DNA of 64,000 nucleotides from Candidatus Melainabacteria bacterium (GTDB taxonomy: Bacteria > Cyanobacteriota > Vampirovibrionia > Obscuribacterales > Obscuribacteraceae). Position numbers and translations under genes: made by a program. Shown one piece after another: positions 1 to 64,000 of the stretch. The notes beneath the pieces were generated by a model, which was not told where the DNA came from, searched no databases, and saw nothing but the letters and a program-made list of their open reading frames with translations. The stretch covers positions 62,001-126,000 of the forward strand of contig DAIDIP010000003.1 of NCBI GenBank assembly GCA_027451745.1, read 5' to 3'. Position 1 is the stretch's first letter. Every line of letters begins with the position of its first letter.

Positions 1-86
1 AAAATAGCATCTGCTATTTGATCACATACTTTATCTGGATGACCTTCGGTAACTGATTCCGACGTAAACAAATAAGAATTAGACAA
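1..86 (-). CDS. metK: S-adenosylmethionine synthetase, N-terminal part (cut by window edge)
   Basis: Only the first 28 codons lie in the window. The minus-strand reading gives [18 protein letters not shown] followed by VCDQIADAI, the nearly invariant MetK N-terminus that begins the ATP/methionine-binding domain. MetK makes S-adenosylmethionine from ATP and methionine in the cytoplasm. The start is TTG at 86-84, chosen because AAAGGAG lies 7 nt upstream and no ATG is available. The gene diverges from the glycerate kinase across about 150 nt. No SAM riboswitch fold was evident in the short leader. Confidence 0.93.
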
Positions 87-240
87 GTAACTTCTCCTTT
101 ATATTTGAACAAGTTTTCCAGATTAAAATGACACATTGACATGATTCGATTTAAATCAAAACTTGCGATATGCTTGTATTCTTGCTTATTTTAGGGATAA
201 AAGTCAATCAAAAGCCCATGCTTAAAGAAGAAATTAAATA

Positions 241-1362
241 GTGCATGAAGCCCATTCCAAAGAAATCAAAGTCTTAATCGCTCCCTCCGCATATAAGGGC
301 AGTTTAAGTGCTTTTGAAATTGCCAAGGCAATAGGTTCTGGGTTGGCAACCAGGATAAGATCAGAACAAATCAAGAGCATGCCATTAGCCGATGGTGGGG
401 ATGACACAATCGCTACTATTCATGCCTGTCTTGGCGGAATAATTAGACCACTGTCGGTAAGCGGTCCTCTTAACGAACCTGTAAATAGTTGCTGGTTAAA
501 AACAAATGACTGCGCCGTAGTAGAATTAGCTTCATCTTGCGGGCTGGCGACAATAGAAGGACCGTTACAACCACTTTTAGCACACACTTATGGGTTGGGT
601 GAAACAATACGTGATTGTCTATCAGAACCATGCAATAAGATTGTTATTGGGTTAGGTGGAAGCGCCTCTACAGACGGTGGCACTGGTGCATTAACTGCTC
701 TAGGAATAAAGTTTTTAGATGCGCATAAAAATGCTTTACCATTTGGTGGTGGCTATCTTCGAGATCTTGCTTCTATAAATATGAGTGCATTGGATGTGCG
801 CGTACTCGATAAAGAAATAGAAATACTAGCTGATGTAAGGTCGCCATTATTAGGGCAAAAGGGAGCTGCCTCAATATTTGGTCCACAAAAGGGAGCCACC
901 AAAGAAGAAATTGAAATCTTAGAATTAGGGCTAAAACAATTAGCTAATAAAGTAGCAAAAATCACGCACACAGATCTTAGAAATGTTCCAGGTTGTGGTG
1001 CTGCTGGTGGCACAGCTTTTGGACTCGCTTCTCTACTTAATGGACATATTAAATCCGGTTTTGCCACTCTAGCAAAAATAATGGGACTAGAACAAGAAAT
1101 TAGTGATGCCGATATAGTCATTACGGCTGAAGGCAAGTTAGACACACAGTCCTTTCAAGGAAAAGCGACCGGTGAATTGGCAAAGCTTTGTAAAAATATT
1201 GGCAAACCATTACTAGTTTTGCCTGCTGTTTACGATGAAAATATAGATTGGCAAGCCTATGGACTTGCAGCGGTTTATAAAACTGCTGCAATCGGCCAAA
1301 ATGCTACTATTGAAAGCATCGCTCGGACAGCTGCAGGTTTACTTTTGCCCATCCAAGAATGA
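241..1362 (+). CDS. glxK: Glycerate kinase (GarK/GlxK family)
   Basis: Phosphorylates D-glycerate with ATP, feeding phosphoglycerate into central metabolism. At 373 aa it matches the usual length of the family (PF02595 type). Visible family signatures are APSAYKGSLSA near the N-terminus, VVELASSCGLA around residue 97, the glycine-rich GLGGSASTDGGTGALTALG around 137-155, and GCGAAGGTAFGL around 250. The start is GTG at 241 with only a weak purine-rich SD, and there is no better in-frame start before the conserved N-terminus. It diverges from metK, and its last 24 nt overlap the 3' end of the convergent LysM gene. Whether the product is 2- or 3-phosphoglycerate cannot be told from the sequence. 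Confidence 0.92.
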   Translation: MHEAHSKEIKVLIAPSAYKGSLSAFEIAKAIGSGLATRIRSEQIKSMPLADGGDDTIATIHACLGGIIRPLSVSGPLNEPVNSCWLKTNDCAVVELASSCGLATIEGPLQPLLAHTYGLGETIRDCLSEPCNKIVIGLGGSASTDGGTGALTALGIKFLDAHKNALPFGGGYLRDLASINMSALDVRVLDKEIEILADVRSPLLGQKGAASIFGPQKGATKEEIEILELGLKQLANKVAKITHTDLRNVPGCGAAGGTAFGLASLLNGHIKSGFATLAKIMGLEQEISDADIVITAEGKLDTQSFQGKATGELAKLCKNIGKPLLVLPAVYDENIDWQAYGLAAVYKTAAIGQNATIESIARTAAGLLLPIQE

Positions 1363-3168
1363 AAGATCAGGCGCTAGAGAAAATGAGACTACTGATTTAG
1401 ACTTGCTTACTATATTAGACGTAGCAGCTTTGTTCAAAGCAGAAGCATTAGTGCTTGTTTGGTTATTAGTAGCTGCCTGAGCTCCACCAGAACCAGATAA
1501 TATTTGTTCTGACGATTTATCCACTGCAAGCCCGTGAAAATGTGATTGTTGAGATGCTGTTGGCATTTTTGCCTCAGCTATAACTGGTTGGCTTTGTTTT
1601 ACAGCATTATGAGCAATAGTGTGAGATTCCACATGCGTAGGATTGTGAGCAACGGTATGAGCTTCTGTTTGTGCACTGTTATGAGCTAAAGTCGGGGCAG
1701 CATGATTAGCTGTCGATGCATGATGAGCTGGTTGTTCATGAACATGAGCAATAGCATGATGACTACTTGGTTGATGATGAGCTAATTGCTCAACACTTTG
1801 GACATGATGTTGGGGTTGGAGCACATCAGAACCTGGGCCAGCCAGAGCTAATTTTTGCCCAGAGAAAATCATATTAGGATTAGCACCTATTGTGCCGTTA
1901 TTTAACTTATATAGTTGTGTCCATTTTTCGCCACCGCCTAATACATTTTGAGATATTTTCCAAAGACTATCGCCTGATTTAACAGTGTAATAATTGGCTA
2001 AAGAGCCTTGGCTATGCCCGGTTAAAGCAGTACCTAAATGACTGTTTGATTCAGAGCTTGAAAGAAATTTGTGTGCGGGTTGGGAATGAGCATTAAAAGC
2101 ATGACTGGAAAACGAAGGCTTTTCCATTTGTGCAGACTGAAAAGCCAGTTTGCTCTTAGAAGCCATATTTGCAAATGGATTAGTTACATGCTTGGCTGCA
2201 GTGCAATGTGGCATATGCACTTTATTATGCAAAATATCATTGAGGCTATAAGCTTTAGCATGCAAGCCAGAAAGATGAGTTGGGTTTTGTCCCTCTTGGC
2301 TTAAGTTTGAAGTATTGGAGGCGGTACTAGAGCTGCTCTGTGGAGCAGAACTATTGACTTGGTTATTGGAAGCTAACAATGAGTTATTGCCAAAATGACC
2401 GGTTGTGCCTGATTCAAAAAGCTTAGGGCTAAAGATTCGCTCAGCTGGAGATAATTTTGGTGTGATGGCTTGAGCAGAAATACCAGGTCCTGCTAAGGCA
2501 TCTCCATGTCCAGAAAATTGTCCAGACATGCTACTTGTTTGTTGTGCTGCGGTTACTCCTTCAAACTGAGGATTGTTTATATCCGCACCAGCTGAAACAT
2601 TGGCAGATTGCTTTAAGCTATCAAAAGCGTTCATATGCAAATGGGCACCACTAGTGCCGTTAGCAATTTCTCCTGAAATATTGTGAAAAGCGTGCAAAGA
2701 AGGAAAACCAGATAAGTCTATTCCCGGCTGATGAGATAAAGGTGACAAATGTCCTAAATGACTCAAACTACCAGAATGGGTTAAATCAATGCCTGAGGCA
2801 ATGCCGGCTGGATTGAAATTAGCGAGTAAATCATGAGGCATAAAGAGGTTTTTCAGACATTCTAGAAAAGAACTAAAAATGCCAATATGTCCTGGCATTC
2901 GCATTATGATTTGCAACATTGGTGAAATAGCATTACTTGCTGCCTTCATAGCCACAGCACTTGAATGCTCTACCGAGGCTAAAGGAGCCGTGATAGATTG
3001 AATATCCACTTTAGGGGTAAAAAAGTTGCGAGCATTAGCAATTTCGTTTGTGCCAGGTAGTTGGCTCTCTATTCTTAGCCCAGAGTAAGCACTATTATGA
3101 AGTTGCGCAGAGCTAATGTCCGGCTGTTTAGCCGCCGAAGAAACATTCTCTGGTCCTGAGACATCCAT
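1339..3168 (-). CDS. LysM-domain protein with His-rich low-complexity region
   Basis: A 609-aa protein with one clear LysM domain at about residues 390-440 (YYTVKSGDSLWKISQNVLGG, then NPNMIFSGQKLAL). LysM binds peptidoglycan or other GlcNAc polymers. The rest is low complexity: a Ser/Asn/His-rich N-terminal 380 residues, and a region after the LysM with repeated histidine units such as AHTVAHNPTH and SHTIAHNAV. No signal peptide or membrane segment is visible, so export, if any, would be non-classical. The ATG at 3168 has AAGG 7 nt upstream. The gene is convergent with glycerate kinase and overlaps it by 24 nt. Specific role unknown. Confidence 0.8.
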   Translation of the reverse strand: MDVSGPENVSSAAKQPDISSAQLHNSAYSGLRIESQLPGTNEIANARNFFTPKVDIQSITAPLASVEHSSAVAMKAASNAISPMLQIIMRMPGHIGIFSSFLECLKNLFMPHDLLANFNPAGIASGIDLTHSGSLSHLGHLSPLSHQPGIDLSGFPSLHAFHNISGEIANGTSGAHLHMNAFDSLKQSANVSAGADINNPQFEGVTAAQQTSSMSGQFSGHGDALAGPGISAQAITPKLSPAERIFSPKLFESGTTGHFGNNSLLASNNQVNSSAPQSSSSTASNTSNLSQEGQNPTHLSGLHAKAYSLNDILHNKVHMPHCTAAKHVTNPFANMASKSKLAFQSAQMEKPSFSSHAFNAHSQPAHKFLSSSESNSHLGTALTGHSQGSLANYYTVKSGDSLWKISQNVLGGGEKWTQLYKLNNGTIGANPNMIFSGQKLALAGPGSDVLQPQHHVQSVEQLAHHQPSSHHAIAHVHEQPAHHASTANHAAPTLAHNSAQTEAHTVAHNPTHVESHTIAHNAVKQSQPVIAEAKMPTASQQSHFHGLAVDKSSEQILSGSGGAQAATNNQTSTNASALNKAATSNIVSKSKSVVSFSLAPDLSFLDGQK

Positions 3169-3411
3169 ATTTTTGCCTTACCTCAACCTTTGCTTTGTAA
3201 TTTACTCTTGTCCTAAGCTCAAGTAAAGACAAAATATGGGAATCCTCCCATGGTCAGGGGGGCATTTCCGCAATTTAAGAAAGTTCCTAAGCTGATGGGC
3301 TAAATAATAAGCTTGGTCTTACGCTGATTTAAAAATCACGCTAAACTTTAAAGTCTAGACTTGAGTATTAAATGCTAGTGTCCACGACCAATTTAAAGAG
3401 TAAATTTACTA

Positions 3412-4782
3412 ATGAAATCTAATCACAAAAAAGTTCTGTTTATTGCCCAAACATTGGCTCTGCTGGCGTTGATAGAAACGCCCATTTTTGCATTAACAGA
3501 TGCCAAGGAAAGCAAATATAGGACTGAATCAGCAAAGGCTGCAACAGAGCACAAACCAGCAAGTAAAGGAAAAAAGGTTATTAAGGACAAAGAAGAAGAA
3601 AACAGCACTGCTGTTTCTTCTTTAGTTCAGGATAAATTGGTATTAGCTGCCCAAGCTTTTCAAGAACGACCAGATGATAGTACTTACAATACTCTATGGG
3701 ATTGTTTCGTTACTTTCGCCCAACAGACAACAGCAAAGCATAAAGATCCTGCTTTTTTACTTCGCTCATGGAAAATACTTTTGCAAGCTGGCTTGAAAGT
3801 GATTGAACCAGCAGGTGCTAATTCAGCAACGCATATATATGTTTTCAATCATATGCCTCAGAATAACTATACATTTGTGCCTCAAAACAAATCTGCTCTT
3901 ATTCAATGGGCCGATCAATCAGCTGTAGAAACTGTCGCTGAGACAACTGGCAAAGGAAAACAAAAAAAATGGCATCCTAAAAAAACTAAATCAATTGCAA
4001 TTATAAAGACCCAGAGTTTTAGTCTTCCTGGCTCTGTAGATATTAGGGAAGCCACGTTATTGCCACACGCAGAAGTCGTCGTAAAAACGGCTGTAATCAA
4101 AAGCAAGAATAAAAGCAAAAGAGGCATTGCAAAAGATACAGCAAAAACAAAAGTGGTGAAATTGGTCAGTCCATCTAGACCGCATGTTATAGCCGTTTCC
4201 GGTACAGACACACAATCAGGACATATGTGGATATTCAGTCTTAAGCAAAGTGCCGGATCCTGGCTCAATTATCCTGAGCTATTTCAAGATATACCGCCAT
4301 TTCTACTGCAAAGCTCAGCAACAAAGGCTAAGTTTTCAGGTAATAATTTAGTTCTAAGTATGGGTGGTTCAAGTGGATACGAACTGGTTATGCCTCTTGT
4401 TGATGAGCGTTTTGCTTTCAGTACCAAAGAAGCTCAAGATTCGGCAAGCGCTGTTGCTCATCAATTTTTGATGGCTTTGCAATACAAACGGGCTGAATTA
4501 GCCAAAGTATGGCTTGTTGATCCCAAGCTAGCGAGCATCCCGGGCTATCTGGGTTTGTATAGTCGCCCAAGCGATAGTCCTGCCATGAGGCTAATTAGTA
4601 TGCCGCAGCCGATTTGCGGCGGCTCACGATTTCGCTTAATTACTGGTGGAAAGGATGACCTTATTTTGGATGTAGCAAAAATAAAAGGACAATTGTTAAT
4701 CAAAGCCATTTTCATTGCTCCAGCAAATAGCTCCAGTAGTTTGATCTCTAAAGCAAGCCAGGTTAAGGTTCTCGAAGATTAA
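3412..4782 (+). CDS. Secreted Lys-rich protein of unknown function
   Basis: A 456-aa protein that I do not recognise. The N-terminus looks like a Sec signal peptide: positively charged MKSNHKK, a hydrophobic stretch, and likely cleavage after PIFA around residue 27. A lysine-rich, probably disordered linker follows (about residues 35-75), then a helical region, two further Lys-rich stretches near 180 and 230-245, and a C-terminal half that looks globular with mixed beta content. The next gene follows 60 nt later on the same strand, so the two may be co-transcribed. An envelope or periplasmic location is inferred from the signal peptide alone. Confidence 0.7.
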   Translation: MKSNHKKVLFIAQTLALLALIETPIFALTDAKESKYRTESAKAATEHKPASKGKKVIKDKEEENSTAVSSLVQDKLVLAAQAFQERPDDSTYNTLWDCFVTFAQQTTAKHKDPAFLLRSWKILLQAGLKVIEPAGANSATHIYVFNHMPQNNYTFVPQNKSALIQWADQSAVETVAETTGKGKQKKWHPKKTKSIAIIKTQSFSLPGSVDIREATLLPHAEVVVKTAVIKSKNKSKRGIAKDTAKTKVVKLVSPSRPHVIAVSGTDTQSGHMWIFSLKQSAGSWLNYPELFQDIPPFLLQSSATKAKFSGNNLVLSMGGSSGYELVMPLVDERFAFSTKEAQDSASAVAHQFLMALQYKRAELAKVWLVDPKLASIPGYLGLYSRPSDSPAMRLISMPQPICGGSRFRLITGGKDDLILDVAKIKGQLLIKAIFIAPANSSSSLISKASQVKVLED

Positions 4783-4842
4783 TTATTGCCATAACCAGGC
4801 AAATAAACCCAAACTATTTTCGACTAAATTTGGGAATATTAA

Positions 4843-6792
4843 ATGCAGGGCAGTCCAAAAAAATGGGTAACAGTCTTGACATCATCTGATATTAAATCCA
4901 CTTCGGCTCAGGCTAAGGGTAATGAGCCAATTGATGAGGCAGCTTATTTTGCCTCTAATTTAGCTTTTCGCACTTATGCCTATAAAGAAAATTTATTCGT
5001 GGAGCTAGACGACTTAGTTAGTCAAAGCAAGTTTTTTGATGGGTTGATAATTGACCTTATGCAGACTGGGTTTACTTTGCCTTTGGAGACTCTAGTAAAG
5101 TTTAGTTTCTATGCTCAGAGACTTTTAAAACCGCAAGGAGTGCTTTTATTTGTTAAAGCCGATGGTGCAATTACACTCACGAAAGACGATCCTGGCGGTG
5201 GACTAACTTTTAATACTTATGATAGTCCTTTTGGAATTTTCACAAGACACCCAATGCTTGCTGACTATGTTTGTGCCACGGTAGCTGGTATTGATAGACG
5301 CCGGTTACAAGGTGGAGGCAATACTCTAGCCAATCATATTTTGTATACATCCACGCCTGTATTAACTACTAAAGGCCAAAAAGCAAAAAGTGAATATACT
5401 GTGGCTGCTCCCCATCACTGGGTTATTCAAGCTATCGATGATTACACAACAATAGAAGTTATTACCCGTCTGATGGAAAGTCATCATAGACTAGCAGCTG
5501 ATGAAACTATGCGAATTATTCAAGAGCTAGAATCACAAAAACTTATCTTTCCAGTTTTTCCGCGTATCCAATTTTTAGCTAATTGCTATCACAATCGTAA
5601 ACCATTTCGCTTGGGGCGTTATATGGTGGCTGCCGGTATTATCACTGAGTCATCCTTGCGAGAATTGCTAGAAAAACAAGCTGAAGAAGGTTGGGGTAAA
5701 AGACAAAAAACTTATTTGGGACTTTTGGCGGTCAGAGCTGAATATATAAACAATCGCGAATTAGAAGTTTTACTTGATGATCAATATCTTTATGGTGGCT
5801 ACCACAAAAAATCAGACGAAAAAACTGAAGGGTATGGAAACAATGTAGACACCATCAAAGACTCAATAATCGGCAGCTTGGGCGCTACTGATCCTTCTGC
5901 TCTTCTGCAGTCTTTGGCTGCGGGTCACAAAACAGGTATTCTTACAGTTGAGAAGAGAGAAAAGTCATTTATAGTTTCTTTTCAACAAGGCAAGCCGGTT
6001 TTTGCGCGATTAAATAAATTGAAAGGCTACGATGCTTTACAAGAATTTTTGACTACTTGGAGCGATGGTATTTTTGTTTTCCGCGATAAAGCTACATCCC
6101 AGGATCTCGATAATACTTGTGCTTTGACTAAGCCTTTAGATCGCATGTTAATAGATGCTGCTCTGTCACAAGACAATGTTTCTAAAATACTCAGCTATTT
6201 ACCTCAAGGACGTAGCTCAATATTAGAAAGAGTAGATAATTTTGAATCACTCTGGAGCAAGCTATCTGAACAAGATTTGAAATATGTAGATAACACTCCT
6301 GTTACTGAGGAAGATAAGGCAACTATTGCTAAATTAGCCACATCAATAGACGGCTTCTCTACTTTAGATGAAGCAATGAAATCGCAAGAAGCTTGGACAA
6401 GTTACCAGATACTGAAAGCAATCAAATTACTAATTGATTCCAGTTTGATTAATATTCAGAATGCAAGTTTGCTTAAGCCGTTATCCATTTTTCAGCGCAT
6501 TGCTACCGAATTGCAAAATACGATTGGACAAGAAGAAAATCGAGAACTACTCATATCAAGCTTGCACTATGTACACGGTGATTCTGACTCAGCTTCAAGA
6601 TTTATTATAGACATGGCTGGTCGTATCAGTTTGAACCTCAGTAAGGTTAAGCATTCTGAAACGTCCTTATCCAATATGATTCTTGAATTGAGGCACTGGA
6701 TGGAAGCATATTTAGTTTATTGCAAGAAAAAGATTCCACCTGAAATTGTGGACAAAATAATTGCCGGTGTAATTAATAGCGAAGTGAATTAA
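4843..6792 (+). CDS. PATAN/DUF4388-domain protein with Rossmann-like N-terminus
   Basis: A 649-aa soluble protein. Residues 1-130 look Rossmann-like (FFDGLIIDLMQTGF, then LLKPQGVLLFVK), resembling a SAM-methyltransferase or receiver fold without clear catalytic motifs. Residues about 255-320 (FRLGRYMVAAGIITESSL onward) resemble the helical MshEN/GspE N-terminal module, which in some ATPases binds c-di-GMP. Residues about 340-440 (IIGSLGATDPSALLQSL, then GILTVEK) fit a DUF4388/PATAN domain, a protein-interaction module common in cyanobacterial and delta-proteobacterial signalling proteins. The C-terminal 200 residues are helical. The stop codon lies 9 nt from the convergent anti-sigma/Roadblock gene. 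A signalling adaptor role is inferred. Confidence 0.7.
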   Translation: MQGSPKKWVTVLTSSDIKSTSAQAKGNEPIDEAAYFASNLAFRTYAYKENLFVELDDLVSQSKFFDGLIIDLMQTGFTLPLETLVKFSFYAQRLLKPQGVLLFVKADGAITLTKDDPGGGLTFNTYDSPFGIFTRHPMLADYVCATVAGIDRRRLQGGGNTLANHILYTSTPVLTTKGQKAKSEYTVAAPHHWVIQAIDDYTTIEVITRLMESHHRLAADETMRIIQELESQKLIFPVFPRIQFLANCYHNRKPFRLGRYMVAAGIITESSLRELLEKQAEEGWGKRQKTYLGLLAVRAEYINNRELEVLLDDQYLYGGYHKKSDEKTEGYGNNVDTIKDSIIGSLGATDPSALLQSLAAGHKTGILTVEKREKSFIVSFQQGKPVFARLNKLKGYDALQEFLTTWSDGIFVFRDKATSQDLDNTCALTKPLDRMLIDAALSQDNVSKILSYLPQGRSSILERVDNFESLWSKLSEQDLKYVDNTPVTEEDKATIAKLATSIDGFSTLDEAMKSQEAWTSYQILKAIKLLIDSSLINIQNASLLKPLSIFQRIATELQNTIGQEENRELLISSLHYVHGDSDSASRFIIDMAGRISLNLSKVKHSETSLSNMILELRHWMEAYLVYCKKKIPPEIVDKIIAGVINSEVN

Positions 6793-6801
6793 AATCCCAT
6801 A

Positions 6802-9675
6802 TTAGGCTGCTACAAGCTGCGTAATTGTGCGCATGAGGGGCAACAAACCATCCAGTTTAATAGGATTGGTCAACGTAACGAGCAAGCCAGCTCCAAAGTT
6901 TGCCACAATGAGATAGCCTTGATTTGTTTGCGAAACAATTTGGCGAACATTGTCATCACCAAGCTTTTCTACTACTTGTAGAGTGCCCATATAGATGGCT
7001 AGCGCTTCTACGCCTAAGGATTCGGCATCGGCATCTTGCAGCATAGTATGGGCAATAAGTAGACCATCATGACCGACAATTACCGTACCCAAAACACCTT
7101 GCTGCGCATCTATTTGTTTGAGTAAATTTTTCAATTCCTCATTCGCTTCTAAAGTAAGGGTACGCATCTTACCTTCAGACAGATCAGAGGCAGTTATTCT
7201 GCCAATTTTTTCTAAATCTTTATTATCAAGCAAAAATTTACCAATTGAAGCAATTCGTCCCGAACCAGGGTCGCCTGGGGTCTCAACGCGTTTGTCCAAT
7301 CTACCTACTCCAGCTATTTTTTGTTTGCCTGAAGAAAATCCAGAAGAACCAGCAAATTGTGGCATTTGTTCTTTGGCTTCTACTGGTTGTTTAGTTTCCG
7401 GAAGCGCTTGCACAGGGAGCACAGGAGGGATTGCTTGAACAGGGTTTGGTAAATTTAACGATTCACCAGCGATGTCTATTCTAGATGGTTTCACAGCATT
7501 TTTGCTGACTTGTTCTGGAACGCCCAAGTGATCAGTAAAAATACGATCGATCATACTGTCATCGACAGCAAAAAGACTATTTGATTTATCATCCTCAGTT
7601 ACTGGTGCCGAGGATACTTTACTTTGCTCTTCTGCAGACGCTGCTGGAAGAGCTGGAGCAGAAGGAGCTGATATTGATGTTGTTTGGTCCGTCTCGGGAG
7701 CAGCAGGAGAGACAGGAGGGGTGGCTACAGGCGGTATAGATATGGATTGATTTTGAACTGGTGCAAAGCTGCTCAGAGATGTTTCGGCAGGCAGGAGTCC
7801 AGGCACAGCTGAGGGTGGATCGGCAATAATTGTATTGTCAGGCGCGGGAGTTGAAAGTACAGAAGATTGAGTTGAAACTGATCGTTCATGCACTCCCAAA
7901 TTATTGCTAAAAATTTGATCGATAGCTCCATCATCAAAGTGAAATAAACGAGAAGTATCCTCCTCAGTTTTTAGTTCCTGCTTAGGCGTTATTTGTTCTT
8001 TGCTAATTTTCATCTCTGCAGTTTTTGCAGGCAGCGGTTCTACCACTTCTTTAACTAGAGATTCAACTACTAATGGATCAACAGCAGGGAGTTTATTAGC
8101 CGGTGGTTGAGGAATTGTAGGAGCCTTATATGCAGACGGTACTGGCGCAATAGCAGGCGTAGTTGGGGCTAATGCAGGCAGAACAATATCAGTAGGTGCA
8201 GCAGCCTCTGGAGCTGCAAAAACAACAGGAGGTGCTATTTGAGGAGCTACAGTTATATTTGTTTCTTCGGTAATGGGTTTACTGTGGGGTGGGGACATGC
8301 GTGCTCGCCTTGAAACCACCGGATAAATCTTAGGACCACCTTGTGTAGCAGGCAGAAAACTTTGAATTTTTTGTTCTTCAGTTTCAGGTATTTCGGTTAT
8401 GTTTGGCTGAGTGTTTGCATTAGCCTGCTCCAACCCGCTGCTGTTAGCAGGCACGGCAAGGTTTGGTTTGTAACTCGATTGATCAATTGTCGCGGGAGTC
8501 TGTATAAAAATATCTTGGGAAGCGGGGATTGGGAGAGATGGGGTAATTGGAAAAGTTGGCTGGCTGACCGGAGGGAGTGCTTGTGCAGGAGGCATAATTC
8601 CAGTTGCACCAAGAGTAGTATCAAACTGCACTGTTTGCCAGGTTCCGGTTTCCATCTGTTCAGCTTCTGCCGACCAGCCTGTTTGTTTTACAGACTCTTC
8701 TATTTTTGCTACCGGCGCTGTTCCCCTTTGTGGAACAGTCTCAGGTTCATTGTTACTGACACTCTCGCCACTAGTTAAACTCTCACTGCCTTGTCCAATT
8801 GCACCCCAAACTGGAATGGATGCGCCCCAAGTATTTGGTGCCTTGGCTCCAGCAGCCTTGTTTGCCCATTGCTCAGGTGGAATATCAGGAGTTAATTTTG
8901 GCCATTGAGGAGAATGGGGTATTGACCATTCATCTAAAGGCTCTTGTCCAGATAATTCGCTGCCGCTAGTGTCTAGTGAAGATTCATGATCGCCACCAGT
9001 TTTTGACATTTCAGAGATTTTTTGCCGAATTGACTCAGCTAAAGTTAGAGGCTGATTGCTATTCAAAACACTGTTAGCACCCGAAATACCAAACTTTTGT
9101 CCCAATGAACGAGTAATGATTTGTTCTTCGGCTGGTTGGGTCTGAGGTAGATTTTGTTCAACTCTTTGTGCTGGTGCTGGCACAGGCGTCGATCTAAAGG
9201 TGCTCGCTGATTCTATGCGTTGTGGTGCACTTTGCTGTATGCTTTCTTGTCCCCAATTGGTTATTACATGCTCTTCAAACTGATCTCCAGCCGGAGAAGA
9301 TATTTTTTCAAAAGACAATTTTTTTGAAATGTTGATACCGCTAAGTGATGATATTAATCCACTCTTATTTGCGTCATTATTTTGACGAACTAAGCCAAAT
9401 CGCTCTAGGAATGACATCACTAGCTCTTTTACTTCTCGTTTTTCTTGAGGAATATTTTCTAAGACACTATTAAATAATTGCTGTGGATTTTGGGGCAATA
9501 AGTCATCAGTTAATTCGAGCTCTTCGGCAGCGATTATAACTTGCTGAACTTGATGGTAAAACTTTTGACATGATTCACAAGCTTCCAAATGAATAAGTAA
9601 GGCTCTATCGTCCGACGGCGATAGTTCTACGTCGAAGCGTCGCTGAATAAGATATCTAAAGTTCCCACAATTCAT
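6802..9675 (-). CDS. Zinc-finger anti-sigma factor fused to Roadblock/LC7 domain
   Basis: A 957-aa protein with conserved ends and a disordered middle. At the N-terminus C3, H29, C33 and C36 form the H-x3-C-x2-C pattern of ZAS anti-sigma factors (HLEACESCQKF). About 700 Pro/Ala/Gln/Ser-rich residues follow, including two short related blocks that each begin with LF and contain an IDxIF core (near residues 590 and 705). The C-terminal 115 residues (GVLGTVIVGHDGLLIAH, then GYLIVANFGAGLLVTL) are a Roadblock/LC7 domain, the fold of MglB-type small-GTPase regulators. The gene lies 37 nt downstream of the ECF-like sigma gene, the normal sigma/anti-sigma order. No membrane segment is seen, so this would be a soluble anti-sigma factor. 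Confidence 0.8.
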   Translation of the reverse strand: MNCGNFRYLIQRRFDVELSPSDDRALLIHLEACESCQKFYHQVQQVIIAAEELELTDDLLPQNPQQLFNSVLENIPQEKREVKELVMSFLERFGLVRQNNDANKSGLISSLSGINISKKLSFEKISSPAGDQFEEHVITNWGQESIQQSAPQRIESASTFRSTPVPAPAQRVEQNLPQTQPAEEQIITRSLGQKFGISGANSVLNSNQPLTLAESIRQKISEMSKTGGDHESSLDTSGSELSGQEPLDEWSIPHSPQWPKLTPDIPPEQWANKAAGAKAPNTWGASIPVWGAIGQGSESLTSGESVSNNEPETVPQRGTAPVAKIEESVKQTGWSAEAEQMETGTWQTVQFDTTLGATGIMPPAQALPPVSQPTFPITPSLPIPASQDIFIQTPATIDQSSYKPNLAVPANSSGLEQANANTQPNITEIPETEEQKIQSFLPATQGGPKIYPVVSRRARMSPPHSKPITEETNITVAPQIAPPVVFAAPEAAAPTDIVLPALAPTTPAIAPVPSAYKAPTIPQPPANKLPAVDPLVVESLVKEVVEPLPAKTAEMKISKEQITPKQELKTEEDTSRLFHFDDGAIDQIFSNNLGVHERSVSTQSSVLSTPAPDNTIIADPPSAVPGLLPAETSLSSFAPVQNQSISIPPVATPPVSPAAPETDQTTSISAPSAPALPAASAEEQSKVSSAPVTEDDKSNSLFAVDDSMIDRIFTDHLGVPEQVSKNAVKPSRIDIAGESLNLPNPVQAIPPVLPVQALPETKQPVEAKEQMPQFAGSSGFSSGKQKIAGVGRLDKRVETPGDPGSGRIASIGKFLLDNKDLEKIGRITASDLSEGKMRTLTLEANEELKNLLKQIDAQQGVLGTVIVGHDGLLIAHTMLQDADAESLGVEALAIYMGTLQVVEKLGDDNVRQIVSQTNQGYLIVANFGAGLLVTLTNPIKLDGLLPLMRTITQLVAA

Positions 9676-9712
9676 ATTCTTTTTGCTCTTTTTGTAAGCT
9701 TATCCATTAATA

Positions 9713-10282
9713 TTAGCCTCTACCCAGGCATTTAACTATCTGTACACGGGCCCTGAATAACCAGGACATGACTATCTCAACGTTTTGATTGAGTATGCAG
9801 GCAATTTGCGTATAATCAAGCGAAAGTTGATGTCTGAGAATAAAGGCTTTTCTTTGCTCTGGAGACACAGTAGCCAGACATCTTTTAACTCTTTGCAAAC
9901 CCAAAATAACAGTGGTTTCCCAATCCATTTGAGCCGAGCCATCTTCGGCAGGATTGATAGGCTCTGCAGCCACTGGCTTAGAATATTGGTGGTGGTAATC
10001 AGCACAAACCCGCACTATAAAGGGCGCCAGCCATTCCCACAAAGGTAAGCCAATGTGTTTAGGATTCAGCTGTCTGATTGCAGTAAAAACATCTCTAAAG
10101 GCCGTTACAGTGAGGCTTTCAGCAATATCCGGCTTATCAGTAGCTAAAAGGGCAATAGCATAAAAACGGTCTTGATTAGCCCAAATAAAGTCGCTTTGTT
10201 GCTGCTGTCCACCCTTCTTTAGCTGAGAAATTACGCTAGAAGCAGACTGATTATAAGTTGTACGGGACGGTAATAAAGACAT
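9713..10282 (-). CDS. ECF-type RNA polymerase sigma factor
   Basis: A 189-aa protein with the layout of an extracytoplasmic-function sigma factor. A divergent region-2-like part lies at about residues 30-100 (FIWANQDRFYAIALLATDKPD, with the helix continuing). A clearer region 4 lies at about 125-185 (ATVSPEQRKAFILRHQLSLD, then YTQIACILNQ, MSWLFRARVQIVKCL). It would direct RNA polymerase to a small regulon when freed from the downstream zinc-finger anti-sigma protein. The ATG at 10282 has GAGGGG just upstream. Region 2 is atypical, so the family call rests mainly on region 4 and on the anti-sigma neighbour. Confidence 0.8.
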   Translation of the reverse strand: MSLLPSRTTYNQSASSVISQLKKGGQQQQSDFIWANQDRFYAIALLATDKPDIAESLTVTAFRDVFTAIRQLNPKHIGLPLWEWLAPFIVRVCADYHHQYSKPVAAEPINPAEDGSAQMDWETTVILGLQRVKRCLATVSPEQRKAFILRHQLSLDYTQIACILNQNVEIVMSWLFRARVQIVKCLGRG

Positions 10283-10316
10283 AACCCCTCAATGAGCAAC
10301 CCTAAATAGATGTACC

Positions 10317-10333
10317 ACAAACTGATAGTTTGT
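10317..10333. promoter_or_regulatory. Inverted repeat upstream of the ECF sigma gene (possible operator)
   Basis: ACAAACT-GAT-AGTTTGT is a perfect 7-bp inverted repeat with a 3-nt centre. It lies 35 nt upstream of the ECF sigma start, in the 145-nt gap after the primary sigma gene. It could be an operator or a small RNA hairpin. A role is only inferred from its position. Confidence 0.3.
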
Positions 10334-10427
10334 TACTCTTGGACCTCGTCAAAGAGGCAAAAACCACCTTAATAAGCTTATCCTTCCTTAAATTTATCGG
10401 CAAGATTAAGCGAACAGAGGGTAACAT

Positions 10428-11387
10428 CTAGTCGTCAAGGTATCCAACTAAGCGATTGGACCAATTAGGCTGTCTTAGTTTACGAAAAGCTTTATGCTCG
10501 ATTTGTCTAACCCGTTCACGAGTAATATTAAAGAGACGTCCTACTTCTTCTAAGGTGCGCTGTCTGCCATCATCGAGACCAAAGCGCAAATGCATAATAT
10601 CGCGCTCCCGAGGCGTTAGCTGACTAAGAATACTATTTATATCTTGTCGCAATAATTGTTCAGTGCAAGTAGAGTCTGGTCTAGAAGACTCATCATCTTC
10701 AATCATGTCACCTATATATGTTTCTTCGTCTCTGCTTAAAGGCATTTCCATTGATACAGGCTCGCGGTCAGCAGTAAGTATTTCTTGTACTTTATTAACT
10801 GGTAGAGACAATGCTATTGAAAGCTCTTCTTCATTTGGTTTTCTGCCTAATTCTTGAGCTAAACGAGCACTGGCTTTTTTTAATTTATTAATTGACTCAA
10901 CCATATGAACTGGAACGCGTATAGTGCGTGATTTGTCTGCTAGCCCACGACTAATAGCCTGGCGAATCCACCAAGTGGCATAAGTACTAAATTTAAAGCC
11001 TTTGCTATGGTCGAATTTTTCTGCGGCTCTTATGAGTCCTAAATTGCCTTCCTGAATCAAGTCTTGAAAGGGCAAACCACGATTAACATACTTTTTGGCA
11101 ATGGATATAACTAAACGAAGATTAGCCTGAATGAGCTTTTTTTTGGCAGATAAATCGCCTTTTGCAATTAGTCTAGCCAAAGCAATTTCTTCATCGGGCT
11201 TAATCATTTTCACGCGCCCAATTTCTCTTAGATATAAGCGAATTGAGTCTTCTGAAAAACCATCGTTTTTTGGAACACGTTTTTGTGCTACTTCATCAAT
11301 TTCTTCGGTGGATAAAGCATCTTCTTCTGGTTCAAAGAGATCAACTTCGGACCATTCTTCTAATATTGGTTCAGTTTTTGCAGCCAA
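10428..11387 (-). CDS. rpoD: Primary-type sigma-70 factor (RpoD/SigA)
   Basis: Housekeeping-type RNA polymerase sigma factor of about 319-324 aa. Region 1.2 (SIRLYLREIGRVKMI), region 2 (LRLVISIAKKYVNRGLPFQD, then FKFSTYATWWIRQAI), region 3 (RTIRVPVHMVESINKL) and region 4 (LTPRERDIMHLRFGL, then NITRERVRQIEHKAFRKLR) are all present and canonical. Region 1.1 is short and acidic. The ORF opens at TTG 11402 without an SD. TTG 11387 has GGAG 9 nt upstream and is preferred here. The short length would also fit a group-2 sigma factor, and no second candidate in the window settles this. Confidence 0.9.
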   Translation of the reverse strand: MAAKTEPILEEWSEVDLFEPEEDALSTEEIDEVAQKRVPKNDGFSEDSIRLYLREIGRVKMIKPDEEIALARLIAKGDLSAKKKLIQANLRLVISIAKKYVNRGLPFQDLIQEGNLGLIRAAEKFDHSKGFKFSTYATWWIRQAISRGLADKSRTIRVPVHMVESINKLKKASARLAQELGRKPNEEELSIALSLPVNKVQEILTADREPVSMEMPLSRDEETYIGDMIEDDESSRPDSTCTEQLLRQDINSILSQLTPRERDIMHLRFGLDDGRQRTLEEVGRLFNITRERVRQIEHKAFRKLRQPNWSNRLVGYLDD

Positions 11388-11551
11388 GTTCGTAATCTCC
11401 AAACATTGTGCTCATTAATAGTTTCATTGAGCTTATTCGTTTTTTACCCAATCCATGTCTATTTCTAGCAGTCAATAGAAAAGTTAACTTTTGTAACCGG
11501 GTGCCATTTTTCTGATTGAATACGATAGGTCACCCGAAAGGGTTAGAATGA

Positions 11552-11580
11552 TTGACTTTCATTCAGGCGTTTAGTATGAA
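11552..11580 (+). promoter_or_regulatory. Sigma-70 promoter for the small basic ORF-trpS-ligase operon
   Basis: TTGACT (11552-11557), a 17-nt spacer and TATGAA (11575-11580) form a near-consensus promoter. The start of transcription would fall about 40 nt before the small basic ORF. The sequence TTCATTCA in the spacer is repeated in inverse orientation as TGAATGAA over the -10, making a possible operator. Confidence 0.6.
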
Positions 11581-11626
11581 TGAATGTCTACAAAGTTTAT
11601 CCCCAAATAAATGGGAGGAGTTTCCA

Positions 11627-11731
11627 TTGACCAGTCAATATAATGCCCGCATCAAACGTAAACGTCGCAAAGCCAAAGTGCTAAGAAAAAAAGATAGAGT
11701 TCACGCGGCTATCGAAAAAGCTAAGAAGTAA
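11627..11731 (+). CDS. Small highly basic protein (34 aa), possibly ribosome-associated
   Basis: TTG-started ORF of 34 codons preceded by GGGAGGAG at good spacing. It encodes TSQYNARIKRKRRKAK, then VLRKKDRVHAAIEKAKK. More than a third of the residues are Lys or Arg. It resembles the very short basic proteins with an N-A-R-x-K-R-x-R-R core annotated in several bacterial phyla and the small ribosomal proteins of bTHX type, but I cannot name the family. It lies just downstream of a strong promoter and 17 nt before trpS, so it is probably translated as the first gene of that operon. Binding to RNA or the ribosome is inferred from charge only. Confidence 0.6.
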   Translation: MTSQYNARIKRKRRKAKVLRKKDRVHAAIEKAKK

Positions 11732-11748
11732 AAGAATTATCAATCATA

Positions 11749-12792
11749 TTGGCAAATAAATTGTCGCAAAAAGAAACAAAGACTAATCGCATTATGTCTG
11801 GTATGCGTCCAACTGGCCGTTTACACATTGGACACTATTTTGGGGCGCTAACAAATTGGCTTGCCTTTCAAAATAAGTATGATGCTTTTTATTCAATTGT
11901 TGATTGGCATGCACTTACAACTAAGTATCAAAATACAGCCGAAATATCTCAAAATGTTATAGAGGTAGCTTTAGATTGGCTATCTGTTGGACTCAATCCT
12001 GAACAATCAACTATATATGTACAGTCAGCTGTTCGTGAAACTGCCGAATTACATTTACTTCTTTCAATGTATACGCCACAGAATTGGGTTGAGCGTGATC
12101 CAACCTTAAAAGATATGGTTAAAATGCTCGCTGCCAATCATGAAGAAGCTTTGGAAAAAGTATCGTATGGCTTGCTTGGTTATCCTGTGTTGATGAGTGC
12201 AGACATATTGGGTCCCAAGGCTAACCTTGTACCAGTAGGGCGCGATCAAGAAGCACATTTGGAATTTACTAGAGACCTGGTAAGACGCTTTAATCACTTT
12301 TTTAATGTCGACTATTTCCCCGAGCCAAAGCCTGAATTTACCGAAATACCAGTACTCAAAGGCGTTGACGGACAAAAAATGGGCAAGTCTTATCAGAATG
12401 ATATAAAACTTGCTGATACTGAGGAAGATACCATTAAAAAAGTAAAGCAAATGGTGACCGATCGCACTCGTATAGCCAAAAGCGACCCTGGCCATGTCGA
12501 TTTGTGCGAAGTACCATGGCCTATGTATGGAATATTTGGCAAAAATATTAGCTCCCAAGTTAAAACAGAATGTGAGTCTGCTGCAATTGGTTGTGTAGAC
12601 TGCAAAACACGCTTAGGCAAATTAATAAATGAGTTTCTTCGTCCAATCCGTGAAAAACGAAATAAACTGGCTAAAAATCCAGAAGAAGTGATAAAAATTC
12701 TTGAGTACGGCAATATCAAAGCAAAAAAAGTAACTCAGCAGACAGTAATCGATGTCTATGAAATTATGGGCTTAAGATATTGGAAAAATTAG
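11749..12792 (+). CDS. trpS: Tryptophanyl-tRNA synthetase
   Basis: Class I aminoacyl-tRNA synthetase charging tRNA-Trp in the cytoplasm. The 347 aa match the usual length of bacterial TrpS. The N-terminal SGMRPTGRLHIGHYFGAL contains the HIGH motif (about residues 26-29), and KGVDGQKMGKSYQND carries the KMSKS-type loop (KMGKS). VGRDQEAHLEFTRDL is the conserved helix next to the active site. The start is TTG at 11749. An in-frame ATG at 11794, just before SGMRPT, is the alternative. Neither has a convincing SD. The last 13 nt overlap the next gene, indicating co-transcription. Confidence 0.95.
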   Translation: MANKLSQKETKTNRIMSGMRPTGRLHIGHYFGALTNWLAFQNKYDAFYSIVDWHALTTKYQNTAEISQNVIEVALDWLSVGLNPEQSTIYVQSAVRETAELHLLLSMYTPQNWVERDPTLKDMVKMLAANHEEALEKVSYGLLGYPVLMSADILGPKANLVPVGRDQEAHLEFTRDLVRRFNHFFNVDYFPEPKPEFTEIPVLKGVDGQKMGKSYQNDIKLADTEEDTIKKVKQMVTDRTRIAKSDPGHVDLCEVPWPMYGIFGKNISSQVKTECESAAIGCVDCKTRLGKLINEFLRPIREKRNKLAKNPEEVIKILEYGNIKAKKVTQQTVIDVYEIMGLRYWKN

Positions 12793-14054
12793 CAACTAGT
12801 ATAAAGAACGATTTTTCTTCCAAACAGAAAAATAAATTGCTCTCTTCAATTACTGTTTGCAGCTCTATTCTTATTTTGCTTTACTCGGTTAGTTTGTCTT
12901 TGCCGATAACTATTCCATGGACTATTTTGACGATCGGTTTAGTGCTGATGGTCTTTCATTTTTTAATATCAGAACGAATTACTAGTTTAAGCGAGTTACG
13001 TATATTACTTTATGCACCTCTAACAGTACCCATAGCCATCTTTTGTCTAATCACTTTTATTTCTGGAGCTGCTAATGGGGGCAGCAACGAAGCATTTAAA
13101 TCGTTCTGGTCATGGCGAGGAATGCTTGTATATTTCTGGGCTTATTGGGCATTTATGTCTAATAAAAAGCTCAGGGCTTTATCAGTGGCATCTATTTTAA
13201 TTGTCAGTTCTATTGCTGGACTATGGGCAACAATAGAGCAAGTAACTGGTTTTCATCCTTTTTCTTTTCCGTATTTGCAAGGCACTGGTTTTATAAGTGG
13301 TCCTATGGCATTTTCTGGACTGGCACAATTATTTTCTTTTTTAGCGCTGGGTATTGCTTTAAAGCAGGGCAGCAAAGAATTGCCCAGATGGCTTGCTAGG
13401 ACCTTAGTCTTTTATACCTTTTTAGCATGCAATTTTTTAGGCTTAATTTTTTGTGGCGAGCGAAGCGCCTGGTTTGGTGCAGCTATTGCCTTATTAGCAA
13501 CATCATTTTTGATCTCATATAGAACAGTGTTATTAGCTGGGCTAATACTAACAATCAGTACAATAATTGGTTGGCTAACATTACCAGTGGTTCGAGAACG
13601 TTTAACATCATTACTTAACTGGCAGTCGGACATTAGTGTGAGCACACGTATAATTCTTTGGGACAAAGCTTGGCAAGTTTTTCAACAATCGCCAATATTT
13701 GGTGTGGGCATTAGACATTTTCCACATTTAGTCATTCCAGAGGCCTTGCAACAAGGTCATTTAGCTCTTGATCATGCCCACAGCAATTATTTACATATTC
13801 TTGCTACTATGGGAATTGTAGGAATTTGTGCTTATTTATATCTTTGGTTTAGTGCTTTAAAAGTGGCATATACCGAGCAAAAGATTACCAACTATACAAA
13901 TTTAGACAAAGGAATTTGTTTAGGCATATTCGCCGGCATAGTATCACTTTTAGTATCAGGTCTTTTTGAATATAATTTTGGCACCGGACAAGTTCGCTTA
14001 GCTCAATGGTTCTTATTGGCTATGCTAGTTAATTCGACAACTTACAAGAATTAA
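12780..14054 (+). CDS. O-antigen ligase/polymerase-like membrane protein
   Basis: A 424-aa polytopic inner-membrane protein with about 10-12 hydrophobic segments. It has a large loop before the last segments that carries the WaaL/Wzy_C hallmark GVGIRHFPHL, then LDHAHSNYLHILATMGIVG. Members of this family transfer or polymerise surface polysaccharide repeat units at the periplasmic face. It starts with TTG inside the end of trpS (13-nt overlap). No other polysaccharide genes are nearby, so the substrate is unknown. Confidence 0.8.
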   Translation: MEKLATSIKNDFSSKQKNKLLSSITVCSSILILLYSVSLSLPITIPWTILTIGLVLMVFHFLISERITSLSELRILLYAPLTVPIAIFCLITFISGAANGGSNEAFKSFWSWRGMLVYFWAYWAFMSNKKLRALSVASILIVSSIAGLWATIEQVTGFHPFSFPYLQGTGFISGPMAFSGLAQLFSFLALGIALKQGSKELPRWLARTLVFYTFLACNFLGLIFCGERSAWFGAAIALLATSFLISYRTVLLAGLILTISTIIGWLTLPVVRERLTSLLNWQSDISVSTRIILWDKAWQVFQQSPIFGVGIRHFPHLVIPEALQQGHLALDHAHSNYLHILATMGIVGICAYLYLWFSALKVAYTEQKITNYTNLDKGICLGIFAGIVSLLVSGLFEYNFGTGQVRLAQWFLLAMLVNSTTYKN

Positions 14055-14069
14055 GTAGTGTCTAGTATA

Positions 14070-14219
14070 TTAGGTGATAAAGTAACCGTCTTTTTCTCCC
14101 CCAAGGATATGACGAAAAAGAGTGGTTTTACCCACCTGACGCAGTCCGCCTAAAAAGACCATTTTTCGCTTAAGATCTTGTTTTATTTGTTGAGCTAAAT
14201 AACGCTGGCGATATTTCAT
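14070..14219 (-). pseudogene. N-terminal remnant of an AAA+ ATPase (DUF4143-type)
   Basis: A 49-codon minus-strand ORF reading MKYRQRYLAQQI, then VFLGGLRQVGKTTLFRHIL, then a stop. The segment G-G-L-R-Q-V-G-K-T-T-L is the Walker A of the ATPase family in which G-x-R-Q-V-G-K-T-T precedes a DUF4143 domain (usually about 400 aa in total). Nothing downstream continues it, as the O-antigen ligase-like gene occupies the adjoining DNA. It is best read as the leftover of a deleted gene. Confidence 0.7.
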
Positions 14220-14230
14220 AATATTATTAT

Positions 14231-14263
14231 GCGAGTTTTTTGCCTGTGGTCAAAAAAACTCGC
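14231..14263. repeat. Inverted repeat next to the ATPase remnant
   Basis: GCGAGTTTTTTG at 14231-14242 and CAAAAAAACTCGC at 14251-14263 are complementary arms (one extra A in the right arm) separated by 8 nt. It lies between the ATPase remnant and the MATE gene. It could act as a transcription terminator for the convergent units or be a relic of the lost gene's control region. Confidence 0.5.
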
Positions 14264-14341
14264 GATTATTTTCTACTCTAACGAAAATCTTATAAGAACA
14301 AGTATTCAAATTTCACTGCAGAACACAAGAGCATGCTGATT

Positions 14342-15751
14342 TCACAACTTTAATTTTTCCCAGGCTCTTGATTGAAAGCGCCAGAAACATAGAAGTCCAG
14401 TACCGCTAACAGAAGTAGCCATTGCAATCCAAACCCCATTTGGACCAAGATTGCAAGTGATAGCTAAGATCCAGGCCAACGGCTGTCTTATAAGCCAATG
14501 CGTGGCGATTGTTATCCACATAGGAAATTTTGTATCACCAGCTCCTTGCAAAACACCATTTAAAATCATCGCCATTGCTTGCAACGGTTGAGCAAAAGCC
14601 AATATTTGCAAATAGGCAATAGTGTATTCACGTGAAGAAGAATCTTGGGTCATAACATTTGCCAACAGTGGAGCATTGATAAAAAGCAAAATGCCACAAA
14701 TTAACATGACAAAGAAGCCAAGCCAAGTCACATTCCAACCAGCCTTAAAGGCACGCTCGTTTTCTTTAGCACCCAAATTTTGACCAACAATAGAAGAAAC
14801 AGCTTGACCTAAAGCGAACATAGGCATAAAAAGAAATGATTCTACTCTTATGCCGATAGTCCAGGCAGCTAAAGCAGCCGTAGGATTTGAACAATGTCTC
14901 AATGTAAAAAACAAAGCAAAAACACTAAATGTCCAGGTCATTCTTTGCAAAGCTGCTGGCAAACTAATTTTTACAAGCTTCATTATTAAAGGATAGTCTG
15001 GTGGCAGCAATTTACTGATGCTGTCTTTAAGTATTGAAGTATGAAGTTTCTGCCAGGCTAACAAAGCACCAATCACACTAGATATAAATCCGGCTATTGC
15101 TAGACCTTTGATACCAAAATTGTGCAATGGTCCATAAACAAACCAATAATCACCAATTACATTTAAAGTGGTCATAGTGAGAACTATAAATAGAGGTGTT
15201 TTAGCATCTCCAGACGCTCTAAAACCAGCATTGACTATGCACAAAAAACTAAAAGGTAAAAAGTAGAGAGCATAAATAATAAGATATGGTTTGGCTAATT
15301 GAGAGACAGATGTGTCGGGGGTAAATAATTGCATTAAATTACCAGAAAACAATATTGAACAAATAGTGAGAATTGTTCCGGTAATTAGAGCAAATAACAA
15401 AGATTGTCCGTGACTAGCAATTGCTTGTTTTTCATCCATTGCTCCAAGCGCTCGCGAGACTAAAGCATTGGTACCAATAGATGCTGCCAGAATGATAGCT
15501 ATAAATAGAAAAACAATTTGATCCGCTACACCAACAGCCGCTTGCGCTGAAGCACCAAATAATTGCGCTAATTGAACATCAACTACACCAACGATAGCAT
15601 TACTAATCATGAGCAAGAGCAAAGGCCAGGACATTGTCCAAATTGCCTGCCAAAGACTGCCAGATACTAGTACAGCTTCTTTGCCATCATTTTTTATATC
15701 CAGACTATTAGCTGGCATAGATGATCCTGATTGTTCTTGAGCTGGTTCCAT
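14342..15751 (-). CDS. MATE family efflux transporter
   Basis: A Na+- or H+-coupled multidrug/toxin exporter of the inner membrane. It has 12 predicted hydrophobic segments in two related halves, with family features such as WPLLLLMISNAIVGVVDVQL near the N-terminus, SIGTNALVSRALGAMDEKQA and GQAVSSIVGQNLGAKENERA at equivalent positions of the two halves, and LNGVLQGAGDTKFPMW. The ORF opens at TTG 15793, but ATG 15751 has a GAGAG about 6 nt upstream and gives 469 aa, close to the family norm. It stands alone, upstream of nothing on its strand. The substrate cannot be inferred. Confidence 0.9.
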   Translation of the reverse strand: MEPAQEQSGSSMPANSLDIKNDGKEAVLVSGSLWQAIWTMSWPLLLLMISNAIVGVVDVQLAQLFGASAQAAVGVADQIVFLFIAIILAASIGTNALVSRALGAMDEKQAIASHGQSLLFALITGTILTICSILFSGNLMQLFTPDTSVSQLAKPYLIIYALYFLPFSFLCIVNAGFRASGDAKTPLFIVLTMTTLNVIGDYWFVYGPLHNFGIKGLAIAGFISSVIGALLAWQKLHTSILKDSISKLLPPDYPLIMKLVKISLPAALQRMTWTFSVFALFFTLRHCSNPTAALAAWTIGIRVESFLFMPMFALGQAVSSIVGQNLGAKENERAFKAGWNVTWLGFFVMLICGILLFINAPLLANVMTQDSSSREYTIAYLQILAFAQPLQAMAMILNGVLQGAGDTKFPMWITIATHWLIRQPLAWILAITCNLGPNGVWIAMATSVSGTGLLCFWRFQSRAWEKLKL

Positions 15752-15888
15752 TTGCACTCTCTTGTTCTTACTCACTATAACAAGGGGGCGCAAAGAAATA
15801 AAAAATATTTCCAGGACATTAACAGTCTAGATGCCATTTAACCTTTTAAGGTTAGCTTGACATCGCAAAAGTGGTGATCTTGTTTCCG

Positions 15889-17535
15889 CTAAGAAACTGC
15901 AGCGGCGCGCATTTTTTTTCCAAAATGCTCAGTTAATCGCTTTAATGTTGGCGAAATATCTTCTGGAGAAAGAACGGCATCAATAAGGATTGCTTGATTG
16001 GAAAGAAGGGCTGTTTTTAAGGCAGAATCAAATTCTAAACATGTGCGAGCCTGATAGCTTGTTGCGCCAAGCGCCTTTCCAATAGCGGCATAATCCCAGG
16101 TTGGCAAGCCATAGTATTTGCGATCTTTGTCAATAAATTTGAGCATGGCATAACTAGCATTATTGAAAACAATCACAATTGGATTCAAACCTTCTTTAAC
16201 AGCCGTGGAAAGCTCCATGCCTGTCATTTGAAAGCCACCATCTCCAACAAGCACTATTGGTCTTTTAGTCCTATCTGCCAATTGCACCCCAATGCTAGCT
16301 GGCACGCCAAAACCCATAGTTGAATAATAACCTGAAGCAACATATAAATCGGTTTTGATACTTAGACCAGCGTAAAGGCAGTCTCCCACATCACAAACTA
16401 CACATAAATTATCTGCAATAACTTGATTGATAGCAGAAATAATATGTCCAACTGATAGCTCGTTTTTTGCATTGTTGGTTTCTTCAACCGGAATATTTGG
16501 CACATAAAATTTATGGCCTTTCGCCTCACGTACACCATTTACGATACCATGAGTAAATTCAGGCAAAAAAGTTTTTAAGTCTACGTCAGTAAACTTATTT
16601 TCACCGATAGACACTTCTTCGCTATTAACAAGAATAAGTTTATCGGCTGGCAATTTGGCACTGTAACCGCCAGTTTCCATTTCGGTAAGAATAACGCCTA
16701 AGCCAAGGATACAATCACAATCTTCAACAAATTCTCGCACACTAGGATTACTAAATTGACCAAAATAATTGCCAATAAAATTTGGATGAGATTCTGGGAA
16801 AGCAGATTTACCCAGCATGGAGGTGGCAACAGGAATATTTAATGCTTCGCTTAAGCGACAAACCGGCTCAAGAAGACGAAAACGACTCAACTCTACACCG
16901 GCTAAAATAATTGGCTGTTTGGCTGCTTGGATCTGTTCAATAGCTAAATTTAGAGCCCGTTTTGTTTGAGCTGAATTGTGACTGGCATCATTTGGTTTGG
17001 GAAGGTCATTAATTTCTATTTCTGCATTCATCATGTCCCGTGGCAATTCTAAATAACCAGGACGAGATGCAGTCAGTACAGTGTCCAGTACATAATCAAT
17101 AGTTTTTTGGGCTGTATCCAGGTCATCAATTGTGGCATTTGCGGCTGTTACTTGGGCATAAACGTTCTTCTGAGTATCAAAAGTTTTGACACAATGATGC
17201 AAACGTGCTGGCTGTCCTTTATATTTTGTTTCTGGTGCCCCGCCTATTATCAATAGAGGTGACTCTTCAGCAAAAGCACAGGCAACCGGATTAATCATAT
17301 TAAGCCCGCCGGAGCCATAAGTAACCAGTGCTACCCCGAGTCCTTTCAGACGGGCATAAGCGTCTGCAGCAAAGCCAAGAGAAGGCTCATGGGTCATTAC
17401 CACTGTCTTCAAGCCAAAGTCTTGCTGAGCGGCATATAAAGGTAGGATATAATCTCCCGGAATACCGAAAGTACAGTCAACCCCGGCGTTCTTTATACGT
17501 TCAAAAAGATATTGAGAAATTTGCTTTCGTGCCAT
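15889..17535 (-). CDS. Thiamine-diphosphate 2-oxo-acid decarboxylase (pyruvate/indolepyruvate decarboxylase family)
   Basis: A 548-aa enzyme of the PDC/IPDC family, which decarboxylates a 2-oxo acid to an aldehyde. The key PDC residues are present: D27 in GIPGDYILP, E50 in THEPSLGFAADAYAR, and the pair H113-H114 in ARLHHCVKTF. The ThDP/Mg motif starts at GDGGFQMTGMEL and ends about 25 residues later at FNNASYAM. Substrate (pyruvate, phenylpyruvate, indolepyruvate or a branched-chain oxo acid) is not decidable. The ATG at 17535 has GAGATAAAGC upstream. It would serve fermentation to ethanol or amino-acid breakdown. No alcohol dehydrogenase is adjacent. Confidence 0.87.
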   Translation of the reverse strand: MARKQISQYLFERIKNAGVDCTFGIPGDYILPLYAAQQDFGLKTVVMTHEPSLGFAADAYARLKGLGVALVTYGSGGLNMINPVACAFAEESPLLIIGGAPETKYKGQPARLHHCVKTFDTQKNVYAQVTAANATIDDLDTAQKTIDYVLDTVLTASRPGYLELPRDMMNAEIEINDLPKPNDASHNSAQTKRALNLAIEQIQAAKQPIILAGVELSRFRLLEPVCRLSEALNIPVATSMLGKSAFPESHPNFIGNYFGQFSNPSVREFVEDCDCILGLGVILTEMETGGYSAKLPADKLILVNSEEVSIGENKFTDVDLKTFLPEFTHGIVNGVREAKGHKFYVPNIPVEETNNAKNELSVGHIISAINQVIADNLCVVCDVGDCLYAGLSIKTDLYVASGYYSTMGFGVPASIGVQLADRTKRPIVLVGDGGFQMTGMELSTAVKEGLNPIVIVFNNASYAMLKFIDKDRKYYGLPTWDYAAIGKALGATSYQARTCLEFDSALKTALLSNQAILIDAVLSPEDISPTLKRLTEHFGKKMRAAAVS

Positions 17536-17634
17536 GCTTTATCTCATGTTCAAGTTCTGTAGACTAATAGATAATGTACATAGGCATGTTTAGCAAAAAC
17601 AAGATTTACCTGCATTAACTACTTTTCCAATAAG

Positions 17635-18120
17635 ATGCCAAATAGCCATAATCAATACAATCCAAAAGCTGATCAGAACCAGCATAACGAATCATGGCGA
17701 GAATTTTCGATTTCTCGTTTTCATTTGTTCAGGCATATCGCAGCTTTGTTTTTGACAAGTTTATTTTGTCTGTCTTTGTTTATGAGCGAATTAAATAGAT
17801 ATATACAAAAACATGAATTAGGGCAGATAAACCACATTACTTTCATCTATCTGGTTCTCTTAGTCTTTATTATTCTTATGGGTATAGTGGCAGTATTATC
17901 CGTAAGAAAAGTGAGAGTTTATTCGGACAAAATTGAGCTAAGTAATCTCTTCTGGAAAGAAAAGCTGTGCTGGAAGGACATTACCATTCACTGCCCGCGA
18001 AATCTTAGATTTGCCTGGATTAAAGGCAAAAATTGTCCATATTTACTGGTGAAAAGCGAGTTTAAAAACTATTCTGAGCTGGAATATTCTTTGGCTCAAT
18101 ATGGGCATATTAATAATTAG
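17635..18120 (+). CDS. Two-TM membrane protein, possible bacterial PH-like domain
   Basis: A 161-aa hypothetical protein. There is a hydrophilic N-terminus, membrane segments at about residues 34-52 and 67-87 (the second is ITFIYLVLLVFIILMGIVAV), then a C-terminal soluble part of about 70 aa (VRVYSDKIELSNLFWKEKL, then CWKDIT). That part looks like the short beta-rich PH-like domain found after two helices in small bacterial membrane proteins. It is divergent from the decarboxylase across 99 nt. Function unknown. Confidence 0.65.
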   Translation: MPNSHNQYNPKADQNQHNESWREFSISRFHLFRHIAALFLTSLFCLSLFMSELNRYIQKHELGQINHITFIYLVLLVFIILMGIVAVLSVRKVRVYSDKIELSNLFWKEKLCWKDITIHCPRNLRFAWIKGKNCPYLLVKSEFKNYSELEYSLAQYGHINN

Positions 18121-18280
18121 AATAAAAAGCTATTAATTCGTCTTCTTAGTCCTTAAAATACCCATCAAGCTTGCCTCTTGAAAAGTTAATTTTGAAGCTG
18201 GCAAGATAAAATTTACGCAGACAGTCAGCCGTCACGGTGGTATACTTTCAACAGTTCAGTTTATTCTAGGAAAAGTGTCG

Positions 18281-18493
18281 ATGTCCAAACAGTTTGAAAG
18301 TGAAAATAGACCGGACAAAGCTAAAAAAGTGCGTCCTGAAGTGGCGTTCAAAGAAGTATTTCAAAGTATGCTCGGAACTGCCATACAGGATTATTTAGAC
18401 CGCACAGATGTTTGGTCAATAAATAAGCAAACTGTATTCGCTAAGCAAGATCCTCTAACGGACGCGGCCTACGCTCCTTCTAATATTGGCTGA
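18281..18493 (+). CDS. Small hypothetical protein upstream of MazF
   Basis: A 70-aa ORF starting at ATG 18281 with AGGA about 10 nt upstream (a GTG at 18275 is also possible). The sequence is hydrophilic and has no recognised domain. It has a Lys/Arg-rich N-terminus and a helical middle (EVAFKEVFQSMLGTAIQDYL). It ends 76 nt before a PemK/MazF-type toxin gene that has no obvious antitoxin. It might therefore be a non-standard antitoxin, but position is the only support. Confidence 0.5.
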   Translation: MSKQFESENRPDKAKKVRPEVAFKEVFQSMLGTAIQDYLDRTDVWSINKQTVFAKQDPLTDAAYAPSNIG

Positions 18494-18569
18494 CACTTAA
18501 AACAGACATCTTGGTCTTATTAGACCAGATATTACTAATTGATTTTGATCTAGAAAATTCGGCGCTTGG

Positions 18570-19052
18570 ATGACTTCAGGTAAGACATTAAACTATAGGA
18601 AGGGAGATGTTGTTCTCGTGTCCTTTCCATATACAACTGATGATGGTCAGACACAGACAAAGCGACGTCCTGCAGTCATTATTTCTAACGACAGCAATAA
18701 TGTACGACTCGATGACGTGTTATTAGTGCCTCTAACAAGCAATACAAGCCGCAGCGCTAAAGAACCTACTCAAGTTGTTATCAATATGAATAGTCCGGAA
18801 GGGCAACAAGGTGGACTGCGCCTAGATAGCGTAATCGATTGTACAGTTATAGCTACAATCCCAAAAACTTTATTGGTCAATAAAATCGGCTCATTCCCTC
18901 AAGAAATTATGGAAAGAATAGATCAGTGTTTGATGGTTGCTTTAGCTATAGGCAGACCAATTGGCACAGATACTGAGCCTAATAAAGGCATGACATCGAC
19001 AGAAAAAAGTTTCTTAGAAATTCCTGCTACTGAACCGGGAAGTAAAACTTAG
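18570..19052 (+). CDS. mazF: PemK/MazF family endoribonuclease toxin
   Basis: The 160-aa protein contains a complete MazF/PemK fold: YRKGDVVLVSFPYTTDDG at the N-terminus, then RRPAVIISNDS, VLLVPLTSN, GLRLDSVIDCTVIATIPK and IGSFPQEIMERIDQCL. The family cleaves mRNA at short motifs and is normally held by a MazE/PemI-type antitoxin. Here the preceding 70-aa ORF is not a recognisable antitoxin. The C-terminus extends about 35 residues beyond the core and is polar. ATG at 18570 was chosen as the only in-frame start before the conserved beta-strand. It is convergent with acpS. Confidence 0.85.
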   Translation: MTSGKTLNYRKGDVVLVSFPYTTDDGQTQTKRRPAVIISNDSNNVRLDDVLLVPLTSNTSRSAKEPTQVVINMNSPEGQQGGLRLDSVIDCTVIATIPKTLLVNKIGSFPQEIMERIDQCLMVALAIGRPIGTDTEPNKGMTSTEKSFLEIPATEPGSKT

Positions 19053-19063
19053 TCATAAGTTAT

Positions 19064-19468
19064 TTAATACATCACAACCATTGCAAGCGCATACTCATGT
19101 TCGTGGCTGAGACTAATTTCTATATTTTTAAATCCAAGTTGAACAAATAAGTGCTTAGCTCTGCCAGAAAGATTTATTTGAGGAGCACCACTAGAAGCAT
19201 TAACAACTTCAACTTCTTTCCAATCGATGCCGCGCCAGCCAGTTCCCAAGGCTTTAGCTGTAGCTTCTTTAGCAGCGAATCTAGCTGCTAAAGCTTGAGA
19301 CAAGCGTCTGGACCGCAAAGAATCATTGCTCAGAGACCGACTCTCAACATAAGCCTTTTCTCTTTCAGTAAGTATGCGGCGAAGAAAACGCTGTCCATAT
19401 TTTTCGTATACCGACATGATGCGTTCTACTGAGCATATATCCGAACCTATTTTAAGCTGGAGAACCAT
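19064..19468 (-). CDS. acpS: Holo-[acyl-carrier-protein] synthase
   Basis: Transfers 4'-phosphopantetheine from CoA to the serine of acyl carrier protein. The 134-aa length and the two metal/CoA-binding motifs fit AcpS: IGSDICSVERI with the conserved Asp, and ARFAAKEATAKALGTG with the Glu. The C-terminal EISLSHEHEYALAMV is also typical. It lies 3 nt downstream of folK, so the two are translated from one transcript. Confidence 0.95.
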   Translation of the reverse strand: MVLQLKIGSDICSVERIMSVYEKYGQRFLRRILTEREKAYVESRSLSNDSLRSRRLSQALAARFAAKEATAKALGTGWRGIDWKEVEVVNASSGAPQINLSGRAKHLFVQLGFKNIEISLSHEHEYALAMVVMY

Positions 19469-19471
19469 TTA

Positions 19472-20035
19472 TTAGTTCTCCTCGCGAGTTCCATATAAAT
19501 AAATCATCTCAGGCAATGGCAATTCTTCATGCAAATTAGCTATTGTTTTTTTTGATCGAGGGTGAACAAATTCTGGAGCAATTTCCAATAAAGGCACAAG
19601 GGTATAAGCACGTTTTTCTATCATAGGATGCGGGATTTGCAAATCATCAGTGTCAATAATTTGATCACCATAAAAAAGGATATCAAGATCGATAATTTTG
19701 CCCAATACTTTTTCACCATGTTCAGTTTTGGCAGATGTCCTTGCTCCTTCTTCAGCAAGATTTAAAGCAAGAAGACGATTTTCTATTTCCTGACAAATAG
19801 CAAGCAGCTCCACAGCATTCAAGTCGGTTTCAGCAGCGGTTATAGCATTAACAAACCATTCACCACTGTCAGAGCCCACCGGCTGGGTCTCGTATAAGCT
19901 TGAACATTCAATGATGCGGATATGAGGATTGTCTTTCAAAAGCTGCATAGCTTGCTGAATAAAACCAACCCTGTCTCCATGGTTGGAACCCAGGCTTATA
20001 TAAACACGTGTGCGGCGGCGATTTCCTCGAACCAT
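19472..20035 (-). CDS. folK: 2-amino-4-hydroxy-6-hydroxymethyldihydropteridine pyrophosphokinase
   Basis: Folate-pathway enzyme that pyrophosphorylates 6-hydroxymethyl-dihydropterin. Family signatures are VYISLGSNHGDR, SSLYETQPVGS, WFVNAITAAET, IDLDILFYGD and IPHPMIEKRAYTLVPL. ATG at 20035 is preferred, with AGGAAAG about 5 nt upstream; the ORF extends to TTG 20050. About 187 aa is somewhat longer than E. coli FolK because of a longer connection before the catalytic IDLDIL. It is followed 3 nt later by acpS. Confidence 0.94.
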   Translation of the reverse strand: MVRGNRRRTRVYISLGSNHGDRVGFIQQAMQLLKDNPHIRIIECSSLYETQPVGSDSGEWFVNAITAAETDLNAVELLAICQEIENRLLALNLAEEGARTSAKTEHGEKVLGKIIDLDILFYGDQIIDTDDLQIPHPMIEKRAYTLVPLLEIAPEFVHPRSKKTIANLHEELPLPEMIYLYGTREEN

Positions 20036-20086
20036 AGACTTTCCTATCAAAAAGGACTACTTCTAACTAGAAGAGTATATATTATC

Positions 20087-20527
20087 TTATTGATCAATAA
20101 ATCTATCTTTTACCTTTTGATCAGGAATGAGGCAGGTGTCATAGCGCCCAAAAAGATTATATCTAGTGCCGGCTACAAGATCATAGCCAAGATCCAAAAT
20201 CCATTCAGGTAATAATCCAAAAATTCTCAAACAAGACCAATACCAAGGCAAATTACAATTTTTTAGAATAAAGAATACAGCTTTAGACTTTTTGAGCAAT
20301 TTACTTGATTGCAAATCATAATCAGTAATAATAAAGATACTATCTAAATCTTTACTGCTCTCACCAAATTTTTCTAAGAGGTTAGCAGCGACTTCGCTCT
20401 GAAGAGAACAAAATAAGAATTTACCACCGTGCCTAATAACAAATTGCACTAAGTGATTACATAAGCCACAAACACCATCATAAAAAATGATCTTGTCTCC
20501 TACTTTAATTTTGGATTGTTCATTCAT
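20087..20527 (-). CDS. DCC-family (DUF393) thiol-disulfide oxidoreductase-like protein
   Basis: A 146-aa protein with the family hallmark near the N-terminus: FYDGVCGLCNHLVQFVIR gives the D-x-x-C-x-x-C pattern that names the DCC family. The C-terminal GLLPEWILDLGYDLVAGTRY, then LFGRYDTC also matches. The two cysteines suggest a redox role on a thioredoxin-like fold. The physiological partner is unknown. It lies on the minus strand between the HAD phosphatase gene and folK, and may share their transcript. Confidence 0.85.
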   Translation of the reverse strand: MNEQSKIKVGDKIIFYDGVCGLCNHLVQFVIRHGGKFLFCSLQSEVAANLLEKFGESSKDLDSIFIITDYDLQSSKLLKKSKAVFFILKNCNLPWYWSCLRIFGLLPEWILDLGYDLVAGTRYNLFGRYDTCLIPDQKVKDRFIDQ

Positions 20528-20572
20528 AAAATTGCCTTAAAAGTATTTGACTAGTACTTATATTCTAATACT

Positions 20573-21328
20573 TCAGGACATGATGCTTGTTGGTGAATGT
20601 GCCATTATGGCTTCAATTATTTGATCTGTATTTTTTAAAGTAGGAAAAATATAGTCTGGTTGATGTTGGCTTAGTTCTTGCCAGGTAGTAGTGCCTGTAT
20701 TTACTGCTAAGCTAGTTGCCCCATAATGTTTAGCGCATAGAACATCATTTTCTGCGTCCCCGATAATAACAATGTCTTTGGGCTGCCAATTAGCCTTATA
20801 ATACTCTTGTGCTCTTTTATGAGCTACAGCTGGGAGCTCGAGGCGATTTGCCGAATCTGAACCATAAGCACCAATTGGAAAATAACGCATTAAATTAAAA
20901 GGTTCAAGTTTTATATATGCACCTTTTTCTACATTGCCTGTTAAAAGCCCCAGAGCAACATTTGTATCTTTATCCAACAAGTCTAAAATTTCAGATACGC
21001 CTTCATGCAGAAAGCACTTATTTGTATTGCTTGCATTTTCTATATACTCAGGCAAAATTTGTAAATAGCGGTCCAACACTTTATTGACCGAAATTCCATC
21101 ACAGCATGGGACACATGCAGTAATAAATTCGTTTAAAATCTGGACGTCTGTTTTTCCTGGCAAACGAATATTTGCTGCCTCCAGTATTTGACTTTCGACT
21201 TGCAAGCTTTCTCTCAAAGCCTGATACAAAGCAAGCCTGCCAGCGCCGCCATTACTTATTAAAGTATGATCAATGTCAAATAGTACTAATTTAGCGATAT
21301 CATTCGATTTTTGTTTGTTTATGGACAT
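20573..21328 (-). CDS. HAD-superfamily phosphatase (phosphoglycolate phosphatase-like)
   Basis: A 251-aa HAD hydrolase. Motif I is LVLFDIDHTLI (nucleophile Asp and acid Asp), motif II is LGLLTGN, motif III Lys lies in the following helix region, and motif IV is IVIIGDAENDVLCAKHYG. The alpha-helical cap between motifs I and II places it with the Gph/PGP-like subfamily. The substrate is unknown. Its first 29 nt overlap the 3' end of the upstream diguanylate cyclase gene in another frame, which suggests translational coupling. Confidence 0.88.
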   Translation of the reverse strand: MSINKQKSNDIAKLVLFDIDHTLISNGGAGRLALYQALRESLQVESQILEAANIRLPGKTDVQILNEFITACVPCCDGISVNKVLDRYLQILPEYIENASNTNKCFLHEGVSEILDLLDKDTNVALGLLTGNVEKGAYIKLEPFNLMRYFPIGAYGSDSANRLELPAVAHKRAQEYYKANWQPKDIVIIGDAENDVLCAKHYGATSLAVNTGTTTWQELSQHQPDYIFPTLKNTDQIIEAIMAHSPTSIMS

Positions 21329-24218
21329 TTCGATTATCTTCTTCTTTGCGGTTGCCAGCTATTGCTAGTCTTTTAGTTACGCGAAATTCTGGCACAATTT
21401 GACCGTCAGGTAAAGCTTTTTCCGACACACTGTCTGAGATCCAGATTTGATTGCGACCAGACCTTTTTGCCTCATAAAGAGCTTGATCTGCTTTGCTAAT
21501 TAATTCAGTGGCATCGTTGGCTTGACGCGGATAAGAAGCTGCGCCCACAGAAATAGTTATTTGTCCTAAGCCTGGCACTTTATTGGCGGCTATATGAGTA
21601 CAAAGCCTATCTCCAATCAAAGCTGCTTCCAACAGTGATGTTTCAGGCAGTATAATGGCAAACTCTTCACCGCCATAACGAGAAGCAGTATCGCCACTCC
21701 TTAATAGAGTCTTTAGTGCTGCTGCGACACTTCTTATGGCAGCATCCCCCACCGGATGTCCATAAGTATCATTAATCTGTTTGAGATTGTCTAAATCGAG
21801 CATTAATAATGAACAAGGCAAATTTTTTCTGTCTGCTAAACGCAATTCTTCTTTTAAACGATTTTGGAAATAAATATGGTTGTATAGACCTGTTAGTCCA
21901 TCGGTAATCGCCTGGTATTTAACCTGCGCAAACAAAGATGCTTGTGTAACAGCTAGAGCTAGTTGATCAGCGATGGCACCAACTAATTGCACTTCGCCAC
22001 TGCGCCATGTGCGTGGATTATCACATTGATGCACAACCAATAGGCCAATGATTCTGTTTTTATGTAAAAGAGGAGCAGCTATTAAAGACTTAGAATTACT
22101 ACTTAGCAAGAAATATTTAAAAGCAGCTGCGCGTGGGTCTGACTCTGTATCGCTTATCACTGCCACTAACCATGGATCGTAAGGTTGATCCTTCTTTATA
22201 TTCTCTAGCGAAGCATCAGTACTGCGCCTACTCAATTTTTCTAAATCTATGCCAAGCAAGAAATTACCGCGAGTAAATACTGCTTCTGTGTATTCCGGGC
22301 TGAAATTTATTTCTTGAGCATCTTGAGCATAAAGATTGATAGTCTTTGTGGGGGCCAAACTATCATTGTAATATTCATGAGTGACAACCAGCGGGCCAGT
22401 TGTGTCGGGCTGAAGAATTTGACAGCGATCAGCACCAATGGCTGAACACAATTCATGAGTAACAGTGTTTAAAATTGTATCCAAATCAAGAGAGCTACGC
22501 ACACATCGCACTATCTGATTAATTAGCATTTCTTGTTCTGCCATTGTCCGAGTGTAATAAAAAAGATGAGCGTGTTGCATAGCCACAGTCAATTGTCTGG
22601 TTACAACCTCGACTAATTCAAGCTCTTTATCGGTCCATGTACGCAGACGATCACATTGCTGGATAAGAATAAGCCCTATTGTGCCTTCTGCCGAAGTTAC
22701 CGGACAGGCAATAAGAGATTTTATAGAACGCCAGTCTTCCGGAGCAGTTTTGCCATTTTCAAAAAGCGGTGTTGGACCATCTTCATCAAGAACATCTAAA
22801 GACAGAATAGACCCCTGTTCGATAATCATATTCATAATGCCGTCATCTTCTATGATAAGGGAACGATTATCTAAAGTCTTACCTTTTTTGTTTTCGTCGT
22901 ACCAAACATAGTCAAATATTAGCTCTAATTTGTTTTGCCTTTTCTTATCTTTTAGAGCAGCGCTGTCTATTAATGCCAAGCAACATCGGCTAACTTCTAG
23001 CGCTTTGCCCAATTCAGTCACTGTAGCCATCAAAACTTGATCTAGATCTAACGATTGGCGAATAGCTTGCGATATTTTTTCTTCCATACATCTTTGGTCA
23101 TGATCTGTCTGCATTTTGGAAGCAATTTGATTAACTGCTTTAGCTAATTTTCCAAGCTCGTCGTTACTTCTAACTTCTAGTCTTTTACTAAAATCGCCGT
23201 GCCCAAGAGCAATTACGTCTTTGACTAGCAATTTAATTTGGCGACTAAAGTGTTTACTGGCTAGAAAAGCTAAGTATGAAGAAGCTAAAATAGCTACTAA
23301 GGCAAGTAAAAGAGTTTGTGTGAGCCAGGCATTTGCAGCACTATCCAAATAGGTATCGGGTTCGGTAGCAAGAATATATATTCCTAAAGTGGGAATATAT
23401 TTTTCAATTTGAGACCTGTTTGATTTTTTGCTTTCACTGACATAGGCAAAAGAATTTTTTTGACTATCAGCTAATGCCAAAGTAGAAAAATTGCAACCGT
23501 CATCAAGGGCTGTATTTAAATCAGATTGTGCATCAGATAAGACTTTAACTAATTCTTTGGGGTTTATTGCTACTACAAGTTTGGAATTAAAGAAGTCTAA
23601 GTTAGCGGTAGCTTTTTGCGGAATAGCTTTAGCTATTGGCCGACCATGCTTTGTTCGTATTTTTATTGATCGATGTTTTCTTGCAAACACAGGTGCCTTG
23701 GCAGGTATTTTTGGCGCCGTAGTATTATGTATTGCCTTAGGGGCTGTTTTATACGAGCTTATGAGCAAGAATTTTTCTTTGCCGCTAAGTGATGAGGGTC
23801 CGTAAAAGGAATTTATTGACTCATCATTACTGGCAAAAAGTTCAGGTGGAATGGATAAGGCTTTAGTTGGTCCGTTGCTGGCTGGATAATAAGCTAAAAC
23901 TCTGCCATCTGGAAAAAGACGATAAATTTCGCTCCAGGCTCGATGACGCTTAAGCACCCCGTTAAGCAATTCTTTAGACAGGCTGTGTTCAGAAAGTAAT
24001 TTCAGGTCGAAAATTTGACCTTTGGCCCAAATATCTACGTCCTTAGCTAAGGCAAATACTTTGGCTTTTTCGGTTTTTTGTTCGGCGCTTTGTAAAAGAT
24101 GATACTGGTCAGCCAGGGACAGGGCAAAAACAGTGGTCACCGGTAAAGCCGCGCCAAAACATAGCAGTAAAAGTCTGCCTTGCAGTTTCAGGCGAAAAGC
24201 CCTGGGAGATATAGCCAA
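21300..24218 (-). CDS. Membrane-bound sensor diguanylate cyclase (HAMP-GAF-GAF-GGDEF)
   Basis: A protein of about 972 aa that makes c-di-GMP. An N-terminal membrane helix (about residues 20-40, RLLLLCFGAALPVTTVFAL) is followed by a periplasmic sensor region of about 260 aa with a Lys/Ala-rich insert, a second helix at about 300-325, a HAMP domain (LGHGDFSKRLEVRSNDELG), two GAF domains (about 395-560 and 570-770) and a C-terminal GGDEF domain. The active-site motif is RYGGEEF. RSGD five residues before it fits the RxxD inhibitory I-site. The start is TTG 24218, with GGGAGG 6 nt upstream; the ORF is open to 24239. It overlaps the HAD phosphatase gene. Confidence 0.9.
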   Translation of the reverse strand: MAISPRAFRLKLQGRLLLLCFGAALPVTTVFALSLADQYHLLQSAEQKTEKAKVFALAKDVDIWAKGQIFDLKLLSEHSLSKELLNGVLKRHRAWSEIYRLFPDGRVLAYYPASNGPTKALSIPPELFASNDESINSFYGPSSLSGKEKFLLISSYKTAPKAIHNTTAPKIPAKAPVFARKHRSIKIRTKHGRPIAKAIPQKATANLDFFNSKLVVAINPKELVKVLSDAQSDLNTALDDGCNFSTLALADSQKNSFAYVSESKKSNRSQIEKYIPTLGIYILATEPDTYLDSAANAWLTQTLLLALVAILASSYLAFLASKHFSRQIKLLVKDVIALGHGDFSKRLEVRSNDELGKLAKAVNQIASKMQTDHDQRCMEEKISQAIRQSLDLDQVLMATVTELGKALEVSRCCLALIDSAALKDKKRQNKLELIFDYVWYDENKKGKTLDNRSLIIEDDGIMNMIIEQGSILSLDVLDEDGPTPLFENGKTAPEDWRSIKSLIACPVTSAEGTIGLILIQQCDRLRTWTDKELELVEVVTRQLTVAMQHAHLFYYTRTMAEQEMLINQIVRCVRSSLDLDTILNTVTHELCSAIGADRCQILQPDTTGPLVVTHEYYNDSLAPTKTINLYAQDAQEINFSPEYTEAVFTRGNFLLGIDLEKLSRRSTDASLENIKKDQPYDPWLVAVISDTESDPRAAAFKYFLLSSNSKSLIAAPLLHKNRIIGLLVVHQCDNPRTWRSGEVQLVGAIADQLALAVTQASLFAQVKYQAITDGLTGLYNHIYFQNRLKEELRLADRKNLPCSLLMLDLDNLKQINDTYGHPVGDAAIRSVAAALKTLLRSGDTASRYGGEEFAIILPETSLLEAALIGDRLCTHIAANKVPGLGQITISVGAASYPRQANDATELISKADQALYEAKRSGRNQIWISDSVSEKALPDGQIVPEFRVTKRLAIAGNRKEEDNRNVHKQTKIE

Positions 24219-24369
24219 CCTGTGCCTCCCGCTCACCAATAGCCAAATATTGATGCTTGATAACTAAACAATAGGCAAATTATAGTATTTAGTAGCAAGA
24301 AAAAAGATTAGTTTTTTCTTTTTGGCAATACTTGGTAAAAATTAAGAGCAAAGAATTTTAAGCAAGCCA

Positions 24370-25584
24370 TCAAACAGATGAGGGGTCGAGGTTTGCGGGG
24401 TTAGACACATTAGTGTCTTTGTTACATGTGTCTACATCACCAATCAATTTGATAGCCTGCTGCCAATCAATAGGAATGCTTTGTTCAATATTTTGATCAA
24501 GTCCAAGGGACAAAGCTGTTTGTAGTTCATCGGCGGCTTTATCCTGTTGCCCTTGTTTGAGCAGTACATCTATCTTTATCATGCGGGACATAGAACAATG
24601 ATAATCAAATTCTAAGGACTTATCAGTAATTTTCAAAGCAGCAGGGTAATCGCGATTGGCATGCGCACAGCAAGCTGCAGCAGCCAAAAACATAGCTTTT
24701 AATTCATTGCTTATATTAGGACTAAAATCAGCCAATGACTCAAATAGCTTTAAGGACTGCTTGTAATTGCGCCTACGATAACCCAGATAGGCAGCGGCAA
24801 AATCGGTTAACAAAGCGCGAGGATGCTCGCGTTTTATTTTGGCTAGCATTTTATTAGCTTGATGAGGCAATCCAGCCGCATCATATGACATGATGAGGTT
24901 GCAAGATGAAACCAAATCGTTTTTTTCTTTGTTCTCTTGTATGGCTTTTTTTAGCTTTTGCATTGCTATGGGTCTAATTAATTCAGCAAAAAGCTTTTGC
25001 ACGCTTTCAGTATGAGCCAGCAGAACAAATAAAGCGCCTGGAATAGTATGAATAATCGCCAAATTAGTCAATTCCTGACGACTGCCCTCAGCTATGGCCA
25101 GTTGCCAGTGAGCGCTGCCAAAGCCAAAAATAGACAAAAGTGGATCAACAATTAAATTTACAGACAGAACAAAGGTACAGCTATAAGTAAGAATCATCGC
25201 CAAGAATGGGTGGGGGCGAAAGAGTAAAGCCAATAGCATTATAAGAACCAATAAAGTTTGAGCAGCTTCTCCTGCAAATAAAGTTGGCATCAAATAAATA
25301 CGCGAAGATAATTCATCAGGAATGACCTGATACCACAAAAGTCCATAATTGAGAGTTTTGACATAACCACCAAAACTTTGGCAGGCGATTACTGAAACCC
25401 ACATTGCCAAAAGATTAAGCAATGGATAAACAAGAAAAATGACAATTCTCCAAACAAAGGCTAAATCGTAATCGTTCAAATCTTCTTTAGCAAAACGATG
25501 ACGCTCTATATATAGCCGGCGTAGCGTATCTAGAGAAATTAGTGCGGTTATAGCGGCGACAAAGCCAAAACAAAGTTTATCCAT
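24370..25584 (-). CDS. Multi-pass membrane protein with C-terminal TPR-like repeats
   Basis: A 404-aa protein. The first 210 residues contain about five to six hydrophobic segments (for example VWRIVIFLVYPLLNLLAMW and TLLVLIMLLALLF). The remainder is helical with TPR-like units (ALLTDFAAAYLGYRRRNYKQ, then SLKLFESLADFSP, and AALKITDKSLEFDYHCSM), a typical protein-interaction scaffold. No enzymatic motif is seen. It lies 130 nt upstream of the diguanylate cyclase on the same strand. An A/T-only inverted repeat in that gap (24297-24320) may be a weak terminator. Confidence 0.7.
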   Translation of the reverse strand: MDKLCFGFVAAITALISLDTLRRLYIERHRFAKEDLNDYDLAFVWRIVIFLVYPLLNLLAMWVSVIACQSFGGYVKTLNYGLLWYQVIPDELSSRIYLMPTLFAGEAAQTLLVLIMLLALLFRPHPFLAMILTYSCTFVLSVNLIVDPLLSIFGFGSAHWQLAIAEGSRQELTNLAIIHTIPGALFVLLAHTESVQKLFAELIRPIAMQKLKKAIQENKEKNDLVSSCNLIMSYDAAGLPHQANKMLAKIKREHPRALLTDFAAAYLGYRRRNYKQSLKLFESLADFSPNISNELKAMFLAAAACCAHANRDYPAALKITDKSLEFDYHCSMSRMIKIDVLLKQGQQDKAADELQTALSLGLDQNIEQSIPIDWQQAIKLIGDVDTCNKDTNVSNPANLDPSSV

Positions 25585-25690
25585 AAAGCAATACTGATAT
25601 CAATTCGAGTGATTACCCCTAACTTTATGAGAATCCTAGCAGCTTATTGGCAAACTTGGGCTTTATTTACAGGGATAGTTAACAGAAAGT

Positions 25691-26491
25691 CTATCGACCA
25701 AAAAACATGAGCAAAATGATAGAGATAAAGTAAAGCATACACAAAGCAGCCATAACCAAAAGCATTGAAACAGCGGTGGGATCAGGTGTAACAATTGCCG
25801 CAATAACGGCTGAAGCAAAAATAGCGTAGCGCCAAAAAGAAATAAGGATTTTTGAATTAACAATATTAGTAAAAGACAGGGCAAAAATAATCACTGGTAA
25901 TTGAAAACAAATGCCCATATATAACAAAATTGAACTAACTAAAGAAATATAAAAATCGAGTCGCTGATTTATGGGAGAAACGCCTTGTCCAAAAGCACCA
26001 AAAAAATGAAGCATGGATGGCAGCAAACAATAATAAGCAAAGGCCGCTCCGCAAATAAATAAAGCCGGCGAGCCTATAACAATAGGGGTGAGTATTTCTC
26101 TTTCTTTTTTAGTCAGTCCTGGGGCAACAAAGCGACAAATTTCAAACAACAAAAAAGGTGACGCCAATATCAAGCCACCATAAAAGGCCACTTTTAGAAA
26201 CACTACCACTGGTTCTTCCATAGATAAAGCTTGAAATGTAATATTGCCGGCGGGGGCTTCAAGAAAACGCAAAATTTTCTTGCCAATGAAAAGACAAATA
26301 CCTACTCCCATAGCGACATAGATTAAAGACCGAATTAGGCGCGTACGCAGCTCATCAAGATGTTCAACAACAGTCATAACTTTTTCTAAACGATCGGCAT
26401 TACCTTCTTTGCTTTCTGGTGGGCGTTCTTCCACTCTGGAGCTGTTTATATCGTCATTTTCGACTGTCGGTTCGTTAGCCACTGAAATCAT
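25691..26491 (-). CDS. tatC: Sec-independent (Tat) protein translocase subunit TatC
   Basis: Inner-membrane receptor for twin-arginine signal peptides. The cytoplasmic N-terminal motif EHLDELRTRLI carries the conserved Glu contacting the RR motif. Six hydrophobic segments follow, with the conserved SPFLLFEICRFVAPGLTKKE (first cytoplasmic loop region) and FAYYCLLPSMLHFFGAFG. The ORF starts at TTG 26500; ATG 26491 is preferred, giving 266 aa. About 30 charged residues precede the core. It lies right after the rRNA methyltransferase (4-13 nt). No tatA/tatB is present in the window. Confidence 0.93.
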   Translation of the reverse strand: MISVANEPTVENDDINSSRVEERPPESKEGNADRLEKVMTVVEHLDELRTRLIRSLIYVAMGVGICLFIGKKILRFLEAPAGNITFQALSMEEPVVVFLKVAFYGGLILASPFLLFEICRFVAPGLTKKEREILTPIVIGSPALFICGAAFAYYCLLPSMLHFFGAFGQGVSPINQRLDFYISLVSSILLYMGICFQLPVIIFALSFTNIVNSKILISFWRYAIFASAVIAAIVTPDPTAVSMLLVMAALCMLYFISIILLMFFGR

Positions 26492-26503
26492 CCCAATCAA
26501 GTA

Positions 26504-27295
26504 TTACTTAACCTTATCGCGAACTAAAATGATAGCAGCTGCAATAGCAACATTCAGTGATTCACAATTAGGGTTAATAGGAATACTAATAATAATATCA
26601 ACCAGATTAAGAATTTCTGGTGAAATCCCATGTCCTTCATTGCCTAAAACATAAGCTGCTGGCTTGCCTACAGGTTGTTTCCATATTGTTTGCTTGGCTT
26701 TGCCATCCAAAGCCAAGACATGAATTCCCTTTGTTTTCAGGTCGACAATTATACTTTTCAGATCTACTGCCGGGAATATCGGCAGAGCAAAAATAGCACC
26801 CATAGATGAACGTATAACCTTAGGATTGTAGCAATCAACTGTGCCCTTGGAAAGAATAAGGGCATCAACCGAAAAGGCGTATGCGGTACGAATAATTGTG
26901 CCTAGATTACCCGGATCTTGAACATCGTCTGTTAGTAAAATAGTCTTGCAATGGCTAAGAATCGAATTGAGATCATGATTTCTTGGCACTCCAGTAGCGA
27001 TGATACCGCAACTAGTATCAGTTGTATAAAGTCCCTTAAAAAGACTGTCTTTGACGACAATAATACTTTCTAGCTCTTTTTCCAGGTCGGTTTTAGCGAA
27101 GCTGTTTTGCAGATAGCTCCGACTAACTACAACATCTTCTAATTTAATGCCATTTTTTAAGGCTTCTTGTATAAGTTTAGGTCCTTCGATCAAAATCAAG
27201 TTGTTGTGATCGCTTTTCTTCCTTACAGATTCGCTCAGGCTTCGAATTAGCTTTAACTTTTGATTGTTTGAACTTTCGATTTCCAATACTTTCAT
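26504..27295 (-). CDS. TrmH/SpoU family RNA 2'-O-methyltransferase
   Basis: A SAM-dependent RNA ribose methyltransferase with the trefoil-knot SPOUT fold. The three family motifs are present: QDPGNLGTIIRTAYAF (motif 1), YVLGNEGHGISPEI (motif 2) and ISIPINPNCESLNVAIAAAI (motif 3). The N-terminal substrate-binding domain (LILIEGPKLIQEALKNG) is that of RlmB-type 23S rRNA enzymes. 263 aa is the normal size. The exact target (23S rRNA or tRNA) cannot be fixed from the sequence. It is in a tight cluster with the Usp-like ORF (24 nt upstream) and tatC. Confidence 0.9.
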   Translation of the reverse strand: MKVLEIESSNNQKLKLIRSLSESVRKKSDHNNLILIEGPKLIQEALKNGIKLEDVVVSRSYLQNSFAKTDLEKELESIIVVKDSLFKGLYTTDTSCGIIATGVPRNHDLNSILSHCKTILLTDDVQDPGNLGTIIRTAYAFSVDALILSKGTVDCYNPKVIRSSMGAIFALPIFPAVDLKSIIVDLKTKGIHVLALDGKAKQTIWKQPVGKPAAYVLGNEGHGISPEILNLVDIIISIPINPNCESLNVAIAAAIILVRDKVK

Positions 27296-27319
27296 TTGCT
27301 TATCCGTTATCTTACTAAT

Positions 27320-27478
27320 TTAACCGAGCAATCTGCGTTGGAAAGTACTGCTGCAGCAGTCCGGTTCAGCAACCGTCATAATACCTATGACGGTCTCATC
27401 AGAACATGGCTCATTGAGCACTGTTTCTAAAGCTACATCGGCATTGTAGGAACCATCCATTGGCAAGAGTATTCTCAT
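27320..27478 (-). CDS. Short UspA-like protein (52 aa), possibly truncated
   Basis: ATG at 27478 with a very strong SD (AAGGAGG, 6 nt spacing). The product begins MRILLPMDGSYNADVALETV and continues to VIGIMTVAEPD. This matches the first beta-alpha-beta unit of universal stress proteins (strand, the DGS loop, helix, second strand), then ends after a Cys/Ser/Arg-rich tail. Full Usp domains have about 140 aa, and the nucleotide-binding G-x2-G-x9-G(S/T) segment is absent. The strong SD argues for translation. It is either a genuine mini-protein or a 3'-deleted usp gene. The rRNA methyltransferase gene follows 24 nt later. Confidence 0.6.
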   Translation of the reverse strand: MRILLPMDGSYNADVALETVLNEPCSDETVIGIMTVAEPDCCSSTFQRRLLG

Positions 27479-27605
27479 TGCAGCCTCCTTCTATGCACAC
27501 CAGTATATAATCTTGATATCCCCTTATTTTCAGACAGGCTTAAACCAGGAAAATATCCACCGGTTTTGGCATTTATTTAGAAAAGCACGCCCAATCAAAA
27601 CCAGT

Positions 27606-27627
27606 CTAGCACCATGGACGGTGCTAG
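27606..27627. terminator. Hairpin downstream of the zinc-binding membrane protein gene
   Basis: CTAGCACC-ATGGAC-GGTGCTAG is a perfect 8-bp stem with a 6-nt loop. It lies 5 nt past the stop codon of the minus-strand gene, and on that strand is followed by ACTGGTTTTG. The U-tract is weak, so termination efficiency is uncertain. The remaining sequence between here and the Usp-like ORF shows no gene. Confidence 0.5.
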
Positions 27628-27631
27628 TTCA

Positions 27632-28105
27632 TCATCGTCGAAACCAGGGTAAGGATAAATTCCAACCTGAAAATGGTGAGACTACACCGAATATGAATAT
27701 TATTAGAGTCAAATTTATAGAAGAAAAGCTTCCTATAAGAATACCAGCCGCTATGGTCACAGCAATTTTGTGACCCAATTTATGTCCTGTGAGCTTAAAC
27801 ATAATATTGCCCGCAAATACACCAAATAAATAGACAAAAAAGAGCATATAAATTCCGTCTAGCGGAATAAATATTTGCAATAGCCCAAATAAAAAACCTA
27901 CTACGATGCTTACCAATAGACAACGCACTATAACCTTACTGTCCACTTGTAAAACGTGACTAGTAAATCGTTTAGTACAATTAGGACAGCGATTACCAAC
28001 GGGACATTGAACCATGCATTTAGGACAAATTTGGGAATCACAATCGATGCATTTGAGCATTGATTCTCCGCAACTATGTTCAGCAAATGGAAGCATGGAT
28101 ATCAT
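27632..28105 (-). CDS. Membrane protein with N-terminal zinc-binding cysteine cluster
   Basis: A 157-aa protein. Residues 10-45 hold a His and eight cysteines in a B-box-like pattern (AEHSCGESMLKCIDCD, then CPKCMVQCPVGNRCPNC), probably binding two zinc ions in the cytoplasm. Four hydrophobic segments follow (for example LLVSIVVGFLFGLLQIFI and YMLFFVYLFGVFAGNIMF). The architecture is that of small bacterial proteins with a zinc finger joined to a membrane domain of unknown function. It may be monocistronic; a hairpin follows its stop. Confidence 0.7.
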   Translation of the reverse strand: MISMLPFAEHSCGESMLKCIDCDSQICPKCMVQCPVGNRCPNCTKRFTSHVLQVDSKVIVRCLLVSIVVGFLFGLLQIFIPLDGIYMLFFVYLFGVFAGNIMFKLTGHKLGHKIAVTIAAGILIGSFSSINLTLIIFIFGVVSPFSGWNLSLPWFRR

Positions 28106-28179
28106 AATATTTATCGGTAAGTATACAATTCCACTATCAAGTTCTATTAAAACATATTGGTGTCGTATTTTAACAGAAG

Positions 28180-29904
28180 CTAATCAACTTCTTCAGGCGA
28201 GATATGTTTATTGATCCAAGCCACAACCCCTTTATAAATATCAGGATCAAATTGCCCTTCTTCAAATATAAGATGTTCAGCTCTGCCAGCAAATAGTAAG
28301 TCCTTATCTCGGTTTGTAATAGCTTGGTAAATCGCCAGGGTGCCCATAGGCTTAACGAGATTATCACTGTAGCCTTGAAAAATAATTACTGGCGTGTGCT
28401 CAATTTTTGCCGCGAATTTGACATTTTGACTCATAAATTTTTGGAAGCTAATTAGTTCTGATGGAGATAATTTCATACGCATGTTGGGATCTCCTTCCCA
28501 CATATCACGCAGTCCTGGCTTTAAAGTGGCCTGTTTAACAACTTTTGAACCGATATCAAATTGTTCGTATTTATCCCTTAATAGCTTCAGTCCAATCGAA
28601 AGGATTGTACTTTTAGATTCATATCGTGAACCAGAAGGAACGGAACTTATTACGGCATGAACTAAATCAGGAGCGAGGGCGGCTAAGCGCAAAACCATTG
28701 CGCCGCCCATTGACTCGCCAAGTAAAATAATTGGTGTTTTGGGGTAGTCGGCTCTTAGAGCCGATAAGATTCGTTTTAAATCATGCATAGCTGCTGGCAA
28801 ATCTAATCGCTGGTAAACTTCATCATTTCTATAACTACCAAAACCTCTCACATCAAAAGATATGACACCAAACCCTTCGTGTTGAATTTGCTGAGCAAAG
28901 GGAGTAAAGGCCCCATGATGAAGCCCAAGTCCATGGACAGTAACTATAATGGCTTTGAGTTTTTTAGTGGGATCAAAAAATGCAAGTCCGGGAGCTTGCT
29001 CTCTGCCTACTCTTTCTTTAAACCAATTAGCAAATATTTGTTCACGCTTGGGATGATTATTCAGAATAGTAAGAGGAATACCTTTTTTGATGCAATCGAG
29101 AGTTAGGTTCCTGTCGTCATAAGCGCCCGTCGTACCATAAAGTTGCTGGCGAAGAGTTTCGATCAACTTTTCCTGATCCGGTTCAGCACTGTTCTCATTT
29201 ATGATACGCAGCTCGTTCTGGTGTCTAAAATTCCAAAAAACTTTTTTGTACATTAAGGCCGCCAGATCTTTATGCCCAAGATGCTGTTCAACCGCCGTTA
29301 ATGAAAGTAAACTCCAAGCATAGCGCGTATCGTCTAGACCATAGTGTAAGAAGTCTAGCTGAGCAACTTTTTTATAATATGGTTCGGCATGCAAATAATC
29401 TTTTTTAGAAAAATAGCAACCTGCTAGTCCCTCATATAAAGGAGCCAAATCAACATTCCAATCGCCCTCCAGGGAGATAACAGTATTGAGGGCTTTTTGG
29501 TAATTACGCAATGCATTGTCTATTTTTCCATCCAAGTACTGACAGCGGGCATAGGTAAAAAACGCATCAGCTGATGTCAAAGAATTAGGCTTAGCAATTT
29601 TCATTGCAGCGAGCGAGTTTTTCCGTGCCGCATCCCAGTCGTCTAATTGAGCTTGGCAAATAGCCAAATTAACTAAGCACCTGGCTTTAAAATCGCGGCT
29701 TTGGTTGGGTGTGAGCAAAAGTTTTTGAACTATATCTCCAGCAGTTTTAAAATCTTTTTCCCAAAACGCTCGGTTAGCAGCTCGCTGTTCACCAAGCAAA
29801 GAATCAGCAGGAACGTATTCTGCAACTGCAAAGCAACTAAGCAAGTAATTCAAAGAAACAGTTATGGCTACAATGGCAGCTAGTAAAAGTTTCATGTTGC
29901 TCAC
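28180..29904 (-). CDS. Exported TPR protein fused to alpha/beta hydrolase (lysophospholipase-like)
   Basis: A 574-aa protein in two parts. An N-terminal hydrophobic segment (LLLAAIVAITVSLNYLLSCF) looks like a signal peptide or anchor. Residues about 35-245 carry TPR-like repeats. Residues about 300-570 are a serine hydrolase of the S33/Hydrolase_4 type: VHGLGLHHGAF (oxyanion region), GESMGGAMVLRLAAL with the nucleophile Ser, GYSDNLVKP with the Asp and RAEHLIFEE with the His. Esterase or monoacylglycerol-lipase-like activity is inferred. The GTG start at 29904 overlaps the upstream stop as GTGA, so the two are translationally coupled. Confidence 0.82.
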   Translation of the reverse strand: MSNMKLLLAAIVAITVSLNYLLSCFAVAEYVPADSLLGEQRAANRAFWEKDFKTAGDIVQKLLLTPNQSRDFKARCLVNLAICQAQLDDWDAARKNSLAAMKIAKPNSLTSADAFFTYARCQYLDGKIDNALRNYQKALNTVISLEGDWNVDLAPLYEGLAGCYFSKKDYLHAEPYYKKVAQLDFLHYGLDDTRYAWSLLSLTAVEQHLGHKDLAALMYKKVFWNFRHQNELRIINENSAEPDQEKLIETLRQQLYGTTGAYDDRNLTLDCIKKGIPLTILNNHPKREQIFANWFKERVGREQAPGLAFFDPTKKLKAIIVTVHGLGLHHGAFTPFAQQIQHEGFGVISFDVRGFGSYRNDEVYQRLDLPAAMHDLKRILSALRADYPKTPIILLGESMGGAMVLRLAALAPDLVHAVISSVPSGSRYESKSTILSIGLKLLRDKYEQFDIGSKVVKQATLKPGLRDMWEGDPNMRMKLSPSELISFQKFMSQNVKFAAKIEHTPVIIFQGYSDNLVKPMGTLAIYQAITNRDKDLLFAGRAEHLIFEEGQFDPDIYKGVVAWINKHISPEEVD

Positions 29905-30932
29905 ATATTAGAATCGCTGTCAGGCACAACGGTAACGGTCTTATGGTTCGTCTCAATTAAACTTTCAGATTTTGATTTGTTCGCATCTTGCTGGCTGACA
30001 CCACCATCTTCTAGCAGCTTGTTCTGATTACTATTAATGGCAACAGAACCGTCAGAAGCATTTAACTTACTCGTGTCTGGTTTATCTATAGCGAAATCTG
30101 CTGTACCATCGCTTGATGTATTAACTGACTTGATGACTGATGGAGGATCTACACTAGAACCTTTTTGCTGGGCCAAAAGATTAGCATAGTCACTTAAGCT
30201 TTCTGCCGTATCAGTCTTTCCATCTAATTTAAATACCGCAGCTAATTTGTTTAGAGTATCTATAAACTGAGGACTGCGCGATCCAGAGCTTTGCTTTTGT
30301 ATTCTTAAAACACGTTTTAGAGTAGCTTCAGCCAAATTATATTTTTTGTCATTGGTATATATATTAACGAGTTGGTTTAAAGTATTGAGTAACTCGGGAA
30401 AATTTGGATCTACAGATTTTTCTTGGGCAGCCAAGGCTTGTTCATATGCTTGAGCAGCCTGTGTTGGTTGCTGCGCTGCTTGATAGTTGTCTGCCAACTT
30501 ATGAAAAGTATTGACCAGAGCTTCGTTGGCGACTGCCTTGTCACGCTCTTGAATGTTGCTATTGGCGATTGATTTTAGAGCGGATGCTGTCCCTTCACTA
30601 GGAAAGAGTTCGGCATACTTAGCTGCAGTTTCGGTACTAATAAGAGAAGACAAAGCGAGAATGGCGGCTTTTTTTTCATTCTCATTACCAATTAAATGAG
30701 GAATAAATTTCTCTATGGTTTGTGTTTCTTGTAATTTTAGTTGGGCTAGATTATTACTGTATGCAAAATACAATCCAATACCGGAGATTAATATCCCGGT
30801 TATAAGTGGTGTAGTTGCCCCGATTATGTCCCAGAGATCTTTTTTTGGCTTTAAATCTTGTTCTAGCTTCTTTAGGCGAAGAGCAATTTGTTCTTGCTTT
30901 AATTCTATTAGCGGTACACGATCTTCGCTCAT
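29901..30932 (-). CDS. Single-TM TPR protein coupled to the TPR-hydrolase
   Basis: A 343-aa protein. There is a charged coiled N-terminus (LKQEQIALRLKKLEQDLK), one membrane helix at about residues 37-60 (IIGATTPLITGILISGIGL), and a tetratricopeptide region of about residues 135-245 with tandem units resembling kinesin-light-chain-type repeats (QAAQAYEQALAAQEKSVDPN, then AEATLKRVLRIQKQSSG). A polar, disordered tail completes it. It probably scaffolds protein partners at the membrane. It shares a 4-nt overlap with the following hydrolase gene, suggesting the products act together. Confidence 0.75.
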   Translation of the reverse strand: MSEDRVPLIELKQEQIALRLKKLEQDLKPKKDLWDIIGATTPLITGILISGIGLYFAYSNNLAQLKLQETQTIEKFIPHLIGNENEKKAAILALSSLISTETAAKYAELFPSEGTASALKSIANSNIQERDKAVANEALVNTFHKLADNYQAAQQPTQAAQAYEQALAAQEKSVDPNFPELLNTLNQLVNIYTNDKKYNLAEATLKRVLRIQKQSSGSRSPQFIDTLNKLAAVFKLDGKTDTAESLSDYANLLAQQKGSSVDPPSVIKSVNTSSDGTADFAIDKPDTSKLNASDGSVAINSNQNKLLEDGGVSQQDANKSKSESLIETNHKTVTVVPDSDSNM

Positions 30933-31020
30933 AATCCGTTCTCCCGCAAATAAAAATAGACTGCAATCTAAAGAAACTGCCTTGGCAATCTCGCGACTAT
31001 TTAGCTTGCAATTTGAATTT

Positions 31021-31386
31021 TTAAGCCACTCTGGTCTTTAATTGCTCTTTGGCGATTTCAATTAACTTACTGAAAGCTTCTTTGTCATTAACGGCTAATT
31101 CAGCCATCATCTTTCTATTTAAAGCGACATTGGCTTTCATTAGACCATTGATGAAATTGCCATAGGTTAAACCCTGCATACGGCAAGCAGCATTGATACG
31201 TACAATCCAAAGACTGCGAAAATCTCTTTTACGTTTACGGCGATCACGATAAGCGTTTTTCCAGGCTTGCATAATCGCCTGATTGGCAGCTATAAATAAA
31301 CGCGACTTCGAGCCACGAAAACCTTTAGCGTATTTGATGATTTTTTTGTGGCGCTTTTGCAGCACATTGCCACGTTTGACTCGCAT
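31021..31386 (-). CDS. rplT: 50S ribosomal protein L20
   Basis: A large-subunit assembly protein of 121 aa (usual 115-120). Canonical features are [20 protein letters not shown] with the basic N-terminal tail, [20 protein letters not shown], then [17 protein letters not shown]. It is the last gene of the conserved infC-rpmI-rplT operon, 18 nt after rpmI. In the family L20 represses this operon by binding its mRNA; no such site was resolved here. Confidence 0.98.
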
Positions 31387-31404
31387 GATTAATCTCCTGG
31401 ATCT

Positions 31405-31614
31405 TTAACCAATATATTGTGGATAAGGAAAAAGTGCTTTCACATTCTTTAATTGATCTTTCGTCAAAGCAGCCCAACCACTTAATTTGCGCTTATCATT
31501 TGCTGATTTCCACTCATTTAAGTGCCTTTTTCCAGCTTGTCTGCGCAAAATCTTACCGGTTCCGGTAATTTTAAAGCGACGTGCAGCAGCTTTATTAGTT
31601 TTCATCTTAGGCAT
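31405..31614 (-). CDS. rpmI: 50S ribosomal protein L35
   Basis: Small basic ribosomal protein beginning [20 protein letters not shown], with the L35 core [18 protein letters not shown]. The start at ATG 31614 has GGAG 7 nt upstream; the ORF extends two codons further to TTG 31620. About 69 aa, normal for the family. It lies between infC and rplT. Confidence 0.97.
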
Positions 31615-31655
31615 AAGCAAACTCCAAATTAATACCAGACCAAATGAATTTTCGT

Positions 31656-32252
31656 TTATTCTTTCGGTTCTACTCTTTCTACCAAAGTAGGTTTGCCCTT
31701 CTGTGGGATGGGCGAAATGATCATGATAACACTTTTACCCTCAATGCGGGGTTCTCTGTCAAGTATTCCTAAATCTTTAAGATCTTCAGCGAAGCGCTGC
31801 ATAAGGGCTAAGGCCAGGTGTTTGTGCTGCATTTCGCGTCCGCGAAGAAGTATAACTACCTTAATCTTATCGCCTTCGTTGAGAAATTTATGACCATTTT
31901 TCAGCTTAACCTGATAGTCATGCTCTTCAATCTTGTAGCGCATCTTGATTTCCTTAACATCAACAATATGATGTTTTTTCTTGGTCTCGCGCTCACGTTT
32001 TTTTCGCTCAAATTCGTATTTATGGAAGTCTAAAATTTTCGCTACAGGCGGATTAGCATCAGGTTGTACAACTAGTAAATCAAAACCACGTTCACGGGCG
32101 GTTTGCAAAGCTTCTCGAGAAGGAACTATCCCTAACTGTCCTCCTAATTCGTCTATCAGTCTCACTTCTGGAAAGCGAATTCTTTCGTTAAGTAGTGGTT
32201 GATCGCGTCTTTCTTCTGGACGACGAAAATTTCCTTTATCTGGTGTGTTCAA
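31656..32252 (-). CDS. infC: Translation initiation factor IF-3
   Basis: Binds the 30S subunit and proofreads start-codon selection. The 198 aa contain the N-domain ([37 protein letters not shown]), the lysine-rich linker and the C-domain ([36 protein letters not shown]). The start is TTG 32252 with GAGG 6 nt upstream. A non-AUG start is a known autoregulatory feature of infC in several bacteria and would fit here. It is first in the infC-rpmI-rplT operon, 28 nt after tRNA-Leu. Confidence 0.97.
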
Positions 32253-32280
32253 GCTTACCTCGTTTCAAAATGCTAAAAAC

Positions 32281-32363
32281 TGCCGAAGGTGGGACTTGAA
32301 CCCACAAGAGCGTGAGCTCACTACGACCTGAACGTAGCGTGTTTGCCATTTCACCACTTCGGC
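32281..32363 (-). tRNA. tRNA-Leu (anticodon CAG)
   Basis: An 83-nt class II tRNA. The 7-bp acceptor stem is GCCGAAG with CTTCGGC and discriminator A. The anticodon arm is CTACG-TTCAGGT-CGTAG, placing CAG at positions 34-36. A long variable arm of the leucine type follows, then the T-loop GTTCAAGTC. The 3' CCA is not encoded. It sits between rpsR and infC on the same strand. Confidence 0.95.
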
Positions 32364-32403
32364 TTAAAGTCAAATGCAGAAAACTCACTGATTTACCTGA
32401 AGT

Positions 32404-32640
32404 TTAACCGTCAGTAGTATAGGGCATTAGGGCGATGTCTCGGGCACGTTTTACAGCAACGGTAATCGTTCGTTGGTGACGAGCACAATTGCCACTAATA
32501 CGTCTTGGTAGTATTTTGCCACGTTCGGTGACAAATTTCTTAAGACGATTGGCATCTTTATAATCGACAGTATCGACCTTATCAGCACAAAAGCCACAGG
32601 CCTTCTTTCTTCTGATGGCCGAATCTTGCATTGGGTACAT
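32404..32640 (-). CDS. rpsR: 30S ribosomal protein S18
   Basis: A 78-aa small-subunit protein that pairs with S6. The core [19 protein letters not shown] and [20 protein letters not shown] is canonical. It carries the cysteine (zinc-binding) form of S18: CGFC near residue 15 and the Cys of NCARHQR, with another Cys/His available. Its ATG at 32640 has AAGGAG 5 nt upstream. It is the third gene of rpsF-ssb-rpsR. Confidence 0.97.
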
Positions 32641-32677
32641 TCTTACTCCTTACACATAGACAACATTATCAACATAT

Positions 32678-33145
32678 TTAAAAGGGGATCTCATCATCGG
32701 AAGCAAATATGGAAGCTAAATCTTCGCCGTTGCTTTTAGCTGCGCTTTCGGAAGAGGTGCTTTTGGTTGCAGTCATTGGAGCTAATGAAGGCTCTTCAGC
32801 ATAAGCACCGGCCAATTTAGCTACGCTAGTAGAAAGATTTTCTACATTACCAGCATCAATTTCAACATCTCGTCTTTTTTGGCCTTCAGCAGTAACGAAG
32901 TTGTTAATTTGCAAACGTCCTTCAACAACAACAGGATCGCCTTTTTTTAATTCATGGGCACAACGCTCAGCTAAATCTCTCCATGTTGTTACTTTTACAG
33001 GCGTGCTCTCAGCAACAGCGTCTTGGCGCGGCAATGAATCTACTGCAATTACAAATTCGGTAACTGCAACATTGTTAGACGGAGTAAAGCGCTTTTCTGG
33101 CGCTTTAATAACTTTACCGGATACAACAATTTTGCTAAGACTCAT
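32678..33145 (-). CDS. ssb: Single-stranded DNA-binding protein
   Basis: A 155-aa SSB. The OB-fold spans about residues 1-110 (VVSGKVIKAPEKRFTPSNN, then WRDLAERCAHELKKGDPVVV, VEGRLQINNFVTAEG). A short disordered linker follows, then the acidic C-terminal tip DDEIPF that recruits replication and repair partners. It lies between rpsF and rpsR in the usual operon order. Confidence 0.96.
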   Translation of the reverse strand: MSLSKIVVSGKVIKAPEKRFTPSNNVAVTEFVIAVDSLPRQDAVAESTPVKVTTWRDLAERCAHELKKGDPVVVEGRLQINNFVTAEGQKRRDVEIDAGNVENLSTSVAKLAGAYAEEPSLAPMTATKSTSSESAAKSNGEDLASIFASDDEIPF

Positions 33146-33163
33146 ATATACCCTCTTTAGCGT

Positions 33164-33502
33164 TTAGCGATAGCTTCCAGAAGCAGGAACAGCTTCTTCT
33201 GGAACGTAAATAACTATCAATGAGCGAATGATATCTTCAGAAAGGTTCATCATACGCTTGATATTGGTTACAGACTCAGGACTAATACTAAAAACAGTTG
33301 TGACAAAATAGCCATCTTTCATTTTCTTAACTTCATAAGTTAAGCGACGACGTCCTTTTTTATCTGTTGTCTGGACAGTGCCACCTTGTCCTTTTATGTA
33401 TTCTTCTACAGAAGCAACGACTTTGTCAGCAGCTTCTTCATCAAGCGTAGGCTTAACGATATAAGTGACTTCGTAAACAACAGCAGCCTTGTGATCCGTC
33501 AA
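33164..33502 (-). CDS. rpsF: 30S ribosomal protein S6
   Basis: A 112-aa S6 with YEVTYIVKPTLDEEAADKVV, GKRRLTYEVKK-like sequence (KKGRRRLTYEVKKMKDGYFV) and VTNIKRMMNLSEDIIRSLIV. The start is TTG 33502 with a G-rich SD (AAGGGGG). It is first gene of rpsF-ssb-rpsR. In many bacteria the leader of this operon binds the S6:S18 complex. The roughly 130-nt region upstream contains CCGG-bearing segments, but I could not fold the conserved motif with confidence. Confidence 0.96.
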   Translation of the reverse strand: MTDHKAAVVYEVTYIVKPTLDEEAADKVVASVEEYIKGQGGTVQTTDKKGRRRLTYEVKKMKDGYFVTTVFSISPESVTNIKRMMNLSEDIIRSLIVIYVPEEAVPASGSYR

Positions 33503-33778
33503 AATGTCCCCCTTAATTGAGCATTAAATAAAACGACGAGTAAAACAACAAATATCCGACCGGAGTGCCAATGCAACAATAACCGCTTCGTCTAAGCACA
33601 GTAAACCGGACTATTGATTTTAGCATAAACAAACTTATCGAAAACGCTCCAGCTTAACTTGTAAGCATTTGTCAAGACAACAAAAACGAATAAATTCTTA
33701 GGATACTTAAGCAGATCGGCAACTTTGAGGTGTCGTATTAGGATTAAAATAAGCAAATGCGTTTTTGGGGGCCAATTT

Positions 33779-34300
33779 ATGCTATTTCTGGTTCTAGCCT
33801 ATCCAAAGCTTTCAGATAAAGATTTACTTTGGATAGAGTCAATACGAAAAGCTCATGACAAACTTTATGCTGAAGTAGTTAAGGCGCACTTTACTTTTGT
33901 TTTTCCGGTAACAATTCAACAAGAAAAACTCAACTCACATGTAAAAAGAATAGCGCAAGGCGAAAAGAACTTTAACTTTGTTTTGAAATGCGCCGCTTTA
34001 GTTGATGACGCTTTTAATGATTATATGCATGTCTTTTTAGTCCCAGACGAGGGCTATAGCGATTGTGTCAAATTGCATGACAAACTTTATACCGGCATTT
34101 TGGAACCTGAACTAAGATTAGATATTCCCTTTATTCCTCACATTGGTGTAGGTAATTCACTTGAAGCCCAAGAATGCAAAAAGTTGGCAGATGATCTCAA
34201 CAAACAAAATATTTCTATTTCAGGAAAAATCGATACCCTTTCTTTGGTGAGCTATGAAGAAAATAAAATTGATACGATTGAAGAGTTTGTTTTATCTTAA
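33779..34300 (+). CDS. 2H phosphoesterase (2'-5' RNA ligase family)
   Basis: A protein of about 173 aa with the two His motifs of the 2H superfamily: AHFTFVFP (H-x-T) and, about 95 residues later, IPHIGVGN (H-x-G, a slight departure from H-x-T/S). These enzymes open or close 2',3'-cyclic phosphates in RNA or nucleotides. The start is ATG 33779 (LFLVLAYPKLSDKD) rather than the ORF limit at 33725, because the first 18 residues are not conserved-looking and GGGGG lies upstream of the ATG. The bestrophin gene follows 33 nt later. Confidence 0.78.
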   Translation: MLFLVLAYPKLSDKDLLWIESIRKAHDKLYAEVVKAHFTFVFPVTIQQEKLNSHVKRIAQGEKNFNFVLKCAALVDDAFNDYMHVFLVPDEGYSDCVKLHDKLYTGILEPELRLDIPFIPHIGVGNSLEAQECKKLADDLNKQNISISGKIDTLSLVSYEENKIDTIEEFVLS

Positions 34301-34333
34301 ACACAGCGTCGTCGATAGCTAGCAGAAGAGAAC

Positions 34334-35167
34334 ATGAATTTAATAGCAATAATTTTTCCCAAAACTAAAACATTTCTGAAATACCTTTTACTAATTACTG
34401 TTTACACGTGCGCAGTAGTTTGGTTTGACGACCATTATTTTCCGCGCCATATGTTTTTTGAAGCAAAAGAATTGATGACTACAACGAGTATAGTTATCGG
34501 TTTATTGCTTGCGTTTCGAACTAATAGTGCTTATGACCGCTGGTGGGAAGGACGCAAATTGTGGGGGCAATTAGTTAACGAAATTCGTAATTTCTGTTTA
34601 AAATGCAACACCCTACTCAATAGTGAGCAGATGGAAAATATTAGTCAATTACTTATTGCTTTTCCGTATATTCTCAAAAATCATTTACGTGGCGGGGCAA
34701 CCAATTTAGATGGTCTAAAAGTTGACGAAGCAGCTCTATCAGGAAAAAATGCACCACTTCATATTGCTCAGACTATAGAGAGTATTCTGCAACAGTGGAA
34801 AAGAGATAAAGCAATAGATGGATTTGATTTGCTTTTCCTTGACACACATGCGCGCAGTTTGATGGATATAACAGGTTCTTGTGAAAGAATTTTGAAATCT
34901 CCTATTGCACCATCTTACAAATATATAATTTGGCTATGGCTTATTCTGTATCTATTAGTTCTGCCGTGGTTACTCACCCCAGTTTTGGATCTTTACACTA
35001 TTCCAGCAATGATCTTTGGTGCTTATTTTATTTTTGCCTTAGAGCTATTAGCAGAAGAAGTAGAAGAGCCATTTGGCACTAATCCAGCCGATCTACCATT
35101 AGATAGTATTTGCGAGACTATCAAAAGTTCAATACATCAAATTATAAAAATCAGTCACAAACACTAA
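34334..35167 (+). CDS. Bestrophin-family (UPF0187) anion channel
   Basis: A 277-aa membrane protein related to bestrophin chloride channels. Family features are LLLAFRTNSAYDRWWEGRKL, then WGQLVNEIRNF near residues 60-90, two hydrophobic pairs, and the C-terminal EEVEEPFGTNPADLPLDSIC. Bacterial homologues are pentameric anion or cation channels in the inner membrane. Its last nucleotides overlap the minus-strand MFS transporter remnant. Confidence 0.88.
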   Translation: MNLIAIIFPKTKTFLKYLLLITVYTCAVVWFDDHYFPRHMFFEAKELMTTTSIVIGLLLAFRTNSAYDRWWEGRKLWGQLVNEIRNFCLKCNTLLNSEQMENISQLLIAFPYILKNHLRGGATNLDGLKVDEAALSGKNAPLHIAQTIESILQQWKRDKAIDGFDLLFLDTHARSLMDITGSCERILKSPIAPSYKYIIWLWLILYLLVLPWLLTPVLDLYTIPAMIFGAYFIFALELLAEEVEEPFGTNPADLPLDSICETIKSSIHQIIKISHKH

Positions 35168-35328
35168 ACTGAAGTTATTTCTTCTAAAACTTTTCCTTTA
35201 GTTTCTTCACCCAATATAAAAGTCATGAAAGCTGCTGCCAAGAAAGCTCCTGCGCCTAATTGAAAAACTCCCCCTTGTCCCATAGCAGGAAGAACAACGC
35301 CTGTATCTAGGTGATGCAAAATGCCAGT
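35164..35328 (-). pseudogene. C-terminal remnant of an MFS transporter
   Basis: A 55-codon minus-strand reading that ends in a normal stop but begins directly after an in-frame stop. It contains LPAMGQGGVFQLGAGAFLA, then a hydrophobic stretch and GEETKGKVLEEI. The E-T-K-G-K-x-L-E-E-I motif is the classic end of the last membrane helix in sugar/metabolite:H+ symporters. No start or SD fits, and the rest of the gene is missing. It is read as a decayed gene whose tail overlaps the bestrophin stop. Confidence 0.75.
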
Positions 35329-35425
35329 TTATTGTTTATAATTGTCAAGCTAAACATCAACTCATTTATCAAATGACTAGATATTCAGCTAAACTCATTT
35401 TGTAAAACCAGTTGATTTCTATCCC

Positions 35426-36397
35426 ATGAACAGAAAAAGAATTGATCATATTATATTACTGAGCCTGACAGCATTTATTGTTGGTCTGAGTAACCAGGCA
35501 CAAGCACAAATGCCAAATAGTCAGCCAGCACAGCCAAATGGTTATCCTGGTTTTACGCCTCAAAACCCTACAGGTAATTGGCCAAGTGTAGCGGGAAATA
35601 ATGGCGATACAAATAATCCAGTAGCCAATTCTTATAACAATCCGTTTGCTTCTTTTAATGCTCCTCAATATAAATCAGATTTTTGGACTAAAACCCCTAT
35701 TTTGCCCGGCGTACAAAGTGGAAACGTAATTAGCGCCGGCACAGTACTAACAGGTATTCTGCAGGAAGATATTTCTTCCAAAAAAAGCAAGGCGGGCGAT
35801 GTGTTTTCTATTATGCTTATAGACGACTATAAGGTAAACAATCAAATACTCATTCCTAAAAATTCTAGTTTTGTCGGTAGTGTTGTATCCGCTGCACCAG
35901 CAAAAAAGGGCCTTAACGGTACACCGGGGAGCTTGCAAGTAAGTTTGCAGACATTAGTAAGTCCAGACGGTACTAGTATTCCAGTAAATGCATTTATTGA
36001 TTATGATCCTAATCAACATCAGAAAACTGATATCAAAAAATCTAGAGGCGTGCCTGTTGGTGAGTGGGCAAAGTCAATTGAATATTCAATTTATTATGCT
36101 GTGGGGGGAATTGGCAGCAGACTTGGAGTACCAGTCTTGTATAAAGGCCAAACGGGAAGTGGGGCTGAGTTCAGTCTTACTCAAGGAGAATTATTACCCG
36201 TGAGGCTATCGCAACCATTGGATGTGACACCACTATTAGCGCATACGCCTGCAAATAGTCAAAATGCAATGCCGACAAATATAATGCCAGCAGATAATGC
36301 GCCGCCGATTGCGCCTAGTCCAAGCCAAAATAATATGCCAACTGGAGAAAATATCCTGCCAGGAAATTTATCTCCTGCCGGACCGAAGCCTTTTTAA
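35426..36397 (+). CDS. Secreted protein with VirB10/TrbI-like beta domain
   Basis: A 323-aa exported protein. There is a signal peptide with likely cleavage in AQAQ (about residue 27), then a Pro/Asn/Gln-rich linker. A globular region of about 100-270 follows (ISAGTVLTGILQEDISSKKS, ILIPKNSSFVGSVV, LQVSLQTLVSPDGTSIPVNA). Its pattern of entry cost, pre-formed strand and substitution resembles the C-terminal beta-barrel of TrbI/VirB10 (I-x-A-G-T plus I-P-x-x-[ST]). A Pro-rich tail completes it. No other type IV secretion gene is present, so it is probably an independent envelope protein. Confidence 0.65.
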   Translation: MNRKRIDHIILLSLTAFIVGLSNQAQAQMPNSQPAQPNGYPGFTPQNPTGNWPSVAGNNGDTNNPVANSYNNPFASFNAPQYKSDFWTKTPILPGVQSGNVISAGTVLTGILQEDISSKKSKAGDVFSIMLIDDYKVNNQILIPKNSSFVGSVVSAAPAKKGLNGTPGSLQVSLQTLVSPDGTSIPVNAFIDYDPNQHQKTDIKKSRGVPVGEWAKSIEYSIYYAVGGIGSRLGVPVLYKGQTGSGAEFSLTQGELLPVRLSQPLDVTPLLAHTPANSQNAMPTNIMPADNAPPIAPSPSQNNMPTGENILPGNLSPAGPKPF

Positions 36398-36516
36398 GCG
36401 CTGCCTCGCCTTCGCTCTACTCGGCTCAACGCGCGTACACATCCACGCTCAGCTTCCGCCGCCTCATTGTCGCCGTTCGCTTCACTCACTAGTGCCAACT
36501 TTCTTTAGTACTGGCT
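36398..36516. other. GC-rich patch between two genes
   Basis: The 119-nt gap between the secreted protein and the minus-strand HTH/zinc protein is unusually rich in G and C over its first about 100 nt compared with the surrounding DNA. It is dominated by CGCC/CGCT motifs and shows no ORF. No clear hairpin with a T-run was found. Confidence 0.4.
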
Positions 36517-37488
36517 TTATTCGATATCAACAGTAGCTGGTTTGACTTCAGTGCCTGATTTGTATTCTGACAAATGCTTCCAGCCTTGATGGAGAATTAA
36601 CTGATAAGCATATACCTGCTCCAACCAGCGGCGTTCACCTTCATGCAAATCTGGTCTTTCTAAGCGTCTTTTTAAACTGCCAGTGATTTGTCTTGTTTCT
36701 TCTATAGCCTTGCGATAATTGCGGACTGGTCCACGCACAACCGAAGAAACAGCCTGATTTACAACCGGTGCTACTGGTCTATGTTCGCCATTATCTGGAG
36801 ATAAAGACCTACCATTACCAACATCAGAAATATTTTCTGCCGACGCTTCATCTTCACCGTTGCGAGCATTTTGCAATTGCAGTGCTTTATTAGCAACTTG
36901 CGCAGCTATAGGGTGTTGAATAACATTTTTATGTTTATCGCCACCTCTACGTCTTTCCTTGCGCTTTGTGCGATAGCATTCCAAACAATCACGCAATCTT
37001 GGATTTGTGTGTTCAAAAGTTTTACCGCATGTTTGACAGGTAAGTGCATGTTTGGCTTTGGTGCCTGCAGCTCCGGCTTCGCCTTCTTCTGCTTCACCAT
37101 CCATAACTTGTGTTTCAGCTTCGCCTGCTGCAACAACTGTTGCATTTTCAATTTCAGCTTCAGGAACTGGATCTTCAATTACTTCATCATCACTAAGACT
37201 TGATGTATTTTCGTCTTCCATATCGTCTACCTGAGTTCCCTTTCTTAGAGTTCGCTTTTGGGCGAGAATCTCTAAAACTTCCGGATTCGATAAACCTTCC
37301 TCTTTTAACCTGCGTACTTCAAGTAATTCCTCCAATGCAGCTGGAGGAAGAACTTTAATGCCATTTTCGTCTGAGGCGGTTCTTATATGAAATTCAGCCA
37401 AGTAACGGCGTATAGTCACACTGGTTACATTGAGGTCTTTGGCTACCTGGGCAATCTTCGTGCCCTCGACCTTCGTTCTTTGTCCCAT
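36517..37488 (-). CDS. HTH and zinc-ribbon DNA-binding-type protein of unknown function
   Basis: A 323-aa protein. Residues about 8-75 look like a MerR-like winged helix-turn-helix (IAQVAKDLNVTSVTIRRYLA, then PAALEELLEVRRLKEEG). A strongly acidic low-complexity stretch spans about 85-140. A zinc ribbon follows (CQTCGKTFEHTNPRLRDCLEC, spacing C-x2-C-x14-C-x2-C) and a basic tract KRKERRR. The C-terminus is helical. Probably nucleic-acid binding. I do not recognise the family. It lies 229 nt downstream of xerC on the same strand and may be regulated separately. Confidence 0.65.
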   Translation of the reverse strand: MGQRTKVEGTKIAQVAKDLNVTSVTIRRYLAEFHIRTASDENGIKVLPPAALEELLEVRRLKEEGLSNPEVLEILAQKRTLRKGTQVDDMEDENTSSLSDDEVIEDPVPEAEIENATVVAAGEAETQVMDGEAEEGEAGAAGTKAKHALTCQTCGKTFEHTNPRLRDCLECYRTKRKERRRGGDKHKNVIQHPIAAQVANKALQLQNARNGEDEASAENISDVGNGRSLSPDNGEHRPVAPVVNQAVSSVVRGPVRNYRKAIEETRQITGSLKRRLERPDLHEGERRWLEQVYAYQLILHQGWKHLSEYKSGTEVKPATVDIE

Positions 37489-37717
37489 TTAATTTTCTAG
37501 CCTAAATAAACTGTCGTAAGCCCGATTCAATTGATAACAATTGCTTCATGACCCATCTGGGTCTGGGCTTGATTATTCTGTACCCTGGATACTGCCTTTG
37601 AAACAAGAACCCTTTCCAAGGACTATAATCAATAAAGCAGCTTACAACAAATTCTATTACGGGTCCACTTTGTTTCACTATCCACTATCTAAATTTAATA
37701 ATTGGTGATAATCGCCC

Positions 37718-38668
37718 TTAGGTTTTATCGCTGGCTAAGTATTGCTGAGCTAGTTGATAAGTGCGCCTTAAATGAGCGCGGCTCAAGTGCGTATAAAGCT
37801 GGGTGGTTATTATGCTTGCGTGCCCTAAGAGTTCTTGCACAACCCTTAGATCTGCTCCATTTTCCAATAAATGGGTAGCAAAGCTATGTCTTAAAGTATG
37901 TGGAGATAATTTCTTATATAGATGACTGTTTTTAGCCAGCCGCTTAAGAGTCTGCCAAACAACTAGTCTACTTAAACGTTGTCCGCGACGGTTTGTGAAT
38001 ACAGGCTGAGAAGAAGCTGTTTTATTGCCCCATAGTTTACCCATTTCTTGTTTATAGTCCAAAATAGTTTCAATAGCCTTTTTGCCAATAGGAACAATTC
38101 TTTCTTTGGACCCTTTGCCAAAACATTTAACACTGCCTTGGGTGAGATTAACATCCGACCAATTTAAGTGGACGAGTTCAGAAACTCTAAGTCCTGCTCC
38201 ATATAAAAGCTCGATGATCAATTTTTCTTTTAGGTTTTTGCAAGCTGAAAGTAATGAATTAATTTCACTTGTTGTTAGTACTTGAGGCAAATGTTTTGCT
38301 TTTTGTGGTCCTTGTAGGCTTTGACATGGATCATTTTTGATTAATCCAGAAGCTTTTTGCCAATCAAACCAACCACGTAGGCTAGCCAAATTGCGTGCCA
38401 CTGTAGACGGTTTTTTACCTTCGGAGCTCAATTTAGACAAATAACGAGTAATATCTTGTCGTGCAATTGAAGGACTAGAAAGTGATTTTGTAAAAGAACT
38501 CAAGTCACGACGATAGGCCATTAAAGTATTGACTGATAAACCTTTGTCTTTATAGACATAATCAAGATAATCATTAAGTCCATTATTCTGACTTTCATTG
38601 CCAATATCGAAGGACAAGGATTGAATCCTTGCCTTATTGGCAGCGGCAGTTTTGTGACTATTAGACAT
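37718..38668 (-). CDS. xerC: Tyrosine recombinase, XerC/XerD type
   Basis: A 316-aa site-specific recombinase. A SAM-like N-terminal core-binding domain spans about 30-115. The catalytic domain carries the complete set: R161 (GAGLRVSEL), K185 (GKGSKER), H257 and R260 (SPHTLRHSFATHLL), H283 (LGHASI) and the nucleophile Y292 (TTQLYTHLS). Length and motifs match the XerC/XerD chromosome-dimer resolvases rather than phage integrases. XerC versus XerD is not decided. No dif site was identified in the window. Confidence 0.9.
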   Translation of the reverse strand: MSNSHKTAAANKARIQSLSFDIGNESQNNGLNDYLDYVYKDKGLSVNTLMAYRRDLSSFTKSLSSPSIARQDITRYLSKLSSEGKKPSTVARNLASLRGWFDWQKASGLIKNDPCQSLQGPQKAKHLPQVLTTSEINSLLSACKNLKEKLIIELLYGAGLRVSELVHLNWSDVNLTQGSVKCFGKGSKERIVPIGKKAIETILDYKQEMGKLWGNKTASSQPVFTNRRGQRLSRLVVWQTLKRLAKNSHLYKKLSPHTLRHSFATHLLENGADLRVVQELLGHASIITTQLYTHLSRAHLRRTYQLAQQYLASDKT

Positions 38669-39353
38669 CCAAATAACCTGGTCTTAAAATACAAGTTCTT
38701 GGTAAATAATTTGGCGCAAGACTTATAAACACGCCAAAATTATCAGATATTCAGTTTTCAATACGCTACCAGTAATAGTATCAGTATTTTTCTTTAATGG
38801 AAAGACAAATCTTTTCTTACAGAGATCACCTTGTCAGCCTCAATAAGTGCCGATATAATTGCCGTTTTCAGCATTTTAACCAGGAACACATTAATGGTTA
38901 CCAGCGCAGTTGGGTACTCAAGTTATATAAGTCTAGCGTGCGGAGTTTTTGGTCAGGCTGGTTCCTGGCTTGTGACTTTCAATTTGATTTGGATATTTAA
39001 TTTGTTTTATGGCTTAGCTGCTTTATTTTTGGCTGAAAGTTTAAAAGGCTTATTTCATTTAATTCTCCCCATAGAATTATTAGCTGTCAGAATAGCAATT
39101 GTTATGTCTTCCAACATCGCTTTCTGGATCAGCTAAATCACTGGAAACTATAGCCTCCTTAAATTGCATATTCATGCCAACACCAACGGTCATTATGCTA
39201 GCGGAATGGTTTTTATTAGCGAAAATATTCAAAACTGTAAATATAGAGAACGCTCAGACTAATGGTTTTCAGACAATATTTCCACCTATTAGATGGCCAT
39301 CCTTGCTCGCGTTAATATCCGGATTGAATGATGCCTTCAATGATGGCAATTCG
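38669..39353. other. 685-nt region without a confident gene
   Basis: Between xerC and the AsmA-like gene no gene is supported. A TTG-started plus-strand ORF (38831-39136) of 101 codons would encode three hydrophobic stretches (for example LVTFNLIWIFNLFYGLAAL) but has no SD and no recognisable family. Other frames are short and overlap it. It could be a decayed membrane-protein gene. Nothing else was seen. Confidence 0.3.
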
Positions 39354-42300
39354 TCAATGACTATGCAACCAGCGAAATGATTTTTGAATAGATTGCGATA
39401 TAAGTTTTGGTTGATCGTATGGAGCCATAATTCGACAAGTAAATATTTCGGGGGCACCAGAAATACCACCTAATAGCGGTAGGGACGGCAATTTATCTAA
39501 TTTATGCATTGTCATTCCATCGAGCAATTTTTGCAAAGTGATTTCGCGAGATAATTCGCCGAGCTTGCCACCTAAAACGCTGTTAGATACTCGGGGCATC
39601 ACCCCAGCAACATCCAGATCGACACTGCGCGAATTTAAGTCTGCTTTTCCAGCAGCAGAGAATTTTATATCTTTACCATCATAAAGTATGTGGCGAATTG
39701 AGAGGACATCTCGATCTAAACTAAAAGCAGTGTCAATTGATTTAAATTCTGTTGCTTTGGTTGGCAGAACACTTTGCATAAGGTTGTTTACGTTGAAACC
39801 AAAAATACCCTGATGCAAAAGATTTACTTGATTCAAACGAGCATGCAACTGTTCTATTTTGCTAAAAGATCCATGGCCAATATGAATTTTGCCAGAGCCG
39901 ATCATATTTTTCTCAAGTTCTTTTGCAGCACTACCGCTAGTATCAAAGCTAAAATGAGCATTTAACAAACCTGCTGCTTTAATCTGATAACTAATCAATT
40001 GCGGCCATAATAATGCGAGGTTAGCATCATTCACATTCATATTTAGATGGGCCTTCTTTGCTTTTAGATCTGTATAGCCGTCCGCTGTTAACTGTCCCTG
40101 TGATATACGAGCCATAAAGCCTTTAAGATATATCTGCGAAAGATCGGTAATGCTTTGTCTTGATGAGTTATCATCAGCTTGCCAAACTAGGCTGCCTGAA
40201 GCTTGTGACAATTGAACGTCGGCAAGATTCAGTTTGTCCAGCTGTAAACTTAAAGGTACCGATGAATTTGTTGCCGGCTGGAAGGACATAGTGCCAATCA
40301 TATGGTTCAAATACAGTTCAGGGATAGACAAATCGGAAAGAAACAATTTGCCTGATACTAGCAGTGCTTTTGCTGGGCCTTGCAAAGAAAGAACGGCTTT
40401 TACTTGTCCAGTCAAAGTATTATTTATTACACCATAAGGAAAAATTTGGCCAATATAGCTAGCTGGAATATAATCTGATGTTTGTATTTGCAAGTCATAG
40501 GTTGACTCAGGCTTGGTGTTATCTTTAACACTGCGAAAATTATTGACCGTGCCTTGAACATTTATTGAATTACCGGCAAAATCAAAACTCAGATTACGCC
40601 AGGTAAGTTTTTGATCATCGAAACTGCAAGAACCGTTGATAGTGAACTTTTTATTGGGTTGATAAAAATTGAAATTGCCAGCGGTGATAGTTAGTCCAGC
40701 ATCTGGATCGGCTGAGATGGTGAAAGATTGGTGCGAGATAGTATTGCGAGCATGACTTTTCAGTTTAACAAAAATTGCTTTTTTTGCTTGTAATCCGATA
40801 GAACATTTTTGTCCTGGAGAAGAGAACAAAGACACCAGATCGTTCAAATGATCCGGTGTTACTTGAGTAATTAGTTCTCCGTGCCACTGTGCGGATTTGT
40901 CTTTATAATTTGCAAGCTTTCCATGCAAATTAAAACTTGTATCATCAATATTGCCTGATACATCTGGCAATATTAGATCGTTATCTGTAAAAATCGCCTT
41001 GCCTTTTATGTTGCGACAAAACAATTTTTGGGGTCCAGATTTAAAACTTGTGCCACTGATTTGAATAACACTATTCAAATGCGGTTTATCCTTTTGATAA
41101 ATATATTCAACAGTGCCAGCTATGTCTCCTTTTAGATTATTGATCTGGAATTTTTTACTGAGTGAGGAACAATAATTAAACAAAGCATTTGAAGATAGAG
41201 CATTTGAATAATTTTGCAAATCAGCTAAATCAATATTGTCTATCCACAAATTAAGTTTCTCAAGCTTATATGGAGCATTAGTATTAACGATTGTGCTAAT
41301 TGTGCATTTGGAATCCTGGCTAGATAGGCTGACCTTTTCCAGAGAAATAATATTATTCATATAAGATAATTTGCCATTCAGAGCATGAAGCGGCTGTTTA
41401 GTATTCGGCATACTAAAGACGATATCTTCGGGTAAAGCAACAAGGGTAAAAACTGGCTTAGCGGGGGTGCCTTTGATTAATAAATCTATATCGGCAAGCT
41501 TGCCCGATAATCGCCATGCATCTATGATTTTTGTATCAAGATGAAATAGTTGCAGAACTCCCTGCAGGTCGACTACATAAATATTTTTGGCATGGAGATG
41601 AAATTCTAGAGGCTGTTTTTTTGCGCTTGGTGCATTAGCATTAATATCGACTGTGGTGGTATCAGCAATTTTAAAATTTATATTTTTACAGCTGAGACCT
41701 TGTGAGCCTGCTTCATAAATTCCGTTCAAATGATCTATATCTAAGCGAGGTTCTGAAATACGCAATCTAGCATCATCAAAGATGGTTTTACATATTAGTT
41801 CATTTGGTACTTTTTCTGTATTTTCTGTTGGTTGACTAATTTTTGCTTCTATTTGTGCTTTACCGCCCAATTCGATGTGTGCATCAGGGCGTAAACCTAG
41901 AAACGTTTTTACTTTTTTACCAAAAAGTGTATCTCTATTTACTTTATTAGAGAATTGGTTCAACAATAGATCTTTGTTAGAAATGACTAACTGATTCCAG
42001 AGACCATCTTTATTTGCTTGTCCTGAAATTTTCCAGGACATTTGTTCATCTACAAGATCACAATCAGCCAGGGTAATACCTTGATCTGATTTTTCAATTA
42101 TTGTGCCTGAGAATATTGCTTTTTTTGATAAATCTAGCTCCTGCCGATATGCTTTCTCAAATGGAGTGGCACTGGGATCAACTTTATTATTAGTAAATCG
42201 ATTTATTGCTAATAAAAGTGGCGTAATACCATCTATATTTACATCGGCGGCTTTAGCTTCTATTGAATATGCTGGTTTGTTTTGAGCCTCATTGAAATGT

Positions 42301-43604
42301 AAATCAAGAAATAGTTTACCATTAAGATTTTTCAAATCTTGACTGTCACCGTCTTTAGTGCCACTTGTCATATTGCAATAAACGAAGGAAGCAAGTGAGC
42401 TCAATTTTTTCAAGTCACCTAAGAGTCCAACAATAGACCAATCATAGCTCTGTGAACTACCATCAGCAGTGTTTTGCAATTGCCCAGCACTATTGAAGAG
42501 CACTTGGTAGTCAGGAATCTTAACTACAGTTTTATTCCAACTGATAGCATCCGGTTTGAGTTCTATCTGGGCTGCCAACTCGGTTTGGGGTAAAGTTACA
42601 CTTGTATTATTGCGAGAACGAAGCAATAGATTGTCTACTTTTAGCTGTAGGTTACCAGACATTTTATTGCTGGGTACACCATCTACCATGGCATGAAAAT
42701 CAAATAACCCCATAGGTGGTAAAAAAATATTTGCAGAGCCTGAGCCTGATGAGTTAGTTTGATATATCAATGTTTTTAATCTTGCAAACGGATTAAAAAA
42801 AGATAGATCTTTGTTATTAACTGCAAATAAAGCAGCTACTGTTTGCCAATTTTCAGCTGTAAATCTTTTGGTTGTTAATTCGAAATGCCCTTTTTTCTCC
42901 CACCATGGTTTGTTGTTTTGTCCCCACGTTTTGCTTTCAAAAGTATATTGAGCGCGTTTATCCGCACCTCCTAAATCGAAAGACATTTTGACTTGGGCCG
43001 GGATAAAATTTCCTGCTCGCACTAGTTTAATTTGCACTTTATTCAATTCAGTATCAGGGAAACGATGGTAATTGAGGGCAGGTTCTCGATCAACAACAAA
43101 TATATGACCGTCTGTTATTTGAATAGAGTCTATATCTGGTGAAGCAACAAGTAAGTCGTTAAAATTCCATTTGTTCTCATCTACTCGCACTGCCATAAAA
43201 AGAGGGTTCTGGATGTCTACATATTCGATTTTTCCAATGCCTATTAATAGCGGCCAAAGTGAAAAGCCTATTTCACAATTGCTTGCCATTAAGAAGGGAT
43301 CACCACTCTTTTCAGCAATAAGAAACCTTGAAGTATGAACAGAAAAACCCTGCCACCCAAAATGCCAAGAAAGTTTTCCTAATTTCACATTGCGGTGAAT
43401 AGATTGTCCCATCATTTGTTCGAGTCCGGGTCTTAGCCAATTTATATCGGTAAGTATGGCTATGATAAAAATTATGAAACTAAAACCCAACCAGGTAAAC
43501 AAAAAAGCGGCTCTGACCAAAAAAAGCTTTTTGCGGACCTGTTTTTTACCCCCAGGCTTGTCTAAGCCTGGTTCTTTATCATCAATTGCTTTGGTTGCTT
43601 CCAA
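39354..43604 (-). CDS. Large AsmA-like / TamB-like envelope protein
   Basis: A 1416-aa protein. An N-terminal cytoplasmic basic stretch is followed by one membrane helix (about residues 26-50, LFLVRAAFLFTWLGFSFIIF) and a very long periplasmic region of repeated beta segments. The segment after the helix (IHRNVKLGKLSWHFGWQGF) and the C-terminal part (about 1230-1400, GSGKIHIGHGSF, ILYDGKDIKFSAAGKADLN) match AsmA and AsmA_2 domains. Such proteins form bridge-like grooves moving phospholipids between membranes, so this supports a diderm envelope. The start is TTG at 43604. Confidence 0.82.
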   Translation of the reverse strand: MEATKAIDDKEPGLDKPGGKKQVRKKLFLVRAAFLFTWLGFSFIIFIIAILTDINWLRPGLEQMMGQSIHRNVKLGKLSWHFGWQGFSVHTSRFLIAEKSGDPFLMASNCEIGFSLWPLLIGIGKIEYVDIQNPLFMAVRVDENKWNFNDLLVASPDIDSIQITDGHIFVVDREPALNYHRFPDTELNKVQIKLVRAGNFIPAQVKMSFDLGGADKRAQYTFESKTWGQNNKPWWEKKGHFELTTKRFTAENWQTVAALFAVNNKDLSFFNPFARLKTLIYQTNSSGSGSANIFLPPMGLFDFHAMVDGVPSNKMSGNLQLKVDNLLLRSRNNTSVTLPQTELAAQIELKPDAISWNKTVVKIPDYQVLFNSAGQLQNTADGSSQSYDWSIVGLLGDLKKLSSLASFVYCNMTSGTKDGDSQDLKNLNGKLFLDLHFNEAQNKPAYSIEAKAADVNIDGITPLLLAINRFTNNKVDPSATPFEKAYRQELDLSKKAIFSGTIIEKSDQGITLADCDLVDEQMSWKISGQANKDGLWNQLVISNKDLLLNQFSNKVNRDTLFGKKVKTFLGLRPDAHIELGGKAQIEAKISQPTENTEKVPNELICKTIFDDARLRISEPRLDIDHLNGIYEAGSQGLSCKNINFKIADTTTVDINANAPSAKKQPLEFHLHAKNIYVVDLQGVLQLFHLDTKIIDAWRLSGKLADIDLLIKGTPAKPVFTLVALPEDIVFSMPNTKQPLHALNGKLSYMNNIISLEKVSLSSQDSKCTISTIVNTNAPYKLEKLNLWIDNIDLADLQNYSNALSSNALFNYCSSLSKKFQINNLKGDIAGTVEYIYQKDKPHLNSVIQISGTSFKSGPQKLFCRNIKGKAIFTDNDLILPDVSGNIDDTSFNLHGKLANYKDKSAQWHGELITQVTPDHLNDLVSLFSSPGQKCSIGLQAKKAIFVKLKSHARNTISHQSFTISADPDAGLTITAGNFNFYQPNKKFTINGSCSFDDQKLTWRNLSFDFAGNSINVQGTVNNFRSVKDNTKPESTYDLQIQTSDYIPASYIGQIFPYGVINNTLTGQVKAVLSLQGPAKALLVSGKLFLSDLSIPELYLNHMIGTMSFQPATNSSVPLSLQLDKLNLADVQLSQASGSLVWQADDNSSRQSITDLSQIYLKGFMARISQGQLTADGYTDLKAKKAHLNMNVNDANLALLWPQLISYQIKAAGLLNAHFSFDTSGSAAKELEKNMIGSGKIHIGHGSFSKIEQLHARLNQVNLLHQGIFGFNVNNLMQSVLPTKATEFKSIDTAFSLDRDVLSIRHILYDGKDIKFSAAGKADLNSRSVDLDVAGVMPRVSNSVLGGKLGELSREITLQKLLDGMTMHKLDKLPSLPLLGGISGAPEIFTCRIMAPYDQPKLISQSIQKSFRWLHSH

Positions 43605-43663
43605 GGGAGACTTCTATTTTTATAATTGCAACACTTTATTGTACGCGCAAGTATCAGTTTACC

Positions 43664-44929
43664 TTACGAAGCCAGATGATTTTCATAGGCATAACGAACT
43701 AAGGCTGCACGGCTGGCTAAATTAAGCTTTTTCCTTAGTCTGGAAACATGGACTTCAGTAGTTCCTTCCGTTATATGGAGGGTTTCAGCTATTTCACGAT
43801 TTGATAGTCCTTCGGCCACTTTTTGCAAAACTTCTATCTCTCTGGTACTAAGTTTAACTCTCACTCTTTCTTGACTTTCATGCTTTTCTGTAAAACGCTG
43901 GGTTGAATTTACGACACTATTTAATTGTGAGCATAAGTCGGTCAATTTATCGATACTGCGGCTTTGCGTTTCTAACATTTGATAAAGTTTGGCTTGACTT
44001 ATAGCAATCGCTAACTGATTAGCTATACGAGATAATAAATTAATTTGGGCAGGAGTCCAAACACGCATTTCATAGCAATCATCCAGGTGCAGAAAGCCCA
44101 TTAATCTGCCTCTATAAATGAGCGGCACCATAAGCATCGACTTAATACCATAGGTGGTTAAGTCATTTCTTACATCAACGGCAAATGGAAAGCTATCATC
44201 TTGGTTTACAACTAGTGGACGTCTTTCATCTTGCGATAACAAAAGATCGTGATAACGAGAAAAAATAATGCTTTTTTCCGATATAGCAGAAAGGCTAGAT
44301 GAAGTAACTTGTCGCATCACTTTTACTTGCTCTAAATTTTCTGAAATTGTACAGATAATTGTTCGAGAAGACTTAAATTCGTCAGAAATATTTTGGGCAG
44401 CCTTATCAATAATGTAATCAAGATCTAGCGATCCGTGAATAGTAATGATTAATCTGTTGAGCAAGGCTTCGTCCTTAGATGATTGCTCTACCCTTTTATA
44501 TGTTTCTCTTAAATTTTCTAAAAGCATTGCTCTTTGAACATTAGTTACCAAAGCTCTGGGCAAAAAGCTTTGATATGAACCAATTTTTGGCAAAAAGTCA
44601 GTAGCACCTGCCACAATTACCTTTACAGCCAATTCGGTATTGTCATTAGCCGTCATAACAATAATGGGACAATAAGGTTTTAATTCGTGGCACGATTTAA
44701 TCCATTCTTCGCCATCCATATCTGATAACGCAAAGTCCATGACCACTAGGTCATAATTGTTTTTCCTTAAGGCATCTAATGCTTGATGACCATTCTTTAT
44801 AACCTCGATAGCAAAAAGAGGCGCCTGGGCCTTAATGGCGTCACAGCAAAGCTTTATTTCATCTTCATTATCAGCTAAAAAAAGCGCAATACGCTTCTCT
44901 GGTGACCAGGCATTATTTTTATCAGACAT
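43664..44929 (-). CDS. Response regulator: REC-GAF-LuxR HTH
   Basis: A 421-aa transcription regulator. The receiver domain (1-125) has the phospho-acceptor D65 (LVVMDFALSDMDG), acidic D20/E22, T93 and K115 (DFLPKIGSY). A GAF domain spans about 160-310. A C-terminal LuxR/FixJ-type HTH at about 355-420 shows the motif LSTREIEVLQKVAEGLSNRE, then IAETLHITEGTTEVHVSRLR. It would be activated by a histidine kinase that is not in this window. Convergent genes are absent; the AsmA-like gene follows 59 nt downstream. Confidence 0.88.
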   Translation of the reverse strand: MSDKNNAWSPEKRIALFLADNEDEIKLCCDAIKAQAPLFAIEVIKNGHQALDALRKNNYDLVVMDFALSDMDGEEWIKSCHELKPYCPIIVMTANDNTELAVKVIVAGATDFLPKIGSYQSFLPRALVTNVQRAMLLENLRETYKRVEQSSKDEALLNRLIITIHGSLDLDYIIDKAAQNISDEFKSSRTIICTISENLEQVKVMRQVTSSSLSAISEKSIIFSRYHDLLLSQDERRPLVVNQDDSFPFAVDVRNDLTTYGIKSMLMVPLIYRGRLMGFLHLDDCYEMRVWTPAQINLLSRIANQLAIAISQAKLYQMLETQSRSIDKLTDLCSQLNSVVNSTQRFTEKHESQERVRVKLSTREIEVLQKVAEGLSNREIAETLHITEGTTEVHVSRLRKKLNLASRAALVRYAYENHLAS

Positions 44930-45097
44930 ATTGACTTCGGCCTTACTTATAATGCATTACGTACTAGCTTATACATATCCATCTATTGTTTAATATAAAC
45001 TCACTTGGCAATATAAGAAAGACTGTAGGCATTTATTGTTTTCCTAGCGACAGCTGAGCTGGATTAATTGATATAAATGAAAATGTAACCCTACAGT

Positions 45098-45236
45098 AAA
45101 GAGAAGGATATCGAACGCAATGCCCGCCAAATAATTTGACCAGTGCCAACCCCCCGCTCAAGATCTGGTCAATTGCGGATAAAGGTGTCCACGACTTAAA
45201 GAAGCAGCCTGTGCCCTGGCTGCTTCTTTATAATTT
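45098..45236 (+). ncRNA. Candidate small structured RNA with terminator
   Basis: The 312-nt gap upstream of the REC-GAF-LuxR gene has no ORF but contains a plausible plus-strand transcription unit. A promoter-like TTGATA (45068) with an 18-nt spacer and TACAGT (45092-45097) is followed by a hairpin TTGACCAG/CTGGTCAA (45136-45172, with a C-rich loop), then the perfect 13-bp hairpin at 45197-45230 followed by TAATTT. No RNA family is recognised. The final hairpin may instead terminate the convergent 92-aa gene. Confidence 0.35.
45197..45230. terminator. Perfect 13-bp terminator-like hairpin
   Basis: TAAAGAAGCAGCC (45197-45209), an 8-nt loop and GGCTGCTTCTTTA (45218-45230). The A-rich and T-rich ends make it capable of acting in both directions. 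It lies 12 nt past the stop of the minus-strand 92-aa gene. Confidence 0.8.
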
Positions 45237-45241
45237 AGGGC

Positions 45242-45520
45242 TTAACTTCCTAATCCGGTGACAACCACTGGCTGTCTACCCCGTTGTATATATACATTTG
45301 TCAATTGTGAATGCTTAACATGATTAATATTTTTAATTTCTGCCCAATAAGGCAAAGATTGGGGATTGAAATCTATCTTATTGGCAAGCGCACCATCGGC
45401 ATTATGAAAAATCCCCTGAATTTCATATTCATCTTCGCCAAATTGACTAATTTTGGGGTCTTTAAAATAACCAAGCATCGCCCCATTACTTTTGTAGATA
45501 TTCACAATTTCTTCAGTCAT
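45242..45520 (-). CDS. Small hypothetical protein (92 aa)
   Basis: I do not recognise this protein. It is soluble and mildly acidic, begins MTEEIVNIYKSNGAMLGYFK and is rich in short beta-strand-like segments (EDEYEIQGIFHN, QLTNVYIQRG, RQPVVVTGL). This suggests a small beta-barrel or fibre-like fold. It is followed at once by a strong terminator hairpin and stands alone, divergent from the ferredoxin gene across 223 nt. An imperfect inverted repeat, GATCG-CTAT-CGATC at 45648-45661, lies in that gap. Confidence 0.6.
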   Translation of the reverse strand: MTEEIVNIYKSNGAMLGYFKDPKISQFGEDEYEIQGIFHNADGALANKIDFNPQSLPYWAEIKNINHVKHSQLTNVYIQRGRQPVVVTGLGS

Positions 45521-45743
45521 TTTTTCCGCCAGTCATTTATATGTTTTTTACCTGACCAATAAATAGGTCTTGCGCAATGTTAACAGGTAAGAAATAGTCC
45601 AAGCCTACTGAAGAATATCTTGTGTTAAGAAAAATGAGCAAGGTGACGATCGCTATCGATCACTTACTTCAAGCATGCTTTATTTAGGGAGTATCTGATA
45701 GATTATTTACTAAGTAGAGATAGAGCTGTAAGGAGTTTGCCAA

Positions 45744-45968
45744 ATGTCATATACCATCGTCGCTGACGTTTGTGAGGGTGTGGGTGATTGTATCCCCGTT
45801 TGTCCAGTTGAATGCATCCACTGGGCAGAAGGAAAAACCAACACTAAAAATACTAAATATACTTATATAGATGACGCTACTTGCATCGATTGCGGTGCAT
45901 GCTTATCTGTTTGTCCAATTGAAGGGGCCATCCTCGACGAATGGAAGCCTGAATTGCAAAAGCCCTAA
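45744..45968 (+). CDS. Dicluster (7Fe/8Fe) ferredoxin of cyanobacterial type
   Basis: A 74-aa electron carrier. Cysteines C10, C16, C20 and C24 (DVCEGVGDCIPVCPVECI) and C47, C50, C53, C57 (TCIDCGACLSVCPIEGAI) provide ligands for two iron-sulfur clusters. The C-x5-C-x3-C-P spacing of the first group, followed by a Trp/Gly loop, and the C-terminal EWKPELQ are close to soluble bacterial-type ferredoxins of cyanobacteria. It is a single gene with its own terminator. The partner oxidoreductase is unknown. Confidence 0.92.
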   Translation: MSYTIVADVCEGVGDCIPVCPVECIHWAEGKTNTKNTKYTYIDDATCIDCGACLSVCPIEGAILDEWKPELQKP

Positions 45969-45998
45969 GTCACAAACAGTCAATTTAGAAGTATTTAT

Positions 45999-46027
45999 AA
46001 AGGTGCTCCTTCTCAGGGGCACCTTTT
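45999..46027 (+). terminator. Rho-independent terminator of the ferredoxin gene
   Basis: AAAGGTGCTCC (45999-46009) pairs with GGGGCACCTTT (46016-46026) with a single G-U pair and a 6-nt loop, ending in TTTT. It lies 30 nt past the ferredoxin stop. Confidence 0.85.
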
Positions 46028-46141
46028 GCTTCGAAATGTTGACAAAAGGCTATCTGATAAGCTTCCAGGCTCAACCAATTGACTATCTATGCTATTATTT
46101 TTATGAATTAGTCGAGAAAAATATTAGGAAATTGTAAGACA

Positions 46142-46411
46142 ATGGTTTTGCTATTAGAGAAGAAAAAAGAAATAGTCACTGCGCAACAGTTGCACAAGAA
46201 AGATACCGGTTCTCCAGAAGTTCAGATAGCTATTCTGACCGAGAGAATCAATCAACTTACAGAGCATTTGCGTGCACACAGCAAAGATTTTCACAGCCGT
46301 CGTGGGTTACTGATGATGGTCGGTAAACGTCGTCGTCTGCTCAAATATTTATCAAGCGAAAGTCATGAGCGCTATCGTACCTTGATCAATAAACTAGGAC
46401 TGCGTCGTTAA
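46142..46411 (+). CDS. rpsO: 30S ribosomal protein S15
   Basis: An 89-aa primary-binding small-subunit protein. The core [40 protein letters not shown] and [14 protein letters not shown] is canonical. It lies upstream of pnp, the conserved rpsO-pnp arrangement. The start is ATG 46142; the SD is not strong. Confidence 0.97.
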
Positions 46412-46516
46412 CAAGGTGCAAACGATAGTGCGTTTAGACAAAGGCTCATTCAGATTGCCTTTGTCCTTTCGGTTATTAATATCTGAAAAAGCTTTTTTAT
46501 AGTTGAGGAACAAATA

Positions 46517-48679
46517 GTGCAAGTGCAAGAAAAAGAGAATGCCTTCAAAGTGCATGAGACCAGCATAGAAATAGCTGGCAAGAAAATTGTTATTAGAACT
46601 GGACTTTTGGCAAGACAAGCCGACGGCGCTTGCGAAGTCTCTTGCGGCGATACTAAAGTATTAGTTACTTGCGTAGGCAGTAAACAGGCACGTGAAGGTA
46701 TAGATTTTTTACCTCTCACAGTTGATTACGAAGAAAAATTGTATGCAGTTGGGCGCGTACCAGGAAGTTTCGGACGTCGTGAAGGCAAAGCCCCTGATAA
46801 AGCTATTTTGATTAGCCGTCTTATAGATCGTCCTATCAGACCATTATTTGAACCTGGATATTGTAATGACGTACAAATCATGGCCGTAACAATGAGTGCT
46901 GACGACGATAACCCAACAGACACATTGGCCATGCTTGGGGCATCTGTTGCTATTGGCTTAGCTGGATTACCATTTAGAGGACCATTAGGCGCTGTGCGTG
47001 TTTCCCGCGTAAACGGTGAATTTGTCGCTAATCCAGGCTATGAACAAATTGCTGAGACTGACATAGACATTGTAGTTGCAGGTACTGAAACATCTATTAT
47101 GATGGTTGAAGCTGGCTGCAAAATGGTAAGCGAAAAAGATATTTTAGCTGCTATTGATTTTGGTCACGAACAGATTAAAAAGCAAGTCGCAGCTCAGCGT
47201 AATTTCTTTAAAGCAGTTGGAGTACAAAAAAGAGAATGGGAAGCATCACCAGCTAATGAAGCACTCAAAAAACTGATCGACGAAAAAGCGACTGCTAAGC
47301 TTAAAGAATCAATGAATGGTGTTACCGACAAGCATGTACGTAATGATCTTGTTGGTCAAGCTAAACAGGCAGTTGTTGATGCTGTTGCAGCTCTTCCTGA
47401 AGAAGATCCTTTAAAAGAAATCAGCGAAAAAGATATTGCCTATTACCTAGAAGAACACGAAGCTGTGTTAATGCGTGCTCAAGTCTTAGATAAGGGTGTT
47501 CGTGCGGATGGTCGACGCTGTGATGAAGTAAGACCTATTTTTATTGAAACAACATTGTTGCCTAGAGCACATGGTAGCGGCTTATTTACCCGCGGGACGA
47601 CCCAAGTTCTTTCTGTAGCTACTCTTGGTGTGGGCGAAGATGCGCAACGTTTAGATTCTATTGATCCACAAAAAGAAAAGCGCTATATGCATCATTATAA
47701 TTTCCCTGGATTTTCAGTTGGTGAAGTAAAACCCAATCGTGGACCAGGTAGACGTGAAATTGGTCACGGTGCATTAGCAGAACGTGCTCTAATTCCAGTT
47801 TTACCGGGTTTAGACAAATTTCCATACACTATCCGAGTAGTTTCTGAAGTATTAGAATCTAATGGTTCAACCAGTATGGCTTCAACTTGTGGTTCCAGCT
47901 TAGCGCTTATGGATGCTGGTGTACCTACTCTTGAAACAGTAGGTGGTATCGCTATGGGATTAATTTTGGAAGGCGATCGTTTTGCTGTTTTATCTGATAT
48001 CCAAGGATTGGAAGATTTCTTGGGTGATATGGACTTTAAAGTGGCAGGCACCAAAGAAGGTATAACAGCCCTACAAATGGATATCAAAATTGAAGGTATT
48101 TCATTAGCCATTATGAAAATTGCTCTTGAGCAAGCTAAGCATGGAAGAATCCATATTATTGATAAGATGGAAGCTGCTCTGCCAAGACCTCGATCAGAAC
48201 TTTCACGCTGGGCTCCTCGCATTATCACTATAAAGATTAATCCAGAAGATATCGGTACAGTAATTGGACCAGGTGGAAAAATGATCCGTCGCATCATTGA
48301 AGAAACTGGTGCAACTATCGATATTGAAGATGATGGAACGGTTTTAATTGCTAGCGTAGAGGGTCAAGGTGGCGAGGCTGCTCGTGATCAGATTTTAGGT
48401 TTAGTGAAAAGAATTGCAGTGGGAGAAATTTATAAAGGCAGAGTAACCAGGATTATCCCTGTAGGCGCTTTTGTCGAAGTATTACCCGGTAAAGAAGGTA
48501 TGGTTCATATCTCACAATTAGATAATAAGAGAGTAGAAAAAGTTGAAGATGTAGTTTCGGTCGGACAAGAAGTAATCGTAAAAGTGCGCGAGATTGACGA
48601 CCGTAACCGTGTCAATCTAACAATAAAAGGCGTTAGCAGCGAAGAAAGAGAAAAACTTGAAGTCCCCGCTAAAGTATAA
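46517..48679 (+). CDS. pnp: Polyribonucleotide nucleotidyltransferase (PNPase)
   Basis: A 3'-5' phosphorolytic exoribonuclease of the degradosome type, 720 aa. Order of domains: first RNase PH domain (about 15-150), linking helical domain (about 240-325), second RNase PH domain (about 330-550, with FTRGTTQVLSVATLG and GGIAMGLI), KH (IGPGGKMIRRIIEETGATID) and S1 (IYKGRVTRIIPVGAFVEVLP). The GTG start at 46517 has GAGG 8 nt upstream. Its 3' end overlaps the next gene by 23 nt. Confidence 0.97.
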   Translation: MQVQEKENAFKVHETSIEIAGKKIVIRTGLLARQADGACEVSCGDTKVLVTCVGSKQAREGIDFLPLTVDYEEKLYAVGRVPGSFGRREGKAPDKAILISRLIDRPIRPLFEPGYCNDVQIMAVTMSADDDNPTDTLAMLGASVAIGLAGLPFRGPLGAVRVSRVNGEFVANPGYEQIAETDIDIVVAGTETSIMMVEAGCKMVSEKDILAAIDFGHEQIKKQVAAQRNFFKAVGVQKREWEASPANEALKKLIDEKATAKLKESMNGVTDKHVRNDLVGQAKQAVVDAVAALPEEDPLKEISEKDIAYYLEEHEAVLMRAQVLDKGVRADGRRCDEVRPIFIETTLLPRAHGSGLFTRGTTQVLSVATLGVGEDAQRLDSIDPQKEKRYMHHYNFPGFSVGEVKPNRGPGRREIGHGALAERALIPVLPGLDKFPYTIRVVSEVLESNGSTSMASTCGSSLALMDAGVPTLETVGGIAMGLILEGDRFAVLSDIQGLEDFLGDMDFKVAGTKEGITALQMDIKIEGISLAIMKIALEQAKHGRIHIIDKMEAALPRPRSELSRWAPRIITIKINPEDIGTVIGPGGKMIRRIIEETGATIDIEDDGTVLIASVEGQGGEAARDQILGLVKRIAVGEIYKGRVTRIIPVGAFVEVLPGKEGMVHISQLDNKRVEKVEDVVSVGQEVIVKVREIDDRNRVNLTIKGVSSEEREKLEVPAKV

Positions 48680-49349
48680 AAATTACTTTTTTAACAAGGT
48701 ATTCTTTTTTTCTATTATTTACCTGCTTGTTTGTGCATTTGTTGTGGATAGTTTGGGCAGTAATCCAGCCTGGGCAAGAACTCATAAAAATACAACCAAA
48801 TCAAAAAACCACATACGTACTCATATAAGTAAGCATAAAAAATCTGCTGAAGAAGAGACTGCTGCCAAAGAAGCTGCTGATCGTGAGGCTCAGGAAGTTA
48901 AGCTGAACGAAAGTCGAAATCTTATTCTTGCCAAAGCTTATCGCTTGTACGACAGCGGTACAAGCGAAAGCCTACAGGGTAATCACAAATACGCCGTCTT
49001 GCAACTTAAGCTCGCTGATGAATTATTGCAAGAACACGGCCAAGCAAATACGTCACTTGAGGTAGCAACTTTACTTGGGCTGGCTTCATCAGCTCAGGCA
49101 GCCAAAGATTATCCTTTAGCTAAATCGACATGCGAAAGATTATTGAATATACGCCCGCAAGATAGTCAAATTTTATTGATACTGGCGAGAATAGAAATGT
49201 CGCAAGGTAATTTTCGTTCTGCTCAAAATAAACTCAGTAAAGTAGTGGGCCGCGATCCTAATAATGCCGAAGCTAAAGTTCTTATTGATTTGATTAATAA
49301 TAAATCGAAGTACTCAAACATTAAAGGAAGGGCTGTCCCTTCCTTATAA
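48657..49349 (+). CDS. Exported TPR protein
   Basis: A 230-aa protein with an N-terminal hydrophobic signal or anchor (FFFSIIYLLVCAFVVDSL, possible cleavage near AWA), a lysine-rich and then acidic helical linker, and TPR-like repeats at about residues 105-215 (YAVLQLKLADELLQEHGQAN, YPLAKSTCERLLNIRPQD, GNFRSAQNKLSKVVGRDPNN). It starts with TTG within the 3' end of pnp (23-nt overlap, different frame), so it is part of the rpsO-pnp transcript. Function unknown, presumably a scaffold in the envelope. Confidence 0.75.
   Translation: MKSPLKYKNYFFNKVFFFSIIYLLVCAFVVDSLGSNPAWARTHKNTTKSKNHIRTHISKHKKSAEEETAAKEAADREAQEVKLNESRNLILAKAYRLYDSGTSESLQGNHKYAVLQLKLADELLQEHGQANTSLEVATLLGLASSAQAAKDYPLAKSTCERLLNIRPQDSQILLILARIEMSQGNFRSAQNKLSKVVGRDPNNAEAKVLIDLINNKSKYSNIKGRAVPSL
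49324..49345 (+). terminator. Terminator overlapping the TPR gene's last codons
   Basis: AAGGAAGGG-CTGT-CCCTTCCTT forms a perfect 9-bp stem with a 4-nt loop, followed by ATAATGTT. It ends two nucleotides before the stop codon of the exported TPR protein and would close the rpsO-pnp unit. Confidence 0.65.
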
Positions 49350-49384
49350 TGTTAACGCTTCAGAAATAGTCAATTGTCGGTAGA

Positions 49385-49666
49385 TTATTTGCGATCTACC
49401 CTTTCCTTAAACTCTTTACCGGGCGCGAAAGCAGGAACCATTTTGGCCGGAACCTTAATTTTTTCGCCAGGCTTTTGCGGATTGTTTGTTTCACGGGCAT
49501 TGCGTTTACGGCGTTCGAAAGTACCAAAACCAACTAATGTAACTCGATCACCTTTTGCAACTACTTCAGTAATCACATCTGTTAATGTTGCCAAGGTCTC
49601 TTCTACTGCTTTTTTTGTATTATTTGTGCGCGCAGCGATCTCCGCGGCTAATTCTGCTTTATTCAC
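49385..49666 (-). CDS. hup: HU-family DNA-binding protein
   Basis: Nucleoid protein of 93 aa that bends and compacts DNA as a dimer. Visible features are the helical dimer core (NKAELAAEIAARTNNTKKAV), the GDRVTLVGFGTFERRKR strand, and the beta-arm with the N-P-x-x-P-x-P-like sequence NNPQKPGEKIKVPAKMVPAF, then APGKEFKE. The start codon is GTG with AGGAGG 6 nt upstream. Convergent with the rpsO-pnp unit. Confidence 0.97.
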   Translation of the reverse strand: MNKAELAAEIAARTNNTKKAVEETLATLTDVITEVVAKGDRVTLVGFGTFERRKRNARETNNPQKPGEKIKVPAKMVPAFAPGKEFKERVDRK

Positions 49667-49906
49667 TTATTTCCTCCTGTGTCTTACAAGGTCAAAACCA
49701 GGTAATTGACCACGTTTGGCAAGAATACCGCACCAACAGACGTGAAACAAGAGATTCTGCATAAAATCTGCACTTGATAAAGAAAGCTAAAGCATTGGTG
49801 GGCTTGGCTTTAACAATTTATGGGAAATCTTTGCCGAATTGTGTAGATAGGTCAGAAAAAAGGGAACAACAATACTACAAAAGGTTAATTTGGACACATT
49901 GACGCT

Positions 49907-50323
49907 ATGACTGTCGGTGCAAAAATTAGTTCAGTGTCTATTAATAGTGATGCTTATACGTCGCGTCAAGCTGCTTACGAAGCGGCTAATGTTGCAGAGG
50001 CAAAAAAGTCACTTGGCACCCTTGTTCTTGATGTTAGAAAAGTGACTGTTTTAGCAGAATTTTTTGTGATTTGTGGAGCTAGCTCTCAGGCACAAGCTAG
50101 GGCAATTGTTGGTGGAATCGAAAAAGCTTTGAATAAATTAGGCCATCAGCCACTGAATGTCGAAGGGCAAACAGATGGCAGATGGATTCTTTTGGACTAC
50201 GGTTCACTAATCATCCACGTTTTGCAAGAGCGCGAACGCAATTTTTATAACCTGGAAAAGTTTTGGAATCACGCTTTGATTGTTGATAGAACAGACTGGC
50301 TGGATACCAAAAAAAATTGCTAA
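49907..50323 (+). CDS. rsfS: Ribosomal silencing factor RsfS
   Basis: A 138-aa protein of the RsfS/Iojap family that binds L14 and blocks subunit joining in starvation. Matching features are TVLAEFFVICGASSQAQARA, GRWILLDYGSLIIHVLQE and RNFYNLEKFW. About 35 additional N-terminal residues precede the core. A later in-frame start is possible but none has a better SD. The following beta-propeller gene starts just 19 nt past its stop. Confidence 0.93.
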   Translation: MTVGAKISSVSINSDAYTSRQAAYEAANVAEAKKSLGTLVLDVRKVTVLAEFFVICGASSQAQARAIVGGIEKALNKLGHQPLNVEGQTDGRWILLDYGSLIIHVLQERERNFYNLEKFWNHALIVDRTDWLDTKKNC

Positions 50324-50342
50324 TGGGGGTCATGGCAAAATT

Positions 50343-51497
50343 ATGAGTTTCAGAACTAGACTACAAACATTCGTCGAAAGCCGACAAAAAATTCAGATAT
50401 GGTATGGAATGGGTTGTCATAATACCGTGACCGGAAGAGTTTTAGGTGTCGACCATGATCATATAGATGTGGAATCTTATTCTCATGAAAATGATGGACA
50501 AATTCATGTGCGTCGAATTTTAGTACCACTACACTTAGTGCTACATATTGACATTACATCTTCGGAAATGATTGAGGAAGAAGAACTTGCAAGGAATGAT
50601 GAAGATAAACAAGCAAATAAATTCTTGTCTTCTTTGTCATCGATAGTAGACCTTCCAGATACGCCAAAAGGTTATAGTGTTAAAGTACTGTCGCAATTAA
50701 ATTCCTCGCATTCAGATCATTTTTCGCGTCTTACTTTAGGACCAAGTGGCACATACTTTGCTTGTGATGGCAGCGTCTGGTTTATTGATCAAGGGGGCCA
50801 TCTCATAGAATATGCTCGCATTAGAGGCAATAGCACCATCTCAGGATTACGATTCGATAGTAGAGGGGTTCTATACGTAGCAACAATACAAGGAACAATT
50901 TATCGTATCGATCCAAGTAAAAGTGGACGAGTTCTGGCGCACCTAGCTAGCGGGCAGAATAACAAAGAGACATTTTTAGCTGACTTAGCCATAGGACCAC
51001 AAGAAGAAATATATGTAGCTAATTGTCCAAGTGCCAATGGTGGTATTTTTAGAGTTGAAGCTGATGGGGAATACCGTACATTAACATCAGGACCACAACA
51101 AGGAACCCAAGGCTTACTCCTGGATCAAGATGGTTCTCTTTGGGGCTTGGAGCATGCAACTGGCACAATTGTAAAACGCTCGTTAACTGGGACAGTTCTC
51201 ACTCGCATTGTAATAGCTGAACCACAAGCTTTTGATTTTGCCGATGGCTTTGATGGTAACTTAGCAATGGACAGTCTTGGTAGACTTTATCTCACTGCTG
51301 GACGTGCAGGTACTGTTATGCGTGTAACCAGAGAAGGAAGCGCGGAAGCTTTCTTGTCAGGACTAGTTAATCCAACCGGTATCGCATTCGGTGCTGATGG
51401 GGGCTTGCTAGTTTTAGAAGCCGGACGTTCGCGCGTGCTAAAAGTGGCAGCTTTAGATAAAGCCGACCGTACTACATCTGCCAGGGCTCTAAGCTAA
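50343..51497 (+). CDS. NHL/SMP-30-like beta-propeller protein
   Basis: A protein of about 384 aa. The first 70 residues (IQIWYGMGCHNTVTGRVLGV, then HVRRILVPLHLVLHIDI) look like an SH3/Sm-like small beta-barrel. The rest has repeated blade-like units with a D-x-x-G-x-L-Y/W-V pattern (FDSRGVLYVATIQGTIYRID, LDQDGSLWGLEHATGTI, MDSLGRLYLTAGRAGTVMRV), as in NHL or SMP-30/gluconolactonase propellers. Enzyme activity is not demonstrated by motifs. The ORF extends to 50280 inside rsfS; ATG 50343 is preferred because it precedes the first structured segment. Confidence 0.72.
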   Translation: MSFRTRLQTFVESRQKIQIWYGMGCHNTVTGRVLGVDHDHIDVESYSHENDGQIHVRRILVPLHLVLHIDITSSEMIEEEELARNDEDKQANKFLSSLSSIVDLPDTPKGYSVKVLSQLNSSHSDHFSRLTLGPSGTYFACDGSVWFIDQGGHLIEYARIRGNSTISGLRFDSRGVLYVATIQGTIYRIDPSKSGRVLAHLASGQNNKETFLADLAIGPQEEIYVANCPSANGGIFRVEADGEYRTLTSGPQQGTQGLLLDQDGSLWGLEHATGTIVKRSLTGTVLTRIVIAEPQAFDFADGFDGNLAMDSLGRLYLTAGRAGTVMRVTREGSAEAFLSGLVNPTGIAFGADGGLLVLEAGRSRVLKVAALDKADRTTSARALS

Positions 51498-51498
51498 T

Positions 51499-52134
51499 TT
51501 ATGGTTTTTGCACTAGTTCAACGTCAATTGTAATATCAACATCGTCGCCAACTAAGGCGCCACCATTATCTAGATTTTTATCGAAAGCTAAACCAAAGTC
51601 TTTACGGTTAACCCTGGCGGTAGCTTCGGTACCTGTACGAAGATTGCCATAAGGATCTTTAATAGGTGGAGGAAGCGTTTCAGCAGTTAGAGTAATTGGT
51701 TTGGTGATACCATGCATAGTTAAATCGCCAATGATTTTAAAAGTATTTCCATCGGCTTCTACTTTTGTAGACTTAAAAGACATGGTCGGATATTTAGCCA
51801 CATCAAAAAAATCGGCTGATTTAAGATGTTGATCACGCCCAGGTTCATTGGTATTGATACTACTTGCATCAATAATTGCTGTCACGCTGCTATTAGATAA
51901 TGACTTGCCATCGTAATTTGCGCCACCTGAGATCCTGGAAAAATCACCACGCACATTTGATACCATCATATGTTTAACCATAAAATGTGCACTAGTGTGA
52001 ACTGGATCTATTTTCCAGACATTGCTTGATGCAGTACCGCTGAGCTTAGGTGAACTTTCAGAACCAATAGCAAATGCTGATGATGGTTGTAACAGAAGTA
52101 CAGCTGAAAGCATAATGATTCCTGATGGCTTCAT
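51499..52134 (-). CDS. YceI family exported lipid-binding protein
   Basis: A protein of about 211 aa. The signal peptide ends in AFA around residue 22. The lipocalin-like YceI domain follows: WKIDPVHTSAHFMVKHMMVS, RDQHLKSADFFDVAKYPTMS, GDLTMHGITKPITL and ARVNRKDFGL. These proteins bind polyisoprenoids or amides in the periplasm. ATG 52134 is chosen, with AAGGAG 7 nt upstream; the ORF opens 2 codons earlier at TTG. It is convergent with the propeller gene (1-nt gap). Confidence 0.93.
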   Translation of the reverse strand: MKPSGIIMLSAVLLLQPSSAFAIGSESSPKLSGTASSNVWKIDPVHTSAHFMVKHMMVSNVRGDFSRISGGANYDGKSLSNSSVTAIIDASSINTNEPGRDQHLKSADFFDVAKYPTMSFKSTKVEADGNTFKIIGDLTMHGITKPITLTAETLPPPIKDPYGNLRTGTEATARVNRKDFGLAFDKNLDNGGALVGDDVDITIDVELVQKP

Positions 52135-52297
52135 AGTCAATCTCCTTATTCAGATCAAACACAAACACTTCACTTGGTTATTTGTATCTACACTATAAAC
52201 AAGATAGTGATTATTTACTTGCTTGGCAAATTATTTAATTATGCTTTTACTTTCGTAGTCTGTACTAGACGCTGATTGTTATGCTAACGATGTCAGG

Positions 52298-54271
52298 CTA
52301 TTTGAAGACTTCAAGGGCTTGCAAAGCTTCGGGGTTTTCAACAGATGAAGTATCAATATTCTTTTCGCCTAAATATTTTCTTTTAATTGCTCCCCTGACA
52401 ATCTTTCCAGATCTGGTTTTAGGTAAAGCTGAAACAAAGTATACTTTTTTTGGTCTTGTTACAGCACCATATTTGGTAGCAACATGCTTCGTAATTTCTT
52501 GTTCTAGTTCAGAAGATTCGTGGGACCTTTTATTAAGTACGATAAAACAAATGATCGCTTCTCCTTTTGTTTTATCAGGTACGCCAATTACCGCTGCTTC
52601 TTTCACTGCAGGATGTTCAATGAGCACTGATTCAATTTCCCCTGGACCTATACGTTTACCAGATATTTTTATTGTGTCATCAGAACGACCATATAGATAC
52701 CAGTATTCATCAGAACTTTGTTTGGCCCAATCACCGTGATACCAAACATCTTTGAACTTACTAAAATAAGTATCAAGATAACGTTGTTTGTCACCAAGAA
52801 ACCCATGTGTCAAAGAAGGGGCGGGTTTTTTAAGGACTAAATGACCAATCGAGTCAATAAGACTCTTTCCATTTTCGTCAAATACATCTACGTCCATAGC
52901 TAATCCCTTACTACCTAAAGAACAGGGTTTTAATGACATGGTTGGCAATGGGGTTAGCAGACAACCAATTAATTCTGTGCCTCCAGAAATATTCATAATC
53001 GGACAATGCTTATTTCCAATGCGATCAAAGAACCACATATAACTTTCATAATCCCATGGTTCGCCAGTAGAACCTAAATACTTTAGAGAGGATAAGTCAT
53101 GCTTGGAAATTAAGTGATCGCTTTCAGCCTTGATTATACGAATAGCCGTAGGACTGATCCCTAAAGTACTCACTCTGTGTTTGGCTACGAATTGCCAGAT
53201 ACAATCCACATTAGGATAATCTGGGGCACCATCATACATAAGCAATGTGCCACCCCAATAAAGCACTCCAATCATTTCCCAGGGACCCATCATCCAACCT
53301 ATATCAGTTAGCCAGAAAAACTTATCTGAATTTTGCACATCAAACACCATACCAAGCTCTTTGGCAATTTGTGCCATTGCCCCGCCATGAGTGTGGATCG
53401 TGCCCTTTGGTTTACCAGTTGTGCCTGATGTATAAAGATAAAGACATGGATGTTCAGCATCTAAATTGGTTTGAGTAGGAGCGGGTGACAAATTGTTGAT
53501 GCCTTCATGAAACCATATATCATTTTTAAGCCAGTTTATTTGATTTTCACAATATTTAAGTACCACTACATTACTTATGGATGGAGTAGATTCTCTAATT
53601 AAGTCCACATCTTTTTTTATCTCTAGTAGTTTACCGCGGCGTCTGCCACCATCAGCAGTGAAGATCACCCTAGCTTGAGCATCTTGCATTCGCTTAGCTA
53701 ATGCCTCTGCACCAAATCCACTAAAAACCGGCACAGCAACAGCACCAACCTTAAAGCAAGCAAATAATACAGCTAAGACTTCGGGCACCATAGGCATATA
53801 AAGGCCTACTGCATCGCCAGACTGCACGCCCAGTTGCTTTAGCAAAGCAGCAATCTTTCCAGCTAAAGAGTTTAGTTCACCATAGGTAAATTGTTTAAAT
53901 TGTCCCGACTCATTTTCCCAAATCAACCCTAAATGTTGCGGGCCTACTTTTTGTCTGGCTGAATTATTTTGCCCATTATGGCTATCTGTATGCCAGTCTA
54001 AACAATTGTAAGCAATATTGGTCTGTCCACCAACAAACCAATTGCACCAGGATAGACCTTTAGTTTGATCAAGCAGAGTTTTGTAAGGCTTTGACCATTG
54101 CATATCGGCATAAGTCAAGAAAGAATTCCAGAACCATTCAATATCATTGGTGGATTTAGCAATTAAAGTTCGCCAATCCTCTGGATCAATGCCTTGTTGC
54201 TCGGCAAAATTTGCTACACGGCTTTTTAAATATTCACCGCTTGGTCGCCAAATTATTGAAGAGTCATTCAT
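52298..54271 (-). CDS. AMP-forming acyl-CoA synthetase (acetyl-CoA synthetase-like)
   Basis: A 657-aa adenylate-forming ligase activating a carboxylic acid to its CoA ester. The N-terminal ACAS cap is present (WFVGGQTNIAYNCLDWH). The P-loop is YLYTSGTTGKPKGTIHTHGG. The A5 region is NISGGTEL and A7-A8 is YHGDWAKQ, then YGRSDDTIKISGKRIGPGEI. The catalytic Lys lies in LPKTRSGKIVRGAIKRKYLG. Length and the ACAS-type cap fit acetyl-, propionyl- or acetoacetyl-CoA synthetases. The exact acid is not decided. It is divergent from the permease gene. Confidence 0.88.
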   Translation of the reverse strand: MNDSSIIWRPSGEYLKSRVANFAEQQGIDPEDWRTLIAKSTNDIEWFWNSFLTYADMQWSKPYKTLLDQTKGLSWCNWFVGGQTNIAYNCLDWHTDSHNGQNNSARQKVGPQHLGLIWENESGQFKQFTYGELNSLAGKIAALLKQLGVQSGDAVGLYMPMVPEVLAVLFACFKVGAVAVPVFSGFGAEALAKRMQDAQARVIFTADGGRRRGKLLEIKKDVDLIRESTPSISNVVVLKYCENQINWLKNDIWFHEGINNLSPAPTQTNLDAEHPCLYLYTSGTTGKPKGTIHTHGGAMAQIAKELGMVFDVQNSDKFFWLTDIGWMMGPWEMIGVLYWGGTLLMYDGAPDYPNVDCIWQFVAKHRVSTLGISPTAIRIIKAESDHLISKHDLSSLKYLGSTGEPWDYESYMWFFDRIGNKHCPIMNISGGTELIGCLLTPLPTMSLKPCSLGSKGLAMDVDVFDENGKSLIDSIGHLVLKKPAPSLTHGFLGDKQRYLDTYFSKFKDVWYHGDWAKQSSDEYWYLYGRSDDTIKISGKRIGPGEIESVLIEHPAVKEAAVIGVPDKTKGEAIICFIVLNKRSHESSELEQEITKHVATKYGAVTRPKKVYFVSALPKTRSGKIVRGAIKRKYLGEKNIDTSSVENPEALQALEVFK

Positions 54272-54394
54272 ATGATGCTAATTTTAAACGATTCAACAAA
54301 ACATTTGCTGTTTTGGAGAAATCCAATTACTTGAAAACTCAAACTAGACTCTAGCAGATATATACGTTATGGCCAAAATACAGATAGCCCAATT

Positions 54395-55813
54395 ATGTTA
54401 ACCGGTATTATTTCTCTATTAGCCTATGCCTTGATGGCAACGCTTATTTATCGTAAGACGTTATCAGCTCTTTTAGCGTTGCCTATAATGGCTGTTGTGC
54501 TCTCGATAATCGGCGGGGTTCCGGCCAATGATATTTTGACCGAGATTATAGGAAAAGGATCTATAAAACTAAGCACCGCATATACCACCACAATGTTTGG
54601 TAGCGTGTTAGCGGATCTTTTAAATAGACTAGGAATTGCCAAGTCAATAGTAAAATTGGTTGCAGAATTTGCTGGAGACAATCGTTTTGTTCTGGGTCTT
54701 TCGCTAACTCTTATAACTGCACTACTGTTCTCAACCCTTGGCGGATTGGGGGCAGTAATTATGGTAGGGACAATTATTTTGCCGGTTCTTCTGTCTCTGG
54801 GAATAACCAATCAAACAGCAGGAGCATTATTTTTGTTTGGCATCAGCCTGGGAGGAATGTTCAATATTGTTGGCTGGCAATTGTATATGGATGTACTCGG
54901 CATTCCAAAAGAACAGATTATCGGCTTTGTTTCCAACTTTTCCTTCATATCCCTGGCACTAATCATTATTTTTCTGACTATCGAATTAAAGGATAAAAAA
55001 AATATATGGTATGCGGTGGCGAGCGGATTAGTCATGATTTGCGGATTTGGAAGTATAAGTTATTTTAAAAGCCATGCGCTCGTCAACATAAATCATCAAG
55101 TGGCAAGTTCCACGATTGCCTTTGGAGCGGCAGAAGGCTTTTCTATTATCTTAGGCTTGCTTATAATTTATGCTTTACTTCGCAGTCGCAGTAAGAAGAA
55201 TGATTTACCACTCATTGTTTATTTAACGCCAATAGTTGCCTTATGTTTGGTTTTATTTTTCCAATGGCCTTTTATTCCAGCTTTCGTTGCCGGCATAGCC
55301 TATGCTGTACTTTCATCTTGGCGTTCAGACTCAATAAAAATGCTTAATCAATCGATTATTGAGGGCGTAAGCACTGTAATACCGGTAATTGTATTAATGA
55401 TAGGCATAGGTATGTTAATTACGGCAGTGCAGCATCCTAGCTTTGCTAAGCACATAACACCATTATTACAAGATTGTATTCCCAAAACGAAATGGCAGTA
55501 TGTTGTAGTATTCACAGTTTTAGCACCATTGGCACTGTATCGCGGACCGCTAAGCATTTGGGGGATGGGCAGTGGTCTTGTTTCGCTGCTTCAAAAAACC
55601 GCTATATTATCTAGCTCAGCTATCATGAGTATGCTTATGTCAGTTGGTCAAATACAAGGTATTTGCGACCCAACAAATACACATAATATTTGGATAGCTA
55701 GTTATTTAGGCACTAGCACACAAGCTCTCTTACGTAAAACTTTGCCTTATGCTTGGGCAGCAGTTGTCCTAGGACTCACATTAGCATGCAGTTTAGGTTA
55801 TCTGAATAAATAA
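54395..55813 (+). CDS. Polytopic permease coupled to hydantoinase A gene
   Basis: A 472-aa inner-membrane protein with about 12 hydrophobic segments, glycine-rich mid-helices (ALLFSTLGGLGAVIMVGTII, GALFLFGISLGGMFNIVGW) and a similar second half (LAPLALYRGPLSIWGMGSGL). The layout resembles ion-transporter-superfamily (GntP/DctM-like) carriers for organic acids, but I cannot assign the family. Its stop lies 1 nt before the hydantoinase A start, so the two form an operon. The carrier probably imports the substrate of that enzyme. Confidence 0.75.
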   Translation: MLTGIISLLAYALMATLIYRKTLSALLALPIMAVVLSIIGGVPANDILTEIIGKGSIKLSTAYTTTMFGSVLADLLNRLGIAKSIVKLVAEFAGDNRFVLGLSLTLITALLFSTLGGLGAVIMVGTIILPVLLSLGITNQTAGALFLFGISLGGMFNIVGWQLYMDVLGIPKEQIIGFVSNFSFISLALIIIFLTIELKDKKNIWYAVASGLVMICGFGSISYFKSHALVNINHQVASSTIAFGAAEGFSIILGLLIIYALLRSRSKKNDLPLIVYLTPIVALCLVLFFQWPFIPAFVAGIAYAVLSSWRSDSIKMLNQSIIEGVSTVIPVIVLMIGIGMLITAVQHPSFAKHITPLLQDCIPKTKWQYVVVFTVLAPLALYRGPLSIWGMGSGLVSLLQKTAILSSSAIMSMLMSVGQIQGICDPTNTHNIWIASYLGTSTQALLRKTLPYAWAAVVLGLTLACSLGYLNK

Positions 55814-55814
55814 T

Positions 55815-57959
55815 ATGACTGCTTTAAATATACGATTAGGAATTGATGTGGGTGGAACTTTCACTCATGCTGTTGCCCTTGATGCTACATCGCTAGAAGT
55901 ACTTGGTTATAGCAAAGTTCCCACAACACATAAATCTGATAATGGAGTTGCCCAGGGGGTTATCGATTCTCTCAAACAATTGATTGGAGAATTGAATATA
56001 AGTACAGACAACATATCGTTTATTGCTCACAGCACCACGCAAGCGACCAATGCACTCTTAGAAGGAGATGTAGCTATAGTGGGGATTTTGGGAATGGGTA
56101 GTGGTCCTACAGCCTGGTTAGCAGCCAAAGAAACAAAACTTGGCAATATTGCTTTGGGTGAGGGATATTTTCTAAAAACACATCATCATTTTATTGATAC
56201 AAGCAATGATTTTGATAGAGAGAAAGTCATTAGAGCATTTAAAGATTTGCAAGATAGTGGGGCTCAATCTTTTGTTATAAGCGAAGCATTCTCGGTAGAC
56301 AACTCACAAAATGAAGATTTTGCTTTATCTATAGCAAAAGGATTAGGATTACTCGCCACTACAGCTAGTACTATTAGCAAATTGTATGGTTTGAGAACCA
56401 GAACCAGAACAGCCGCTCTTAATGCGGCCATGATTCCTAAAATGCTTGAAACTGCAAATTTAACAGAAAAAGCGGTTCGAGAAGCTGGGATACAGGCGCC
56501 GCTGATGATTATGCGTTCAGATGGGGGAGTCATGGACATTAAAGCCATGCGAGAACGGCCAATTTTAACTATGCTTTCTGGACCAGCAGCTGGTGTGGCT
56601 GCAGCAACCATGTTTTTGCGAATTTCAGATGGAATATTCTTAGAAGTTGGTGGAACGAGTACGGATATTTCAGCTATTAAAAATGGCCGGGCACGCCTAC
56701 GTTATGCCGAGATTGGTGGACATCGCTTACACATGCGGACTATTGACGTTCGCACAATAGGTGTAGCTGGTGGATCTTTAGCACGTGGTAAGAACAAACA
56801 AGTAACTTATCTTGGTCCTCGCAGCGCACATATTGCTGGCTTGCGTTACGCAGTTTTTACTGACAACTTAAGTGATGGGGTGGTCAAACTTATTGCGCCA
56901 AAAGAAAATGATCCTGCTGACTATATTGTTTTGGGAGCGCATAATAATTCCGAAAATGTTGCTATAACAACTACTTGTGCCGCTAATTATCTTAATTTAG
57001 TACCAAATAATGATCCTGCTTCTGGTGACAAGACTTCTGTAGAAATTGCATTTAAAGCTCTTGGTAAATATTTGCAGCGAGAACCCAATGAGTGCGCCAA
57101 AGATTATCTTGATTTAGGTGCCAATGCTTGTTGGCCTATAGTAAACGATTTTATAAAAGCACAAAAGTTAGACAAAGCAACTCTAACACTATATGGTGGC
57201 GGCGGTGGTGCAGCAGCTATTGTGCCCTACGCGGCTCAAAAATGGAAAATTCGCTTTGAACTAGCCCAAAGGGCTGATGTTATATCAGCGATCGGCGTAG
57301 CTTTGGCTTTGGTGCAGGACAGTATCGAAAGGCAAATCGTAAAACCAACCCAAGAAGACATTTTAAAACTACGACAACAAGTTTATTTATCAGTACAACA
57401 GATGGGTGCAGATCCAGCCTCTATCCAGGTATATGTGGAAATTGATTCACAAACAAATATTGTTCGCGCTACCGCGAGCGGATCAACCTCAATGATTGAT
57501 GCACATGCAACGGGATCAAAGCGATCTGCAGAAGAAGTCCTAAAAACAGTAGCTCTTTCAATGCGCCTACCCAATGATGAGATAGGCGTGTGTCTAGGTA
57601 CAGAATTTTTTACGGTTTATAGAGCTATTGAAAAGAAACGGCGCAAGTTTTGGCAAAGAGAAAACAAGGCATTACGGGTTGTTGATGCAAAGGGCATAAT
57701 TCGCTATCAGACACAAAGTGCTGAGGCTGTCTTGACGGATAAAAACATGGTTGGTGTTGCACTCGAAGAAACGATCAACCGTCTATCTAGTTGGGGGGAC
57801 GCCGGTAAAATGGTACCCAATATAATTCTTCTTGCCGGTCCGAAAATAATCGATTTATCTGGACTTATGGATGCTCACCAATTGATATCCATCGCACATG
57901 CAGAATTAGAATCGTATCCAGGAGAAGAACAAATTGTCATTCTTTCAAACAGAAATTGA
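55815..57959 (+). CDS. Hydantoinase/oxoprolinase family protein, subunit A type
   Basis: A 714-aa ATP-dependent enzyme of the HyuA/oxoprolinase-alpha family. The ASKHA-type nucleotide-binding motifs are clear: LGIDVGGTFTHAVALD at the N-terminus, HSTTQATNALLEGD, MRSDGGVMDIKAMRERPI and LSGPAAGVAAA, then EVGGTSTDIS. The family opens cyclic amides (hydantoin, 5-oxoproline) or carboxylates ketones, usually with a HyuB partner, which is absent here. The stand-alone A subunit with a permease suggests an unusual substrate. About 250 C-terminal residues are less conserved-looking. Confidence 0.85.
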   Translation: MTALNIRLGIDVGGTFTHAVALDATSLEVLGYSKVPTTHKSDNGVAQGVIDSLKQLIGELNISTDNISFIAHSTTQATNALLEGDVAIVGILGMGSGPTAWLAAKETKLGNIALGEGYFLKTHHHFIDTSNDFDREKVIRAFKDLQDSGAQSFVISEAFSVDNSQNEDFALSIAKGLGLLATTASTISKLYGLRTRTRTAALNAAMIPKMLETANLTEKAVREAGIQAPLMIMRSDGGVMDIKAMRERPILTMLSGPAAGVAAATMFLRISDGIFLEVGGTSTDISAIKNGRARLRYAEIGGHRLHMRTIDVRTIGVAGGSLARGKNKQVTYLGPRSAHIAGLRYAVFTDNLSDGVVKLIAPKENDPADYIVLGAHNNSENVAITTTCAANYLNLVPNNDPASGDKTSVEIAFKALGKYLQREPNECAKDYLDLGANACWPIVNDFIKAQKLDKATLTLYGGGGGAAAIVPYAAQKWKIRFELAQRADVISAIGVALALVQDSIERQIVKPTQEDILKLRQQVYLSVQQMGADPASIQVYVEIDSQTNIVRATASGSTSMIDAHATGSKRSAEEVLKTVALSMRLPNDEIGVCLGTEFFTVYRAIEKKRRKFWQRENKALRVVDAKGIIRYQTQSAEAVLTDKNMVGVALEETINRLSSWGDAGKMVPNIILLAGPKIIDLSGLMDAHQLISIAHAELESYPGEEQIVILSNRN

Positions 57960-58048
57960 AATCTGGTTGTTGAAAAGAAGGCAAGCGGTTATTATCAAGA
58001 TAGTTCTGTCCAAGCACCTAAACCCAACATTCTCCGAGAGAAAATAAA

Positions 58049-58972
58049 TTGATAAGCGGCGCCAGTATTTTAGTAGTTGACGATGATCAATCACTGACTT
58101 TGGTTCTTTCCGAAGTCCTGCAAAGTGCAGGATATAAGGTCGTAGTAGCTCATGATGGATTTAAGGCTATAGCAGCTTGCAAGGTGCGTACCCCAGATGT
58201 AATTATTCTTGACATTAATATGCCATTGATGGGTGGCGTGGAAGTTATGAATCGGTTAAGGGCTGATGAAAAAACACGCGATGTCCCCTTGATATTTTTG
58301 GGTAGTCGAGAACAAGCTAGTAAGACTATGCAATTTGGGGACGAAGATTTAAGCGATTATGACATTGTCCTTAAGCCTTTCGATCCTAGAGAACTCATCT
58401 CTCGAGTAAAAAGCCAATTGAAGCAAAAGGAATTGAGAGACAAGCTTAAAGAAAAAGAGCAATTGCTCCAAGAACTGTCTATAGCCGATCCCCTTACAGA
58501 TCTTAAAAGTCCACTTTATCTCAAAGAATTTCTAAAAACTGCTATAAGGCAGGCTCGTCGTTATGGTGTTCCTTTCACCATAGCTGTTACTGAAGTAGAT
58601 AATTATCCAGTTTTAAGAGAAAGTCTCGGAAAAGAAGCAAGCGAAGAATTGCTCTCGGCAATTGCACGACATATTTCGACCCAGATGCGCTCGTCTGATG
58701 TAGCCGCTCGAACAGGTGAATATGAATTTACTATTGTATTGACTGTAACTAATAAAGAGGGTGCTATTGAATTTGCTGAGCGTGCCCGTACACTTATTCA
58801 AACTTCCAGCTTTGATCTTAATAATAACCCAGTCAATGTGACAGTAAGCATTGGACTGTGCCAATTTGTGGACACCATGGACAATGATGGCAAGATTGTT
58901 GTTTCACACGCCAAAATGGCCTTACAACAAGGTCATGATAGTGGCGGCAATGTAACTTTAATGGCTGAATAG
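58049..58972 (+). CDS. Receiver-GGDEF protein with degenerate active site
   Basis: A 307-aa response regulator. The receiver domain (1-125) has D11/D12, phospho-acceptor D55 (VIILDINMPLMGG) and K109 (IVLKPFDP). A short coiled linker leads to a GGDEF-like domain (about 150-305) keeping SIADPLTDLKSPLYLKEFL and VTVSIGLCQFV. The catalytic GG(D/E)EF is replaced by GEYEF (RTGEYEFTIVL), so diguanylate cyclase activity is unlikely. It may bind GTP or c-di-GMP, or act as an output adaptor. The start is TTG 58049. Confidence 0.85.
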   Translation: MISGASILVVDDDQSLTLVLSEVLQSAGYKVVVAHDGFKAIAACKVRTPDVIILDINMPLMGGVEVMNRLRADEKTRDVPLIFLGSREQASKTMQFGDEDLSDYDIVLKPFDPRELISRVKSQLKQKELRDKLKEKEQLLQELSIADPLTDLKSPLYLKEFLKTAIRQARRYGVPFTIAVTEVDNYPVLRESLGKEASEELLSAIARHISTQMRSSDVAARTGEYEFTIVLTVTNKEGAIEFAERARTLIQTSSFDLNNNPVNVTVSIGLCQFVDTMDNDGKIVVSHAKMALQQGHDSGGNVTLMAE

Positions 58973-59028
58973 GCAAAAGTCCTAATTTGAATTAAGGTCC
59001 AGATCATGCCATGATAAAATCTCATTGT

Positions 59029-59102
59029 CGGGGCGTAGCGCAGCTTGGTAGCGCGTCCGTTTCGGGTGCGGAAGGCCGGAGGTTCAAATCCTCTCGCCCC
59101 GA
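59029..59102 (+). tRNA. tRNA-Pro (anticodon CGG)
   Basis: A 74-nt tRNA. The acceptor stem is CGGGGCG with CGCCCCG plus discriminator A; the D-arm is GCGC-AGCTTGGTA-GCGC; the anticodon arm is TCCGT-TTCGGGT-GCGGA with CGG at 34-36; the T-arm has GGTTCAAATCC. CCA is not encoded. Its 3' half is repeated 1.07 kb downstream (see the att repeat). Confidence 0.95.
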
Positions 59103-59103
59103 T
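59068..59103 (+). repeat. Left attachment-like direct repeat (in tRNA-Pro)
   Basis: A 36-nt exact direct repeat, the copy lying in the functional tRNA gene. It begins with GCGGAAGGCC in the anticodon stem and ends with CCCCGAT after the discriminator base. Confidence 0.8.
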
Positions 59104-59109
59104 ATTTGA

Positions 59110-59400
59110 TCAATCGCTTGCGTTCTTACTGTGCCGGAGTTTAATTTCTGCTTCTATATCGTCGTTTGTTATATTCCAGTGTGCCATAACCTTTAAATCG
59201 CTCTCGTTCAAAGGCATACCAGTAAGTCTTTCTTCCACAAGATGTGCTAAGCGCGCATCTCGAGAATCTGGAAGCTTGATTGGATATTCTCCTTCGTTAC
59301 CATATCCCGCGCCTATTTTAGGAGGTAATTTAGGTGGACCCCCACTCGTTTCTGATTGAGTTTTTAGTTTCTTAGGATTTTTATTGTCACTGTTAGGCAT
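59110..59400 (-). CDS. Small hypothetical protein in the tRNA island
   Basis: About 96 aa, unrecognised. The Pro/Lys-rich N-terminus ([15 protein letters not shown]) looks disordered and the C-terminal 45 residues helical ([20 protein letters not shown], then [16 protein letters not shown]). ATG 59400 is preferred over TTG 59409. It lies 43 nt downstream of the Doc toxin gene and may belong to its transcript. The gene stops 6 nt after the left repeat copy. Confidence 0.5.
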
Positions 59401-59443
59401 GTGGTTCAAATCTTACCGGATTTTCAATGATAATCATAATATT

Positions 59444-59827
59444 TTAGGCCGTATGCCTACGTAAAATTTTTGCTATTTGATCTTTTTCTATTTTTCCTTG
59501 AGCAGCATTCAACGTTAGCTCTTCGAGTTCATCAGTTGTTGCTTCAATTTCTACAGAATTGTATGCAAGAAAAACCAGAGTAGAAGCAAGAGCAGTTCTT
59601 TTATTTCCATCTATAAACGGATGATTTCTAGACAAATGAAATAAATATGCGGCTGCCATTTCGAATAGATCAGTATGGAAATATTTTCCACCAAACCCAG
59701 CTAAAGGCTGAGCAATAGCAGACTCTAAAAGACTAATATCTCTTAGTCCATGAGTACCGCCATATAAGTCAATACAGGATGCATGAATTTCTAGTACTTT
59801 AGCAAGATCCAAAAATCTTGGATTCAT
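59444..59827 (-). CDS. doc: Doc-type toxin (Fic fold)
   Basis: The 127 aa correspond to the Doc death-on-curing family. The active-site loop HPFIDGNKRTA (residues 69-79) has the H-x-F-x-D-x-N-K-R pattern. GGTHGLRDISLLESAIAQPL, then FEMAAAYLFHLSRNHP are also typical. In phage P1, Doc phosphorylates EF-Tu and halts translation. Its ATG overlaps the antitoxin stop by 4 nt. Confidence 0.9.
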   Translation of the reverse strand: MNPRFLDLAKVLEIHASCIDLYGGTHGLRDISLLESAIAQPLAGFGGKYFHTDLFEMAAAYLFHLSRNHPFIDGNKRTALASTLVFLAYNSVEIEATTDELEELTLNAAQGKIEKDQIAKILRRHTA

Positions 59828-60057
59828 TTATCTGCTAACCGTTTAAAAACAGCACCATATTTATTATGGATTTTCTTCAGAACCTCAGCAAATTCTTTAT
59901 CTTTTTTCTTGCCTCGCACGGGAGTTATCACTAAGGCATTACCATCTGTCACTACATTTAGTTGAGTGGTAGCGGGATCTATTTTTAAAAGCTCAAGTAC
60001 TGCCTTATCGATTACGAGAGCGTGGCTATTGCCATGTTTTATAAGATTTTTTAGCAT
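59824..60057 (-). CDS. AbrB/MazE-type antitoxin of the Doc toxin
   Basis: A protein of about 77 aa. The N-terminal half (LKNLIKHGNSHALVIDKAVL) is the AbrB/SpoVT swapped-hairpin DNA-binding domain. The C-terminal lysine-rich helix (EFAEVLKKIHNKYGAVF) would clamp the toxin. ATG 60057 is chosen, with GAGGG 8 nt upstream; the ORF is open to 60108. It is unusual in pairing Doc with an AbrB-type rather than a Phd-type antitoxin, an association known from other genomes. Confidence 0.82.
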   Translation of the reverse strand: MLKNLIKHGNSHALVIDKAVLELLKIDPATTQLNVVTDGNALVITPVRGKKKDKEFAEVLKKIHNKYGAVFKRLADK

Positions 60058-60079
60058 GATGAATTCCCTCAGTAACAAC

Positions 60080-60108
60080 ATTGTATACACGGACAGACCC
60101 TTTGTCAA
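60080..60108 (-). promoter_or_regulatory. Near-consensus promoter of the Doc module
   Basis: On the minus strand TTGACA (60108-60103), a 17-nt spacer and TACAAT (60085-60080) lie just before the antitoxin gene. The -10 region overlaps the palindrome GTATAC, a likely binding point for the autoregulating antitoxin. Confidence 0.7.
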
Positions 60109-60140
60109 GGTGTTTTAAATCAAATTGCATATCTTAATTA

Positions 60141-60176
60141 GCGGAAGGCCGGAGGTTCAAATCCTCTCGCCCCGAT
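60141..60176 (+). repeat. Right attachment-like direct repeat (tRNA-Pro 3' half copy)
   Basis: An exact second copy of the 36-nt tRNA-Pro segment. It has no 5' half and cannot form a tRNA. It ends immediately before the stop codon of the MazF-like gene. Confidence 0.8.
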
Positions 60177-60500
60177 TTAGTCAGCCAAACCTAGCATTAC
60201 GGACAGTAATTGGTTCAAAGTTAGCAGTTCGGCAGCATTTAATCGCCCTATTTTTTTTCCGGATTTGTGACGAGGAAGCGTGACAATTTTATCAATCATA
60301 ACTTGCGAAACGGCTTTTAATTTATTTTCTGAACTTGGCACAACAGTAAGCCTAAGGAATGGCGTATCTCGTAATGCGCTGGTAATCAATGCTACGAGAA
60401 TGCTATCGGTATTAATTTCATCAGACTGAACGACAACTGCAGGGCGAGGTTTGCCATAATCTCCCGGTGCTGCAACTGCAATAATATCGCCACGCTTCAC
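60177..60500 (-). CDS. mazF: MazF/PemK family toxin
   Basis: A 107-aa mRNA interferase-like protein. KRGDIIAVAAPGDYGKPRPA, then VVVQSD is the typical N-terminus. DSILVALITSALRDTPFLRL, QVMIDKIVTLPRHKSGKKIG and LTLNQLLSVMLGL follow the fold. It pairs with the overlapping upstream DUF3018-type antitoxin (4-nt ATGA overlap). It ends at the right repeat of the tRNA-Pro island. Confidence 0.88.
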   Translation of the reverse strand: MKRGDIIAVAAPGDYGKPRPAVVVQSDEINTDSILVALITSALRDTPFLRLTVVPSSENKLKAVSQVMIDKIVTLPRHKSGKKIGRLNAAELLTLNQLLSVMLGLAD

Positions 60501-60715
60501 AATTTTGGCCAGTCAAAAGCAGATTGAATGAATCGAGTTGCTTCTAATTGTTCTGGTGCCCTGCGCAGTAATGCCGTTTCACGCTTAATTTCCTTTTTAA
60601 AGACAGCACTATGCGTGTCCGGCACCCACAAACGCAAAAGACGCATTCCTTTTTGCTGTTTGTTACGGCGATACTTTTGAAACTTACTAACAGGTTTTAT
60701 ATAAGCTTGAGACAT
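60497..60715 (-). CDS. MazE-family (DUF3018-like) antitoxin
   Basis: A 72-aa basic protein. The middle RRNKQQKGMRLLRLWVPDTH matches the DUF3018/MazE family antitoxin signature (K/R-rich helix, then R-L-W-V-P-D-T). The C-terminal helix probably contacts the toxin. It overlaps the toxin gene by 4 nt. The palindrome at 60770-60783 upstream is a likely operator. Confidence 0.82.
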   Translation of the reverse strand: MSQAYIKPVSKFQKYRRNKQQKGMRLLRLWVPDTHSAVFKKEIKRETALLRRAPEQLEATRFIQSAFDWPKL

Positions 60716-60756
60716 AATCGAAGACTCGTTGAACTATTTAACCTTAACCATAATAA

Positions 60757-60783
60757 ATTATATCATATCAGTAGCGCGCTACT
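60757..60783 (-). promoter_or_regulatory. Operator palindrome and -10 box of the MazE/MazF-like operon
   Basis: AGTAGCG-CGCTACT (60770-60783) is a perfect 14-nt palindrome. On the minus strand it is followed 7 nt later by the exact -10 box TATAAT (60762-60757), so the palindrome occupies the promoter spacer. This is the position expected for autorepression by the antitoxin. Confidence 0.6.
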
Positions 60784-60826
60784 ATTAGGCTTAACATGTA
60801 TAATCATTCTCCCCGCCATGCTTCAA

Positions 60827-61250
60827 TTATGGTATCAATGCTAATACACGAGCGGGGCTACCTGTGCCGCCAGCAATTTTTAATGGCGCAAAAATTCCCA
60901 CAGCACCTGTCGACGGTAATTGATCAAGATTGGTGAGATTTTCTGCCATAAATAATCCTTTGGACAAAACTAATTTGCGCATAGGAAAATCTTCCGATGG
61001 TCCACAATCAATTGATAGAGTATCAATGCCTAAAGCACTTACGATGATCAACTAAGTATTGCGCAGCTTCCAAAGAAAAACCTGTGTAATGCATAACGTC
61101 TTTATTGTCAGCATTACAGTATTGTCCATCCAAAGAAAAACGTTTACTCCAACCAGTCAAAAGCAAAATAGCAGCGTGAGGGGGAATCGTATTCTTCTTC
61201 TCAAATTCATTTACTTTTTCAAATGCAAATCTATTTGAATTTCTAAACAT
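60827..61250 (-). pseudogene. Frameshifted cyclase-family (kynurenine-formamidase-like) remnant
   Basis: Two overlapping minus-strand frames make up the C-terminal half of a PF04199-type putative cyclase. 61250-61023 reads PPHAAILLLTGWSKRF, then TGFSLEAAQYLVDHRK. 61051-60827 continues with ALGIDTLSIDCG, NLTNLDQLPSTGAVGIFAPL, then KIAGGTGSPARVLAL. One frameshift lies at about 61030-61045. The N-terminal half with the metal-binding H-x-G-T-H-x-D is missing. It is read as a decaying gene, although a sequencing error could explain the frameshift but not the truncation. Confidence 0.8.
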
Positions 61251-61535
61251 CGTTCACTCTCCCAGCCATGCAAAACAATTCTAGTTGCTTTGAAAAAGTA
61301 TTTGACAGCAGTATCACTTGTAAACGTTTTTCTGTTCTTGACTATATAGGGATTTAAACAGGATCGAAAAAATTGTTTTGAAGTCTCTTTGCAAGCGATA
61401 AATCATATTTATGTCAAGTTACTTTTTTTGTAGAGCTCTTTGTAATTAGCAAAATTGTATAAGCCTTGCCAATTGCCTATTTTCAAAGCTTTTGGATTTT
61501 TATTAACTATTACTAATGGACAATGGTAGATAAGC
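61251..61535. other. Intergenic sequence before the RiPP operon leader
   Basis: AT-rich, with no ORF or recognisable RNA. It should contain the promoter of the downstream operon, but no single -35/-10 pair stands out. Confidence 0.4.
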
Positions 61536-61618
61536 GGTTAACCTTACCAGTATATGCTTTCGTGAGGTTAATCACCGTCACTGGTGGCAAAGACTGAGAT
61601 CAATTAGACCTCATTTTT
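61536..61618 (+). promoter_or_regulatory. Leader RNA with mutually exclusive hairpins (attenuator/riboswitch-like)
   Basis: Segment GGTTAACCTTAC (61536-61547) can pair with GTGAGGTTAATC (61562-61573) in a 12-bp stem with two G-U pairs. The same downstream segment (from T61563) can instead pair with 61603-61613 (ATTAG-ACCTCA, one bulged G), followed at once by TTTTT, i.e. a terminator. A small inner hairpin CACC-GTCACT-GGTG sits in the terminator loop. The two folds exclude each other, as in riboswitches and attenuators. The structural gene starts 49 nt past the T-run. No known riboswitch class was recognised. Confidence 0.55.
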
Positions 61619-61667
61619 AAGTCCGAATGAAAGTATCGTATCACTAGTGTTAATAAGGAAATAAAAG

Positions 61668-61904
61668 ATGAACATCAAAGATGTAACTTCAACTTTATTA
61701 GTTTCTGCTGCCTTGACCGGTTTACTAGCTGGCTCAGTTGGCGCTCAAGAAACCAAAGATGAAGCAACAACAACAGTGAAAACTGAAAAGACCGAAAAGA
61801 AAACCGCTAAAAAATGCGGAAAAGAATCCAAGAAAAAATGCACCGAAAAAGCTTCTTGTAAAGGCAAAGAAGGTTGCAAGGGTTCTAAAGAAGAAACCAA
61901 GTAA
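61668..61904 (+). CDS. Bufferin/HvfA-like Cys-Lys precursor peptide with signal peptide
   Basis: A 78-aa peptide. The Sec signal (TSTLLVSAALTGLLAGSVGA) has a cleavage site after residue 26. A Thr/Lys/Glu spacer follows, then a Lys-rich core with four cysteines at 50, 58, 64 and 70, the last two in CKGKEGCKG. In known families such cysteines are modified by the adjacent MNIO enzyme, for instance to thiooxazoles that bind copper. AAGGA lies 9 nt before ATG 61668. It is the first gene of the three-gene operon. Confidence 0.8.
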   Translation: MNIKDVTSTLLVSAALTGLLAGSVGAQETKDEATTTVKTEKTEKKTAKKCGKESKKKCTEKASCKGKEGCKGSKEETK

Positions 61905-61915
61905 CACTACGCAAT

Positions 61916-61952
61916 TAAGGACAGACTAGTATTAAGGTGCTGTCTGTCCTTA
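61916..61952 (+). terminator. Intercistronic hairpin between precursor and MNIO genes
   Basis: An 11-bp perfect stem, TAAGGACAGAC with GTCTGTCCTTA, has a 15-nt loop. It lies 12 nt past the precursor stop and 32 nt before the MNIO start. No T-run follows, so it may protect or partly terminate the precursor mRNA, giving more peptide than enzyme. Confidence 0.6.
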
Positions 61953-61983
61953 TAAGCGCAGTAGGAAATTTTGGAGACAGCCC

Positions 61984-62841
61984 ATGCCAGCAAATAAATT
62001 TAATGGCTTCACAAATTTGGGCATAGGCATCGGTCTAAGAGTTACTCATTACCAGGATATTCTCAACGAAAAACCGCCTATAGATTGGCTCGAAATTATC
62101 TCTGAAAATTTCATGGTCGATGCTGGAAGACCACTCGAAATATTGGAAATGGTTTTAGAACATTACCCAATAGTTCAGCATGGCGTCTCATTATATTTAG
62201 GTTCAAGCGATCCTTTAAATCGCCAATATCTTTCAAAGCTAAAAGCACTAACGCAAAGAACAAAAACGCCTTTTGTTTCTGACCATCTATGTTGGGGAAG
62301 TGTTGATGGCAGTTATAGCCATGACTTATTACCCCTGCCTTATACATTTGAAGCAGCTGCTCACACAGCCGAACGTATAAAGGCAGTACAAGGGTTTTTA
62401 GAAATTCCTGTGTGCATAGAAAATGTGAGTAGCTATGCAGAGTTCCATGACTCGGAAATGTCCGAATGGCAATTTTTAACTGAAGTAAGTGAAAGAGCTG
62501 ATTGTGGCATACTGCTCGATATAAATAATGTCTATGTCTCAGCACAGAATCACGGATTTGATCCATACGAGTACCTCCACAATGTTCCACTGAATCGAGT
62601 TGCTCAGTTGCATATTGCCGGGCATTCGAAGTATAAGAAATATATTCTCGACACACACAGCGCTCCTGTTATAGATGAGGTCTGGCAGCTATACAGCGAA
62701 GTCATTAAATCAATTGGCAAAACTAATACATTATTAGAATGGGATGCTGATATTCCAGCTTTAGAGACTGTGCATGCCGAGGCCTTAAAGGCCAATCAAT
62801 TTATTGAAGCTGTTGAAAATCCTTTGTCAAAATCCGCATAA
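61984..62841 (+). CDS. MNIO-type (DUF692) multinuclear non-heme iron oxidase
   Basis: A 285-aa protein of the MNIO family (MbnB, BufB, HvfB), which oxidises cysteines of a precursor peptide using two or three irons. The TIM-barrel motifs are all visible: GLRVTHYQDIL, DWLEIISENFM, HGVSLYLGSSDPLNR, VSDHLCWGSVDG, ENVSSYAEF, GILLDINNVYVSAQNHGFDP and LHIAGH. Metal-ligand candidates are H66, H101, E146, D179, N182, H190, H210 and E252. SD GGAGA lies upstream of ATG 61984. The DUF2063 gene starts 1 nt past its stop. Confidence 0.92.
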   Translation: MPANKFNGFTNLGIGIGLRVTHYQDILNEKPPIDWLEIISENFMVDAGRPLEILEMVLEHYPIVQHGVSLYLGSSDPLNRQYLSKLKALTQRTKTPFVSDHLCWGSVDGSYSHDLLPLPYTFEAAAHTAERIKAVQGFLEIPVCIENVSSYAEFHDSEMSEWQFLTEVSERADCGILLDINNVYVSAQNHGFDPYEYLHNVPLNRVAQLHIAGHSKYKKYILDTHSAPVIDEVWQLYSEVIKSIGKTNTLLEWDADIPALETVHAEALKANQFIEAVENPLSKSA

Positions 62842-62842
62842 A

Positions 62843-63730
62843 ATGGCTAAAGGGTCTACTACTACCTTGTATAAGCTGCAGTCTTTAATGGCAGCTGCCA
62901 TTATGCGCCCATTGCATGGTGACGACATGCAACAGACATGGATCGATGGCAGTTCTATGAGTGATTATGCTGCTAAATTTATCAAACCAAATAAACAATT
63001 GAGTAGTTTTGAACGTCTTGAACTTTATAATCGTCAGTACTGGTATCGTTTACTCGAATCATTACAAGACGATTTTCCAGGAGTCAATGCGCTGCTTGGT
63101 CATAGACGTTTTGAAGCATTGACTATAGCGTACTTACTAAAGCATCCTTCGCGCTCTTTTTATCTAAACCATCTGGGAAAATATTTGCCTGATTTTATCA
63201 GGGAAGAATCTGTATTGACCGGTATTGACCAACAAGCGGCTTACGATATTGCGTCTTTAGAATATGCCGAAATTAAGGCTTTTGATGCGGCATCAAAAGA
63301 AGTACTCCGACCAGAATCTTTTAAGATGCTGTCACCTGAAAAAATAATTTTACAAACACAACCTTATTTGTCAGTGTTGGAGAGTAATTATGCCGTTGAT
63401 AATTTTCTTTTGCAATTAAACAAGGCTCATGATCAATCAGTTGAATCTAACGCTGTATCAGATCGAACTGTAAGATTTGATCAGTCTATTACACCAAAAA
63501 AACAACGCATCTATTTAGCGATACATAGACAAAACAATACTATTTACTATAAGCGCTTAGATAAAGACCAATTTCTTTTGCTGAAATCGCTTATGTCTGG
63601 CAAATCTTTGGCTGGGGCTTGTAGTGAATTATTTTCCACAAAAAAAGACATTAAAGACCAAGAAAAGCTCGCTCTCAAAGTTAATAAATCTTTTGCTATA
63701 TGGATGGAACTTGGCTGGTTTTGTCAGTAG
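62843..63730 (+). CDS. DUF2063 (BufC/HvfC-like) partner of the MNIO enzyme
   Basis: A protein of about 295 aa. The N-terminal DUF2063 domain is clear: SFERLELYNRQYWYRLLESL, then QDDFPGVNALLGHRRFEAL and LLKHPSRSFYLNHLGKYLP, then DF. The C-terminal 150 residues are the variable winged-helix-like part (LAIHRQNNTIYYKRLDKDQF). In MNIO clusters this partner recruits and presents the precursor peptide to the enzyme. ATG 62843 is preferred to TTG 62804, which would overlap the MNIO gene. Confidence 0.88.
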   Translation: MAKGSTTTLYKLQSLMAAAIMRPLHGDDMQQTWIDGSSMSDYAAKFIKPNKQLSSFERLELYNRQYWYRLLESLQDDFPGVNALLGHRRFEALTIAYLLKHPSRSFYLNHLGKYLPDFIREESVLTGIDQQAAYDIASLEYAEIKAFDAASKEVLRPESFKMLSPEKIILQTQPYLSVLESNYAVDNFLLQLNKAHDQSVESNAVSDRTVRFDQSITPKKQRIYLAIHRQNNTIYYKRLDKDQFLLLKSLMSGKSLAGACSELFSTKKDIKDQEKLALKVNKSFAIWMELGWFCQ

Positions 63731-63792
63731 ACTTATAGCATAGTAATCCCCCTAGTCCTTTACCAGATCTGAATCCAATCGCTGGAGGCATT

Positions 63793-64000
63793 ATGTTAAA
63801 GAAGTATCGGGGAAAACGCGATTTTATAAAGACTCCTGAACCTAGCGGCAAAGAAAAAGTATCAAAGAGAAAGTCCCATGCTCTGACTTTTGTTGTACAG
63901 GAGCATGCTGCTACAAGGTTACATTTTGATTTTCGTCTGGAAGCTAACGGGGTTCTTTTATCTTGGGCTGTTCCTAAAGGCCCTTCATTAAATACAAAAG
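63793..64000 (+). CDS. LigD-type DNA 3'-phosphoesterase domain protein (cut by window edge)
   Basis: The first 69 codons are present, with GGAGG 4 nt before ATG 63793. After a Lys-rich start ([18 protein letters not shown]) comes [20 protein letters not shown], then [17 protein letters not shown]. This is the conserved start of the 3'-phosphoesterase domain of bacterial NHEJ ligase LigD, with the H-x-x-x-x-L-H-x-D-x-R metal site. It may be the whole of a stand-alone phosphoesterase or the start of a full LigD with ligase and polymerase domains beyond the window. Confidence 0.85.

Follow-up and report, generated by a model that had tools for sequence, protein, structure and literature searches.

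Bufferin clusters are arranged in the order bufA-bufB-bufC (PMC12452194). The closest described systems to the locus reported here are Buf2 clusters such as Caulobacter vibrioides BufA2B2C2, whose BufA2 precursors, the Cys-Lys captophorins, are recognized by six (or 12) conserved cysteines. The Lys-Cys, or EGKCG, captophorins (HvfA/oxazolin, fontiphorin and gonophorin) follow the same operon logic and probably the same 5-thiooxazole chemistry, and the BufA1 (DUF2282) bufferins also combine a Sec signal and four cysteines with an MNIO/DUF2063 operon. Here we describe an operon from a 64,000-nucleotide stretch of DNA (the window) of a Candidatus Melainabacteria genome (G000). By our analysis, its product is very likely a small secreted peptide of the bufferin (captophorin) kind that is chemically modified and binds metal. 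The operon is probably of the Cys-Lys (BufA2) type, with a precursor core reduced to a single three-Cys module. A sequence-only reading had placed the DNA in a non-photosynthetic relative of Cyanobacteria, and the family mates are indeed Obscuribacterales/Melainabacteria contigs.

Operon organization and flanking DNA

The locus is a genuine three-gene operon and follows the bufA-bufB-bufC order. Its genes, all on the + strand, encode a 78-aa secreted Cys/Lys peptide (61668..61904), a 285-aa MNIO (multinuclear non-haem iron oxidative enzyme; 61984..62841) and a 295-aa DUF2063 partner (62843..63730). All open reading frames lie where the sequence-only reading had put them, and both the frames and the profile matches agree with its call of a RiPP operon in which MNIO and DUF2063 genes accompany a Cys-Lys precursor bearing a Sec signal. 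The likely DUF2063 start is the ATG at 62843, rather than the mechanical TTG at 62804. Because this ATG begins one base past the MNIO stop codon (62839-62841), the two genes appear tightly coupled; a gap of 79 bases separates the precursor from the MNIO gene.

The operon is flanked by a divergent cyclase-like gene and by ligD in the window genome and in the same-genus genome G001 alike, where it occupies the same place, adjoining ligD. Neither neighbourhood has a DoxX gene, a sigma factor or a metal gene adjoining the operon. The cyclase/arylformamidase-like gene is in pieces in the window (60827-61250, - strand) and a full 336-aa ORF in G001 (L114:6318-7328); the break in the window is either genuine or an assembly artefact. 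The window's ligD (DNA ligase D type; 63793 onward, L113:294-3166) reads as two overlapping frames of 215 and 758 aa, whereas that of G001 is a single 942-aa ORF; the split is a frameshift or an assembly error.

On the 5′ side of the operon, alignment with G001 revealed a possible regulatory or promoter element, GATAAGCGGTTAACCTTA (61529..61546, + strand), that is identical in both genomes while the surrounding DNA has diverged. It contains the palindrome GGTTAACC and is present as a single exact copy in the genome. A role for GGTTAACC as a regulon site was rejected, as its 3-mismatch copies are no commoner than in the control, and sites from a sigma-70 promoter scan were no commoner than in shuffles. 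Between the precursor and MNIO genes lies a strong stem-loop, AAGGACAGAC...GTCTGTCCTT (61916..61952, + strand), picked out by its folding z-score (about -4.4 in the window and -11 in G001) and by comparison with relatives. Hairpins of 10-18 pairs follow the precursor stop in most clade members and in many sphingomonad Buf2 operons, their position kept and their sequences unrelated. The stem-loop is a probable RNA-processing or attenuation element that would raise precursor output relative to the enzyme. An Rfam scan of the region returned only a tRNA at 59029-59102.

Enzyme, partner and precursor

The bufB-like MNIO matches PF05114 (1e-107) and passes the NCBIfam equivalog model for BufB, MNIO_BufB (352.3 bits, cut-off 310); it falls under the cut-offs of the HvfB, ApyH, ChrH and MbnB models. 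Its nearest solved structure is 3bww (2.7e-49). The metal-ligand and catalytic positions (H66, D100, H101, E146, D179, N182, H210, D223, H225, E252 and D254) are all intact and at least 97% conserved over 110 homologues, consistent with the earlier claim that the metal-binding motifs are kept. Alignment through 3bww matches D254 with the catalytic base reported for FonB, and the residue after it, A255, with a FonB selectivity site (PMC13097082) that is Phe in EGKCG enzymes and Asp in many proteobacterial Cys-Lys enzymes. The selectivity residues of the window MNIO are R19, V20 and A255, the second N-terminal Arg being replaced by Val. Since V20 and A255 stand for Arg and Phe, the enzyme is not of the EGKCG (HvfB/FonB) type, and the label 'HvfABC-like', first given to the operon, names the wrong subgroup (PMC13097082).

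Downstream, the bufC-like DUF2063 and RRE-type partner (PME1) was assigned from PF09836 (60.1 bits over a gathering score of 27.2; 2.6e-16), an AlphaFold model and a PDB fold match. It scores 34 bits against the HvfC NCBIfam model, below the cut-off of 142. The AlphaFold model (9 sequences) has two domains (pLDDT 83.5, pTM 0.80), and its top PDB fold matches are TglHI entries 8hi7_A and 8hci_A (E 2e-6 and 9e-6), of which the partner chain, TglI, is the only significant fold match. That fold search also matched RRE proteins (TbiB1, lasso B1) weakly, short of significance when taken on their own. A PDB sequence search with the BufC profile gave no match.

The bufA-like precursor, MNIKDVTSTLLVSAALTGLLAGSVGAQ-ETKDEATTTVKTEKTEKKTAKKCGKESKKKCTEKASCKGKEGCKGSKEETK, was defined by reading its ORF, by comparing relatives by eye and by its G001 orthologue. 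Residues 1-26 form a Sec signal with a likely SPase I site, VGA|Q (judged by eye), and a Thr/Glu/Lys-rich linker leads to the C-terminal core. Cysteines lie at 50, 58, 64 and 70, with gaps of 7, 5 and 5, so that the half-core C58-x5-C64-x5-C70 is joined by a non-conserved C50. The orthologue, in the same place in G001, is 77% identical and keeps C58, C64 and C70; C50 is Ala in this only same-genus genome, and the Lys after Cys, a hallmark of the class, is gone at all three conserved sites. All four cysteines that the sequence-only reading counted are therefore present, but only three are conserved in the sister genome, and the 7-5-5 spacing it took as a signature breaks down within the genus, where the first cysteine is missing.

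Between the window and G001, the precursor has dN 0.18 and dS 1.17, which marks it as a genuine protein-coding gene maintained by purifying selection. Its dN/dS is ~0.15 overall, 0.25 in the mature part (dN 0.25, dS 1.02) and 0.04 in the signal part (dN 0.05, dS 1.45), ratios that are rough with dS near saturation. The C-x5-C-x5-C spacing turns up in ~1% of core shuffles and in 6 of the 961 open frames of the window, and the conserved position beside the enzyme is stronger evidence than these spacing statistics. A search of the peptide against precursor families, as had been suggested from the sequence, was run with the available models: there was no Pfam match up to E = 1 and no NCBIfam match above cut-off, and the BufA2 model NF050166 found nothing in the peptide or in the whole of G000. 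That genome encodes one MNIO in total, and no second precursor or other CKGKxxC-type peptide was found in it; the window MNIO and precursor are thus each other's only candidates.

Taken as a whole, the operon has what is expected of a bufferin/captophorin system: a BufB-type MNIO with an intact metal site, DUF2063 and RRE downstream, and a Sec-signal Cys precursor upstream. It shares with Buf2 the bufABC order, the BufB-equivalog MNIO and the DUF2063-RRE partner, and its peptide resembles BufA2 in its Sec signal and in cysteines at 6-residue steps with CKG motifs. In contrast to BufA2, it has four cysteines, three of them conserved in the genus, rather than six, and it lacks the tail and last cysteine of classical BufA2 as well as any score on the BufA2 model. 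The window peptide would work like a bufferin, yet is not a BufA2 member by the curated test.

Membership of DUF2282 was rejected, with no Pfam match; unlike BufA1 (PF10048), the peptide has no DUF2282 similarity and departs from that class in how its cysteines are spaced and in the folded tail. EGKCG membership failed likewise, as the peptide has no EGKCG repeats and the enzyme carries R19/V20/A255 instead of the Arg/Arg/Phe of the HvfA/oxazolin group. On both points profile and residue checks bear out the sequence-only reading. The period-7 SCKGKEG repeat class, common in other Obscuribacterales, was also set aside, its MNIO forming a separate branch, ~45% identical, with RR/RDQN selectivity sites. 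A second Obscuribacterales MNIO branch, from family and order relatives (L091-L093, L095-L099, L102-L111), goes with period-7 (E/D)GSCKGK repeat precursors; its enzymes keep two Arg as in EGKCG enzymes and have Gln instead of Phe, selectivity residues that suit a core in which each Cys has Glu at -3 and Lys at +1.

Core size among relatives and proposed function

Relatives were gathered through the enzyme, giving 80 loci from named genomes, and genomes of the same genus up to the same class were covered as well. The closest MNIOs, 62-70% identical, belong to Obscuribacterales, Planctomycetota, Verrucomicrobiota and Acidobacteriota, and directly upstream of each is a gene for a small, secreted, cysteine-containing peptide. 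These precursors mostly have a 6-Cys core, HDCKGKNDCKGKGGC..DNGCKGKNSCKGKGGC, built from two C-x5-C-x5-C modules joined by a CxxxDNGC-type linker, and the 6-Cys relatives match the BufA2 model (NF050166) with E values from 5e-9 to 5e-6 (27-38 bits, below the 60-bit cut-off). The BufA2-like precursors (L002-L012, L084, L085, L087-L089), whose enzymes are 65-70% identical to the window MNIO, share the C-x5-C-x5-C module CKGKNSCKGKGGC with the window; whereas they carry two modules joined through the DNG linker (L006 one), the window has a single module whose flanks have diverged, and a further Cys that is not conserved. On the evidence of the enzyme tree and these neighbouring precursors, the window precursor derives by reduction from the Cys-Lys/BufA2 class already known; it is a modest variant and not a new system. 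The earlier suggestion of a new precursor subfamily holds in that no curated family matches, but it had overlooked this class, the third of the known ones.

About one module remains in the window, G001 and G003 precursors, the G003 core reading C-x5-S-x5-C-x5-C, and G002 has C-x5-C only; its peptide is lipoprotein-like and is encoded next to a fused MNIO-DUF2063 protein. In Chthoniobacter, L006 (3 Cys) and L011 (6 Cys) have near-identical enzymes, with exactly one module lost from L006. Family members thus have cores of 6, 4, 3 and 2 Cys. With only 3 or 2 cysteines in the cores of further relatives, shrinkage recurs and has happened more than once, the exact number hinging on inner branches of the enzyme tree. 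This natural series from one enzyme clade extends the bufferin-type RiPPs, with the L006/L011 pair presenting a clean loss of one 3-Cys module between near-identical enzymes, and it poses how many cysteines, and which neighbours, a Cys-Lys MNIO needs, and how metal capacity relates to core length.

The most likely function is modification of Cys to 5-thiooxazole, Sec export and copper buffering. By analogy with characterised relatives, the RRE domain of BufC would hold the precursor N-terminus, and BufB, with its iron cluster and O2, would remove four hydrogens from each modified Cys and the preceding residue, yielding 5-thiooxazole, with a loss of 4 Da for each Cys and absorbance at ~305 nm. 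Exported by Sec and freed of its signal at VGA|Q, the peptide would buffer surplus copper by binding Cu(I)/Cu(II) on the outer side of the inner membrane. Having three or four cysteines, it should carry less copper per peptide than its 6-Cys relatives. Two haem-copper oxidase matches in G000 indicate that the cell uses O2 and copper. A CPx copper ATPase above the TIGR01511 cut-off is tentatively absent from this 96% complete genome, whose best P-type ATPase (768 aa) has no CPx motif; 26 of 50 relatives have such an ATPase over the cut-off. Three DoxX-like matches in G000 all lie away from the operon. The missing curated family match, the failure of the BufA2 model to find anything in this genome, the loss of Lys after Cys in G001, the lack of a metal gene in the operon and the lack of DoxX nearby all count against the main reading.

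A further counterpoint is that the related enzyme FonBC left a single-repeat substrate unmodified (PMC13097082); modification of a core with one module might likewise be poor. We tentatively consider a minimal bufferin in which three thiooxazoles at exact 6-residue steps would form a single defined copper site, unlike the multi-site relatives, and the enzyme would have adapted to cope with a core that lacks a strict Cys-Lys dyad. If so, core length (2, 3, 4 or 6 Cys) may tune metal capacity across Obscuribacterales. Decay offers a different account of the same core: the system would be heading for loss, and its remaining cysteines would be poorly modified or escape modification altogether. In favour of this, C50 and the Cys-Lys dyads differ between the two genomes of the genus, family cores range over 6, 4, 3 and 2 Cys, and dN/dS is higher in the mature than in the signal region (0.25 against 0.04). 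However, dN/dS is still well under 1, both genomes retain an intact enzyme and an intact partner, and three cysteines are kept in exact 6-residue register, which makes decay rather improbable.

It is also unlikely, if conceivable, that the peptide is modified and exported but that its main role concerns a metal other than copper, or a stress (zinc, gold, mercury, oxidants). The neighbourhood has no copper gene, wider metal roles have been proposed from MerC fusions and gold-induced operons (PMC12452194), and redox genes were seen by eye near some related operons, such as a peroxiredoxin-like gene at L016 and DsbD/thioredoxin-like genes at L006 and L011. Yet those bufferins/captophorins of this enzyme branch that have been characterised to date either bind copper or respond to it (PMC12452194, PMC13097082). 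That the MNIO pair acts on a substrate encoded elsewhere, with the small ORF incidental, would suit a peptide without a curated family match; adjacency and order conserved across phyla, and a genome with no second CKGKxxC-type peptide and no BufA2 match, make it very hard to credit. Copper buffering by a reduced BufA2-type peptide is the reading we favour.

Other MNIO arrangements in relatives

In a Kapaibacterium locus, the gene for a 4-Cys CKGK peptide is separated from the MNIO gene by a peroxiredoxin-like gene (L016:2893-3949). MNIO-DUF2063 fusions of ~600 aa are found at L090:517-2316 (G002) and L135:1975-3828 (G030; DUF2063 putative), natural single-chain versions of the enzyme-partner pair. 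Other Obscuribacterales carry MNIO-DUF2063-like-methyltransferase fusions, at L133:3222-5669 (G045:C8; Pfam-confirmed) and L134:2436-4859 (G011:C5; by eye), and 768-858 aa frames, candidates for the same fusion, also occur in G013, G028, G037 and G048. The L133 and L134 fusions lie directly downstream of a long Cys-repeat protein without a signal peptide (L133 1223-2044, 274 aa; L134 1276-2400, 374 aa), with repeats such as PSDLVKCVAMLPHQELLQPDFVKCSPRLPH and HFACVARSD. These long proteins may represent a new family of MNIO substrates that also undergo methylation, one that did not appear in the literature examined, and the methyltransferase fusions may be more novel than the window operon.
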